From Sipunculus nudus (taxonomy: Eukaryota; Annelida; Sipuncula; Golfingiida; Sipunculidae): a stretch of DNA of 64,000 nt. The number at the start of each line of letters is the position of its first letter. Position 1 is the stretch's first letter. Below are positions 1-64,000 of this stretch, piece by piece. Made by a program: the position numbers and the translations under genes. The notes below the pieces were generated by a model, which was not told the DNA's origin, made no database searches, and saw nothing but the letters and a program-made list of their open reading frames with translations. The DNA is taken from contig CM049312.1 of the NCBI GenBank assembly GCA_026874595.1, forward strand, positions 72,574,429 through 72,638,428, given 5' to 3'.

Positions 1-782
1 GCTATACTTGAAGTTTCATGAATATGCAAGCAACTGCAATGTTTTTATGTTATCGTTTAACCGCGCTATTTTGTTTATCAACAAAGCAAATTTAGGTGAT
101 GAGTAGTGTATGGATGTATACGCTGAGAAATTTCTGTCTCAACAGTAATGATATAATCCACTGGCACTTTGCGCTGGCCTGACACACAAAGACTCAAAGT
201 CACATTGCATAAACATCTCTCAGTTCTATGGTTGCCAATCGGAGTGCTACAATGGTCAATGTAGGAATATGCGAGATAATCTCTCTCCCCCGTATATTTT
301 AGTCTAATTACTTTTTTTACCAGAGATAATTATTCAAAATTAATCAAGAAACCGCGGGTGTCAAGAAGGTGTACTTTAAGCAGAAAACATATGCCATACA
401 GCAAATTCCGTGATCATCACGTGTATCTTCATGAAAGGTAAAGAATGCATTTCAGAAAAAAAAAACATTGTATCAAAAGTCGAATCATATATTTCGTTTT
501 GTGGTTTCGTTTGAAATTGTATTCATGAAAGGGATGCCCACTTTGGTTTACCGGTAATGGAAATGTGGTCAGGAACGTTAAAATCATGGAGGCCCTAATC
601 GTGACCGGATTTTTATGAGGTCAAACTCGATATTTAGATTCTATGCAATTGTACTTGTAGAATTAGGAGACAAACCAATGACAAAACTCGAAGCCTTATT
701 GGCCTCACCCTCGATGCATCCGGCCTTGAGCAAACTAGTTAGTCCTAAAACGTTCTAATTGGAGTCGTCGGATAGCTAAATA

Positions 783-783
<1 letters not shown>

Positions 784-818
<35 letters not shown>
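784..818. repeat. (AT)n microsatellite
   Basis: About 17 AT dinucleotides in an otherwise gene-free stretch. Confidence 0.95.
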
Positions 819-821
<3 letters not shown>

Positions 822-1184
822 TATAATGAAAACAAAAAAATATTTTAAAGCACTCTTAAAATTTACCTTTTTATATCAGCTTTTGATAGTTCATAGAAAG
901 CAAGAGTTAGCAGGGATGTTGTTATATTCCTTTTATTATTTTAATTATTATCTTAGTAATCACCTAATTACCTTTTACTGTTAGTTTTAAGGGCTTTTCA
1001 GTAATGTCCTGTTGAATTACTAGTATATAAATGAAATATATTATTTTTATTCATATTATTTTTTTTAATATATAATTAATGTAATAGCAGTGTTAGTTTG
1101 TAGTCGAAGGCAGGTAAATAGGAGCGACGCCGACGTATTACTTCACTCTTGATATTACCTCTCAAAAGATAATGAAAGAGAGGA

Positions 1185-1188
<4 letters not shown>

Positions 1189-1224
<36 letters not shown>
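1189..1224. repeat. (GA)n microsatellite
   Basis: About 18 GA repeats after GTGTGAGAG. Confidence 0.95.
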
Positions 1225-1227
<3 letters not shown>

Positions 1228-1559
1228 TGGATCACATTTTGTCAGACATATTTTTTTCACTGCGACCTATATAACTATTTGTTGTATATGATTAAGCAAT
1301 GTGTCTTACGAAAATCCCAGCCACATTTACACCTGTCCTGATATAAAGCAATCAATTCATAATCAATTCAAAATAAATTGGTGACTTTTGAGAAGGTTTA
1401 CTGAGACCAGTTACATATTTTAATTTATACATTTTATTTTTTATTGTCAACTTATCATGGCCCATGGGTCAGGACACTTAGCTGAGTAGGACGAAATTCA
1501 CAAAAGGAAGTTTATCATCTGAATGCAAAATTTTGTAAGTGGCATCCCAATTGAACTGA

Positions 1560-2345
1560 AGCATATTGCGGAGGATATCGGTAACAGAGACTTAATGTCT
1601 GGTGTCCAAGAAGATTTTTCACGGGCCTCCCTTGATATCAAGTTAGAAGATTCTAGGTGGAAAAGTAAAGACTTGTGCCCTGTTTTCGGGCGTCTGCATC
1701 TTTGAAAGCCTCAAAAATAAAAATTTACAGAAAATGCATAAAAATGTTTTAAAAAATCTAGGTGGGGCCATCAGTATGCAGGAATTGATAAGGAATTAAT
1801 TATACTGAGGGATACTTACAAGCCCTACAGCTCAAAGTATATTGAAAACAGAGACCTAATTTCAGGTTTCAAAGTAGATTTATCATGGACCTCCATGGAT
1901 GTTAAATAAGAAGCTCCTAGGTTGGATGATAACGATTTGTAACCTGTTAACGGACGACGCATCTTTGAAGTTCTCAAAAATAGAGAAATAATGAGTCAAA
2001 TTAAAAAAAAAAACAGATGGCGCCACAAGTCTACAGGAACTGATAAAGAAACTAACTGATAAATAAGGATGCAAGAATCATGGTGATCAGTGCATTAATT
2101 GTCAGATACTAGAACTTTTGTATCAAATTTGAATTATTCTGGGGGAAGGAACTTCAGAGCCCCAAAGCTCGAAGTATATTGGTCACAGAGACCTAATTTC
2201 AGGTTTCAAAGGAGATGTGTACTTCCCTTGATGTCAAGATAAAAGATTCCTGGTCCAGCGGTTACGATTTTTGCCTGGTTAACGGACGGACGGACGGACA
2301 GACGGACGGCCCGACGTACGCCGGAGTGAGAGTGATCGCAATAGC
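1560..2345. repeat. Decayed tandem repeat of about 280-335 bp ending in GACGGACG
   Basis: ATATTG...ACAGAGACCTAATTTCAGG recurs near 1565, 1838 and 2175. Each unit has TTGATATCAA-type and GGTTAACGGACG-type segments. The last ends in a GACGGACGGACG run and GTCAGCTGGGCTAAAA. This style of dispersed repeat is common in marine invertebrate genomes. Confidence 0.65.
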
Positions 2346-5339
2346 TCAGATGTCTTTCAGTCAGCTGGGCTAAAATGAATATTTAACGTCCCGTGGAACG
2401 ATCGAAGTCAAACGCAAATATGGGGGATGAATGTCTTACTAACATTCATGTCAGTGATCTGATCTCTAAGTAATATCCAGCGTCCCTAATTTTTCGGTCT
2501 GCGTTAACCCATTTATCCATTTATCCTGTAAAATATAATGCAGAGAACAATATATAGTGACAGGGTATTGTTGTTTCAGGCATCGATACGCTTCTCAGTA
2601 ATCACTACTGATAATATGTAAAATAATGAGGGAATTTTGAAGCATCTTTCACCAAAAAAAATATGAGGAAATTCTTTTCTCTTAAATTAAGGCTCCCTTT
2701 CTACATCACTGGGCTGATCATCAGTTACCTCAACTTATGAAATATAATTTTATCAATTGTGGGTAAATTAATAAATTAATTGTTTGGGAAAAATAACATA
2801 AAAAATGAAAATTATTAATAATAACTGCGAAAAAAAATAATAAAATGAGAGATGTTAAAGCTCAACGGGGCCCCTCCCTCTGGATCCGTGGTTTCGGGGC
2901 CCCAGGTCCGGAAACGGAGCGGGGGGGGGGGGGCGGTTCCTGAAAAGTGCCCCCCCCCCCGGCCCCATTGTTGTATGCTGGAATAAGAAATGAATGCCAA
3001 GGGATCGAGAAACAACTGTTGTTCACATTTATTGACCCTGCAAGTGGGTCAGTCACTCCCGGGTTTATTCACATGCACAATAGAACTTAATCCCGTGCTG
3101 TATGGAGGTTGACTGAATTGTCAATGACCACAAGGCCGCATTCCGAGCTTTGCCGAAGGTTTTCGTTGGTATTCTCCACTCAGGTCGGAAAACTCAAATC
3201 ACTCAAAATAATGTTTACATTAAGAATTATTTATTGTCATATCGACTATGACACTGTCGGGAAAATTACCTTTAAAATGAGGTATGGCACAGTGTTATAC
3301 CAACGCGGTTACAGAGAACATTGGGGACAAATGTGGAGCGAATTCCTTTAATAAGCATTAGATATATGGAGTCAGGAGGGCTGACGTTGCCATGAACATT
3401 GTATGCCACACGTTCAACTGATGTACTGTATGCAGACGATTAATGTCGATTTGTCAAATCTTGTCAAGAAAACCACATTATTATGTCCTCTAAATTCGTG
3501 TAATAATTGAAATTTAATACCATACCTTATACATAAAATCACGCAAACTGAACATAATCGTTTGAGTCTTCGACCGTACTACTATATTTTTTTCAAACAG
3601 TTTACATCGGCGACGAGGCTTAATATATTTTGGGGACCCCAATAGTAGACATACATATATACATATACACACACACATATATATACATATATTTAGGCAT
3701 ACATATATGTACGTATGGGGTTGATATTGGCAGGGAGTTTAATACAATTCTGTACAAGAGAATATATTAACTGTACAGAGAGGAATACTGGTACTCTTTA
3801 TGTTTTCCCTTCTTATTATTGGCTCAGCCTCCCCAAAACGTGTCATGACTCATGACTGGTGTTCATCCAACGTCTCCGGAATCTGGAGTGTCATCCAGGA
3901 ATATTCAGAAATATACGTTTACTTTTACACGAATAATCTAGGAATATCGGCCATAAATAAGTGAATGCACACAAGGCTCGTCTCATCATTGTGGCCCGTT
4001 CATCTGTTCAGGTCACGGTCGAGCGGCCAACACATCGGAGTGTCGGTGACCAGTGGCGTAGGCATATATTCATTGGGATGAAGATTTCTTATTAAGTCTA
4101 ACCCTTTTGGAAATAACCTTTTCTACAACATGAGCTTACGACTTCCACATTAACAATATATTCTACCACATTAGTACTATATTAGCAATGACTGACTCTG
4201 CGTGTTTCAGTTCCTGATATCTTAATATCTTTTAGGTGCAACCTCTTTCTTGCAAGCTAGTAGATATGTTCAGGCCAGTGATGTAGATCTCGAGTATAGA
4301 CATGGCACTGTAAACGTACTGAAATATACAAGTAATTACATGATGTTAGATGGACATCGGCTAATACTGAGTTAATAAGGGTTCAGTCAACCTATTCCAC
4401 GTGCGTTTGTTGTGTGGATGGAGGATTCCATCAAGATCCCGGACTTTGCCCTGATTTGATTGGCTGGTACACATGTGACATCATAGACTAAACTTATCAA
4501 CAACTCGGATCTAGTAATGCATGTTGTTTTGATTCTTATCTTGAGATTAGGGACTGACATTGGCAGAAATACTGTGCTGTTACTGAGAACAAGAATTATT
4601 AGTCAAAGGGGATTTCCCAGTGTGTGACGTCACTGCCGAGTTGACATTGCTCATAGATGTGCCAATAGTTTTTGAACAAATCACACAACTTCTTGTTTTT
4701 AACGGAAAAAACATAAAGAAAAAAATTTTTCTCCATGAATTTGGCTCATTTTATGTAAAATCTATATTAATATTTGTTTTTTTTTTCATAACCATTTATG
4801 TTATATGATAATATAATGAGATTGGGATGAGTTGATAAAGGAGGAAGTACCCTTTACTAATTATACTGGCGGTAGGGGGCGCCACTGATAAGAATGTCAC
4901 AACACCGCAATCTAGAATATATTAGTAAGCATCAATATTAACAAACACCAGCTTTACCCCTCTGCCCATTCCAATCCACTTACCATATCCGTGTTATAGG
5001 ATAAGTTTTCATAGAACAGTAATGTCGTACGGTTTAGCGGTGGTTCATAGCTGAGGACCAGTTAGTTGCCATGTGGTAACATGTTTAATTAAGAATTTAA
5101 ATTATTATCATTGTGGATGTTTCTTTGTTTTATTGTAGCTTGCCTTTGATAAGGAGTACGTAATAGGAAGACACTTATGCATAGTATATTAAATTCAGAT
5201 GTGTATTATTTATCAGTGTATATATAGTTAAATGCTTTAAACAGCGGCAGGAACACATACAGCGGTGTGATACATGTAAAACGTGTATATTCAGGCAAAC
5301 GCAATAAAGTCCTCACATACACCCAAACCAAGACTAAGT
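2346..5339. other. No gene seen
   Basis: AT-rich sequence with a poly-G/poly-C pair near 2.94 kb and short CA/TA runs near 3.65 kb. Open frames are short and low in complexity. Confidence 0.6.
2918..2962. repeat. Paired poly-G and poly-C tracts
   Basis: A run of about 13 G and a run of about 10 C are separated by 17 bp. The overlapping Pro/Gly-rich open frames on the minus strand are artefacts of these tracts. Confidence 0.85.
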
Positions 5340-5567
5340 ACTTTCTGTATTAACTAACATAAAGTATGCATGATTATCTTAAATATCCTTTTTTAAATTA
5401 GTTAAATAAGATTTGTATTGGACTTGGACTCGGGTTCCAAATGAATCGGACTCGAAGAAGGTGGACTTGGACTCGCACCTCAAGGACTAAGACTTGGACT
5501 TAGACTCGAATGGCCTGGACTTTGACTGCACTTGGACTCGGATGGTGTGGAATTGGCTACATCACTA
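5340..5567. mobile_element. hAT-like MITE, truncated inverted copy
   Basis: The core-like ATGATTATCTTAAATATCC is followed by TTGTATTGGACTTGGACTC, repeated GACTTGGACT motifs, and the terminus GGCTACATCACT near 5566. The opposite end is missing. Confidence 0.68.
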
Positions 5568-6223
5568 TTCCAGGCACACTGGCAAACAAAACAAAATGGT
5601 ACTCTCGAGACATGGATGCTGAAACTAAGAATAATTTTATTATCAAGTTGAAGAAATGCTTTTCCACTATTAAACTGAAAACAAATATAAAAGATTAATA
5701 GAAAGAAGTAAAACAAGTATTTAAAAAAATACAATGTGCCAACACGCTATATATCAATGAAATAGGTGGTAATTAAATTTTTAATTCTAAATTAATACTC
5801 TAGTAAACATTTTGAAAATGCATAGTTTTAGACACAAAGTAACATAATTTAAAAAGTCCACATTTTATGTAATAATAAAACAATTCAAATATTAAAAAAT
5901 ACATAAAAAAACAAACAACCAACCTATTATATCTCATTATAATGTTTATTATGAGTCCATATAATACCATTTCTTCTTAAAGTAGGATAATCTGTATTTC
6001 CTTATGTTTTTATCAACTTGTTATCATTCTTTCGATAATTTTAATTTTTATCATAGCTACTATAATAATACAATATATATAATCAGTTTGTGTCAAATAA
6101 TGCTCGCCACTTTGTTTTTTCAGGAGACTGAATCAACACCCGATTGCTGTTACGCTTTCTTTCCAACCCGCTTTTGATGAAGTTGATGTGGCGGTATTCT
6201 TTGGCACGTTTAAAAATCTGGAT

Positions 6224-6444
6224 TTATTCGAAGATGGCGGAAGTTTCACAAAGTGCACGTTTCATACTGTTGCACGGATCGTCGACCCAGCTGTGTGTGA
6301 AATCGGCCCAGATTGCGACACAGCTGTCTTCGTTATTGGGTTCAGTACTGTCCCAATTTGAATATCTGAAGAGAGCGCCCGTCGCCGCCCATCGCCACAC
6401 CGAAGTGCCACCACTAACAGTCCCGGACGTCCAAAAACCGACGC
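6224..6444 (-). CDS. Gene A exon 8: C-type lectin domain, second half and stop
   Basis: The acceptor is TATTTTAG, and the exon runs to a TAA stop at 6224-6226. It begins VGFWTSGTVSGG, then VWRWAATG, NWDSTEPNNEDSC, WVDDPC and CETSAIFE. The EPN tripeptide is the mannose-type Ca2+ and sugar site of canonical CTLDs. The usual WND partner reads WVD, so the Asn ligand is replaced by Val and Ca2+-dependent binding could be weakened. The long opposite-strand open frame here is its shadow. Confidence 0.88.
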
Positions 6445-6472
6445 CTAAAATACATGTATACATACACACACA

Positions 6473-6521
<49 letters not shown>

Positions 6522-9500
6522 AAAACCTCGCCTTACGTCACCAGTTCAGCGACCACCTCAAAATAAAGACCACTTTTTCAGGGCCACACTTCCTTTTTTG
6601 CTCTTTTCATCAGACCTGGCTTAGACGACCATCTCTTAAATGCGACCATTTTACCGGGGGACGTTTGTGGTCGTCATTCCGGCGTTTCACTATATATATG
6701 TATATATATGAGTGTTCAAATATGTATCAAATTCCTCAAGTAAAATATCCGAATACGAAAATAGACACAACCGGGTAGAAAATGGTTTGTAGGAATATAG
6801 TAAATGAACGCTGTTCATGTGTTCCATGTGGTATAACTATGGTTATCTTTGATGGTAATCAAATTTTGAACTTTTTTAACTGATTTGATCATCTCCTCAC
6901 CTGTCACCCCCGCGGACGATATGATGATTCCTGCGTGTTTTTGTTCTGCTACTGATTCCACACTGATCAGATCGCCACCACGTGACTTACAGATGTCACG
7001 TGACTCAGTCCATGTCTTAGTGCTTAGCAATAAGATGTAGCAGGATGGCCTGAATACACCGTTCGTTAAATTAACACCACTTTGGAAAAGGTCGCTGAAT
7101 CCAATCGGGCATGCTGACGGAAGAAAAAGATATAGTAAGTAACACAAGTTTATAATCTGTTTTCCATTTCTTTCAATTAGTTGATAAGACAGGATAAAAT
7201 AAACTGTATTGAGCCCAAACTGGGAAATTATATTTTGTCCGCACAAATATATAAAAAAGGAAATATTTATAACTATAATAAGCCTAACTAAAATATCCTA
7301 GAATTCACCGTAAAGCACTATAAAACAGTTCAAAACATGACTGGATACAACATACATGTATTACTTATATGATATACATTAATAATTATATATGATTTAG
7401 ATCAGTTGAACACATGCACTTTATCATTTTTTTTAAGATTAAGATAAAAAATAAATAACATAGAATTGATAAGTAAGTATCATATTCTATATATATGCAG
7501 TAAAATTCGCCTAACGACCACCTCCATTGGCGACCGCATAAAAATAACGACCATTCTTTTGCGGTCCCCATTCTTTTTTGCTCTATATCAGACCTCGCTT
7601 AGACGACCAATTCGAAAACGCGACCACTTTTTTAGTTCCCGTTAGTTGTCATAATTTCGAGGTTTCTCTGTATATATGTATATAAGTTTCCTATCTTACC
7701 ATAAGTACCAGTGTACACGTCACAGGTTGCATCATTCACTATCCTGATTGATGCAGTGAGAATCCTTTCACACGTGCCGTTTTGGAAGACGTTCACCGCG
7801 CGACATGTTATCTGACGAGTGCACGAAGCAATACATTGCATGGAGCGTGAATTCAAGCCAGGAACGCCCATAGTCGACATGTCCCGGTCTCTGACGGAGG
7901 CGACGGCTCTAGAGTGACCATGTTGTTTATACGTTCTCCTTATGACGCCAGTGCCGCTGGTTCCTATTGCAAATGGTTTCAAATATAATCATATGTAAGA
8001 TACCTCATTTGCAACAATGCATGTTTTATTTTATTGTTAAGATGAATTTTAAATGGTTGTAAGTATGGTTCATTTGATATCAGAAAAAAGAAGGTGCAAA
8101 AACTCATTAAAACATATCTGTTCCCTTTTGTGAGCCACTGCATAATGCTTTATGTTTAATATAACCTTTGAAATAAAATGTTTTAAATTCTTATTATACA
8201 AAATAGTATGTTTTTAAAAGCATTTTGTCCATATGGATTTGATTTTTATTTATTGCCTTGGGGTGCAGAAACGACAAATATTTAACTAATAATTCATTTT
8301 CCTTACAAGTGATTCGCCCTTTTGTAAAAAGCAAGCAAATATTTAAAGGGTTTATTATGCCATTTTTCACATTTGAAACAACCTTGAATTATCAGATTTA
8401 GCTTGAAACCCATACAATTATATGAACAGCATTTGCAATAAAAATTACATCCTGATAAAATTCGATCCCAAACGAATGTAATAAATATGTCGGAATGAAT
8501 GATCAGTTTTTCTACTGCCACCGTGAGGAAGAAACAAATGCATTCCATCAATATAAGAAAGAAGAACTCGACCCGACAGAATTTTACAAATTAGTAGCAC
8601 TGAAGAAAATTGAGTCATACAGAGAGTGTCATTTCTGAATTATCATAGAAGAGTCATACAGAGACTGTCATTTCTGAATTATCATAGAAGCTGACTTAAT
8701 CATCAAGGAGAATTATGTCATGTTATTAATATAAGACAATAGGTATATTTAAATGCGCCATCTGCTGCGGTGGTAATCTATTCCAGGCATAATGTGGATA
8801 GGGCTTTATGAATGGATCTGAAATGTATGGTGCTTCAGTGGCTCCACATTGACTGTGTTCACAGAGACCAACGGGAAGGGATTATCATGGAAGCCTACTC
8901 TATTTCTTATTCAGTTCTTTTTACGGGGAATCGATGGTTTACATATTGTCCTGACATTTCAGACACATCCTAGCAAATCGCTTTAGATATTACATACATT
9001 CTGCTCAGAGAACTGGAAAATACAGAGACAATCGAACATGGGCAACTGTGTAGGACAATATGAGAAATCGTTAACGAAGCGTGAAACTCGGACTACAATG
9101 GATAATCAGAGAGAAGGGAAGCAGAATTCTAAACAACAAGTTAGTATGTCGATCTCCCTATATTTTTCATGGGCTTTACCTTAGCATTAGGTAAACAAAA
9201 TAGCAGATGAGGCAACCTTCAGCTGATTTTTTTAACGTTATAATCACTTTGGAAAGAATAAGGATATACATACATATAACCATACAGAATGTTTGACTGG
9301 TCGGATATACACTGTCATGAATGTAACTCTCTTGGAATCGGTCAACGTGACCTTATTCCGGTATTTATTCCGGTTTGGTGTTTGTAAGTTTATGTTAATT
9401 TGCCGAACGACCAGAAAAGGGACTTTTTTGAAGGATAACATCAGCTTAGCTTAAGAAAAAGTGGTGATATTAGGAAATGTGGAGATATGTTATATCCCTT

Positions 9501-12312
9501 GCAATACCAACACCTAGTTGGAAAGCCACTGTATAAAATTTTTTCAAATGACCAATAAAGCAATACATTAGACATAACGATATTTTGTGTCCTGCTTACC
9601 TGTTGTTGCTGGAGTTGTGGTTTGGGCAACGGTAGTGCTTGGTGTTGTTGTCGTGGACGCTAAAGATAATATATACTATATCAAGGAAGTTGAGACATTT
9701 ACTTTGCCATTAAATGTCTTGTCCTTAGTACTATGGGGCAGACATGGTGTTGTCTGCTGTTATATATCACTAGGCAGTGTGCCTAATGTATGGGTCTATC
9801 ACTGTCGTCTCTCACGTAACAAATATCATGCATAGCATTGCACTTTGTATCACTTAAACATATTAGTTGTCTTAAAGGGACCTTTCAACTTTTTTTTTTT
9901 TTTGTAAATTGCTTTATTCAAGTGCCCTAAAAACAAGTCAACAAAGATTCTGGATAAGCCCATACATAAAAGATAATACAAGTAAAGGTTGTTAATGTAA
10001 AAGGTCAATACCACAAACGCTTTCTTTTACCTGTATATAATTACGAAAGCTTATAGCAAAGATGGTTTACTATCTTTTCATTGTGTATTGAGAGGAACTC
10101 CTTTTTCTGAAAGCAGATACAAGTGAGTAAAGAACATTTTCACTTTAAATTAAAAAAAAAATCTAATTCACTGAATGTACATATGATGGAAAGTAGATTG
10201 TAGGTTTTCGTTATATGGCAGAACTTGTAGAAACCTTGAAGGCTTATCATACCTGTTGTTACTTGAGTTGTACTTGACGGGGCCGTAGTAGCAAGAGTTG
10301 ATGTCGCCGCCACTGAACATTATATTGGTTCACCAATTAACAGACATATATAAATATATATATATATATATATGTATTTTCATTTATTAATCACATCTTT
10401 TTATTAATATTGAATCACTGAATGTCATAAAAAAATTATATCTTATTACTCTTGTTATGTGAAATTTGTTGTTAAAAATTAAGAAAACAATATGTGAGAT
10501 CACGATGTAAGGTGATTGCTTGCACTCTTTTAATCTTGCATTGAATCATTTACTAGTGCCATGCATAAATAAACATTACAAACCTCTCGCTCTGAATTTA
10601 TTAAATATATACAAAAGTTATATGAAACCAAAGTGTTATATCTGAGAACAAGACTTACCAGTTGTTGTTGGAGTCGAGGTTAAACGAACTGTGGTAACTG
10701 GTGTTGTTGACAAGGACACTAAGGAATAATGTACAGGAATTTAATTTATATATATATATATGAATGGAAATAATCCTTTGTATAATTATGTCCATTGTGC
10801 TATAACTAGTATTGTAATGTGGCCATACACTCCCTCCATGTTTTAATATCTTACCTGGGTCCCCAATCACCACCTGTGCGGAGTAATGTCTGCATGGTTT
10901 CCATCCAGATTGTTTCTCCGTAAACCCTACAACGGCTCCAACGTTCAGCTGTGATGAACTTGGGTACCTCTCATATAACGTGCGTTTGTCATAACATTCA
11001 CCTCCGTCAAATGGTATAATAAAAGTCCCAGGAAAGTAAAAGCCCATGTGATCGCCAAGCTGGATTGTCATTGGTGCATTCGGTGTGACGTAATGAACCC
11101 CGCTACTACTTGCGAAGAACATGTGTGTGTATGCTTGCAAGCGGTAAGTTGCTGGGCCATGCACAAGACGCCATAGTTGAAATTGTACATTGCCAGGTCT
11201 TAAGGCGTAAAATGTGAAGTGACTGACCTTACGAGTCGTTCCGATGTTAACTGGATAATAAGGGGAAGGGATTATCATCGCGTTTGACCATCCATCTATA
11301 GATTGTCGATATTTGACGGAAGCTCCGATTGCCAGCACTGTCGTTGAGTCTCCTTCTGAAAGTATCATCACGTAATTGTATTATATATTGCCAGTAAAAG
11401 ATATAATAACTAATTCAAATAATTGGTACTGATTGCACTGTCATATATTCGCCCTAACTTAATTCTCTGATAAAAATTATTCATGAACAGTCACAGCATA
11501 AGGATCTTCTTGCAAAAAAGCTTGAAAGCTGAACAAGGAACCTTTCCGATCATTTAATTGTTCATTTCTCTATATGCTGAGAATGAATTTCAAAATGAAT
11601 ATTTTATTCCCGACGCTAATTCCACATACACGAATCTTACGCCCAGTCCGACCGCGTCCGGCACGAACATGACACATTCCGTTCTCCCAGCTGGAAGGCT
11701 TGTCCCAGGCTGAAAGGCTTGTCCCCGCTGAACCCTCAAATCCCAGTCCCGGTAAATTTTACATCAGAGTTGTGAATTGTAACATGCTTTTGCTTCTTGC
11801 AGCGAAAGTATCTTGTCTTTCGATAAAATATTCAGTAATCCCTATTACATTGTGAATGAAAGCCATGCTTACACCGTTCCTTATCCTGTAAATGTACCGG
11901 TACGCTGTTCATGTACAATGTTGGGATTATACGATAATTTCTTTCGGAAAATGCACAATTTCCCTGCCACAAGGTAACGCATGTTACATTTCACAAGTCT
12001 GATGTCAAAATTACCCTTGGTGGGAATGAGATTGATGGCAGGTAGAATGGAATGAGTCACTACCGTGCAGGACGCTGAAGGAGCAGGGTGTCAGGGGTTG
12101 CTGTCTGTGCATGGGGTCGTCAGCGTCCAGACCTGCACTAATACATGTATGTGATACACGTTTTTAACGCGTAATCGGATACTAATGATAAATAAGGCTT
12201 GAATGTACTTACCTAAAATCATGAAATTCCAAATGCAATAAAGACTGCACAGGCTGGAGATACTAAGATAATATCCCACGGAATACATTTTCATGCTCAA
12301 AGGAATCACAAC
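6224..12312 (-). CDS. Gene A: secreted modular protein (novel domain - Thr linker - PAN-like - C-type lectin)
   Basis: I joined eight coding exons on the minus strand: 12294-12213, 11355-10855, 10718-10659, 10312-10253, 9659-9600, 7963-7700, 7113-6901 and 6444-6224. All junctions are GT-AG and all are phase 1, so every internal exon except the last pair is a symmetric 1-1 module. The sum is 1461 bp, or 486 codons plus a TAA stop. Order: signal peptide (residues 1-27), unrecognised domain (about 28-194), Thr/Ser/Pro-rich linker of 60 residues, PAN/apple-like domain, then C-type lectin domain with the protein ending soon after its last Cys. The product should be secreted, and carbohydrate or matrix binding is inferred from the lectin domain. 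The first exon has a splice acceptor 18 bases upstream of the ATG, so a non-coding 5' exon probably lies beyond 12312. I do not recognise a named orthologue. Confidence 0.82.
6476..6517. repeat. (AT)n microsatellite
   Basis: About 21 AT repeats after CACACACAC, just upstream (gene sense) of the acceptor of gene A's last exon and next to a MITE. Confidence 0.95.
6518..6700. mobile_element. Small MITE (AAAACCTCGC family), copy 1
   Basis: It runs from ATAAAACCTCGCCTTACG to GGCGTTTCACTATATA, about 180 bp, with the internal motif AGACGACCA. It directly follows a long (AT)n tract. The ends are imperfect inverted repeats (AAACCTCGC / GGCGTTTCA). Confidence 0.68.
6901..7113 (-). CDS. Gene A exon 7: C-type lectin domain, first half
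   Basis: This is a 213-bp exon with acceptor CCGTCAG and donor ACAG|GTGAGG, phase 1. It begins ACPIGF, contains SCYILL, then TWTESRDICKSRGGDLISVES, which is the typical first CTLD half (Cys, long loop, 'C...GGxL'). The open frame continues past the donor, but joining to exon 8 at phase 1 gives an uninterrupted CTLD. Confidence 0.85.
7497..7676. mobile_element. Small MITE (AAAACCTCGC family), copy 2
   Basis: It starts GCAGTAAAATTCGCCTAACG and ends CGAGGTTTCTCTGTATATA, sharing AACGACCA, TTTTGCTCTATATCAGACC and AGACGACCAATT with copy 1. It lies in the intron between gene A exons 6 and 7. Confidence 0.68.
7700..7963 (-). CDS. Gene A exon 6: PAN/apple-like domain
   Basis: This is a 264-bp phase 1-1 exon with acceptor TTGCAATAG and donor GTAAGA. 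It encodes about 88 residues with Cys spaced as in PAN/apple modules: MQCIASCTRQITCRAVNVF, then NGTCERI and later ATCDVY. The Cys-x3-Cys core followed by a CRAVNVF strand is the PAN hallmark. PAN modules bind proteins or glycans, but no specific ligand can be inferred. The second half of the gene B protein carries the equivalent module. Confidence 0.75.
7964..9599. other. Gene A intron, no further exon seen
   Basis: I looked for additional 60-bp Thr-rich exons on the minus strand and saw none. It holds only the 40-bp duplication at 8604. Confidence 0.55.
8604..8690. repeat. Short tandem duplication (about 40 bp x 2)
   Basis: GAGTCATACAGAGAGTGTCA followed by TTTCTGAATTATCATAGAA occurs twice in direct succession, with one base different. 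Confidence 0.85.
9600..9659 (-). CDS. Gene A exon 5: Thr-rich linker module 3
   Basis: This is the third 60-bp phase 1-1 exon, with acceptor ATCTTTAG and donor GTAAGC. It encodes ASTTTTPSTTVAQTTTPATT. An open frame on the opposite strand here is a shadow of this repeat-like coding sequence. Confidence 0.74.
10253..10312 (-). CDS. Gene A exon 4: Thr-rich linker module 2
   Basis: This 60-bp phase 1-1 exon has acceptor TGTTCAG and donor GTATGA. It encodes VAATSTLATTAPSSTTQVTT. Its length, phase and composition match the linker exons on either side, which suggests exon duplication. Confidence 0.72.
10659..10718 (-). CDS. Gene A exon 3: Thr-rich linker module 1
   Basis: This is a 60-bp exon between a CCTTAG acceptor and a GTAAGT donor, phase 1-1. 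It encodes about 20 residues (VSLSTTPVTTVRLTSTPTTT plus a split Gly codon). Thr, Ser and Pro dominate, as in mucin-like O-glycosylated spacers. Confidence 0.75.
10855..11355 (-). CDS. Gene A exon 2: unrecognised ectodomain
   Basis: This is a 501-bp symmetric phase 1-1 exon with acceptor CTTTCAG and donor GTAAGA. It encodes about 167 residues beginning EGDSTTVLAIG and ending VVIGDPG. Key motifs are a GWSNAM segment near the start, FQLWR, GVHYVTP, a GD...GFYFPG stretch, IPFDGGEC, LYERYPSSS and GWKPCRHYS. The same motif order occurs in gene B at 37592-38098, so this is a real conserved module. I do not recognise the family. The alternating hydrophobic pattern suggests a beta-sandwich, which is inference only. 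Confidence 0.85.
12213..12312 (-). CDS. Gene A exon 1: signal peptide
   Basis: The coding part runs from the ATG at 12294-12292 (MKMYSVGYYL...) to a GTAAGT donor after 12213, giving 27 codons plus one base. The segment is hydrophobic with several Ile, Leu and Cys residues, as in a signal peptide. A TTCACAG acceptor ends at 12313, so the exon also holds 18 bases of 5' UTR. The in-frame GTG further upstream is not needed as a start. Confidence 0.72.
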
Positions 12313-13175
12313 CTGTGAATATACGAAACGATAAGCTATATATAGACATTCTGTAAAATTAGTTCATTTTATCGTAACATGCCAAAGAGCTCTCATCAGT
12401 GAAACCACGTTTTACCCAGAAGACGAGCAATGACGCTTAGGTAAAAATGCAATGTTACATAAGCATACAGCCTTGAATTAAGGATAATTCTGTATTAAGG
12501 TTTGGAAAAATTCATGTTTTTTTTTCAGCGTAACTTGGACTCATCTAAACCACGGCAGTTACCCCTTGCCCCGTCCCGTGGTTGCACGTTTAGATTGTTC
12601 TGTACTTCAAACCTAAAGAAACCATTGCCCAATATTCTATGAAACTCAACATTGGGTCCAGGTGACTTATATTGGACTAAATTGGATTTATATTTTATAT
12701 ATGTATCGTATAAACAACCATTAATATACATTAAATTACTTACAATAAAGGCACATATTTCATATTTAATTTCGTATTAAGAAGACATACCGACTAGAAA
12801 ATACCCAGGTCCAAAACAGGATGTATCGGAACGGCAGCCAGAGGGAATGTTACGGATTCCGTCCCCATAACTACAGTCCTGGGTATAGACTTACACTCTC
12901 TGCTGACAAGTCGCATTTAATTGTACAATAGATAAAAAGTGGCAACTGAAATGCTTAATCAGTCTCAAAGGAAACGATACATTCACCGACTTTTGTTAAT
13001 CAACCGGTCATCATTTACATTATGACTTTCATTTATCGGGTCTTCGCGTCGTATGTTTACAGACAATGCACAGATAATCCTACAGCGAAAGACTAACCTT
13101 CATTACCTTGGCAAGGGGCTATTAGTTTTGGTTTCATTAATGTATAATATTAATCATTACCCCCAGTATGTTGCC

Positions 13176-13178
<3 letters not shown>

Positions 13179-13227
<49 letters not shown>
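13179..13227. repeat. (AT)n microsatellite
   Basis: About 24 AT repeats. The Tyr-Ile open frames across it are artefacts. Confidence 0.95.
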
Positions 13228-13233
<6 letters not shown>

Positions 13234-13564
13234 TATGCATGCACACATTTTGATCTCATGTGTTGCAGTAAGTTCTGTTCGTTAATGTATTATAATAATT
13301 ATTTTCATAATATTTTCCTTTCAGATGTTTTAGTTTGTGTATTATTGATTCCCACCGTCGTCATGCAGGCTGGAGGAATAAAAAAATGGCATTATAAGTT
13401 AACCTTGAATGCTCCCTCTTTTTTTTCTTGGGGGGGGGGGGGGAGGGGAGCGGCGGAGAGATTGGTGACAACTGGAGAATCATTGTTTTCATGCAAGTAT
13501 TTTTTTTTATTTATTATGCACAAAACGCCCATTATATCGCTACATAATTAGTATGTGAAAGTTA

Positions 13565-13965
13565 CATAAATATACAAGAAATGTGCATCCCTATGGATAC
13601 ATGCCTCTCCAAATTTTCAAAAACGCTGTGCAAACACACTTGACACGGTCTACGAGGTGTTTGGCGCTCGAGCGTAACCTGAACAGCGGGCCAGGCAACA
13701 CTTATGAGCCGGTCCTTTCTGTGGATTCCCCTTTTGTTTTGCCGTATTCCATGGTTCAAATGTGCGTAAGTGACCGAACATTTGTGTGGTTATTCCTTGA
13801 TGGCGCTTCGGGATACGGGGAAGATTTTTTTTCCATTCCCGAAAGTCCCATGAGATTTTGTTCATGATTGCGTTAGTTTTTATGTTGTGAACAAACAGAC
13901 ACCCACACACAAGAGCACCCACCCTGTACGCATACACTCCTGGCGGAGACACAAATGACAGGCAA
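13565..13965. repeat. Dispersed repeat, copy 1 of a pair
   Basis: GGATACATGCCTCTCCA, TTTCAAAAACGCTGTGCAAAC, GGTTCAAATGTGCGTAAGTG and GATTGCGTTAG..TTATGTTGTGAACA recur in the same order at 19270-19715. Open frames here do not resemble any protein. Confidence 0.62.
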
Positions 13966-15359
13966 ACACGTGATCACAAATCAATAGAGTCACAATGGTA
14001 CTCAATGTGAATGAGGTACTGCTATTACACCGTCGGATATAAATACAGCACCGCGCTGGCCATACCCTGCATGTTCACAAGAAGCAAGTAACTGTACAAT
14101 AGATACAGATATGAAATCAACCCCTATGAAAAGGATTATCATTTTAATCAGATGTATATATCAAAATTGCATTTTTTTCAAGTCGTGTGTTTGCATGTTA
14201 TAGGCAGGTAATGCATCTAACGAACAGCTAACTCTCACTAACGATCAAATATAGGTTCACAATGGCAGTCATTGCCAATCATATAATATTCCATACCTGT
14301 TGACAAGAAGCTACTTCTATTTTACATCTTAATATGTAATATCAATGACAAACGCTTATTAACCAGTTATAAGAACTGTCTAAGGACATACTGACACCAA
14401 CACACACACACACACACACACAAATATATATATTTGTGTTAGTGATGCTGTTTGTTAGTGAGTGTGTGGGTGGGAGATTGGTCGAGTGGGTGTGTGCACG
14501 GGTGTGTGTGTGTAGTCGGATTCACCCCTAGTCCAAGCCCAGGTGTGTTTGTTTGATCAGTGGCGGATCCAGAGTGGGGCTCCTCCCCCCCCCCTTGAGC
14601 ACTTACAACTCTCATGTTATCCATTTATTTCACATTATTCGTTATTTTCGGGTTTCTGTCATATTCTCAAGCAGTATAGATTATTAGGTTACCCACAGTT
14701 TATCACCTTCTAATTCATAAAATGTGGATACTAATGAACAGCTGTCTGAATTGCTCCATAGAGAAACTATAATGAGGGAGGGGGTCTTCCGTTAATATAC
14801 TGGGTCATAACACATATTTATTTTTACAATACAAAAATGCATAATTTAAAAATTAAATTCGTAATACCCATCGCTTAGTTGTTTACCATAACAAGGAGGC
14901 ATGACCAGAGGTCTGATCCTGCATTGGGGCAATAATTCACAAACAGAAGCTTATTCCCACTCATGTACAGGATTAAACAAGCCTAGGAAAGGGCTTTTGT
15001 CCTCTTTATCATTAAGGATGGGGAGCTTTTGTCAAGGTGGCCTTTGTCTGTACCCCCTCCCCCCACTCATCCCATGATCATGAGAACTTTAATTTTTTCA
15101 TCACCCCAAATAGATTATTTGCATATATATTAATTGAACTAGGTAATAATGGCCACTTATTTGAAATCCAGAAAAAAAAACTTTTGTCTGAATTTGGATA
15201 GTTGACCTGATCTTAAAGAATAATTGCCCAACAAAGCAATTAAAACCCTTTCTGGCTGCTATTCCTCACCACATGAAATGGCAAAGCTTGTAATAAATTC
15301 TAACTAATTCTGAACAAAAGTTCTTGAACTGGAATAGACAAAATTTGAATTGACCCCAG
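13966..15359. other. No gene seen
   Basis: AT-rich sequence with a CA run near 14.4 kb and GT-rich sequence near 14.5 kb. Confidence 0.55.
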
Positions 15360-15787
15360 GTCTGGTACACACCATCCGAGTCCAAGTCCAAGTCTGTCCT
15401 TGCATGAGGTGCGAGTCCAAGTCTGTCCTTGCATGAGGTGCGAGTCCAAGTCTGTCCTTGCATGAGGTGCGAGTCCAAGTCCACCTTCTTCGAGTCCGAT
15501 TAATTGGGAACCCCGGTCCCATCCGTGTGCGAGTCCAATACAAATTTTAACGCAATTTTAATGCCTTTACTCTAATGGTTAATAACATTTATAGGTCCCA
15601 CTATAGTTTAAATGCGGAGCAAATCTTGGTATATACAGTGTAATTATTTTTGTAATATTCTGTCGGGGGTGACAGATTTTGTTTCTCTTGGACTCGACCT
15701 GATTTCTCGAGTCCTTATACATCCTAGTCCGAGAAAAAGTCTGAGTCCAGGACCCTCGAGTCCACATAGTACATAGTAGCCTCACTG
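15360..15787. mobile_element. hAT-like MITE copy with internal 29-bp triplication
   Basis: It has CCGAGTCCAAGTCC runs at the left end and CTCGAGTCC runs up to 15770. A 29-bp piece (GTCCAAGTCTGTCC...GGTGCGA) is repeated three times between about 15390 and 15477. The terminal inverted repeats are degraded. Confidence 0.65.
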
Positions 15788-17114
15788 GCACCTCCTAAAT
15801 ATGATTAATGCCTGTAGCGTCGACTGGCAACAGTGTGATATTATTTAATATTAATAGTAACTTGAATGTTATCCGTGAAGCAGGTGTTGATTTAATTTTG
15901 TTCATTATATGTGTATATATTTACAATGAACAGGGATTTACACTCGTTCGATATTTTTAGGGTCCTATTGTAAAGAGTCTGACATATCAAATAATTCATT
16001 CAATAAAGGATATACCTTGTGTAGTTTACTGAATTCTGAGATCGCGAATATCGAACCCTCGGCAAACAATACAAAAATGGAAATCGTGATATTCTCACCC
16101 GAGGCTGATCGCAGTTGTTTATATGGTTAAAGTATTGATCACAAAATAAGGATTGGCATAAGTAGGTGAAATCATTGTTATATATTCGATCAACTTGCTG
16201 TCTTAAACTGAACTGTGAGGTTTAAAATTCATTCTAGAAGATTGATCCATATATGATAATTAAAAAACTTAAGATTCCAAAGGAAGCAATACGCAGAATA
16301 CCTAGCGGGGCGAATAAAGGTTCAACGTCCAGCCCTTTTTAAAGAATAGTATACTTCTGCAGAGTATTAAATGAAATCTTGAACAGTTACGGTGCAAATT
16401 CGAATTTGATCTACAATTGTCATGGGTATTGTGTGTTATTTGTAAATTTATCGGTTAGTCCGTCCTGTTTTGATGGCTGGTCTTTTGATAGTTGGCGTTA
16501 TATTAATCGATAATTACTCTTCATTTTGAAGCAACGTTTGTTACTGCAAAGGCTGCATGTGGTATATTATGTTCATGGCATTTGAAGTCATCCATCTTTT
16601 TTTTTTTTTTTTTTGTTTAACTGATGCATTTTATCATTTCTTTTTTTATACGTTTTTATCAGAAAGAGTATGATAAGCATCTTTGTCAAGACATTAATGT
16701 GGTCTATCAGACAGTGAGTGCTATTTCCAACTAGGATCTTAGAGAGCAGTTGGAGGGCAAACAACGTTAACGTTCTTACACAGTCGTGCACATTACAACA
16801 AACGTCATATATTTCTTACATGCCGGGCCATGAAATGATTTTATTCAAGTTAAAAACTGTATTTTGAACATTTTGTTTGCGGTCATCTGTCACTGCACAT
16901 ACATTCAATGTTGTTAAAACTATTAAAAATGTTTGAATATTTCACCAAACCTTTCTTCTGTTAATTATTAATTCAAATAATGTTCTGAATAATTACTACT
17001 TAATTATTTGAATGATCCTTTTATTTATCCAAATATGACCAAAACTTATAATAAAACAAAAGTATTTTCATTTCTGAAACCCATGCCCACTTTTCTCTTT
17101 GTATCTTCTCTTCA
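15788..17114. other. Downstream of gene D, no gene seen
   Basis: AT-rich, with a poly-T run near 16.6 kb. The 3' UTR and polyadenylation site of gene D should lie just below 17115, where AATAAA-like sites occur on the minus strand, but none is singled out. Confidence 0.5.
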
Positions 17115-17154
17115 CTATCCCAATCGACAGATGTACACCTTCCATCTGCGGTCT
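17115..17154 (-). CDS. Gene D exon 3: dermatopontin C-terminus
   Basis: This is a 40-bp coding exon after acceptor ATCTTTCAG. It encodes (E)DRRWKVYICRLG followed by TAG. Phase 2 matches exon 2, and the DRRW...C ending is the typical dermatopontin C-terminus. Confidence 0.87.
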
Positions 17155-20100
17155 CTGAAAGATAAACAGTTTTCTTGAATTTCTATCGGAATATTTGAAA
17201 AAAAAGGTTTAAAACCGTTACAAATGATAAAAGTTGGTTTAGGTTTAGCTGTACGAATAATAATTTATATACATTACAATTATACAAATGACCATTATTA
17301 ATGCATGAACAAACATGATATTGAATAAAAATTTTAAATAATTATCACCGTTTTCATAATCATTATCAGCATAGTTCTAGTTATTTGGACATGATTAAAC
17401 GGCATTTTAACTGCATAAAGGGCAGCGTGTAACTAAATTCTCTTTCTATGATATAATAAGCATAACAAAAGGACACAATAAACAACTTTCTCAACCTCTA
17501 AAAATCAATGTCTGACTGGTAGCCTAATTAGGCCGTATCCACACTTGGTTCGCATCTATAGCCGTGTCCGCACTAGCAAATAATCCGGATCGTGAATCGG
17601 TTTACTCTGTCCGCACTATGCCACTAATCCGCATCAGTTCGGTTTACTGTAGTCCGCTTGAAAGGCGGTCTACAGTAGTCCGGTTTACTTTAGTCCGGTT
17701 TACAGTAAACCGGTTTCTAGTGCGTACAGACAAACCCGCTTCTAGCCCGAATGAGTCCAGTTTCAGCGAACAGCCTTGATCGCTAGCCGTGATGTTGCCC
17801 CAGCATGCGTTGCGCAAGGGAGCACTCATTTGTAGGCCTGAATCGGATTACGAACCAAGTGCGGACAGCAAACTCAAAGTGTGTTTCATAAACCGGTTTA
17901 GGCTTTTGTAAAGCAAACTACAGTGCGGACGCAAAGCGGACCACTTCGAGACAAACGTAAACCGGTTTAGTATAATCCGGTTTAGTTGCGAACTTAGTGC
18001 GGATACGGCCTAAAAAACCGGTATATAGTAAACCGGTTTTCTTAAGTCTCGAAGTAGTCCGCCTTGCGCCCGCACTTTAGTTCGCTTTACAAATGCCTAA
18101 ACCGGTTTATACAACACAACTTGAGTTTCCTGTCCGCATTTAGTTTGTAATCCGAATCAGTCCTGCAACTGAGCGCTCCCTCGCGCAACCCATGCTTGGG
18201 CAACATCAAGGGTAGCGGTCAAGACCGTTGCTTAAACAGGACTCATTCGGACTAGAAGCGGGTTTGCCTGTACGCACTAGAAACCGGTTTACTGTAAACC
18301 GGACTACTGTATACAGGCCTTCACATAGACTACAGTAAATCGAACTAATGCGGATTAGTGGGCTTGTGCGGACAGAGAAGACCGGTTCCTGATCCGGATT
18401 ATTTGCTAGTGCGGACACGGCCTTACGGATATATCACGATAAACTCAAACAGTCGTGTGTAAAATAAATTGTTTTAGGCCGTATCCGCACTTGGTTTGCA
18501 TCTAAACCGGATTATACTAAACCGGTTTACTTTAGTTCCGAAGTAGTCCGCTTTGCGTCCGCACTGTAATTCGCTTAACAAGCCTAAACCGATTTATTCA
18601 ACACATCATGAGTTTGCTGTCCGCACTTGGCTCGTAATCCGATTCAAGCCTGCAACTGAGCGCTCCCTCGCGCAACCCATGCTTTGGCAACATCACGGGT
18701 TGCGGTCAAGGCCGTTCGCTGAAACAGGACTCATTCAGACTAAAAGCGGGGTTGCCTTGCCTGCATGCACTAGAAACCGGTTTACTGTAAACTAAACTGG
18801 ACTACGATAGTCCACCTTTCAAGAGGACTACAGTAAACCGGACTGTTGCGGATTAGTGTCCAAGTGCGGACAGAGTAAACCGATTCACGATCTGGATTAT
18901 TTGCAAGTGCGGACATGGCCTTAATTCTTACTCCTTGTTGTTGGCGTGTTCGCTGTAGAATCCCCGGATGACGCTGTCAGGAGGGACAGTGTACTCCATG
19001 TATCCATCCCAGTCGTTGATAAAAGATGTCATGTGACAGTGCGCCTGTCTGTATTCTGTCTGCTCGCAGCACTTGAACTTGAAGCTGAAAGGAACGCATT
19101 CTATTTTAATCTTGTCCAGAGATTCTTGACTTCAAACACATACAAAGTATATTATTGCAGAGAATAATATGAGAATAATACCACAGACCCTTGAAACATC
19201 AGTAACACTTGTTTAATTAAACCATATGTTCACATATCATCTATAATTAAACTCTGCATCCCATAATGCATGAATAAATCGGCATCCAAATAGATACATG
19301 CTCCACTATGGGAACACAAGTTTCAAAAACGGTCTGCGAACACACCGGACACCGTCACTCCGGGGTGCTTTGCGCACAACCGTGACCTGTACAGATGGCC
19401 CGGCCACAATGCGGTTGGCATGAGGCTAGATCTTCTGTGCATTCACTTATTTTTAGCCCATATTTCCAGGTTCATTTGTGCATAAGTGGCCGTACATTTG
19501 TGAATATTCCTAAACAATGCCATAGAATCTGGAGAAGATATTGGATCAACACTAAAATCTATCAAATTACCGCTTGGCTCATTCCCGAACTGCCCTGAAA
19601 AATTCATGTGTTTTCAAGATTGCGTGAGTTATGTTATGAACACAACCCCCTTCTCCAAACACACACACACACAAACGGAAATGAACGCATTACCTCCTGG
19701 AGGAGGCAACTAACGATGTGAACCGGAGCTCGGAAGGCTCTTCGTGATTTTTTATGGAAAAATATCCATTTTTACTAAGTAAGCTGTTGTACACCGATAG
19801 AATTGCCGACAGCGGTTTTTTTTTTTGTTAAGATCAAAATTTAACTGACGCAATTAACATTTACCTCGAATATTTAGCTGTCGAATGTAATGAACAGGAC
19901 TGAAAAATTCTGTGGTTCAGGTCATGACTTGCGAGACTGCCGGAGCAGACAATGACCCTTGATGGCATGTGGTCATATACAAGCTAAACCTGACCTTAAA
20001 CCATGTAACTGTTTTCTATTGATTATCAAGAAGTTCGAGTTTACAGACTGACTGGTATATTTATAACCCCAAACCTAAGGAGGTTATAAATCACATGATT

Positions 20101-21655
20101 TTATTACCGCGCGTGGGCTTTGTGACCAGGAAGAGTGAACACCATTCGCGAGTGATTATCAGGAAGTTTTAGATTACACAGGTTCTAGCAAGTTAGGGTG
20201 ATAATTTTACCCATTGTGTGGGTGTATGAAAATTATACATGTTGGTATCTGGACGCAGTAATAACCGTCTCCGTTCATGTATGCGGTAATTACCCATTTA
20301 AATCAAATGTTGGGGATACATGGGCAGCGGAGTAGGACTATGAGTGGTTTAGCTTTTTAGTAACTTTTAACTGGGGCTGGGACGTAGCCTAGTGTTTAAG
20401 GCGTTGGACTTCGGAGCCAAAGGTCCCCGGTTCGAACCCCGCAATGCCACAATGGCATAATAGATAAGATGTCGTTATAGAACCTCAGAGATTCCCTCTA
20501 ATGTCTGAATGACAGGTTATGACGTCTAGTTTATTCCTAACCCCGTGCATACAAAGCCTGAAATCCAGAAGACTTAATTAAATATATATCATTCTTATCA
20601 TATGAATACCTTCATCCTCATTCAATAGACATGCGCCACCTACATGCCATGGAACTGTCCTTTAAAAAGGGATTTGTGGAGTTGGTGCGCGGAAATACTG
20701 TACGAGATTTGCTATCGCAGAACACAGTATATGCGCCATGTGGTATATATCCACGTGGAAAATACTTCATGGAGGGCGGTTAAACGCGGATTTATGATTG
20801 TAGCATGATTATAACCCTACCACCTGGTCGCTATACACCCTATGCGGGCTGTTGTTCGACATACTGGTATGTAATGCTGAATCCGAACACCTCGGGCAAC
20901 TACATGGTTCATTAATAAAAGCTGGAACACAAACCAAATTCCTGTTCGTGTGTTTTTACATATCAACGTACTTGGCATGTATTCAGATCCGGTGGTCTCT
21001 CCGATTGTTCTACAATTTGCCATGCACGTTATGCTTTTGCCTGCGTCAGTTTGTTTGTAAGATTGTCTGTTTAACTGTAAACAGCATTGCTCAAAAAGTA
21101 AGTAACGGATTTGATTAAATTTTCTAGAGAGCTCGGCAATGATCGAAGTAACAATTGATTAAATTGTGGGATGATCCGAATCATCATCAAAATCCAAGAT
21201 TTTTGTTTTCAAAGGAAAAACGGTGCTTTTCTGACAATTACATATAAGGTTTAGATCTGCCTTGGCGGAGGTCTGCGCTCCATGAGTGCCTTTCTAGTTT
21301 TCTGGCAACATATAAATAAAGTTCAGTGGCTCACCGTCTATCCTCTTTAGAGTTGCTATGGTAGCTGTCCACCCCACTCACGACGTAGCCACTGTTGCAT
21401 CGAAAATTCATCACTCCGTCGAAATCGTTGACGTAATTACTTGTCCAGTAACACCTAGAAGAGCTGCGCGCGTGCCGAGCACAGACAAACAGATAGCGAC
21501 GGTCTTCCTTCCCGTTGTCATGGACACTGCTCACGCGCACAAACGATTCGCCCGTGGAACAAGTCTTATGTAATGTTCCGTCCCAGTGGTTGTTCCAGGC
21601 AACCGCAACTCCAATACACAAGACAAGTACACTGAGTGGCAGTCGCATTTTCACT
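17115..21655 (-). CDS. Gene D: dermatopontin-family secreted matrix protein
   Basis: Three coding exons join in phase: 21648-21335, 19084-18932 and 17154-17115. The total is 507 bp, 168 residues plus a TAG stop. The protein starts MRLPLSVLVLCIGVAVA, a clear signal peptide, followed by WNNHWDG. Family features are two YVND(F/W)DG-type motifs (NYVNDFDGVMNF; SFINDWDGYMEY) and three EDRR(Y/F/W) motifs, each at or near an exon end (EDRRYLFVC, EDRRFKFKCC, EDRRWKVYIC). Length and repeat layout match dermatopontins, which act in extracellular matrix and are known shell-matrix or haemagglutinin-like proteins in invertebrates. A TTTCCAG acceptor lies 6 bases upstream of the ATG, so a 5' UTR exon is likely upstream. 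Confidence 0.9.
17532..18013. mobile_element. Harbinger-like MITE, copy 1
   Basis: It begins TTA|GGCCGTATCCACACTTGG and ends GTGCGGATACGGCC|TAA. The interior carries many ACCGGTTT palindromic motifs. Terminal inverted repeats near 15 bp and TTA/TAA flanks fit PIF/Harbinger MITEs. It lies in the last intron of gene D. Confidence 0.78.
18014..18424. mobile_element. Harbinger-like MITE, copy 2 (inverted relative to copy 1)
   Basis: The sequence from the ACCGG-rich left side to TGCTAGTGCGGACACGGCC|TTA is the reverse complement of copy 1. It abuts copy 1, so the pair forms a long imperfect hairpin, and the left terminus is shortened. Confidence 0.74.
18477..18923. mobile_element. Harbinger-like MITE, copy 3
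   Basis: It runs from TTA|GGCCGTATCCGCACTTGG to AAGTGCGGACATGGCC|TTA, with clear terminal inverted repeats and a 3-bp TTA flank on both sides. It ends within 10 bp of the splice donor of gene D exon 2. Confidence 0.82.
18932..19084 (-). CDS. Gene D exon 2: second dermatopontin half
   Basis: This is a 153-bp exon with acceptor CCTTTCAG and donor GA|GTAAGA. It begins FKFKCCEQTEY (the split Arg completes EDRR), continues FINDWDGYMEYTVPP and ends SEHANNK before the split Glu. It is short and in the minus strand of a MITE-rich stretch, but the family match is unmistakable. Confidence 0.9.
19270..19715. repeat. Dispersed repeat, copy 2 of a pair
   Basis: Shares with 13565-13965 GATACATGCTCCACTA, TTTCAAAAACGGTCTGCGAAC, GGTTCATTTGTGCATAAGTG, GATTGCGTGAGTTATGTTATG and CCTGGAGGAGGC-like ends. 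Confidence 0.62.
20375..20590 (+). mobile_element. tRNA-derived SINE
   Basis: The head GGGGCTGGGACGTAGCC.. has an A-box-like GTAGCCTAGTGTTTAAGG and a perfect B box GGTTCGAACCCC. The anticodon-loop region CTTCGGA suggests derivation from a tRNA-Arg-like molecule. The stems are imperfect, and the sequence continues unrelated to any tRNA, so it is a SINE and not a tRNA gene. Confidence 0.65.
21335..21648 (-). CDS. Gene D exon 1: signal peptide and first dermatopontin half
   Basis: The exon runs from the ATG at 21648-21646 to donor CG|GTGAGC after 21335, phase 2. It carries the signal peptide, one EDRRYLFVC motif, the first VNDFDG motif and SNSKEDR at the 3' end. An in-frame GTG two codons upstream is not a plausible start, because the acceptor dinucleotide lies immediately before it. 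Confidence 0.9.
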
Positions 21656-22693
21656 GGAAATAAATCTTAAAGTTTTTAGGTAATTATCATCTAGTATTTA
21701 TCTGCATTTGTTTATACATTTGCCTATATGATCTTCACATAATTTATACTGAATTTGTAAACTCTGTACTCTATATAGTTTATTAGACATATTATCTCGG
21801 TTTAATATGTCATACCACGTGGTGTTTCTGGTATGATATTTAGCTCTCTGTTCGTATCATCTATAATTTGCAATAACGATACTTTCACCAATACAAGCGG
21901 TGCTAAAATTCAAGTTTAAAGACTTCTGCGTAAAATTATTACATCAATACATAGACATGATATGTATCCATGGTATATTCTACAAAGGCGAAGTCGTCTT
22001 AAGAAACTACTACCGTTAACATTTCTTTTCTTTACATTGAAATGTATTTTTTTAATGTAATCAATCTGCTACAGTTATTGACACAGCTTGGCCTTCTTGT
22101 GTTTCATTTATACTAAGGTAAGATACAGGAAACATATAGAAGGGTATCTAGGGCTACCTCAAGTCAGCACTTGCCTTAATCTGCCGTACAGAGTGTCTGT
22201 GTTTTTCTCCAACTGGTAGATCAGATGATGTCGGGTAGAAAGATCTAAGCTGAAGTGACGCTTTGCGTCAGTGCTTAGTATATGAGGTAGTTTATCGTTA
22301 TCTGATTGGTCTGTTGAATGATGAATATTCATATTTGGTTATTCTGAGGCGCATTCTGTTCCTAAAACAGCGGGGACAGTTGTTTTTGACGTAAATTGAC
22401 AAACTATTTTATATCGAATTTTTAAAATTTTCTCAGCTATCAACCTGACTAAAAAGATAGATATATATTATATAAATCGTGACTACTGATATTCTCTTCG
22501 TGTAAGCATGTTTTATCTCTGTTATATATATATAGTAATATATCTATATATGGAATATATAACATATGATTGTTTCATGAACAAAGTGTGTATTTGTATA
22601 ACCACATATGACCGTTCAGCGTTTAGCAGACCAAGCTAATAACGATAAGAATATCTCATATCCTAAGAGCACTCACATACTAAGCCTCTTTAA

Positions 22694-22740
<47 letters not shown>

Positions 22741-23829
22741 GTAAATATGTATTAAATAAACATTTATACATATATATGTATATAATAAAGCCTCGTTTAT
22801 CGGAATACCATGGCATAACATATATATAACAAAGTTTCGTTTAACCGAATGGAATACTTAGAATCGAAACTTTCACCGTTAATCGGAAATCAAACAGAAA
22901 GAAGAAAGAAAAGGGATCTGAAAGATTGTTATAAAAAAACAACGAACATATTTATGAAGAGGACTAGGGATTAGTAATGCAAATCAATTTTCCTCACCCA
23001 TAAACAAAAATTTTATTAAATTTGGCATGACTTATTGTTAGGCTTAATGGAAAACGTAACGAAAATATGATTGCCGTGCAAGGTTTATTATGAAATGGCT
23101 TCAATTTTTTGTGTCTGTCAGTATCTGATAACGCCGGTACGACCATTTATACGAAACGGATCCCTCTCCCCGAGCTTTTCAGAAAAAAAAGACGCTCTAT
23201 GTCTTAATATACATGTATATATATAAATGCATTAAAAATATATTTGCAAGTTTCTACAAAAGGGTGTAAATAAACTTAGACATTTGCTGAGAATCGGCAA
23301 AACTAGTACGTTTTTTCCCCTTAACAAATGTAATCTTCGTGCCAGCTATACCACAACAGGTCTTATCAATATAAGCATAAACCCACATTAACAGACCAAA
23401 CACGCCAAAGACATTCCCAGATCACCCAGATGTTCGGATGCACCATATTTCATTACTCCTTCGTGACAGAAAATCATGTGTGTTCCAAATGTGTGTTCAA
23501 GGAAATATCTGAATAGTCACACTTAAGCTTTGCACAATTAATGTCCATAAATTTCACTCCTACGTCCTTTATACAAATTTCCTAAATTAGCCTATCTCCT
23601 AAATTATTTTTGTTTTTCATTCTAAACTCACAGAGGACGAATACTCCAGGATCGAAGATAGATTATTTGGTGATTGAAAATTTCCTTTAAATTAGCATAA
23701 ATTGGCCCTGACATTTGCTCATATATTTTAATAAATTACCCTTATCCTCGTGCAGGCTGTGAACTGTGGGAAGTATCATCATAGGTCTTTGCCAAAACAC
23801 CATAACTCTACCAAACTGCAGTTATATAT

Positions 23830-23832
<3 letters not shown>
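21656..23832. other. No gene seen
   Basis: Probably contains the promoter side of gene D, but no specific element is visible. It holds an (AT)n tract and AT-rich unique sequence. Confidence 0.5.
22699..22738. repeat. (AT)n microsatellite
   Basis: About 20 AT repeats, followed by more TA-rich sequence. Confidence 0.95.
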
Positions 23833-23868
<36 letters not shown>

Positions 23869-23882
23869 TAAAATATATATGC

Positions 23883-23953
<71 letters not shown>

Positions 23954-24046
23954 GGTAGAGAGAGAGCAAATAAAAAATAAAAAAAAGACCGAGAGGGAAT
24001 GAATGAATGAAAGAATGAGAGCTTTAAAAGAGCTTTAAATAAAATA

Positions 24047-24113
<67 letters not shown>
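23833..24113. repeat. Compound (AT)n-(AG)n-(AT)n-(GT)n microsatellite
   Basis: Two AT runs, then an AG run from 23907 to 23950, then AT from 24049 and GT to 24113. Two long open frames across this tract are low-complexity artefacts. Confidence 0.95.
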
Positions 24114-24577
24114 CAAAGCAAATTTTTGACAACCCTTCTGACAACCCTACACGTTTGTCAAATAAATATTTTGACAACATGGGTCGTTGTTTTATGTACC
24201 CCGATTTGACAACCCTTAAGTTGTCGATTTGACAACCCCATGGTTTCAGTGTACGATAACATATGTTACACATCTGATTCGATTATAATTTAAACGGCCC
24301 CATAAATACACTTTTTGTATGACCTAATGTGTTATTTTGAGATAAAAATATATGAAGAGTTTGGCTTTTATGTTCGTATTTTTGACGACATTAACAGATC
24401 TTGACACTTGCTACATCAAGCATAAAAACAATGAACCCCTCCAAATATCCCCGCGGGATTTGATTGAAGGGATGAATTTACAATAGAAATCGGACTGCAT
24501 TTTTCCTGCAGGTTTCGTAAATCTTGATTTCTTTATTTCTTTGAATATACCAGTCCTCTACGGTCACAAGATACACA

Positions 24578-24965
24578 CGCGATAATACCACATGGGCGTT
24601 TACTTGATGATACCACACGGACACATACACGATGGTACCACATGGAAAAATACACGGTCACACCAACCGGACAAATACAAGATTATATCACACGAACATA
24701 AACTTGATGATACCACACGGGCACATACACGATAATACCACACGGACAAATGCATGATCATACCATACGGAAACATACACAATACACGATAATACAACTC
24801 TGACATATACCTGATAACACCACACGGTCATATATATACGATAATACCACACGGACAAATACACAACTTTACCACACGGACATATTCACGATGATACCAC
24901 ACGGAAGCATACAGGATAATACCACACAGATAAATACACGATCATACCACACGGACAAATACAAG
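24578..24965. repeat. 25-bp minisatellite, left block
   Basis: About 15 decayed copies of a unit like CGATAATACCACACGGACA + TATACA. Several open frames here on the minus strand translate only this repeat. Confidence 0.85.
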
Positions 24966-25084
24966 ACTAGACGACCAGAGGTCGAGCGCTTGCAGGAAGT
25001 TGAAATGACAGACAGATGAACAGACAGAACATATTGTGGGTTTTCTATTATTTGAATGACCCTCGGCGTTTGCTGAGAAGTTGT

Positions 25085-26065
25085 GGCCCGTAAAATGACA
25101 TATCAGACAAAACAACGAGGAAGCAGACAAAGCTGACTACAAAAGACAAACAGACAGACATACTGACACATCTGTGATAACAGATGACCAGACAAAAGTG
25201 CCGAAGGAAAAGAAGAGCAAAATTAGCAATAGTTTATGTAGATAAGGTTGATAATTTTGGAGATTTGGCAAAAACATGATATTTTTGGGAGGTGAAAGTG
25301 CAGCGCCCCCTACTGGCTATATCCGGAAAATGAAAAATCTGTTTTGAGATAATAGTGTAACACATAAGATGTACCAGTTTTAAAAGGATTCCTGAAAAAA
25401 AAATGTGGCCTGTAGAATGCTATATATGAGACGCAGAAACCAGCAAGCAGGCGGATTTGAGGACAACTGACAAACAGACAGACACACTGACAAAGCGACA
25501 CAAGATTGAGACCATATGACATTACTAGGTAATGGAGAAGACTCAGGGAAAGAAAATAAGCCATAGTTTCTGTAATGGAGCTTTGGGTTTTAGAGATATG
25601 ATCAATATAATTATATGTGTGTAAGGGTCATGTGCAGCGCCACCTAGCGGCCATATCCGGAAAATGAAAAACAAGTTTTGAGATATTTCTGTAAAACATA
25701 ATATGCATCAGTTTTCAAATACTTCTTTAAAAACTGTGGCCTGTAGAATTCTATATGTGAGACGCAAGAAGCAGCAAGCAGGCAAATTTGAGGACAACTG
25801 ACAAACAGCCTGACACACTGACAGAGTGACACAAGATTGAGATTATCAGTTTATGGAGAAGACTCAGAGGGAAAAAATAAACTATAGTTTATGTAATTGA
25901 GGCTTTGGTTTTTAGAGATATGGTTAATGTAATGATATGTGTGTGAGGGTCGTGTGCAGCGCCGCCTAGCAGCCATATTCAAAAAATGAAAAAACGATTT
26001 CGAGATACTAGTGTAGGACTTATGAGATGTCAGTTTCAAAAAGATTTCTGCAATAATGTGGCCTT
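25085..26065. repeat. Tandem repeat, about 330-bp unit, three copies
   Basis: GCAGCGCC...CTA..GGC.ATATCCGGAAAATG recurs near 25301, 25633 and 25958 (spacing 332 and 325), with TGTGGCCTGTAGAAT..TAT, AACTGACAAACAGAC and GACACAAGATTGAGA in each copy. Confidence 0.82.
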
Positions 26066-26604
26066 TGGCGCAAGATGAATGAAATCTCGAAATATCTCTA
26101 TTCACGAGATATTTTACGAGATACTGCAAAACTTGTAATAAAATCTTGTAGTACTAGTTGAATGCTACCTGATGCAAAAAAATAGATCTCTCAAGCTTTA
26201 AAATTGACAAAGTTATAAGACCCCTTATTTTCAAATATCATGATTTTCCCCAAAAATGTGTAACCATGGTTACGGCAAATTTGAGTCAGCTACACACCAT
26301 ATTACAGGTCTTGGAATGACGATTAAAATGAGCTATTGTTGAAATAGATACGACCAATAGTCACAAAGATGTGAAGAAAACCCGTTTTGAGAAGTTTTGA
26401 TGACCTTGACCTTGACCGTTGACCTATTTTGACCAAAAACAATAGGGCACCTAGAATTTTGGTTGTCCATCATCAAGATACAAGGTGATTTAGCAAAATT
26501 GTGGCCAGGAGAGTGCAGACAATCAAACAGACAGACAGACAAACAGACAGACAAACAGACATACGCAACTGACCAACATGCTTGCCGAAATCTTTGATTC
26601 CGGC

Positions 26605-27010
26605 AAGCAATGACACCACACAAACATATACCTGATGATACCAAATGGACACATACACGATGACACTACACGAACATATATACGGTTGTACCACACGAAC
26701 ATATACACGATAATACCACACGGATATATATGCGATAATACCACATGGACATGTAAGAATAATACCACACGGACAAATACGCCATAATGCCACATGGACA
26801 CGAAATAATCACACGGATATATACAAGGTTATTCCACGCAGGCTTTTACGCGATAATTCCACACGGACATAAACACGATTATGCCACACGGACATATACA
26901 CGATTATACCACACGGACATATACAGGATAATACCACACGGATATATACACGATAATACCACTAGGAGATATACACAAATATACACGATCATACCACTTT
27001 GACACGGACA
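26605..27010. repeat. 25-bp minisatellite, right block
   Basis: About 16 copies of the same unit as at 24578-24965 (CGATTATACCACACGGACA + TATACA). It is separated from the left block by the 330-bp repeat and a (GACA)n-type stretch at 26520-26560. Confidence 0.85.
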
Positions 27011-29876
27011 TGATTTTTATAAAGGAAATGCTGCACTTCTTACAATGCAGTATGGGTGTAATGAGCTGCCATGTTACCTTGTAGCCAATGAATGTCGCTC
27101 AGTGTCAGTATGTTGTTATATTTTGTGAATGTCTTCCTGTGTTGATCACACATTTCTGACATGCATCTGTGGTTAATGAGCTGCCGTGGCCGAGGTCTAC
27201 GCTCTCTGAGTCCATTTCTTGTTATAAATTTTCTACCAGTAGAATTATAGAGAATGCTTTGATATAATCTGCGTCCTGGTTTTATCTTCTTTTATCTTCG
27301 TATATTCAGTGATATCCATTTGGCAGTTGTGACACAGTAGTGACACCTAGTATACGAGTCGTGAACCATAACACAATCAAACTGATTATCTTTTTTTTTT
27401 TTGTTTTCTCTTTTTTGTTTTTGTTTTTGTTTTACAGCTAGGCTATTCTACAATTATTTACATATTAGAATGCTTGTAAACAGTATATGAATCTTACTCA
27501 CACTGAATAGCAAGGCGGATGATTACATTTATCACATTTATCATCATTTATCACAGGTAGTCCTGGACTAAAAATATACTGATGGAGTACTTTTCTAAAT
27601 GAAAAAAAAATATGGAAGTTTTGATTGATGACAAAACATTGGCCTGTATTGTTCTGAGTCAAAATATATGCACACATAGTCTGACCATTAGACCAGGGGG
27701 TCTCTTACGACATTGCATAGTATCAAAGAGTAGATCAAACTGTTAATAGTTAAGTGTGTCCTCCATTAGGTGAATGTGGGTGAAGTATTTATTATTTGCT
27801 CTTTGGTCGTCGTCTGGAATCGTCTTCTGTGTTACATCTTTTGAACCACATGAACTTTTTTTCATGATATTTGAATTGTTTCTACTAATATATCGAGGGA
27901 TTTTGAAAACCAGTGCCCTTTTTATTTCTTAAATCTTATAAATAATTTGTTTCAATCAAGTGTTCGGATTAAATCGAAACTGATGCACTTTAAACTGATC
28001 AGCCGAACGATTTCATCTCGTTTCTCATTTTCTTTTTTTAGAATGGGATAACGTTGGAAGCATACCGAGCATTATTCTTAGATTTGACACACACTGTTTT
28101 AACTAATTCTCTCAGGAATTTGATAATTTGGGGCTTTGCTATTGATGTTCAAGCTCAGATCAGCCGAAATAAGAACCATTGTTTACACGATAACTTTTGA
28201 AATTACAGAAATCTAAGGCAAAAAAAAATAAAAGGTATGGTTCTCAGGCACCGCCCGCGTAAATTTTAAACCCCCGCATCAAATTTTTTTTTAAAATTTT
28301 CAATAGGAATTTACCAATTTTGAGCTCCAGCCGCTCGGACATTTCTTTCAAGAAGATAAATTCATACAATTTTGATAACATTTACTTTGTAATGTAGTGC
28401 TTTTACTTGTTTAGCAAAATAAACCTGTTATTATCCTCCTTTTCCTTATCATTTGACATTTTTATCGAAACATACAACAACAAAAAATAAAAAAAAAAAA
28501 AAACCCCTTCGAATTGATTAATGAAAAAAGGTGCAAGAGATCTAAATCTTATTTTTTTTTTTTTGCCTTAGGTTTTCGTGAGTCCTATAACTGTTGAAGT
28601 TCTGTTTTTTCTCCAATGTGATATGCTGATTGTTTTACCAAAAGTGCTCACAGAACTTTGAAAGAACATGATCCTGTTCTTGGCGTAGACAAAAAAATTT
28701 GTCGGGTGAATATTAGAGTATGGACATCATTAAGTAATATCTTCTCATATTGATGCATAATCTCCCATTTCTTGCTAATCTCATTGTTACCAGGAACGGT
28801 GTCTCCGGCTCATGTTATATGGTGAATAATAACCCATTACGTTTAATAAATAAGGTTATACAAAGTATGGGAAAACCGGGTAAGACATGATTGATTTCCC
28901 TTCGGTTTGGCGGGGAGAATAATGATGTTATAACAAAGGAGACAAGAAGAGCAGACGGAACCGTTGGGTCATAATAATGATAAAATAGTTAAAAGGGACA
29001 TAACATTAAGACTTCGATTGATTGCTATCTGCTAAATACGACATGTTGCCCGCACCACCAACTATAGCCAAATAGATTGCACTGTTTACATTCTGTGGGA
29101 ACAATGCTCGTCAATAACCACGTGGTTGTGTATTGGCGATGGTAAACTTTACAGCCTAATTAAAATTAAAAAAAGCAGGGTAATGCTGCTTAGTCGAAAA
29201 AGGATCTTAGTGAAGGAATAGATTGACAATATCGTAATGGAATACTTTGCGCAGAATCGAAAGGACCCAACAATCATGTTATAATAGACTGAAACATACG
29301 TAAAAACTCTTTAACCCCAATAATATAAGAATTACAATGGGCTAAACCACGTCGTATTGTTATTTATAATATTGCTACTTCTACTATGTCCAGCTCGTCT
29401 AATTTGTAGAGTAATATATTACGGTTGCTACGTACACTGTACAATGATGGACCCATCATTAAATAGCTGGATGCTACAAAGCTTCTTTGGTGTGAACAGA
29501 ACGAATGCCTACGTATGGTACCTTGACCACTTATGCAAAGAAGGACATATCTTAAAGACGGAAAGTCCTCCTGTGTAGCTCTGAACTATTCAAGCTTTTT
29601 CACTAATATTAATGGAATAATAGACGCGCAGGAAATGTGAAAACAGCCAATGCCATGAAGGAAAAGATCCCTATGTAAATGGTGCAAGACTGTCAGGCAA
29701 AGGGTATAAAATATCTTCTGATAGTAAGTGTCTGATAGTCTTTGACAGGTATCGTAAGAAAATACGGTATAATTTGCATATTAAAACAGATGTAATAACT
29801 GGAAAGCAGAGAATAACATTAACAAGAGCTATTTACTGCAAGGTGGACTAGTTTTTCTTGTTCTATAATTGAGACA
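27011..29876. other. No gene seen
   Basis: AT-rich with poly-T and poly-A runs. An open frame at 29357 lacks an ATG at its start and has no family resemblance. Confidence 0.55.
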
Positions 29877-29958
29877 ATGGGCAAAGAAAAAGAAAGAAGA
29901 TTTGGCGGAGCATTTGTAGTGATGCTTATTTATGGAGTTGTTTTTGTAGACAAAGAAG
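29877..29958 (+). CDS. Possible alternative first exon (signal peptide) of gene B
   Basis: The exon runs from ATG to donor GAAG|GTAAGA, 27 codons plus one base. It encodes MGKEKERRFGGAFVVMLIYG and then VVFVDKE. The basic start and hydrophobic core are signal-peptide-like. The phase and the 82-bp length equal gene A exon 1, and joining to 37592 gives a Gly at the junction. It could instead belong to an unseen gene or be fortuitous. Confidence 0.4.
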
Positions 29959-30429
29959 GTAAGACAGGTTTAATCTGCTTTACTTCTTGAAGACGCCTTA
30001 TTGTACATGTCTATAATAGGCATAACAACTTTTTTTTCTCAAATGAGGAACATCAGAAATAAATTTACAAAAATTAATTTGCGTCTCACTAAAATGGGGT
30101 CTGAATGACAAGGTTAATGTTTTAGTAGTGCTATTTCTTGTAGGTCTGTACTTGAGATAAATTCCTTACTTAATGGAAAGTTAAGTTAAAAAAATGCAAA
30201 TTTTACATGTTGTTTTGCCAGACTGAAATATATATGTAAAAATAAATAAAAACCTACGATTTCTTCTTTAAAAATTTTACCTTCTTCAATGCTCAAGCAA
30301 GAACTTCAGTAAGGCACGTAAGAAGAGACTGCGTGATTTTATTGAATCAGTTTATGTATATGTCATGTACATCCCAAGAGAAGGGTTTCCTGCACATGTG
30401 TACAGGAAACAGTTTTGGGACTAGACAGC

Positions 30430-30597
30430 TGAATTGTGAAACGCTCGACCAAAGCAAGCCTCAAAATTTCACAGGTTGCTGAGCTTGGCAGGATCCTGAA
30501 TGAGGAGGATATTAAGGTGTCTTTTGATTTTAGGAATGGAAGCTTTGACGACCCTATACTGCGTCTGATTGCTACAGATTTAGCAGAAACCAAATAA
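30430..30597 (+). pseudogene. Possible coding remnant
   Basis: The frame VKRSTKASLKISQVAELGRI then LNEEDIKVSFDFRNGSF ends in TAA, with an in-frame stop just upstream. It looks like a decayed exon or transposon piece directly before a SINE. Family not recognised. Confidence 0.25.
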
Positions 30598-30614
30598 AAC
30601 TACAGATGTTAAAC

Positions 30615-30835
30615 CTAAACTGGCTACCGGGGTTCGAATCTCGGCATGGTTAATACAATGGGTTGTAGTTGCCCTTCCAAGATCGGGGGGTTTCTTTGGG
30701 TTCTCCGGTTTCCTCCACCCTTGACGACTACCGAACGCCAACATAAGAGCCATGGAGAGTGCTTCATATTATTTATTATAACTAGTTGAAAATCCATATA
30801 AAATAATTAAAATTAAAATAAAGTATTTTAAAATG
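30615..30835 (+). mobile_element. tRNA-derived SINE with a conserved central domain, copy 1
   Basis: A B-box-like GGGTTCGAATCTCGGC is followed by GGTTCTCCGGTTTCCTCCACC and an ending TATTATAACTAGTTG. The second copy is at 31105-31315. The CTCCGGTTTCCTCCACC block resembles the central domain shared by several invertebrate SINE families (recalled, not checked). Confidence 0.62.
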
Positions 30836-31104
30836 GCTCTAAGAACAGCTGTGGTCTTAAGCTTTCTGCTTTGTGGAAGATTAGTGCTGTACGATTTGTT
30901 CAAATTAGACAAAAATACTTCCACAAATAGTTAAACAATAGTTTCAATTATAACTCGCAGAAAGCCGCGGTCATAGTTTTCAAATTGCAAAATTTCTTGT
31001 GTGTATTATTAATGCATGAAGGACTGATCAGTCTTGTATAAAATACATGCACCGATAAGATATGCCGTATGTTTTGAATAATACAATCGAATTGTGTCGA
31101 AGGG

Positions 31105-31315
31105 ATGGTTACCACTCTGGACACCCGGTGTGGCTATGAGATTGGGTTGCAGTGAACCGTCCACGGTCGGTGGTTTTCTCCGGGTCCGCCGTTTCCTTCA
31201 CCCTTTATCGACTACCGAGCGCCAACATCCGAGCCAGTGAGAATGCCTCGTATAAGTTATTATAACTAGTTGTACACAATTCATGTAAAAATAAAATAAA
31301 GATCATCAATTCACA
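31105..31315 (+). mobile_element. SINE with the same central domain, copy 2
   Basis: It shares with copy 1 GGTTTTCTCCGGGTCCGCC, TTTCCTTCACCC, GACTACCGAGCGCCAACAT and TTATTATAACTAGTTG. The tRNA-like head is more decayed. Confidence 0.6.
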
Positions 31316-34300
31316 TTTAAAATGAATTTAGCTTATTTTAAGTTATCCAAGGCCATGACATATGACTCGAACAATCTATGTATAATCCGTGTGACCTATG
31401 CCACCTGAAATGTATTATTCGACTATTGGATGGAAAGAACACATATCTTATAAATTGAAAAATTACATTCGTTGATTTCGATTGCAGTAACAGGGATTGA
31501 TGGCAGAATAATAAAATCTGCTGCACCACAATGTCAATATTTAATATCAAAATAATAACCTAAACTCTCACTCATTTAGAAAATTTGCCGTTCTCTTGTA
31601 GCCTTAACTGTTACTAATCTTCAGTCGCACGAGGTTAAATACAACGTTATAGCCACACTACATAAAACAATTTCAAAACCACATATCGATCGAAATAAAC
31701 AATATTTTTTTCTGGGATTTTTATGCTAAGCTCGCCTTTTGAGACGTATTTGAAGAATATATTTGCACCTTATAAGACAATTATCTGTTTAAAACGGTAT
31801 AATGGAATCATGGCTCATTTTACACATGAAAGACAGAAGTATTGGCTTTGGTGAAAGTACATTGAATCACAACATTTTGACTCGGTATGTTTCACTTTCT
31901 AACAAAGGACGAACCTTATCATTTGAAAAGGTTGAAGCAATGCAAGTCTGGTAAATCATAGGAAAAAACATATATGAACCCTAAAATACACCAACTGCTC
32001 CACTGAAAAAAAATATTTTTACATCATAATCCAGTGTTTAAACGTGCACGGAAATGAAAAACAATCGGCCGGCACAAAGTACCGTATATAGTATTCAGAC
32101 ATGCACATATGGTTTGGAGATCCAAACGACCACGCTAAATATTGGTCGATATATACCATCTTAAGAGATAACGTGCCTGTTCAATGTTTTCGCCAGTTGT
32201 TTCATTCATCTGTCTTCAACATTAACATTTTTGCATGTGAAACAAAAGACAAATTACATTATTCGCAATTACAATTTTTAAGCAAAGGAATTAGCAGACA
32301 TTAGACAAGAACACTTTAAGTCTTCATCATATATACCCAAAAATGCTTATATCAATTAAGTGAACTCTTTCTTCCCTACAACCTACAGCTTAAAATTTCA
32401 TTGGGGTACGCGAATCACTATTTAAGACATGTGAACACAAGGAAACACAGAGATGGCATATCATATTGGAAAATGCTTTGCGGTCCAGCCTCTTAAGTTT
32501 CCAGAATGGTTAGCAGAATTGTATCGGATGCTGTCCTCTGCCTTTAATAAAGCTGGAATTGAGGAATATAGAGGTCGTTTGCTCTATCCTATCATCTGCG
32601 GAATAACTTAACTCAGTAAACTGCCTAAATGCCCATCCATGACGGATTGAAAAGGAGTAGGGGAAATATTTCAAAGGATTTCCGGTTCAAGACATAGGTT
32701 GGTGAAAACCATAAACGACAGAAAAACACATTTTTTTATTATATTGATCGCTTCACTTATTTATTTGATTCAAACAAGGAATTTTTTTTTGTATGCATTG
32801 AAAAAAATGTGTCAGTTTGCAGCTAACCATATTGAAATCCCTTGAAAATGATGTGCAAAGGACCAGTTCTACGGAACACCGAATCACATCTATGATTTGT
32901 TTATACATTCTAAAAATCCATCGAAGTTTAAACAGGTTGGTAAATACTAATGGTTAAATGAAAATTGGCATCACCAGTAAATATTGTTTCTTAAGATTCC
33001 AAATTTCAGAATTTTTTATTTAATAAGGGGAAATTATTCACCAGGATATCATAATTCTGTTTCGAGCGAATCCTTGAGTGTCTCTTTAGTTTTTTTTTGT
33101 AGGCTCCTGCATTGAATGAACCACAGACATTCAGTTTCAAGAACATACAATAACCCAAATAGGCTCTGTACTCTACCCATGACAACGATATTGACTGAAC
33201 TGTTATTTTTTTCATTTTGATAAACCGTGTGATAAGTGTTAGGTAACAGAGTGTTCATATTAACACTAACCGTATTATGTTGGTATTTAATATCCTCTTA
33301 TATGTCTGTAAAACTGAAATTTTCAAGAATATGAACAAATAACAAATTAGCAAGCAGTATCTTTATATGTACAATGCTTCTAATTGTTATTATTTAGGAA
33401 TAGTCTGCCATTAAGAAAAAGCTAATGTACGCGTATTAGTTCCAGTTAAGTATGAATTTACTAGATTAAACATGCACATCCACCCATTTTTACAGAATAC
33501 AGAACTGAATCGAACTTAAACCATCACCATTGCAGACCTATGCTCTGTAGGTGTTTTACATATACATGTAATGAATATGAAAAAAAAATACATTGTTAAG
33601 CCTTCCTTGTTTTCTATGCTTCCTATGCTCAAAGAATTAAATTATGTATGGAGTTAATCCCCGAGATTCTCTTTAAATTTCAGGATTCTGCGTTTCAGAG
33701 TTCGGCGGGTATTATATAAACCACGCAGAGTTACATACACAGATAATTAGAGTTTACGTGCTAGAATTATAAGTGTGGAAATGAATGAATCAATATGTTA
33801 TAAATGTGCTCAAATAATATTGCATATCACCTTGTGTTTTTGGCAGTTACGCACATACACACACACATATATATATATATATATACATATGGCTCCCATG
33901 AGTTGTATTATTGCATTGACGTGCGTTGGTACGGAGATAATGTTTACTGAGCAAGGTTTTATTTGGGTAGGATTGGATATATAGAATAATGGAAAATCAT
34001 TTTAATGCGAATTAAGGTCTCGTAAATCTCGTAGATCTTTGTAAATTCACTTGATACAATTACGATAACAAATGCCAAATAATACCCAGTGGGGAAACAA
34101 TTAGACACCAGCTTATTAGAAAGGAAATGGTTCAAAGAATTATTTCATAGTGCAACTAATGCTCCATACATGGCAACTATGGCATGACAACATTATTCGC
34201 TTTGAATATGGTTCGGGTGTATACGGACATTATTTCACAAAATTGCTCCTGAAAGGGAAAAATTTACATTGAAATCCCACCATATATGTACATGCCGTTA

Positions 34301-35048
34301 AACCTATTAAACGTAAAACAAGAATGGACATGAAAACATGACAAAGGCGATAAATAATAACATCGAAGTGATAATGAAGTTTCGAGCATATATTAATCTT
34401 TTCTTGGATTACACTAATTTATTTTCAGATCGAACAATATATCCTCAGTATCAACGACAACAAACGCATTGACAAATATAGACGTGTTATTATCATGAAA
34501 ATATGCGGCACAAAGCTATTTTATGAAATGACATGAATAACTCTCATTTCTTTTGCTGTATGCAATAATATATAATTATACTACTATTCATTACGTTAAG
34601 AACACAGCACCTGATCTCCCGGTGACCATCCGTTAGTGTAGCGAATAGTTGAGCATAGCGTAACCGCTGCTTATGGAGCGTAACTAGTCACCAGCAGGAT
34701 TCTGTGGCCAAAAAAATGTCGACACAAATGTGGTTGCTACAAACATTTTCGCAAAGCATAAAAAAATAAATTGATAACTATCATTGTACAGTTAATGATT
34801 TTTGCTTATCCATTGCTCATAATGTTCCCTGTTAATACTGTGACACAGAACAATTTTTTTCTTTCTTTTTTTTTTTTTTGGTGGAGGTTATCGCCTCCAT
34901 TATTTAGTATTTTTTACAGTTGCAAAAATCCGTTTCGCTTTCGGACTAAGACAGGTGAAAACCACACCGAGACTGATCGATTAACATCAGGAGGAATTAT
35001 GGAAGTGGGAGAATATCGCGGGGACAACCGATTATAAACATACTTAAA
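31316..35048. other. No exon seen
   Basis: It lies between the two candidate first exons of gene B. AT-rich unique-looking sequence, a short CA/TA tract near 33.86 kb, and no Cys-rich or domain-like frames. Confidence 0.5.
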
Positions 35049-35380
35049 CAGTGATCCGAGTCAGCTTTTTCCGAGACTCGGCCTAGGACTTGGAATCGGG
35101 AGTCCTGGACTTGTAATCGGACTCGGAGGTAAGGACTCGAGAAATCAGGGCGAATCCATCCCGAGTCCAATAGAAAAAATTATATAAAAAAAATAAAATA
35201 TTATAATAATAGCTATATATTGCAAGCTTTGCTTAGCTTATATAATAATCTGAAAGTTCCATTTTTTAATTGCTCTTTACGGATTTTTGTATTGGACTCG
35301 GACACGGACTTGGACTTGGATTCCAAATAACTCGGACTCGCATGACCTGGATTTGTACTTTCTTCTGTCGACTTTCATCG
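35049..35380. mobile_element. hAT-like MITE, inverted and shortened copy
   Basis: It begins CAGTGATCCGAG, then CTAGGACTTGG and GGACTCGGAGG runs. The other end has TTGTATTGGACTCGG and GACTTGGACTTGG. It is shorter than the complete copy, and the right terminus is not clear. Confidence 0.65.
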
Positions 35381-35816
35381 AATGGTGAATATATTACATG
35401 TGAAACTACTGTAGCCGAGAAAAAGCATTTTACCTTCACTTCGTCAAATACTTAAGAACAAAATCAATAAGAAACGACATCTGTCACAGAACGTTTCTAT
35501 GAATTGTTTTTTTCATCAAAAAAGGTTTTGCTGCAGAGAATATAAATTTATAGACCGGTTACTGCTCATGTATTCCAACATCTTTTGCTGACAAGACAAT
35601 TTGACGAGCTTTGTCAGTGGTTATCCAGAAACAAAGCCTGTGTACATTTGCTGATCGACAAATGTGTCTTGTTAAAAGAAAAACACAACAGTCGCATAAA
35701 AAATTAATAAAGGGGGCTTAAGTATCGCCGGTGTTTCCGAACAATATGTTTATTTTAAGTTATCCATTGGACTAGGCATTTAGCCAGAGGGTATCCCGGA
35801 TGCAATATATGTGAAA

Positions 35817-35865
35817 ATGCGCCGTACCACATGGGGTTTTATTGGCGTTTTCTATTACTGTCTAT
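35817..35865 (+). CDS. Gene B exon 1 (candidate): signal peptide
   Basis: The sequence is ATG CGC CGT ACC ... to donor CTAT|GTAAGT, 16 codons plus one base. The encoded MRRTTWGFIGVFYYCL is basic then hydrophobic. The donor is an excellent match to consensus. It competes with the 29877 exon as first exon. Confidence 0.5.
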
Positions 35866-38800
35866 GTAAGTATATTTTATAGAGTTTGATATACGCGTGC
35901 TAGAAACCTGAGTGAATCCGCAGGTATTATTTTATGCATTTTTTTTTTAATTCTGTTCATTCTAAATGTGGTTCATTTGTTTATTGATTAATTCATTGTT
36001 TTGTTGTTTCTACTAACCGGTTGTTTGAAATCGACGATTCCGAATAGGTTGATCCAAATGGTTTTCAATTTCATTTGGAAGTACTTCCTGTCCTGTCAGT
36101 AAGGCCATAACTGCATTTGTTAATGCCTTAACTGCTAGGGCATACATGCACACCTTAGAATTGAAGGTAGAGCCATTTCGGCCCTCTGATATTAGATATT
36201 CTACCACCTGCATGATACTTGATGTCATGTAAGACTTTATTACAAGTATTTATTGTTAAAAAACAAATACATCCATACATATATAAATACAAGAGACAAA
36301 AATACAAAATCAGAAAATACATCAACATATGACATGCTAGAAGACAAATATGTACAAAATGCAGGTCTAGTGTTTATACACATTCATGTAATTTAAAGTT
36401 GTTCTCAATAAAAATTGTCTATTTTCAAAAAAAAATTCTAATGATCTTGTTATGTTTTATATACTCATATAGCATTAATTTAGTAGTATGATAATCAATG
36501 TCATGTAAGATTTACCAGCCGAATATAACTACCTACTGAGTCATGTATCCACGACTTGTACGAATGAAGACCTTTATGTCCTTAATATTTCTTGTTCATC
36601 TGCACATACCTCTATCAAACTGGAAAAAACACCAGCAACTACTTTGTTACAAGATCGTGGTGAGCACACTTGATAAATACAATAAAAAAATCACCACACA
36701 TATATATTGAAAGCAAATTACTCTAGAAACAATTCTATAGAAACATATTTAGTATATTTACCATCAAGAATGATATATCTCAATTTGATAAAGGATGAAC
36801 CGATGCAACTGTAACAAGGTTGAGGCTTTCACACTAGATTAACTGTTGGTTGCTGAAATTGTTAATGAGAGTGTTGAAAATTCCATATAAGAGAACATCT
36901 TGGAACAGATTTGTTATATTCCTGAAATAGATAATATTTCAATCAATATTAATATTAAACCAGTTTAGAAAAGGAAAAGGAAAAGCCCTTACTGTGAATT
37001 ATTTGCAATAAAATGTGTTTGCAAATGAGGTTTTTATTCAATTTATAATTGAGAAGCACATTCGTGACAATGTAAATACAGGAACAAATGTCGATTTAAG
37101 ATACAGGGGATCTGGTCGGGGTAAGTTACAGGTCCAACTGAGGGAATGCTAACATGCTTCTATTTGATAGGTAAGTTATAGTCATGATTAAGTAATACTG
37201 ATAGGAGCCATTAATAGTAATAGTAACGGGTGGATTAAGACTTATTCGTATTAGTAATAGAACACTTGTAATCGGAATAAAAATAGCCTAAGCCTAGGGT
37301 TGGTAGTGGCCTCTGCCAATCTGTTACAAGCCCAGTCTTGTGTGCATGGTACAATCAGCGAGTAGCTAGGATAATAATGAGATGGGGAAGTCTAATGCCA
37401 GGGAGGCTTAAGGGTCACAGAGATTTCCGTGTCCTTAATTAGCAAATGCTTTCCGTTAAAAAGGGCATTATGATCATTACCAATAATTTCAAATTCCGAC
37501 AAACCTTTCGGACTTAGTGATTTAGAGCTAAATTGATCTGTTGTCCTTTTTATCTGCAGAAGAAAAGTGTTGTTTTATATTTATTTTCCAGGGAGGGTAG
37601 CCTGTGAACAGACAACGTTTGGATCAGATCTTGAACCTCGTTCTCTGGTGGATGAAGTTACAAATTGTCTGTTCCTGCCGAAACACCACAGCCCAATTCG
37701 TGTATCGCAGCCTAGACTGGTGGAGAAGTTTGGCTTCTACTTGCAAAAACCAGGGATTTTACGTGTGCAAATATGGCGCCAAACTGGACCTAGTCGCATG
37801 TACCGTCTACTAGCAACCACCGAAGACATTACCTTGACAACCACTGGCGTCCAATACGTCACACCAAGTAAACCAATCGACGTTCATGACGGTGACGTGT
37901 ATGGATTTTTTATGTATGGCCCGGGGTTTATTCCATACGATGGTTTAAACTGTCAAGAAAATCAGCTGTTATATGAGTTGTTCCCAGATTCTACACCAAC
38001 AACTGTCGGTATGTGTATTAAGATGAGGCAGTCCTCCTGGCGAGCGTGCAGGGATTACTCCTTTCAAATAGTCCTTGGTCAGCCGTCTCCTACTAACGGT
38101 GAATAACAACAGTTGCTTTTCTCTTTAACCGTTCACTTGATAAATCAGGGTGGTGATTAATGTGATCTCTGCAGATTGCCGACGATAATTTTTTTTTTTT
38201 GCACAATGTAGATGTGTTATCTTAGCTAGAGTGTTACATACGAAACACATACGAATATTACCTAATAATAAATCTAGATTATAATACTACGTCATACCGC
38301 ATTAGGATATATCGGGAGTCCCATGAAAATCGCCCCGCTTTATGACTAATAATATTTCGTTGGTGGATGTATCAATTCATTTAAAATCGCTCGTGGTGTT
38401 ACATTGGGATAAGATCTGCAGACCTTTATAATACCAAAGGAAACAGATGCAAGTTATGCGAGTACACAGATGCAAGTTATGCGAGTACCTACAAATTCAA
38501 AATAGCGTACGACAAAAAAAAAGCAATACCAGATAACAACTTAGTTAACTTAACCTGTGCTAAATATGCCCTCCATCTTCCTTTACTACTAAACGCAGAC
38601 ATTTTTTTTTTAGCGCAGAGATGCTTATCCAAAATTCTTTCAATGAACTATCCTCCCATGACTCATAAGTATCCTGTCTTTTAAGTCCGTTCATTTAATT
38701 TTCCCCCCGTTCCTCTGTAAACCTTTTCTTGCGAAACCAAAATCAGTGATGTAGTCGAATCCATACAATCCTAGTCCGAGTGCAAGTCCGAGTCCAGGCC

Positions 38801-40872
38801 ACTGGAGTTCAAGTCCAAGTTTGTCCTTGAGTTTCGAGTCCAAGTCCATCTTCTTGGAGTCCGAGTCATTTGGAACCCAAGTCCAAGTCCAATACTAACG
38901 TTAAAACAATTTTTAATAGAATATCCATATTATCATATACATATTAAAGTTAATTCACACATGGTGTTACTATAATGGTTAATAACTTTTTTCTGCTCCC
39001 GATGCCGAGCAGAGCTTGGCATATATAGCGTAATTATGTTGTAATATTCCATCAGAAGTTCGCACATATACATAATACGTGATAGTTGTTCTTCTATTGA
39101 AGACAAGCTCGAGTCCATCTCGAGTCCTTAGCTCCGAGTACAAGTCCGAGCCCAAGACCCTCGAGTCCAAGTCACAGTCCCTAAAAATTGGACTCGAGTC
39201 GGGACTCTAGTCCAAGTCGGGGCTCTAGCCCTACATCACTGTTACAAATACTTACAATCGGGGTTTCGAGGCGGCCATTCATCTCGCTTGATGATTTCTG
39301 TTGTGGCTCCCTCAAAATACATCTGTGTTACTATACTAGTATGGAAAGGGGCTCCATCTTTTAGAAAAAGATTTCTTGGATAAAATCTCCTGCAGTGGAT
39401 GAGCAGCTTATCATCCAACAACTTAATGTAGTTTTCACTGTTAGCTTTGGCTCTCTCGGCATCAATTAAATTAATGTTTGTCTTCCCTCCCCCAAGAAAC
39501 TCAAGCTGAAACCAACATCTAATGATAGAGGCGAGATGACGGAATCTCAGACTTTCGTTTACCATTGACCCGATTGTTCGGTTGATTTTTTGCTTTTCTA
39601 GAGTCCTTCTCGCCCGTGAAAATGCTTCTCTTAACATATTCAGCTGAGTAAAGGTTTTTTTTTTTTTAATTTCGACTTCTAGTGTTTCTTTTCCTGCGCA
39701 CATCATGGTCTCTCCTTGAAATCCTAATCAAGATTTTTTTCATCGCCACAGAAGATTATGAAAGTCACTGGCTACTTCCCCTTAAAGATTTGTATGCGTC
39801 CCTGGCCATCCTCTTGTGGTTGAATATTATTATTTATGCCGGCATTGTTCTCTTCATACCATAATGTCTTTGGTCTCCCCTGATTGTCGGCATACTGAGT
39901 ATGTGTTTTGTATTTTGCTATGAATCTATTGACATTCGTTTACAATCCGTCTACCACCCGAGTCCTTTTCCTTGAAACAATTATCCTTGGTGGCCTTATC
40001 ACTCGTGCCCAAAACCATTCTTGGTCCTTCTAATCAAAACTTTGGACTGAACTAATCCTGGTTGCAACTGCCGATTAAAAAAATTATATGGAAACTTGAC
40101 ACCCAGACACGAATTTCTAGCATGATACTGATTTACAGATGGTATCATCCGGAGGCTGACACGGTCGTGTCATGCATGTGTCATTTCAGATGGCCTATTC
40201 TAATACTGCATTTTTTCATTTTTTTTAGTACTCGCAGAAAATGCACGTTTTCTATGATATTTTGAAAGTTTATTGATATCCAAATGTTACACCATGAGAA
40301 ATGTCAATAGAATTGATACATTGATTACTGAGGTATTACGATTCGGACAAGTTTTAGAATCATATGCATCAACATATAGGCACGGAAGCACAACGTTCGT
40401 TAGAAACATGTTCGGAACATTTCAGTAATGTTATCTAAGAATGCTAGCCACTGGCGTCTCACAAGCTATGACATTAACATTTTAAGATGTTTAATTAGAT
40501 GACCAACATTGTCTCAACGTATGCTGTCTCTGGGGAGCAGGTTTTTACATGTCAGATGATTACATGTCATTTCCCTTTCATATCTTTTTACACATTTTAG
40601 CACGTTATATTGACACCATCTTGGCAAGTCGATCACTTTGGACCCGTGTATCTAAACATGAACTGGTAAACAATATGGAGTCAACAAGAACTAAATCAAG
40701 GAGCGTTAGAACATGTGCTGCCACCTGCCAGCGGAACAGATGCTGCAAAAGCTTTACATTTAGTCCAACTAGCGACACCTGCTGGTTGAACTATGAGGTG
40801 CTGAGTGATGCGTATGCCTCGTATCCGTCCGAGCAAAATGCGGAATACTTCGCAATCAAGGAGGAATTTTGA
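35817..40872 (+). CDS. Gene B: short paralogue of gene A (signal peptide - novel domain - PAN-like)
   Basis: Exons 35817-35865, 37592-38098 and 40601-40872 join at phase 1 with GT-AG sites. The total is 828 bp, 275 residues plus TGA. It starts MRRTTWGFIGVFYYCL (a short signal-peptide-like segment), then carries the same unrecognised module as gene A and a Cys-rich PAN-like domain. There is no linker and no lectin domain. The intron from 38099 to 40600 contains a MITE inside a mariner remnant. An alternative first exon at 29877-29958 has the same phase and the same coding length (82 bp) as gene A exon 1, so the true start is unsettled. Confidence 0.75.
36013..36228 (-). CDS. Hypothetical 71-aa open frame or exon in a gene B intron
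   Basis: It starts with a true ATG and reads MTSSIMQVVEYLISEGRNGS, then YALAVKALTNAVMALLTGQE. Composition is protein-like and not low-complexity. A possible donor CCG|GTTAGT overlaps its stop, so it may be a fragment of an exon or of an old retrocopy. I do not recognise it. Confidence 0.25.
   Translation of the reverse strand: MTSSIMQVVEYLISEGRNGSTFNSKVCMYALAVKALTNAVMALLTGQEVLPNEIENHLDQPIRNRRFQTTG
37592..38098 (+). CDS. Gene B exon 2: unrecognised ectodomain shared with gene A
   Basis: This is a 507-bp phase 1-1 exon with acceptor TTATTTTCCAG and donor AACG|GTGAAT. It encodes about 168 residues starting RVACEQTTFG. Motifs aligned with gene A exon 2 are LRVQIWR, MYRLLA, TGVQYVTP, GDVYGFFMYGP, FIPYDGLNC, LLYELFPDS, TVGMC, SSWRACRDYSFQIVLG. 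The open frame runs on a few codons past the donor to a stop, which is not the true end if the PAN exon is used. Confidence 0.85.
38445..38490. repeat. Short tandem duplication (22-23 bp x 2)
   Basis: CAGATGCAAGTTATGCGAG + TAC occurs twice in succession. Confidence 0.85.
38500..40080 (-). pseudogene. Tc1/mariner-type transposase remnant
   Basis: Minus-strand pieces include SENYIKLLDDKLL, FLKDGAPFHTSIVTQMYFEG and EWPPRNPDCK, matching the catalytic D(x)...HTS... and W(P)xxxPD regions of Tc1/mariner transposases. Upstream pieces (to about 40080) contain several stops. The frame ends at 39242, where a MITE begins, and transposase-like sequence (LKEFW, RWRAYLA) resumes below 38744. It lies in a gene B intron on the opposite strand. 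Confidence 0.72.
38744..39241. mobile_element. hAT-like MITE with subterminal GACTCGAGTCC repeats (complete copy)
   Basis: The element is 498 bp with perfect 11-bp terminal inverted repeats CAGTGATGTAG / CTACATCACTG. Both ends are packed with GAGTCCAAGTCC-type repeats, and the middle is AT-rich. CAGTG ends suggest the hAT superfamily. The candidate 8-bp target duplication (ACCAAAAT / TTACAAAT) is only half matched. Confidence 0.82.
40601..40872 (+). CDS. Gene B exon 3: PAN/apple-like domain and stop
   Basis: The acceptor is CACATTTTAG, and the exon runs to a TGA at 40870-40872, 272 bp. It encodes ARYIDTILASRSLWTRVSKH and later SVRTCAATCQRNRCCKSFTF, SDTCWLNYEVL and AEYFAIKEEF. The Cys-x3-Cys followed by CCKSFTF and TCWL is a good PAN/apple pattern. 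The frame and phase match exon 2. Confidence 0.78.
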
Positions 40873-41762
40873 ATGTTCTTAGGATTAACCTCACAAAGGA
40901 GTCAGAGGAGACATAAGATTTATTTTATCGGAGTGCTTCGTGAGACGGAGAGGTATGACTCACGGTGCAGCGCATTTTGCTTCGTGCGACAGGGTCTGAC
41001 CTCCAGGGTAGCGTTCTTCACCTGCAGGACGTAACACTATCACAAACATGGAGGCGGTTATAGTGACCATTGACCCATATTATGTAAGAATATCTAAGAA
41101 AACAAGACAATGTTTGCAAATGTTCGTTCCTGCGACTTGGGTTGCTTTTATATGTATATATTAAGTGCACATTAAGTGATTTGACAGAATCAAGACCATT
41201 GCATATAGCTACCATATTCGCAAACTTTCATTACGTTCGCACGGCATGCCAATCAATAGAATCACTATATTACGGACAAAAACCCCTCTTAGCTCCCCCG
41301 TTCGACTTGACGTATATACCAGTGCTGAGCTGGCACATTCAAAGCCCATGCATGGCGCACCCACCCGCATCTCCCACCTATCCTTTTTCCATAACATGGC
41401 AACAGGAACTAAACCCCATATTTTTTTCTAAATAAGTGTGTCCTTGTCAAAAGAAGGAGTTTGCATTTGGATTTCACCTCTAAACAATTATCAAATAAAT
41501 CATTCGCTGCTTGTTTTGTCCAAAAATGAATGTTTACTGTCGGTCTTGTTCGGGAATATGGTGATCAGTTGATCACCCTGCCCCCTCCCAGTTTGTCTCA
41601 GCCGGATTGGGAGCAGCGATTAAAAAAATCTATTTATTCTCAGAACCAGGAATGTAAACGCCTAGGTATGGACTTCTGCTTGGCGTCTCATCTGAGGCAT
41701 TAATTGTACGCTATCTCAAACGTTTGACAGTTTAAAAGCTTAGTTTAAAAAATCCTCTCCTA

Positions 41763-41996
41763 TTGATCAATTTTTGACGTTGATATAATTTTATCAAGTA
41801 CAGCTAGAGAACCATCAATGCATCGATATCCTCTATGAAACCAAACATCAAAGGGATCATCTCGTTTTTCGTACATGACGTAAACATATACATGATTGTC
41901 AATTTCAACCAACGTCAGGTATATATATATGTCAGTCCAAGGATTGTCACTTTCAAAGCGAATATGGCTGTTTCTTTTTCTAAAATCTGATTTCAA
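41763..41996 (-). CDS. Hypothetical exon-like open frame
   Basis: The frame has no ATG at its start but is preceded by AAATCAG and TTTTAG acceptor-like sites. It reads SHIRFESDNPWTDIYIYLTL and MYEKRDDPFDVWFHRGYRCI to a TGA. Composition is protein-like. No family is recognised, and no partner exon was found. Confidence 0.25.
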
Positions 41997-42307
41997 ATGT
42001 ATTCCGTTTTGCCATGCATAAATGAAAACACCCTTGTATATACATGCATGTAACAGAATTTATTAGTTATGTTGAAAGTGATGCTGTGGGAACTTGTGTA
42101 ATGCTTTGAACAGGCCGTCCTTAGCACAGACTAAATAAAGCTGTGTGTCTATTGGAATTTTTATCCCATTAAAGAAAAAAATTTATGTATGTAATCCTAA
42201 TGAGGAGAGTTCAATATATATGTTTATTATAATATATCTGATTTCTTAATATTTCTGGTTGTTTTTTCTCACTTCCTGAATCAAACATAAAGGTATACAT
42301 AGACATG

Positions 42308-42308
<1 letters not shown>

Positions 42309-42377
<69 letters not shown>
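42309..42377. repeat. (AT)n microsatellite
   Basis: About 34 AT repeats, the longest pure AT run in the window. Confidence 0.95.
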
Positions 42378-42379
<2 letters not shown>

Positions 42380-43270
42380 TGGGGTTCTCCAAGGTTTGTA
42401 AATGACACAAGACGCTCATGATGGATGAGGAATGGCAAGTGTCTAATTTGTGGCATGTTCAGTTTAGCCAATTATCGGTCATTTCATATCGATGGGTCTT
42501 TATCAGTCATCCTTCTATCCGGCCGACCGAACTTCCGTCCGTTAACAGGATACGAATCGTAGTGAATAGACCTAAACAGTTTTTGCTCAGTCAAGTATTC
42601 AGCAGCCCTACCTGTAGAATTTTGTGTTTTTCATCCATTGCGTACATATTTATGAACTATAGATAATTCTCGCTAAGAAAGGTTCTCATAAATGCCTTTG
42701 TGATGGGTGTATGGCCTTGTTTGTACATACAAGCTGTAAGTAAACACCGAACATGCGCCTTTGCTGACAAACAGAAAAACCATGTAACTCAAGGTTGATA
42801 GTTACATATGTGGGGAATTTTGAATGTCTCCAGTTGCAAAAGACCATTTGCAAAACTCCGGGTTAGTCTGACTTGCCAACAGATGCATGTCCTTGTTGAA
42901 TGTGTTTTGATATGTTTTGATATGCCCCCACATGTAATAAACACATAGATAACAAAAAAACGAGAAGCCTTTGTTCCGTAGGATTAGCGTTTTTTTTTTG
43001 CCTATTTTTATTACATGTTAAAGGGCTTATCTTGAGTTAACATTCGTCAGATATCGGAATAGGCCCCTTTAAGATCCAGACTGGTTCTGGTGAAATATCC
43101 TGGCATGGTAGCCCGAAAGTGTGTTCTCAGTGGTCTGCTAGGTATGCGCCAGAAACATTTTGTGCAACTTGAAATTCACACTCTCCTGAAAAAAAAGTTA
43201 AAACTATCTGGCATCACAACATAGAAATTCCGATTCACACACACAAAAATATACATATATATATCACATT

Positions 43271-43303
<33 letters not shown>

Positions 43304-44531
43304 TTGTAACAACTCATTTAGAATGTCTTTGTCAACGTGCAAAATAAAAAAGAAATGCCCCAGCCAGCTCTTAAAAATGTATGGCAAGATTTGGTATGTT
43401 ACCATGACCATGGACCTTTATGCAGGGCAATGTGAGGTACGCTCTTTACACAGCGCTTTAACTATAGGCCTACTGCCTATATGGTAAGCGCTGTTTGTTA
43501 TGACCTTGTATCTTGAATTGCTACACCAGAGGGGAGCACTGTAATTTTGTCCAATCAGATGAGACCTTGTGCTGGAAGACACGGCCAAGGGAGGAACCGT
43601 CTGAACAGGCCATAGGCTCGGTGAGAATTGCCGAACACGTGGTTTGCTTGAGGTCTTGGGCACATAGGATGCCCGGCCGGTGAGCTGCAATTCAAACGAA
43701 ACGTAACAACAAAGGCTGCGTGCACACCTCGCTGGCTGGTTTCAGTTCTGCAGACAACAGATACATGGCTACGCTAACACAGTCATACTGTCAGAATCGA
43801 ATCGGTCGATGATGCGAGAATGTAGAGGGAGCAATTAAAATTCGACCGTAAACTGTCTTCAAACGGCGCTTGAAGCGCAGCTATGGGCGGAGCCAGGATG
43901 CCTGTCGAGTGTTTGTTTATTGGCATCTGGTTGGCTTCTTGTCACATCATACGCACGTGTTTTTCAGCGGACAACGAACCGCCATCTGGTGTCTAAATAT
44001 ATCATAAACGGTCAAAGTTGGCAGCGTGTAAATTAGTTGCTTCTTTAGAAGCGTAAGATTTCCGCTGCCTCGGGAGCGTAAATGTGAGGGGACAATACAC
44101 GAGAGCACTGTCAGAACCATCAACCCAGCCCCCTCCCTTTATAACAATATATCATAATTTTCAAAATTGTGGAATACATATCAAATATATGTAAAAGTAT
44201 TTTGCTAATCTTTTCACCAAAATAATCATTTTCTTATTTACATTTTATTAAGTCTCCGAGATGGTGTTTGTATTTTATGAAATCTTTCGATCTTCTTTGA
44301 GGTAAAATAACGATGACGCAGAATTGTACCTATAAGTAGAAATTAAAGTACGTATGTGTACACTGCAACTGGCGACATTACCTGACACCAACAGCAACAG
44401 AAAGTATGGGAAATGACCCCCTTGGGTCACACATCGTTCCCGACATATATCAAGCATATCGGATACGTGGCAACGGAGGAGTTGCCGGACAAAAATGGTC
44501 AGTTATAATATTGATGCAGCAGGTCAGCCTG
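42378..44531. other. No gene seen
   Basis: Unique-looking sequence with a TA/GT tract near 43.27 kb. Open frames are short and unsupported by splice signals or family motifs. Confidence 0.5.
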
Positions 44532-45069
44532 AAGTGATGTAGTCGATTCAACAACTTCCGAGTCCGAGTACAAGTTCGAGTCCAGGACACTCGAGTACGA
44601 GTCCAAGTCCTTAAGGTTCGAGTCCAAGTCCACTTGCTTCATGTCCGAGTCACTTGGGGCGGAGTATCGAGTATAAGTCCAATGCAATGCCCATCTCCTT
44701 GATGTGAAATTTTAAAAGGATAGTTTAGATTATCATGTGAATTTTTAAAGAAGTTAATTCATACATGGTCTTTATTTGAATCTTAAAATAAATTTAGCTC
44801 CCGATGCCAAATTAAAGTTGGGTGAATAAGTCTTATTTTGTACGCCAGAAATTATGCAGGTATAGTACGCTCATGTGCATGTATATAAGTCTTTGTAGTA
44901 TCTGTGACAGATCGAGCTTTCTTCTACTTGACTCCAGAAGTTTTCCACTCCTTACAATCCGAACAAGTCCGAGTCTAGAACTTCCGAGTCCAAGCCCCAG
45001 TCCCAGTCTCTACAAAAGTTGACTCGAGTCCGGACTCGGGTCTAATTCCGGACTGAGTCCGACATAACT
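44532..45069. mobile_element. hAT-like MITE, copy
   Basis: It starts AAGTGATGTAGTCG and ends GTCCGACATAACT, with the same subterminal GAGTCC/AAGTCC runs and the same AT-rich core (TAATTCATACATGG, CTCCCGATGCC) as the 38744 copy. Confidence 0.78.
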
Positions 45070-46014
45070 TTTTGCCTGGATAAAATGTACGCGATGTCGC
45101 ATGTATTCATAGTAGCTGACCCATGGGTCTGGTCAATAGGGCAAATATATACGGATGAAGTACCTGATCGTGAAAAAGAAAAACAGCATTGAAGAAAAAC
45201 ATTTTGACCCAATATAGCGGTTGCACTTATCTGTTAGGAAACCAAAAGGAAACTGCGTATGGCAGGAGGTGCGAGGCCGCACTGCGCAGACTCGGACTCT
45301 TCTGTACAAGAGTACGACTCTGCTCTTTAGGGACTGATGGGAGTCAAAATCTGACCCCCACAATGCACCAGGGCTATAATAAATACACCAACGGCGTAGG
45401 TGTTAATGCAGTGAAAAGGAAAGTGAAGTTCGCGTCAAGTGTGTTTGATCAAATTTTTTTCAAAGCAAAATACATAAACATGTTTTTTTTTTGTTGTAAG
45501 GAATTAGCAATATTTTGTAAGCATGTAATGTAAAGGACAGTGTAGTAAGTTCAAGTGTGTGGGATAAGAATTGATATACTATTAAAATACTATTATACTA
45601 TTTTGTAAGCATGCGCATGTGAAATGTGAACAGTCGTTTCCTTAAAATGTAACACATTAACACACAGATTTTAAAGTATGACATTTGAGACAAGTAGTCC
45701 CGGCCGTCCCACAGTGCTCAAACAGAAGAGTTTCGAGCAGAAGCTCTGGCTGAAGGGTTGTGCGAGGAAGGAGAGCTAGTGTCACCTATCGTCAAATGGC
45801 TGAACTACTTGCTTTCTATTACGCCACCTGTTTGAGGGTATTCATTCATAAGATGGGACAGCCTAGGGTTCGACATAAGCTGAAACTAAACACTTTCCCT
45901 GGAAACCAGTCTCTGGCCCTCTCTGCAAAAAAAGTCGACCCCGGCATTGGTTAGCTTACACCAGGACACGCGCTCTCACATGTTTAAAGTTTGGAGTTGG
46001 ATGCACAACCACGC

Positions 46015-46115
46015 TCTCATTGGTCTAATTAAAATTCTTTGCTCTGTGCGCACCCTAGTGTTCGAACCCAGAACATCTTGCTATACAAAGCACTGGTTAC
46101 ACGACCGTATTTTAT
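46015..46115 (-). mobile_element. tRNA-like SINE head, minus strand
   Basis: On the minus strand, GTGTAACCAGTGCTTTGT resembles an A box and GGGTTCGAACACTAG a B box at normal spacing. No intact stems were seen. Confidence 0.42.
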
Positions 46116-46959
46116 AATCGCTGCATAAGGAGCGTATCCTGCATTTGACTTTGGAACTTTATAACATTGCCGGGATAATCAGACTAGACCCATACAGGAT
46201 GACTTACTCGCTTGACAACATGGCACAGGTTTTCTAAGTTTTAAAACGTAGAAAGTCATTGGGGGTGAAGGAAAAACACTCTCTCTAACTACTGCTTGGT
46301 GAAATCCATATTGATTCATGCATCAGCAATCACGTTTATAATTTATCATGTTTTTCTTGAATTCCTTTAATTTCTGCCTACAGGACGACCTTACAAAACA
46401 TCACTTGCCCTGGGGCAAGTTCAAATACAAATGCACTGGCCCACACGATATTTTTATTATTATCAATATTAGGATAATATATGATATGATCAATATTTTG
46501 AGTTCTTATCTTAAGAGTCCGATTCAATCGGGATAAGGTTCATATCGAACACTCTTGTTCCCCAAAATATCCACACAGGGTCTTGGAAATTTTGGATCAC
46601 AACTTTTCGACAGTTTATTGTAAAATTTTGCAGAATTTTAATTATGGTCGTATAACTATCATTATCCTTTAAAAAAATATCTACGAGTCCTTTGAGAATA
46701 AATAGCCAACACGGAGTTAAGTAAAGATCCATCGATGACCTGTGTTTTAAATGAATTATCTGATGATTTTACATTTTAATTTGACCATTGTTTTCATCTG
46801 TAAGGGTAAAAATATTTACTGAGGAGAAAAAAAAGTCAATGCATGTGGTAGGCCTAACATGCGTACTCACGTTCATTTTATATACAAGGATTTAAACATT
46901 ATCTTAATTGTATAATTTCATTATAATAATTAAATAAATAACTAGTCATTCGTGAATTG

Positions 46960-47360
46960 ATTATTGCGCCCAATGTTTTTTTTTGGTGCTGCCACTTTGG
47001 GAAGCGACCAAGCAGAACAGCATTCACGCAGTGTCAGTTTGGAAGGAAAGAAGAGATACGCGACCATACTCTCTTTTTTAAGAAGGGAGGTGTGTGACCT
47101 TGACCCCAAAATCAAAACGGTTGTTTGTTACTGGTTGTTGAACCACTCGTGACAGATGGAAGATTTGGAATGAGAGTTATGGCTCAATATATGTCCATAA
47201 TCTTTTTTGAAAAAAAGTGGGTTCTGTGACCTTGACCTTTGACTTTGCAACCTAAAACGCAAAAGGATTCTTTCCCTATCGGTAGGTAAGCAGTTTGTGA
47301 AAGATGGAAGGTTTTGGTCAAGGGGTTAGGCATGAGGCCAACTTATCCCTTCATGCAACT
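46960..47360. repeat. Decayed repeat with TGACCTTGACC blocks
   Basis: Two units of about 130 bp each carry TGACCTTGACC, GTTTGT..ACTGGTTG-like and GATGGAAG..TTTGG segments. No coding signal. Confidence 0.5.
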
Positions 47361-47611
47361 TTGTTGTAAGGGTATTAAAATAACACATGCATATAAAGTG
47401 AAAACAATTTTATTATAAAGTTTAAAAAATGGACGGAAATAAACCTTACCATGTGTATATGAAAAGTCATGAGAATACAAGTAGAGTGATCTTGATAAAA
47501 ACCTATAGAGTTTGCAAAATTTATATCACAAGAATAAAGAGACAGTCTTCTATGTAAACTATACACACTGATATTAGTTGACGGTTTCATGGAGATACAA
47601 TATAGAGTAAA

Positions 47612-48044
47612 ATATATAGCCTTAATGTCTAGACTCGGGTCAAAATTTTCAGAGACTTGGGTCTCAGACTTGGACCTAATGATCTTAAATATGGTATTTT
47701 ACTCGGACCTGGAGGTCAGGGCTCAAGAAATAGGACCGAGTCCAATGGAAGAAAAACTCTGTGATGTATAAATTAGACATTCAGATTGGTAACAGACAGT
47801 ATATGCAAAAACTTTGCAATGGGAGCTACATGAAATTACACACTAAAACGTAAAAATGTATGTAAACTGACATATAAATACACATAATAATCTCAAATTC
47901 AATTTTAAAGCTCTTTCAATAGGGATATTTCCAAGGGGTCTCAGATGACTTGGATTTGAGTTCAAAAAGACTCGCACCTGAAGCGGATTGACTTGGACTC
48001 CGTATCAAAGGACTCATATTTGGACTCCCTCAGGTACATCACTG
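47612..48044. mobile_element. hAT-like MITE, inverted copy
   Basis: It is in reverse orientation to the 38744 copy. The right end reads TACATCACTG, with GACTTGGACTCC-type runs at both ends. The left end is degraded. Confidence 0.72.
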
Positions 48045-49862
48045 ATACATAGTACAATGTAAACTATATGTCTGACATGCTCTCTTGTCAGAGTACACAC
48101 TCCTGTATATTATACCTCCATGCGAGTATGAAAGATAGGACTACAGTATAAAGGAACATGATATGTACAATAAGTTTGTACGATAAGTACAATAAATACA
48201 ATAGGAATACAAAAATTTAAAATGGAAAGTTTTTTATGGGAAATAATAAGTTTGTATATTTTAAGGACAATATAAACAAAATAAAATGGAAATTTAAAGT
48301 GAAATGTATAACTAGATAAAACTCTTTGTGTACCCTATTGAAAAAAAACCTCTCTGGCCCAATGAGAATTATAAAGAGCATCACACACATATATAAAATA
48401 TACATACATAAACACATCTTATATGAGCATTTTACAAATATATGTACATAATTCACATAATTTCAGTATTAATATCCAAAGGATCACATAATAATATCCT
48501 TGGTGTTTAAAAAAAAAAGAATCCCCTGTATCCTCTACAATAGGTAAAGCATTCATTAATACAATTTATACAAAGTTTACCCCTTAAGTGTTTTAACAAA
48601 AATCTTGGTGACTCCTGGCAAAAGAGCATTAATACTTGAGAACAGATTTCTTCAACAATGTTTACATATTCACAAAGTTGTTTTAGTGAATGTTTTGGGA
48701 ACTGAACCACTATCAAAAAGTCCCCCTGCCAAGCAGGCGACACAGCTGTGTAAAACAAGCAATTAAATGATTATTGCACCAGGAAATATATTAGAACTCA
48801 TTTCGATTTAGTCTACTCACAATCATGCTTACTCATATCTTCATTCACATGTACTATGCGCAGAGAAATTATCGCGAAAATAAAACCTTCATTAATCAGA
48901 CCTCGCATCTGCACAGTTAAACAATAATTCATTCTACAGCTTTAATGGCATCTCCGGTAAATTCAATTTTACCATTCATTTTGATACCCATAATTCAAAG
49001 ACTGATAATTTGAATAAAACCTATACTTCTTATATCTACTACTGTTGCATGAAGAATTTTCATCTGTTCAATGTTTCCTTTGCTCCTTTTGCAATATTTT
49101 ATTAGATTTTGTGTACATTTTACATAACTGATGTTAAAAGGGTTACATAAATAGTGAGAATAACTGTTTGGGAAATTGTGAAAAATGACATCCTTGTGAT
49201 ACACTGAATGGAAAATTGTAAATATTTATCCTCGCGTATGTGAAGCCAACCACCGTATATAAGAAATCCCTATTGCCAGATTATTGCTTTAATTATCACA
49301 TGATAAGATAAGATATACTTTATTAATATCAAGCTGGAAATTTACACTGTGGTGTGAGGTTTTTCACAGTTGCCAGAAAAAAGAAAATTTTTTTCCTGTT
49401 GTTTAAAATAAATCCATATTCTCTGATGTTTGTAATAAATGAGCATAAACCCAAAATGCACCTCTATGGGAAAGATCGCCAACAGAGGGAGGGGGATTCA
49501 ACATTCCTTGCACATGGAAAAGCTCAATTTTGTTCTTTCCCCCACTGATTATTCAAAAGGGGTCTTGGCAAAACCCCTCCTATCTTTTGTCTCTCAAAAT
49601 TCATGTCTTGAATATAACAGTTCAAATTAACTGAAATATATAATCTTTTGCTAATAATGAGAGACTCTAAAATCTGATGGAAAATAAATTATGCATCCTA
49701 AGGTATGCTGGTGCTGACTTCAGATCCACTGGTAAGTTTTTGTTTTCCCCGTCTGTGATCACTGTCTGTAGCACGGCGGTCGACTGGGACCTGATCAACT
49801 CACCAGTGGTTTAAAAACAGTTAGCAGATTCTGTTGGAAACAATATCCGAATGATTTCTGAA

Positions 49863-50280
49863 TCAGTGGGTTTTCAGTTCTAGCCCTGGATGTCCCTTCA
49901 TAATCCCAGTGGCAGTATACCCATTGGGCACATACCCATTAGCCCCATACCCATTGGACGCCTGCCCATTAAGGACGGTGCCATTCGGTTTAACATCAGT
50001 TGCGGGGAAACTGATCTTCGCTTTTTCATGTATCTCAACCATGAACTCTTCCTCTGTTTGTTCTTCCTCCTCTCTGGGTTCCGGAGGTTTTGCGATTCCC
50101 ACCAGCACTGCACTCATGTCCCACATGATGTCACACAGATCAGCGACACGTGTGTCATGTCTGGTCTCCCTCCTCTGCCGACATTTGTAGAAGGTTTTCC
50201 CTGTCAGGTGCTGCAGGGATTTGTCAACTGCGCAGTAAATGATCGTCTGGGCACCAGCCTTGTAAGACAGCACTATAGGC
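49863..50280 (-). CDS. Gene E terminal exon: SDR C-terminus with acidic and NGY-rich tail
   Basis: This is a 418-bp coding exon from acceptor CCTTTCAG to TGA at 49863-49865. It begins KPIVLSYKAGAQTIIYCAVD, the family's C-terminal helix region, then HLTGKTFYKCR. It continues into PEPREEEEQTEEEF and a tail with NGTVLNG, SNGYGANGY, VPNGY and TATG. The tail is longer than in ordinary SDRs. Opposite-strand open frames here are shadows. Confidence 0.87.
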
Positions 50281-51967
50281 CTGAAAGGTTCGGAAAAATA
50301 TATTATTCATGTGTACGGGTGTAGCAATGCATGAAAAAAAAATTGATGTAATGAATTGCAAGCCCTCCTTAAATTGTAATTGATTATTAATATCCTGAAC
50401 AATTTATTTCGTTAATTTTATTTTTTTTTTGCATGTACCATCCCAAAGTCCACTGTGAGCTCTCAAATGTGACTGAGCAGTTTGGAATTTCAAAACTATT
50501 TAATGCTCATTATCACTCTTAAATCTACTTTAAGCATTAACTGGTACACATCTCTCTTCAAACAAACAAAGAGAGAGCTGCATTTTTCTTTTATTTTTTA
50601 ACATTTACTGACATTCATTTTGGTAAAAATATCTAGAATTTACTACTTAAGTAAGAATTGAACCAAAGGTAAAGAATCAATAACTGAATCTATTCTAAGG
50701 GCCCTCACAATTCACAGACCTAGTCATGGGCAATGTTATCTTTAGTGATGTGCCAATTAATCAATTATATTGATGATTGGTCGTTTTCTTTCATAACTGA
50801 TAAAGTTGATTGCACCTTTGCATACGCTATCACAAACAATTTTTAGGGCACATACAAAGACGTCATATTATCACTATAAGAAATTCTTATTCCGTCAGAT
50901 ATAAAAGAAAGATGAGAAACAAAAAACTTTGTGCAACAAATAGGCGTGAACAACCCAACCATGACCTTGACCTTTCAGCGGGATGTACAAGTAAGACTGA
51001 ATTTAATCAGTCAATACACTTGATCAATATTTCTTAATTAAATTTTAATTGTAAAAGAAGTTTAATGTACAGCAAGAAAATTCCATTTGTACTAGCAGTC
51101 TCACTGTGGAACATTTGGTGGCTTATCCTAGAAATTGCAAGGCAGCGTCTCTTTGCTGGTGGTAGATCCATTCGTAACTGCAGGTCTTGTTGATCATGTG
51201 TAGATTCACTATACAGAATGAATTCAGTGCATATTCTGTCTATTATTAATAGAGTATAATATGCACGGCTTTATTATGTATTTTGCTTGGACAAACATGT
51301 CATGACTGTTTTCCTGTGATCCTTAATAAGGAATGTACCTAACCATGAGTAGTGTAATTGATACAATCTAACACGGGCACACCCAGCCCAGACAAGGAGT
51401 AAACAGCTGAAATACAGCCCAAGTATGGAAACCTGCGCATGTAAGTGTATAGTGTTAATTAGCTGGTCACTGTCTGATGGGTTTCCCAAAAGATAAAATG
51501 ATTAAGGGAAACTGGAACCTGACCACTGTCACTCAGGTTTGTTATAACCAATCTGAGTGTCTAAGGCCGATGTACATTTTGTTTCATGTAAGCCGTTCAG
51601 ATCTCAAACTTGAATTTTCCCTTATATTGAAGCCAACTTTATGTTTGACTCTTTTGTTCCCTAGAGATTTGTTCATAACTTGAATCTACCTTTTAATGGA
51701 CCCCGTTATAAGAAAAACTGTAATTAATTGTTTTTGCCTTACATCTAGTCATCGGTGATGTTTGTGTATTTATACTCACTTTATTAAGAAGCCAATGAAG
51801 CTGACCATACAAGATGGGAGGTACTCCTTAAACGGTGACAAAATATGATCACCTACAGACCCAGGATGCACCGCATTAACTGTCACGTCTGTACCTGAAA
51901 CATCATCATCATCATCACTGCTATTAGTTTTGCTAGATTTATCATCTGTAAAAACTGCACCTGTAAT

Positions 51968-51998
<31 letters not shown>

Positions 51999-53783
51999 CT
52001 GGTATCAGGATTGCTAGATTCATCATCTGTAAAATCTGCACCTGTAATATCATTATCATCATCATAATTATCATCATCATCATTGTTATCAGGATTGCTA
52101 GATTCATCCTCTGTAAAATCTGCACCTGTAATATTATCATTATCATTATCATTATCATCATCATTGTTATCAGGATTGCTAGAATCAGCATCTGTAAAAA
52201 CTGCACCTGTAATATCATCTTTATCATTATCATTATCATCATCATCATCATAATTGGTATCAGGATTGCTAGATTCATCATCTGTAAAATCTGCACCTGT
52301 AATACCATCATCATCATAATTATCATCAGCATCATTGTTATCAGGATTGCTAGATTCATCATCTGTAAAATCTGCACCTGTAATATCATCTTTATCATTA
52401 TCATTATCATTATCATCATCATCATTGTTATCAGGATTGCTAGATTCATCATCTGTAAAAACTGCACCTGTAATATCATCATCATCATCATCATCATTAT
52501 CATCATCATCATTGTTATCAGGATTGCTAGAATCAGCATCTGTAAAGACTGCACCTGTAATATCATCATCATCATCATCATCATCGTTATCAGGATTGCT
52601 AGAATCAGCATCTGTAAAGACTGCACCTGTAATATCATCATCATCATCATCATCATCATTGTTATCAGGATTGCTAGAATCAGCATCTGTAAAGACTGCA
52701 CCTGTAATATCATTATCATTATCATTGTCATCATCATCATCATCATCACTGGTAACAGGATTGTATGATTCATCATCTGTAAAAACTGCACCTGGACTAT
52801 CATCATCATCATCATCCCCATGTGCAAGCATCACTAGAATCATCATCAGTCAAATCTATGCAATATCATCTTCATCATGATTAAATCAACATCATCATTT
52901 TCATCATCATCAGTTTAGGTACCACTAGCAAGATTTGGCACTTTGCAAACATGGTGTCATGGAATATTGGATGTAAACCTAAATTGTTCATCTTCATTTT
53001 CAAATGATCATGTGTTTTGAAAAGCACCCACTGGATGCTGTGATTTTCTTGCATTTTGAGAGTATACACAACCAACACTCATCACCATGCTGTGTGCTGA
53101 CATAAGCCTGCCACCCATTGATGGTTTTGCTACAATTTTTATCTGCGACCACTCACAGACAGCCTGTGATCATCTGCTACTGCTTGTGATTGACAATTAG
53201 CAAACAGTGGCAGACAGTTTGCAATCTTCTGTGACTGACTGTGACTGGTGGGCAACAGTTACAGACTTGAGATCACAGAGGAACTGAGTTTCTTGCAATG
53301 TTTATTTTGGAAAACATAAACTTTACCAGACTTTGTCCACAAAGCTAGGACAAGTCACAGAATCAGTTCCCTCACCATATCTCCTGCAACAAAATGGAAT
53401 ACATTAAGTCCCAAGTCGAAAATTGCATCTCTGATACAAGCAACCATCGCAAAGGATCACAAGGGAATTGCAAGTTTTCGGACTTAGAAGCCTTGTGATA
53501 ATTTCTTACTGCTAGTCGCAATTCACATCAGAAGTCCTGCTCACCTGGGATTCTCATACAATCATTATATAATTGTCATAATCATAAAATATATATATAT
53601 ATGTATATATATATATAGTGAAATCTCAAAATTATGACAACCAACAAGATCTCGATGAAGTGGTCTGGGTTTAAATGTGGTTATTTAAACAAGATCTGAT
53701 TTAAAGAGCAAAACAAAAATGGGACCGTGAACAAGAAGTCATTATTTTTAGGTAGGCACTCAAATCAGTTGTTAGGTGAGGTT

Positions 53784-53855
<72 letters not shown>

Positions 53856-56800
53856 AACAAACAATCACCAAAACCAACTCTTTTTGCATATGATGTTTAA
53901 AATTAACATAGGACAGCAATAATAAAAAAAGGTTTTTTATATAAATTTGTGACAAACCTGCAAGCTTCCTGGAAAGAGCCTTCACTTGGAGCACACTACC
54001 TATGCGGCTCATTTTATGTCCCCTCAGGATGGAGTATTTATGGACATCTTTGGCTTTGCATACTTTGAGATCGTAAAACGGATCCCCAGCATATGCAGTG
54101 CCATAGATGACTGACAGTACATAGATGATTCTGCTTGGCGCTGACTGTTTCAGGATGTCCAGGAGAAGGTGTGTCAGGAGAAAAGGACCAAGATGGTTGT
54201 AGGTGAACACCTCATCAGGACAACCTGGGGACGGCTTCTTTGAGCTGTATACAATCTCTATCAAAATATTCAAAATCATATTTTAAATTTATTTATCTAT
54301 ATAATTATAGATACTAAAATTATTTTTCTATATATTTATATATATTTATATAAATATATTTTTGAGTTTTATATCATTTTTTAAATCAATAAAGCTAATG
54401 GTATTAAGGTATCATTGTTTGACTTATTTTCTGATGAGTTTTATCAAAAGCCTTCATATTCTTTGTAAGTTATCACGGCGCCAAGTAGCCTCGTGACCAA
54501 CGACCTCATTAAATATGCTTGGATATTGGCAATAATCAAACTCGGGTGAGATAATCTATTGGTAAGTAGTTATGGTGAGTTTCGTGAAAATCCATCAAAA
54601 CCCCGGTAAGTTATCGCAGCAAAACTAACAGTTAATTGACGGACGGATGTACACTAAGATGGACAGATGGGCATATAAAAAACAAGATCAGATATCAATT
54701 GAAAGACAAGAAATAAAGGATGTAAATAGTCTGACATATCTTGAAGCAGAAGTTAACAAGGAAGGGGGATCAAAGGAAGACATAATGAAAAGAATAAATT
54801 TAGCAAGAAGCGCATGTGTAAAATTAAATAAACTGTGCAAATCTACCAGACAGACACAAAGTTAAGAATTTTCAAAAGTAATGTACTATCTGTATCATTA
54901 TACAGTTCAGAGTTATATTTTAAGAGACTTGAAGAATGACAGAGACAGACAAGATTAAACTGAATTCTTTTCAAAGAAAATGTTGTAGGATGGATACTTA
55001 AGATCCACTGGCCAATGAAAATTAAGAATAGAGAACTTTATACAAACACAAATATTAAATCAGTTACAATGTACATCAAAATAGACGTTGGAGACGGTAA
55101 GGGCACATTTTTAGAAAGGAAGACAACAGCGACACTAAAGTATCTTGAACTTGGGAACCAGAAAGGAAGAGAAGAAGGGATAGACCAAAGATAAATTGGA
55201 GAAGGACAGTACAGGCAGAACGGGACATGATGGGATGGAGCTCCTGGAAGGAGACAGCAAGGATTGCCAAGGATCAAGAGAGGTGGAGGGGACTGGCAAA
55301 GATCAAGAGAGATGGAGGGGACTGGCAAAGATCAAGAGAGGTGGAGGGGACTGGCAAAGATCAAGAGAGGTGGAGGGGACTGGCAAAGATCAAGAGAGGT
55401 GGAGGGGACTGGCAAAGATCAAGAGAGGTGGAGGGGACTGGCAAAGATCAAGAGAGGTGGAGGGGACTGGCAAAGATCAAGAGAGGTGGAGGGGACTGGC
55501 AAAGATCAAGAGAGGTGGAGGGGACTGGCAAAGATCAAGAGAGGTGGAGGGGACTGGCAGAGATCAAGAGAGGTGGAGGGGACTGGCAAAGATCAAGAGA
55601 GGTGAAGGGGACTGGCAAAGATCAAGAGAGGTGGAGGGGACTGGCAAAGATCAAGAGAGATGGAGGGGACTGGCAAAGATCAAGAGAGATGGAGGGGACT
55701 GGCAAAGATCAAGAGAGGTGGAGGGGACTGGCAAAGATCAAGAGAGGTGGAGGGGACTGGCAAAGATCAAGAGAGGTGGAGGGGACTGGCAAAGATCAAG
55801 AGAGGTGGAGGGGACTGGCAAAGATCAAGAGAGGTGGAGGGGACTGGCAAAGATCAAGAGAGGTGGAGGGGACTAGCAAAGATCAAGAGAGATGGAGGGG
55901 ACTGGCAAAGATCAAGAGAGGTGGAGGGGACTGGCAAAGATCAAGAGAGGTGGAGGGGACTGGCAAAGATCAAGAGAGGTGGAGGGGACTGGCAAAGATC
56001 AAGAGAGATGGAGGGGACTGGCAAAGATCAAGAGAGGTGGAGGGGACTGGCAAAGATCAAGAGAGGTGGAGGGGACTGGCAAAGATCAAGAGAGGTGGAG
56101 GGGACTGGCAAAGATCAAGAGAGGTGGAGGGGACTGGCAAAGATCAAGAGAGGTGGAGGGGACTGGCAAAGATCAAGAGAGGTGGAGGGGACTGGCAAAG
56201 ATCAAAAGAGGTGGAGGGGACTGGCAAAGATCAAGAGAGGTGGAGGGGACTGGCAAAGATCAAGAGAGGTGGAGGGGACTGGCAAAGATCAAGAGAGGTG
56301 GAGGGGACTGGCAAAGATCAAGAGAGATGGAGGGGACTGGCAAAGATCAAGAGAGGTGGAGGGGACTGGCAAAGATCAAGAGAGGTGGAGGGGACTGGCA
56401 AAGATCAAGAGAGGTGGAGGGGACTGGCAAAGATCAAGAGAGGTGGAGGGGACTGGCAAAGATCAAGAGAGGTGGAGGGGACTGGCAAAGATCAAGAGAG
56501 GTGGAGGGGACTGGCAAAGATCAAGAGAGGTGGAGGGGACTGGCAAAGATCAAGAGAGGTGGAGGGGACTAGCAAAGATCAAGAGAGGTGGAGGGGACTG
56601 GCAAAGATCAAGAGAGATGGAGGGGACTGGCAAAGATCAAGAGAGGTGGAGGGGACTGGCAAAGATCAAGAGAGGTGGAGGGGACTGGCAAAGATCAAGA
56701 GAGGTGGAGGGTACTGGCAAAGATCAAGAGAGGTGGAGGGGACTGGCAAAGATCAAGAGAGGTGGAGGGGACTGGCAAAGATCAAGAGAGGTGGAGGGGA

Positions 56801-59800
56801 CTGGCAAAGATCAAGAGAGGTGGAGGGGACTGGCAAAGATCAAGAGAGGTGGAGGGGACTGGCAAAGATCAAGAGAGGTGGAGGGGACTGGCAAAGATCA
56901 AGAGAGGTGGAGGGGACTGGCAAAGATCAAGAGAGGTGGAGGGGACTGGCAAAGATCAAGAGAGGTGGAGGGGACTGGCAAAGATCAAGAGAGGTGGAGG
57001 GGACTGGCAAAGATCAAGAGAGGTGGAGGGGACTGGCAAAGATCAAGAGAGGTGGAGGGGACTGGCAAAGATCAAGAGAGGTGGAGGGGACTGGCAAAGA
57101 TCAAGAGAGGTGGAGGGGACTGGCAAAGATCAAGAGAGGTGGAGGGGACTGGCAAAGATCAAGAGAGGTGGAGGGGACTAGCAAAGATCAAGAGAGGTGG
57201 AGGGGACTGGCAAAGATCAAGAGAGATGGAGGGGACTGGCAAAGATCAAGAGAGGTGGAGGGGACTGGCAAAGATCAAGAGAGGTGGAGGGGACTGGCAA
57301 AGATCAAGAGAGGTGGAGGGTACTGGCAAAGATCAAGAGAGGTGGAGGGGACTGGCAAAGATCAAGAGAGGTGGAGGGGACTGGCAAAGATCAAGAGAGG
57401 TGGAGGGGACTGGCAAAGATCAAGAGAGGTGGAGGGGACTGGCAAAGATCAAGAGAGGTGGAGGGGACTGGCAAAGATCAAGAGAGGTGGAGGGGACTGG
57501 CAAAGATCAAGAGAGGTGGAGGGGACTGGCAAAGATCAAGAGAGGTGGAGGGGACTGGCAAAGATCAAGAGAGGTGGAGGGGACTGGCAAAGATCAAGAG
57601 AGGTGGAGGGGACTGGCAAAGATCAAGAGAGGTGGAGGGGACTGGCAAAGATCAAGAGAGGTGGAGGGGACTAGCAAAGATCAAGAGAGGTGGAGGGGAC
57701 TGGCAAAGATCAAGAGAGATGGAGGGGACTGGCAAAGATCAAGAGAGGTGGAGGGGACTGGCAAAGATCAAGAGAGATGGAGGGGTTGGCTGCATGATCT
57801 CATATGTCACCATGGGCATGAAGAGGATAGGTTGGAAGGTAGTTTAAAATGAGTTCAAAGAATAAAGAAGTTTCATTTCTCATTCATGACCACATTCTGA
57901 ACTAGTGATGTAGGAATGGAGTACAGACTTGGACTCGAGTCCACATTTTTAGTTACTTAGACTTTGACTTAGAGGGTCCAGGACTCAGACTTATACTCTA
58001 AGTCAGAGGTACCAGTAATCTGAACTCTGGGTCCCTGTCAAGTCCAGTAATATAAAAATTAACAATAAACTCAAATTTCCTTTTAAAACTTCTTTTAACA
58101 AGAGTACCGCAAATGAGCATAATACACCCGTGGTGTATCTGGTGACCTTTGACCTTATTAAATATGCATGAATTTTAATGATAAAGTAATTCATGTGAGA
58201 AACTCTATTGGTAAATATGAATAATGAGTTTCATGAAAATGCACAGGATTTTTGGCAAGTCACCAAGGTCCTTTCAAATGTGGTGACCTCCAACCTCATC
58301 AAATATGCATGGATTTTGCTGAAAATCCAACTAAGGCGAGATATTTTATTGTTTAACATTTATGATCCGTTTTATAAAAATCCTTTGCACAAGTTATCAC
58401 AGCGACACCACAAAGTAGCTTAGTGATCCATGACATTATTTAATATGAGTGGATGTTGCCCACAATCACACTCAGGCAAGATAATCTCTCTGTTAGTAGT
58501 GATGGTGAGTTTCGTGAAAATCCATCAAAGCCCTGGTAAGTTATTGCGGCGACTAAAAGTTAACTGACGGACAATGGGTATATCATAAAACTCCCGTCAC
58601 ATGACAGGCATATAAAAAAGAGATTTGTTTTGGACATGGATGGATTCCCATTCCAAGAGACTTGGGCATTAAGAAGGTGGACTTAGAATTGAATCTCAAG
58701 GATTTGGACTTGGACTCAGGTGGTATGTACACAGACATGCACTTGAACTCGGATATTGTGGACAAACTAACTTAAACATCATGAAATCCCATTTGCCCCT
58801 TCTTTGAATAAAACACTGAAAAGTTACAAAAGACAATGCCAAGCATCCAGTCTACTGATGTGTTTATTAATATACCATGTGAATGACTTGATATAAATAT
58901 GGCACTGATACCTGCAGCATGGACAAGCACATGAAGCTGTTTTTCATTAACCTGGATGTAGCTGACAAGCTCCTTGACCGATCTCATGTCAGAGGGAATC
59001 ATGGGATGAAACACAACATTGTGATTCCCTGTGGCATCTGTGGAATAACAGGTAAAAATATGATGTAAATGAAGATGTGGATTCCCTGATTCTGTTGATT
59101 TCAGTGAGCTGGGCTAATTAAGAAGAACATAATTCACTACTCAGGAAACTGACACCCCCCCCCCCCCCCCCACTATTTAAATATGTCACATTATGACTTC
59201 TATTTTATAAACATGGACAGTGTACCATGTGACTGTTTATTTTTATTTAATGGAGATCTTGTACCCTTTGCCTCTTGTTATTTCAAATTGATTAAATATT
59301 GAAAATAGCTAAGAACAACATTTTTAATTAATGTGTTACTATTTTAAGAACCAATGGATATAAATGGAGAACAACAAAATAACAGAAAAAAAATCTGATA
59401 TCTTTAAAAATATTTACACAATTTTCATATTACCATTTGTAAAGGCACTCTGGACACATTTATGAAATAACATGTCTACAAGGAAAATTGTTAAACAGTG
59501 CTTGACCTGTGACTGAAACGTTTCTCTTTTTAATAGATAAGAAACATTAATTGTGGCAGCAGCATTCCCTCAAACAGACCTGTGACAAAACACAACAAAA
59601 TATCCATTTCCAAGTTTTTCCTCTGAACATATAATTAAAGCTAAAATTCAACATCAATTTATAAATTATCACCCATTGAATATGTTGCAATATTCATATG
59701 GTGTATCTATTTGTAATGAAATTCAATGTGTCTCAGACATCTGACAAGTTTCATGTGATAAAATTTTGGAGTTTGGCCACACCAGGTAGCGGTGTCATAG

Positions 59801-60836
59801 CTGCCCTCATATCATATGCTGCTGTTGTGTTTGCCACTGAATGGACTCTGACTCATTTAAATTTATTTCATACAATTAAAAGAAATGCTGCATTGATATA
59901 TTCAACAAATGATCTGAATTTTTGTTTATGTCATTAAATATCATGTAGGAGTTGGAATCCAAGGTTGTCCCACTGTCAAAGTCAATTTTACTGGGACCCA
60001 TTTATTTTACATAAAATACCATCAGATTTACAGATTTGAATTGTCAAGGGTTGGAATGTCAAGTGACAAATGTTTACTAAATTTTACAAGGTGAGTCTTG
60101 GTTTGATCCAGTCTGATCCAGTTTTATCCTGATGAAAATGGATTAAACCAGATTTAACCTTTTTTAATCTATTGTTCTGTTGTTTCTTTTCTCTAAATGA
60201 AACAAAACCCTGAAATGATTATTCATCAAATGATGCCAGTTTCTCACTTTAAATTTGACACCAAGAATGTGACAACTATGAATATTAATTGTGAAGACAC
60301 CACCAGCTTCTGTGGCTCAGGGATAGAGCACAGGACTCAAAGAAGGCAGACCCTGAGTTCGATCTCAGCCAAAGTGGTGAGATTTTCACATGGGCCCTAT
60401 GCCAGGGTGAGCACCATGCAGGCTTAGTGGAAGGCTTTGTCCAATGGGAGTGTTCCACTTACAAATGAGTGCACATTCCAGGGGTTCCTCATTGATATGA
60501 TCCAGCCTGGGGATGATTACAAACCCAAGGCCTGTAGGTGCAGTGGTCACCAGATAACACAAGGCTATAAAATGAGAGGATTAGAGGAAGCGTGTGATAC
60601 TGCCCTGTCACATAGTCTAAAATCTGAATGGAAGTCTGCAGATGGATGTACGAATACTTAAATTAGCATTAAAAAATGGAAGTGGTTACCTGCAACAAAA
60701 CATATTAAAAAAGAACTACCTATGATTCTCTCAACTGCAGCTGTTCCTTTTTGTGGATCTTCCGCCGTGATGATAACTCGAGCCCAGCGCTTCGCAAGAT
60801 CGAGCGCAGTTTCATATCCAAGCCCCGAATCTCCCC
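49863..60836 (-). CDS. Gene E: short-chain dehydrogenase/reductase-like protein (5' incomplete), catalytic motif altered
   Basis: Five exons join with perfect phase: 60836-60720, 59037-58912, 54257-53958, 51894-51780 and 50280-49863. They give about 357 residues plus TGA. Overall order matches retinol-dehydrogenase-type SDRs: GDSGLG of the Rossmann loop, a PSDMRSVKELV segment, HVLVHAA at the NNAG position, YNHLGPFLLTHLLLDILK, RIIYVLS, GHKMSR at the YxxxK position, TVNAVHPG, then GAQTIIYCAVD. The catalytic Tyr and Lys are His and Arg, while the Ser-type position and the NHLG Asn are kept. The C-terminus has an added acidic stretch and an NGY-rich tail. The exon encoding the start and the Thr of TGxxxGxG was not found. 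Introns hold a retrotransposon tail, minisatellites and MITEs. Confidence 0.85.
51780..51894 (-). CDS. Gene E exon: TVNAVHPG segment
   Basis: This is a 115-bp exon with acceptor GTTTCAG|GTACAG and donor AAA|GTGAGT. It encodes (G)TDVTVNAVHPGSVGDHI and LSPFKEYLPSCMVSFIGFLI. The VTVNAVHPG motif is diagnostic of RDH-type SDRs. The upstream open frame of about 310 codons is a minisatellite in the intron, reading in frame with this exon. Confidence 0.88.
51900..52830 (-). repeat. GAT-rich minisatellite of 11 units with a splice-acceptor copy in each
   Basis: About 11 units of 72-93 bp lie directly upstream of the gene E exon at 51894. Each unit has a run of GAT triplets, then ATTACAGGTGCAG, then a stretch reading FTDDESSNPD. 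Lengths change by triplets, so the frame stays open and in phase with the exon. At least two other frames are also open, so openness alone is not evidence of coding. Confidence 0.9.
53617..53793. mobile_element. Small MITE (AAAACCTCGC family), copy 3, inverted
   Basis: It starts TATAGTGAAATCTCAAAATT and ends TAGGTGAGGTTTATTATATA. It reads as the reverse of copies 1 and 2, and again abuts a long (AT)n tract. Confidence 0.58.
53790..53851. repeat. (AT)n microsatellite
   Basis: About 31 AT repeats abutting the small MITE at 53617-53793, just 3' of the gene E core exon. Confidence 0.95.
53958..54257 (-). CDS. Gene E exon: SDR core with NHLG and the altered YxxxK
   Basis: This is a 300-bp exon. 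The acceptor TTTTGATAG was chosen over a later AG because it alone gives phase 1 and the exact family spacing to NHLG. The donor is GCAG|GTTTGT. It encodes NHLGPFLLTHLLLDILKQSA, PSRIIYVLS and KYSILRGHKMSRIGSVLQV. Aligned without gaps to RDH-type SDRs, the catalytic Tyr is His and the Lys is Arg. Confidence 0.85.
54465..54640. repeat. Dispersed repeat (GACCTCATTAAATATGC family)
   Basis: GTTATCACGGCGCCAAGTAG, GTGACCAACGACCTCATTAAA and GGTGAGTTTCGTGAAAATCC match 58085-58610. It ends in TTAATTGACGGACGG. Confidence 0.65.
54640..57850 (+). pseudogene. Decayed 3' end of a non-LTR retrotransposon ORF, split by a minisatellite
   Basis: The plus strand encodes pieces such as IEGQ-like SIERQEIKDVNSLTYLEAEV, KRINLARSACVKLNKL, RIFKSNVLS, then RKCCRR- and GRP-like pieces, TVQAERDMMGWSSWKE and ARIAKDQERWRGL. 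This resumes after the minisatellite as DLICHHGHEEDR. This order is the typical C-terminus of RTE/Jockey-like reverse transcriptase ORFs. Stops and frameshifts occur around 54860-55200, so it is dead. It lies in a gene E intron on the opposite strand. Confidence 0.8.
55266..57785 (+). repeat. 29-bp minisatellite, about 87 units
   Basis: The unit is ACTGGCAAAGATCAAGAG followed by AGGTGGAGGGG (29 bp). Units are nearly identical, with G/A, TGG/TAG and GGG/GGT variants. Because 29 is not a multiple of 3, all three frames translate the same 29-residue cycle, giving overlapping open frames of up to 815 codons. These are not genes. Variant spacing shows a 609-bp (21-unit) duplicated block. Confidence 0.97.
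57902..58782. mobile_element. hAT-like MITE, inverted copy with nested repeat
   Basis: The left end AGTGATGTAGG followed by GACTTGGACTCGAGTCC starts near 57904. The other half (GGACTTGGACTCAGG) lies at 58625-58780. Between them, about 58085-58610 is a different repeat, so the element has been split by insertion. Confidence 0.65.
58085..58610. repeat. Dispersed repeat (GACCTCATTAAATATGC family), nested in a MITE
   Basis: It contains three tandem-like copies of GTGACC..(C)GAC(C)T.ATTAAATATGCAT with intervening GGTGAGTTTCGTGAAAATCC. It splits the hAT-like MITE at 57902-58782 and contains a perfect TGACCTTTGACCT at 58143. Confidence 0.62.
58912..59037 (-). CDS. Gene E exon: SDR segment to the NNAG position
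   Basis: This is a 126-bp exon with acceptor TTCCACAG and donor GCAG|GTATCA. It encodes DATGNHNVVFHPMIPSDMRS and VKELVSYIQVNEKQLHVLVHAA. The LHVLVHAA end corresponds to LDVLINNAG of the family. The spliced reading gives HAAE, so NNAG is degenerate. Confidence 0.82.
59154..59172. repeat. Poly-C tract
   Basis: About 17 C in a row in a gene E intron. Confidence 0.9.
60303..60660 (+). mobile_element. tRNA-derived SINE
   Basis: An A-box-like TGGCTCAGGGATAGAGC is followed 35 bp later by a B box GAGTTCGATCTC. Downstream is a body that includes AAGCGTGTGATACTG. It lies just outside the gene E Rossmann exon, in the intron between the first two known exons. Confidence 0.55.
60720..60836 (-). CDS. Gene E exon: NAD(P)-binding Rossmann loop
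   Basis: This is a 117-bp exon with acceptor TTCTCAG and donor ATAG|GTAGTT. It encodes (G)GDSGLGYETALDLAKRW and then ARVIITAEDPQKGTAAVERI. This is the TGxxxGxG loop and the following helix and strand of classical SDRs. Two bases of a Gly-type codon come from the missing upstream exon. Confidence 0.85.
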   Translation of the reverse strand, partial: GEIRGLDMKLRSILRSAGLELSSRRKIHKKEQLQLRES

Positions 60837-61784
60837 CTGAGAAAAAAAAAAAAAAATTACATGACTTTAATTAATGATGTTGCGGGAACATATTGTGTTA
60901 AGTGAAATAATTAAAAGAATGATTCTTAAATTTTTCTATATAACCAATAGGAATGATAAAAATATCAATACCAGTATTTTCTTTATAGTTTGGATGCCTG
61001 TTGGGAATTTTGTCTACACCCCTGACTAGTGAACAGTTGGTGGATGTTTTTAAAAGAGGTGAAACTACGCTTGAAATTCCATATTCACATGTTATTACTA
61101 ATCACTATTTTTCTTCTCAATCCACCAAAAATAATGCCCTCTTTACCTTGTTGGGCTAATCCAAGCCTTGTCTTGTACCATGACTGAGACGAGCTCCAGG
61201 CTCTGAGACTGGCTCTGACTCAGTCATGCATGAAGGATTCAAGGGAGTTTCATGTTAAGTGTTCCAATGATAGATCAGACTTACTCCTCTTTATGTTAAT
61301 TGTATCCTATAGCCTTTTCACTTATATCTTGGCCCCTAATTATAATTTATCCTTTCTTCACGTGATTTAACTTGTTGCATCCGTCATGATTCCTCTCCCT
61401 GCTTGTTTACACCACTTGGCTTATGTGCACATGTCCTGCCTACATGTTACACATAGGTTGTGTTGCGCCCTTGAGGCATTTGTATGCACACAGAATCTCA
61501 CAGATCATGGCTATCCCACATATATTTGGTGTATTTCTAGGGTTAGGTTTTACAAATAAACCAATGACTCCATCTTATTCACGTGAAGCGTGATACAGAG
61601 TACGCTCTAGTTGCAGGCAGTTAACAAATGGCTGAGGGTTAATTTTAAAGCTTATACGATGCCCAAGCACGAAGCACTTGGACACCACAAACCATAAACA
61701 AAAATAAACACTCATTTTAACAACTTCAACCAATCCTTAATAGTATATTTAAATATCCCCACTCGATCCCTGATTCCCAACTTG

Positions 61785-61865
61785 TCTTGCATGGCCCATT
61801 GGTAGCGCATAGGACTTGTTTTCACACCAGTGCTGGTTCGAGACCTGCTGAAGAGCTTCACAATT
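61785..61865 (+). mobile_element. tRNA-like SINE head
   Basis: GGCCCATTGGTAGCGCATAG (A-box-like) is followed by GCTGGTTCGAGACCTG (B box). It is short and decayed. Confidence 0.45.
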
Positions 61866-61877
61866 GGGGAGGGTATA

Positions 61878-62310
61878 ATTCGCTGATCAGCGCGCTGATC
61901 AGCCACCTTTCAATGGCAGCATTGATTTGAGGCAAATTATCTCCCATATAGCAACCTCCACCTGTTTTGTGATTAAAAGACACCTTTCCTATCAGTATTA
62001 CGTATTTATACACATATGCATATATTTTTATTGTGTTCATAATTATACATGAAACGCAAGTTACCTGCCAGTGACTATTTCGCTGATCAGCGGCGCTGAT
62101 CAGGAACCTTTCAATCCAAGCATTTATTTTAGACAGATTAGCCCCATATAACAACCTTCGACTATTTTGTGATTAAATGTGATTAAAAGATACATATTCT
62201 ATAAGTGTGTCATATATATTTACAAACAAACGAAAACACTTTTCATGTGTTACTTATTATGCATGAAACCTTTCTACCACCTACTATTTCGCTGATCAGC
62301 AAACTGCGCA
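61878..62310. repeat. Tandem repeat of about 205 bp with GCTGATCAGC palindromes
   Basis: Three copies start with TTCGCTGATCAGC near 61881, 62091 and 62290. The first two carry a doubled palindrome (GCTGATCAGCGCGCTGATCAG-like). Shared blocks include AACCTTTCAAT..AGCAT and TTTTGTGATTAAA. Confidence 0.78.
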
Positions 62311-62399
62311 ATCGCTCATCGGCAATGATTTACGTGCTTCTTGACTAAGATACCTGTCACAGGTGATTCGCTATAATGGTAATATTTAAGGCTCTCAGT

Positions 62400-64000
62400 T
62401 GTTTTACTTGTATCCTGTGAAACCGAGTGATTGCCAATACATCACCCATACCATACTTCATACAACTTTAAAAAATCATTGCCCCACCGACCACTCGGAA
62501 ATATTAGCTAACAGCAGGGGGCGCTGCAGTAATTTGTCGTCAGGTGTTCATCGGCCAGGTGACTGAGGTGAGATAAATAGCTGAAATATGCACTTAGTAT
62601 GAAATTATATAAAATTTGAATTTATCAAAAATTAAAAATGTTAAATGTATATAATGTATTTATATATAGCCATAATAAAAGACTGATTATCCTCTTATTA
62701 TTATTAAGAACTGTACGTATAGCCTAGGGATTCTTTCACTCCTCATGTATAATATATTCGTTCCTTAAAAATTTTCACAAGTTTCTTTACATCCCTATTA
62801 TATTTCCCCTTTTTTTGCATTTAAAAAGTAGGTCGCCAGAATCTTTTTCAACACCGTTATATAGATGATTTGATCGATTTTAACACGATGTTGATAGATT
62901 ACTCCTGTTTTAATCCCACTTATATATATATATATATATATATGATATTATATATATATATATTGAAGTAATGTCAAAGAATAACTCCACAAAAACTTTA
63001 TTATCGGTATTTATTTTTTTTTCCATTTTACAACAGGACATTTACATAATTGTGTAAAAATGTCCGCATATCTATTGCTTTAACATCGTTATTTATATAT
63101 TTATCGAAAATGATTGGAATAGGATTGAATGCTTTTCATAGTCTGGAAAACAGCATACACTATCAACATAAATATACTGAGTGCTAGAAAGGTTGAAGGA
63201 GTAATTACTTTAAATTACAACACTCTAATAAATTATCACCTTTTTTTAACTTTTAAGGGACTAAGGGTCGTGAATGTCGATGAACGGTGTTGAAACAATA
63301 AGGTAACAGGATGGATGTAACATATAAATTCTACAATTGCATTGTTATTTAAAACTTCATCGTTTTTATAGGGATCAATGTGTTAGGTATTATAAAATAT
63401 TAAACTTTTAAAATATTTATTATAAAAGAAGTCTGTATGCTTTAAGTAATAATTTTGCCAGTGTTTTCATATATTTTAATTCAACACAGTCTCTTCTTCA
63501 GTACCGTTATATGTTGAAATAGTCATAATTTCAAGAAATAAATAAAATGACTTAGAAACATATTAGAAAATGATTTATCGCCAACCTTTTTATTGACCGA
63601 GGAAGATTGCTATACATTTCCCTTCTATTTATTGCATTATACCTTCTGTGGGTTGCAGTTTTATTTTGTTTCAGGATATAATCGGAACACATTAAAATAA
63701 AAAATATGCAGTTGACAAGGTTAAAATATATTTGTATTATACAATACATCGTACAAGTGAACCTTCCATATTTTTCTAAATAAATTATGCGGGAACGCTC
63801 AAGTCTGTAACAGTGTTGAAATTGATGATACACTTAGGGCATTAAATTATCCGAAACTATAATTTAACATGAAAGTACCTGCTCTGCTGAAAGAAATTTT
63901 ATACACTAGTAGTTTACATTTTTTTGCCATAATAGACTCCATAAAATAAATATTAAGATGTTATTTTTCAGATGCTGTATACCTGCTGAAATGGGAAGTT
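62400..64000. other. No gene seen
   Basis: Very AT-rich with an AT tract at 62.92 kb. The missing 5' exon(s) of gene E should lie here or beyond the window, but no convincing exon encoding a beta-strand followed by Thr-Gly was found. Confidence 0.5.

Follow-up and report, generated by a model that had tools for sequence, protein, structure and literature searches.

The mirage minisatellites of amphioxus (BflGb6, BflGb9 and Adh3) are tandem repeats of an intron-exon border (PMC3087553). In BflGb6 the 150–160-bp unit combines the 3′ end of an intron with the 5′ part of an exon, AG/GT signals are present in many of the mirage repeats, and the authors' RT-PCR suggests regular splicing. For potato RdRp, a second report (PMC4974935) describes the gain of an intron via one tandem duplication across an intron-exon border, according to the Rogers model, and its introduction points to fission-yeast genes that hold several 24-bp AGGT duplicates. 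A literature search, made mostly at listing level, found no arrays of repeated acceptors besides the amphioxus mirages. The human 6-16 gene (IFI6/G1P3) reportedly contains a minisatellite with multiple splice donors (Turri 1995).

The stretch of Sipunculus nudus DNA analyzed here, the window, is 64,000 nucleotides long. On the minus strand of the window, intron 4 of a gene termed gene E ends in a 0.9-kb minisatellite (TRF bounds 51901–52816). Like the amphioxus mirages, the array adjoins an exon, its unit holds the intron end with the acceptor, and it displays AG/GT signals, with CAG/GTGCAG in 11 of 11 units (the slash marks the splice border). As in the mirages also, the inner units are homogenised and the edge units are divergent, with a degenerate copy outside. 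A difference is that the putative exon part of the unit agrees with the real exon at only about 65% of 20 bases. The gene E units are 66–90 bp and GAT-based as compared with 150–160 bp in BflGb6. Because its units are GAT-based the array is tied to the reading frame, unlike BflGb6. As in the potato RdRp gene, border duplication would copy the branch site and the 3′ splice site, but gene E has eleven copies and no new intron is shown. The units offer splice sites, as do those of the human 6-16 minisatellite; however the human sites are donors and were named from a transcript, whereas those of gene E are acceptors read from genomic sequence. The kind is thus already known, and what is new here is the tie between triplet repeat and reading frame, along with how many near-equal acceptors there are.

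Features of gene E and of the array at the end of its intron 4 (positions are those of the window)
Feature	Position	Strand	Description
Exon 2, gene E	60720..60836	-	In-frame gene model; glycine-rich GDSGLGYETA
Exon 3, gene E	58912..59037	-	In-frame gene model
Exon 4, gene E	53958..54257	-	In-frame gene model; donor TTGCAG/gtttgt
Degenerate twelfth copy, 5′ edge of array	~52799..52870	-	No acceptor left; gap lengths not divisible by 3
Array, 11 units (72–90 bp, last 66 bp)	51895..52791	-	CAG/GTGCAG in each unit, phase 0 relative to exon 5
True 3′ splice region	51895..51925	-	CTAAT branch-point-like, A at −30; weak pyrimidine tract
Exon 5, gene E	51780..51894	-	Gene model; acceptor at 51894, TTTCAG/GTACAG
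Exon 6 with stop codon, gene E	49863..50280	-	Gene model; first base set by hand from the open reading frame

Gene E is a predicted short-chain dehydrogenase gene. Exons 2–6 form a single open frame through to the stop codon, and the whole model scores 54.6 bits with the Pfam domain adh_short (cut-off 26.6). No exon 1 was found by a motif scan. Exon 5 starts at 51894, directly after GATGATGATGTTTCAG. In six paralogues (L010, L015, L016, L022, L023 and L028) an acceptor occupies the corresponding position, followed by GT-x-V-T or a similar sequence; L009 and L014 do not have this intron, and their sequence is continuous there with no insert. Position 51894 is considered the true acceptor because of the one open frame over exons 2–6 and the presence of an acceptor there in the six paralogues. 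CCCCAG was considered as the acceptor of exon 4 and rejected (score −4.8); the acceptor that fits the frame scores 5.0.

In exon 4, His-xxx-Arg is found in place of the dehydrogenase Tyr-xxx-Lys. The gene E sequence GHKMSR aligns with paralogue motifs of the AYSQSK type, with Y replaced by H and K by R, at what is presumably the position of the catalytic Tyr-xxx-Lys motif of short-chain dehydrogenases. Gene E appears intact from exon 2 onward, yet perhaps does not encode an active enzyme. A near-identical second copy of the gene was not found in the single assembly searched. The C-terminal tail encoded by exon 6 has an acidic sequence, EEEEQTEEEF, followed by an NGY-rich region, and a 15-bp tandem repeat at 49917–49957 underlies this tail. 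Intron 3 contains a 29-bp unit in 87 copies (98% matches, 55261–57785). An open reading frame at positions 39242–39727 of the window resembles the remnant of a Tc1/mariner-type transposase.

The original prediction of 11 in-phase acceptor-like copies upstream of exon 5 is borne out, as all were located. The CAG/GTGCAG sites are at positions 52791, 52701, 52626, 52554, 52467, 52377, 52296, 52206, 52125, 52041 and 51960, and the distance from 51894 is 0 mod 3 for every one. Site-to-next distances along the array are 90, 75, 72, 87, 90, 81, 90, 81, 84, 81 and 66. GTGCAG and the preceding CAG are invariant, and the 44-base unit cores have a mean pairwise identity of 89%. The claim that each unit has the same acceptor context holds for CAG/GTGCAG but not for the exact string GATGATATTACAGGTGCAG, which occurs six times genome-wide, always inside the array; the other five units vary, e.g. 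the unit at 52791 reads GTCCAG/GTGCAG. The inner nine units are 0–7 of 44 core bases apart, and the first and last units differ from them at 5–10 of 44. All 11 units display a second in-phase site, TTTACAG/A, 15 nt downstream of the GTGCAG site. The degenerate twelfth copy scores 79, and 984 random 109-mers drawn from the window all fall short of this (highest score 37); gaps break the frame of this copy at the acceptor position. The repetition in the array is far beyond chance.

The frame is open from 51776 to 52849 (357 codons), i.e. through all units into exon 5, as had been stated. Splicing to any unit would keep the dehydrogenase frame, also as predicted, since the 11 sites are in phase and stop-free. 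Depending on the site chosen, 22 to 299 stop-free codons would be added, with an Asp plus Glu content of 32%–45%.

Each of the 11 units holds a 22-base core pattern with 0–1 mismatch, and the rest of the genome (1.43 Gb) has no such match. At 2 mismatches there are five places outside of the array, and three for a reversed-pattern control. A dispersed element was rejected as the source of the unit, as the core pattern has no 0–1-mismatch match elsewhere. With the splice site as anchor, core columns 2–21 match exon 5 at 13 of 20 positions, which is equalled by 2 of 1473 AG/G controls from the window; when corrected for choice among eight lengths, 6 of the 1473 are as extreme. The likeness fades past column 21 (columns 2–44 match at 16 of 43 positions, reached by 130 of 1473 controls). 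In an anchored gapped alignment, 24 of 1473 controls score as high when the first six bases (GTRCAG) are included; when these are left out, the number rises to 180 of 1473 (shuffles 0.059). An unanchored local alignment of the unit with exon 5 is not significant (shuffle p 0.23 and 0.40), and the unanchored exon 5 score is reached by 78 of 171 CAGG[T/C] sites, array sites counted in.

The exon-5 starts of the six paralogues match the core at 7, 9, 9, 7, 8 and 10 of 20 bases, and eleven exon-4 starts at 3–6 of 20 (Mann-Whitney p 0.0004, the paralogues not being independent). Part of this contrast stems from a T shared by most exon-5 starts, the second base of GT; with this base left out and only the exon-5 starts recounted, gene E matches at 12 of 19 positions and exon 5 of the paralogues at 6–9 of 19. 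The proposed origin by border duplication is likely, with moderate support from the anchored match and the local occurrence of the core pattern, although significance is not reached when the comparison is longer or unanchored. Elsewhere, a long GAT tract in L041 (1501–1556, C7) is followed by ATAGGTGCAGATTTTA, which resembles the unit junction.

Acceptors were scored with a 28-position table made from 20 sites, 17 from paralogues and 3 from gene E; two of 19 paralogue rows (L012 and L013) were omitted as doubtful or within an exon. Leave-one-out scores of the 20 training acceptors are 0.4 to 17.1 (median 10.4). The acceptor at 51894 scores 4.2 and the 11 unit GTGCAG sites −0.6 to 7.6, with those at 52701, 52296, 52125 and 52041 above 51894. 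Pyrimidines at positions −20 to −4 number 6–7 of 17 in the units, 8 of 17 at 51894 and 8–17 of 17 at the training sites. The unit sites score near the true acceptor, yet all are weak. These decoys score like 51894, so the score does not predict that they are silent. Nine of the 11 TTTACAG/A sites score 2 or more, some of them outscoring their unit's own GTGCAG site, and acceptor-like sites are thus under-counted in the tally of 11 copies.

Intron 4 has 107 AG sites, and 52 are within the array and part of its degenerate edge. Eight of the 52 reach 4.2; seven of those are in phase and three are TTTTTACAG/ATG sites. Stronger sites are found upstream in the intron at 53383 (12.3), 53544 (10.7) and 53695 (9.5). 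Those at 53544 and 53383 are far above the score of the true acceptor and may mark a possible cryptic exon. At 51894 there are two AGs between CTAAT and the acceptor, and the AG-free stretch is 21 nt. In the units, a branch-point-like CTGAT with its A at 30–55 nt is present in 10 of 11 (none for 52701), and the AG-free stretch is 36–57 nt in eight; it is 3, 10 and 10 nt in units 52791, 52377 and 52206.

The phase and the open frame had been taken as pointers to coding use. They are weak as such: triplet slippage keeps the units in phase, and a stop would arise from just 0.64% of single changes in the array frame used. GAT slippage gives length steps of three, and units tend to stay congruent. 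One of the two other minus frames of the array is open as well. Control GAT-type arrays in the same genome keep phase mostly, but not always: spacings are 2 mod 3 in 6 of 6 cases in the C4 array (L038), in 2 of 2 in L049 and in 50 of 62 in L046, where the other 12 are 1 mod 3. Phase 0 may count for a factor of roughly 3–9 (chance odds about 1/3 to 1/9). The array on C4 (L038, 1005–1574) is a further compound GAT minisatellite with spacings of 80–95 bp. Its stop-free runs of 272 and 461 codons (2043–2858 and 1738–3120) were dropped as an open-frame control, as they adjoin the array cores (1004–1573) and are not inside them.

Of 17 distinct core changes among the units, 15 are non-synonymous and 2 synonymous, whereas under neutrality a share of 0.24 would be synonymous. 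The shortfall is not significant (p 0.19 for 2 or fewer synonymous changes in 17). These distinct core changes of the array units show no synonymous excess of the kind expected from purifying selection on the encoded peptide. The idea that acidic peptides are maintained is not supported, given this result and the broken frame of the edge copy. The 136 Asp-run codons of the array include 89 GAT, 23 AAT and 1 GAC, and comparison GAT tracts at nine loci, possibly coding, have 376 GAT, 67 AAT and 14 GAC; these are codon counts and do not represent independent events. Coding use of the array units appears unsupported.

On balance, the array is probably a mirage-like minisatellite that arose by intron-exon border duplication and whose unit acceptors are mostly silent. 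The duplicated segment would have included the 3′ end of intron 4 (GAT-rich tract and acceptor) and no fewer than about 21 bases from exon 5. Tandem copies would have multiplied and been homogenised to give the 11 units, with GAT slippage changing unit lengths in steps of three. Exon 5 would still be defined by the ancestral acceptor at 51894, and the unit acceptors would be cryptic or decoy sites that are normally spliced out with the intron. Occasional use of a unit acceptor would add 22 to 299 Asp-rich codons and keep the frame. It is possible, if rather doubtful, that an ordinary compound GAT minisatellite expanded within intron 4 until it reached the exon and that the acceptor likeness is due to chance and shared consensus. 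GAT-rich unit matches are frequent in the genome (98 of 105 are outside of the array among the matches listed; ten such loci were inspected), the resemblance beyond GTRCAG is modest, and phase 0 could arise by chance at the odds stated. The length-corrected anchored match argues against such an ordinary minisatellite, as does the closer match of the core to paralogue exon-5 starts than to exon-4 starts.

Use of the unit acceptors in an isoform ladder, with 22 to 299 Asp-rich codons in a loop before the VTVNAVHPG strand, is unlikely. The in-frame, stop-free sites, the four that outscore the true acceptor, and the AG-free stretches and CTGAT positions of most units are consistent with such use; however no coding constraint is seen, every unit site is weak, and the edge copy is without frame and acceptor. 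In addition, the stronger sites at 53383, 53544 and 53695 suggest that use cannot be predicted from the score alone. A phase-locked, length-variable acceptor ladder in which allele length sets the number of acidic modules in a surface loop is quite unlikely. That the whole array is constitutively coding, within a single large exon whose acceptor would lie near 52833, is very improbable. The frame is open over this length and TTCTAG/TGATG at 52833 is in phase, but this acceptor scores 0.9, L009 and L014 run through this point insert-free, the six paralogue exons 5 begin directly at GT-x or its like, and the lack of coding constraint applies here also.

Among the routes proposed for the origin of new introns and alternative acceptors is border duplication, and when based on triplets it cannot easily break the frame. 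The gene E array would be a natural test of how many near-equal tandem acceptors are treated: whether splicing passes over them, selects by position or uses them as a ladder. If it is silent, the array shows how much acceptor-like sequence the spliceosome tolerates beside an exon. If the ladder is true, the length of an acidic insert would vary in an enzyme-like protein with the frame never shifted.
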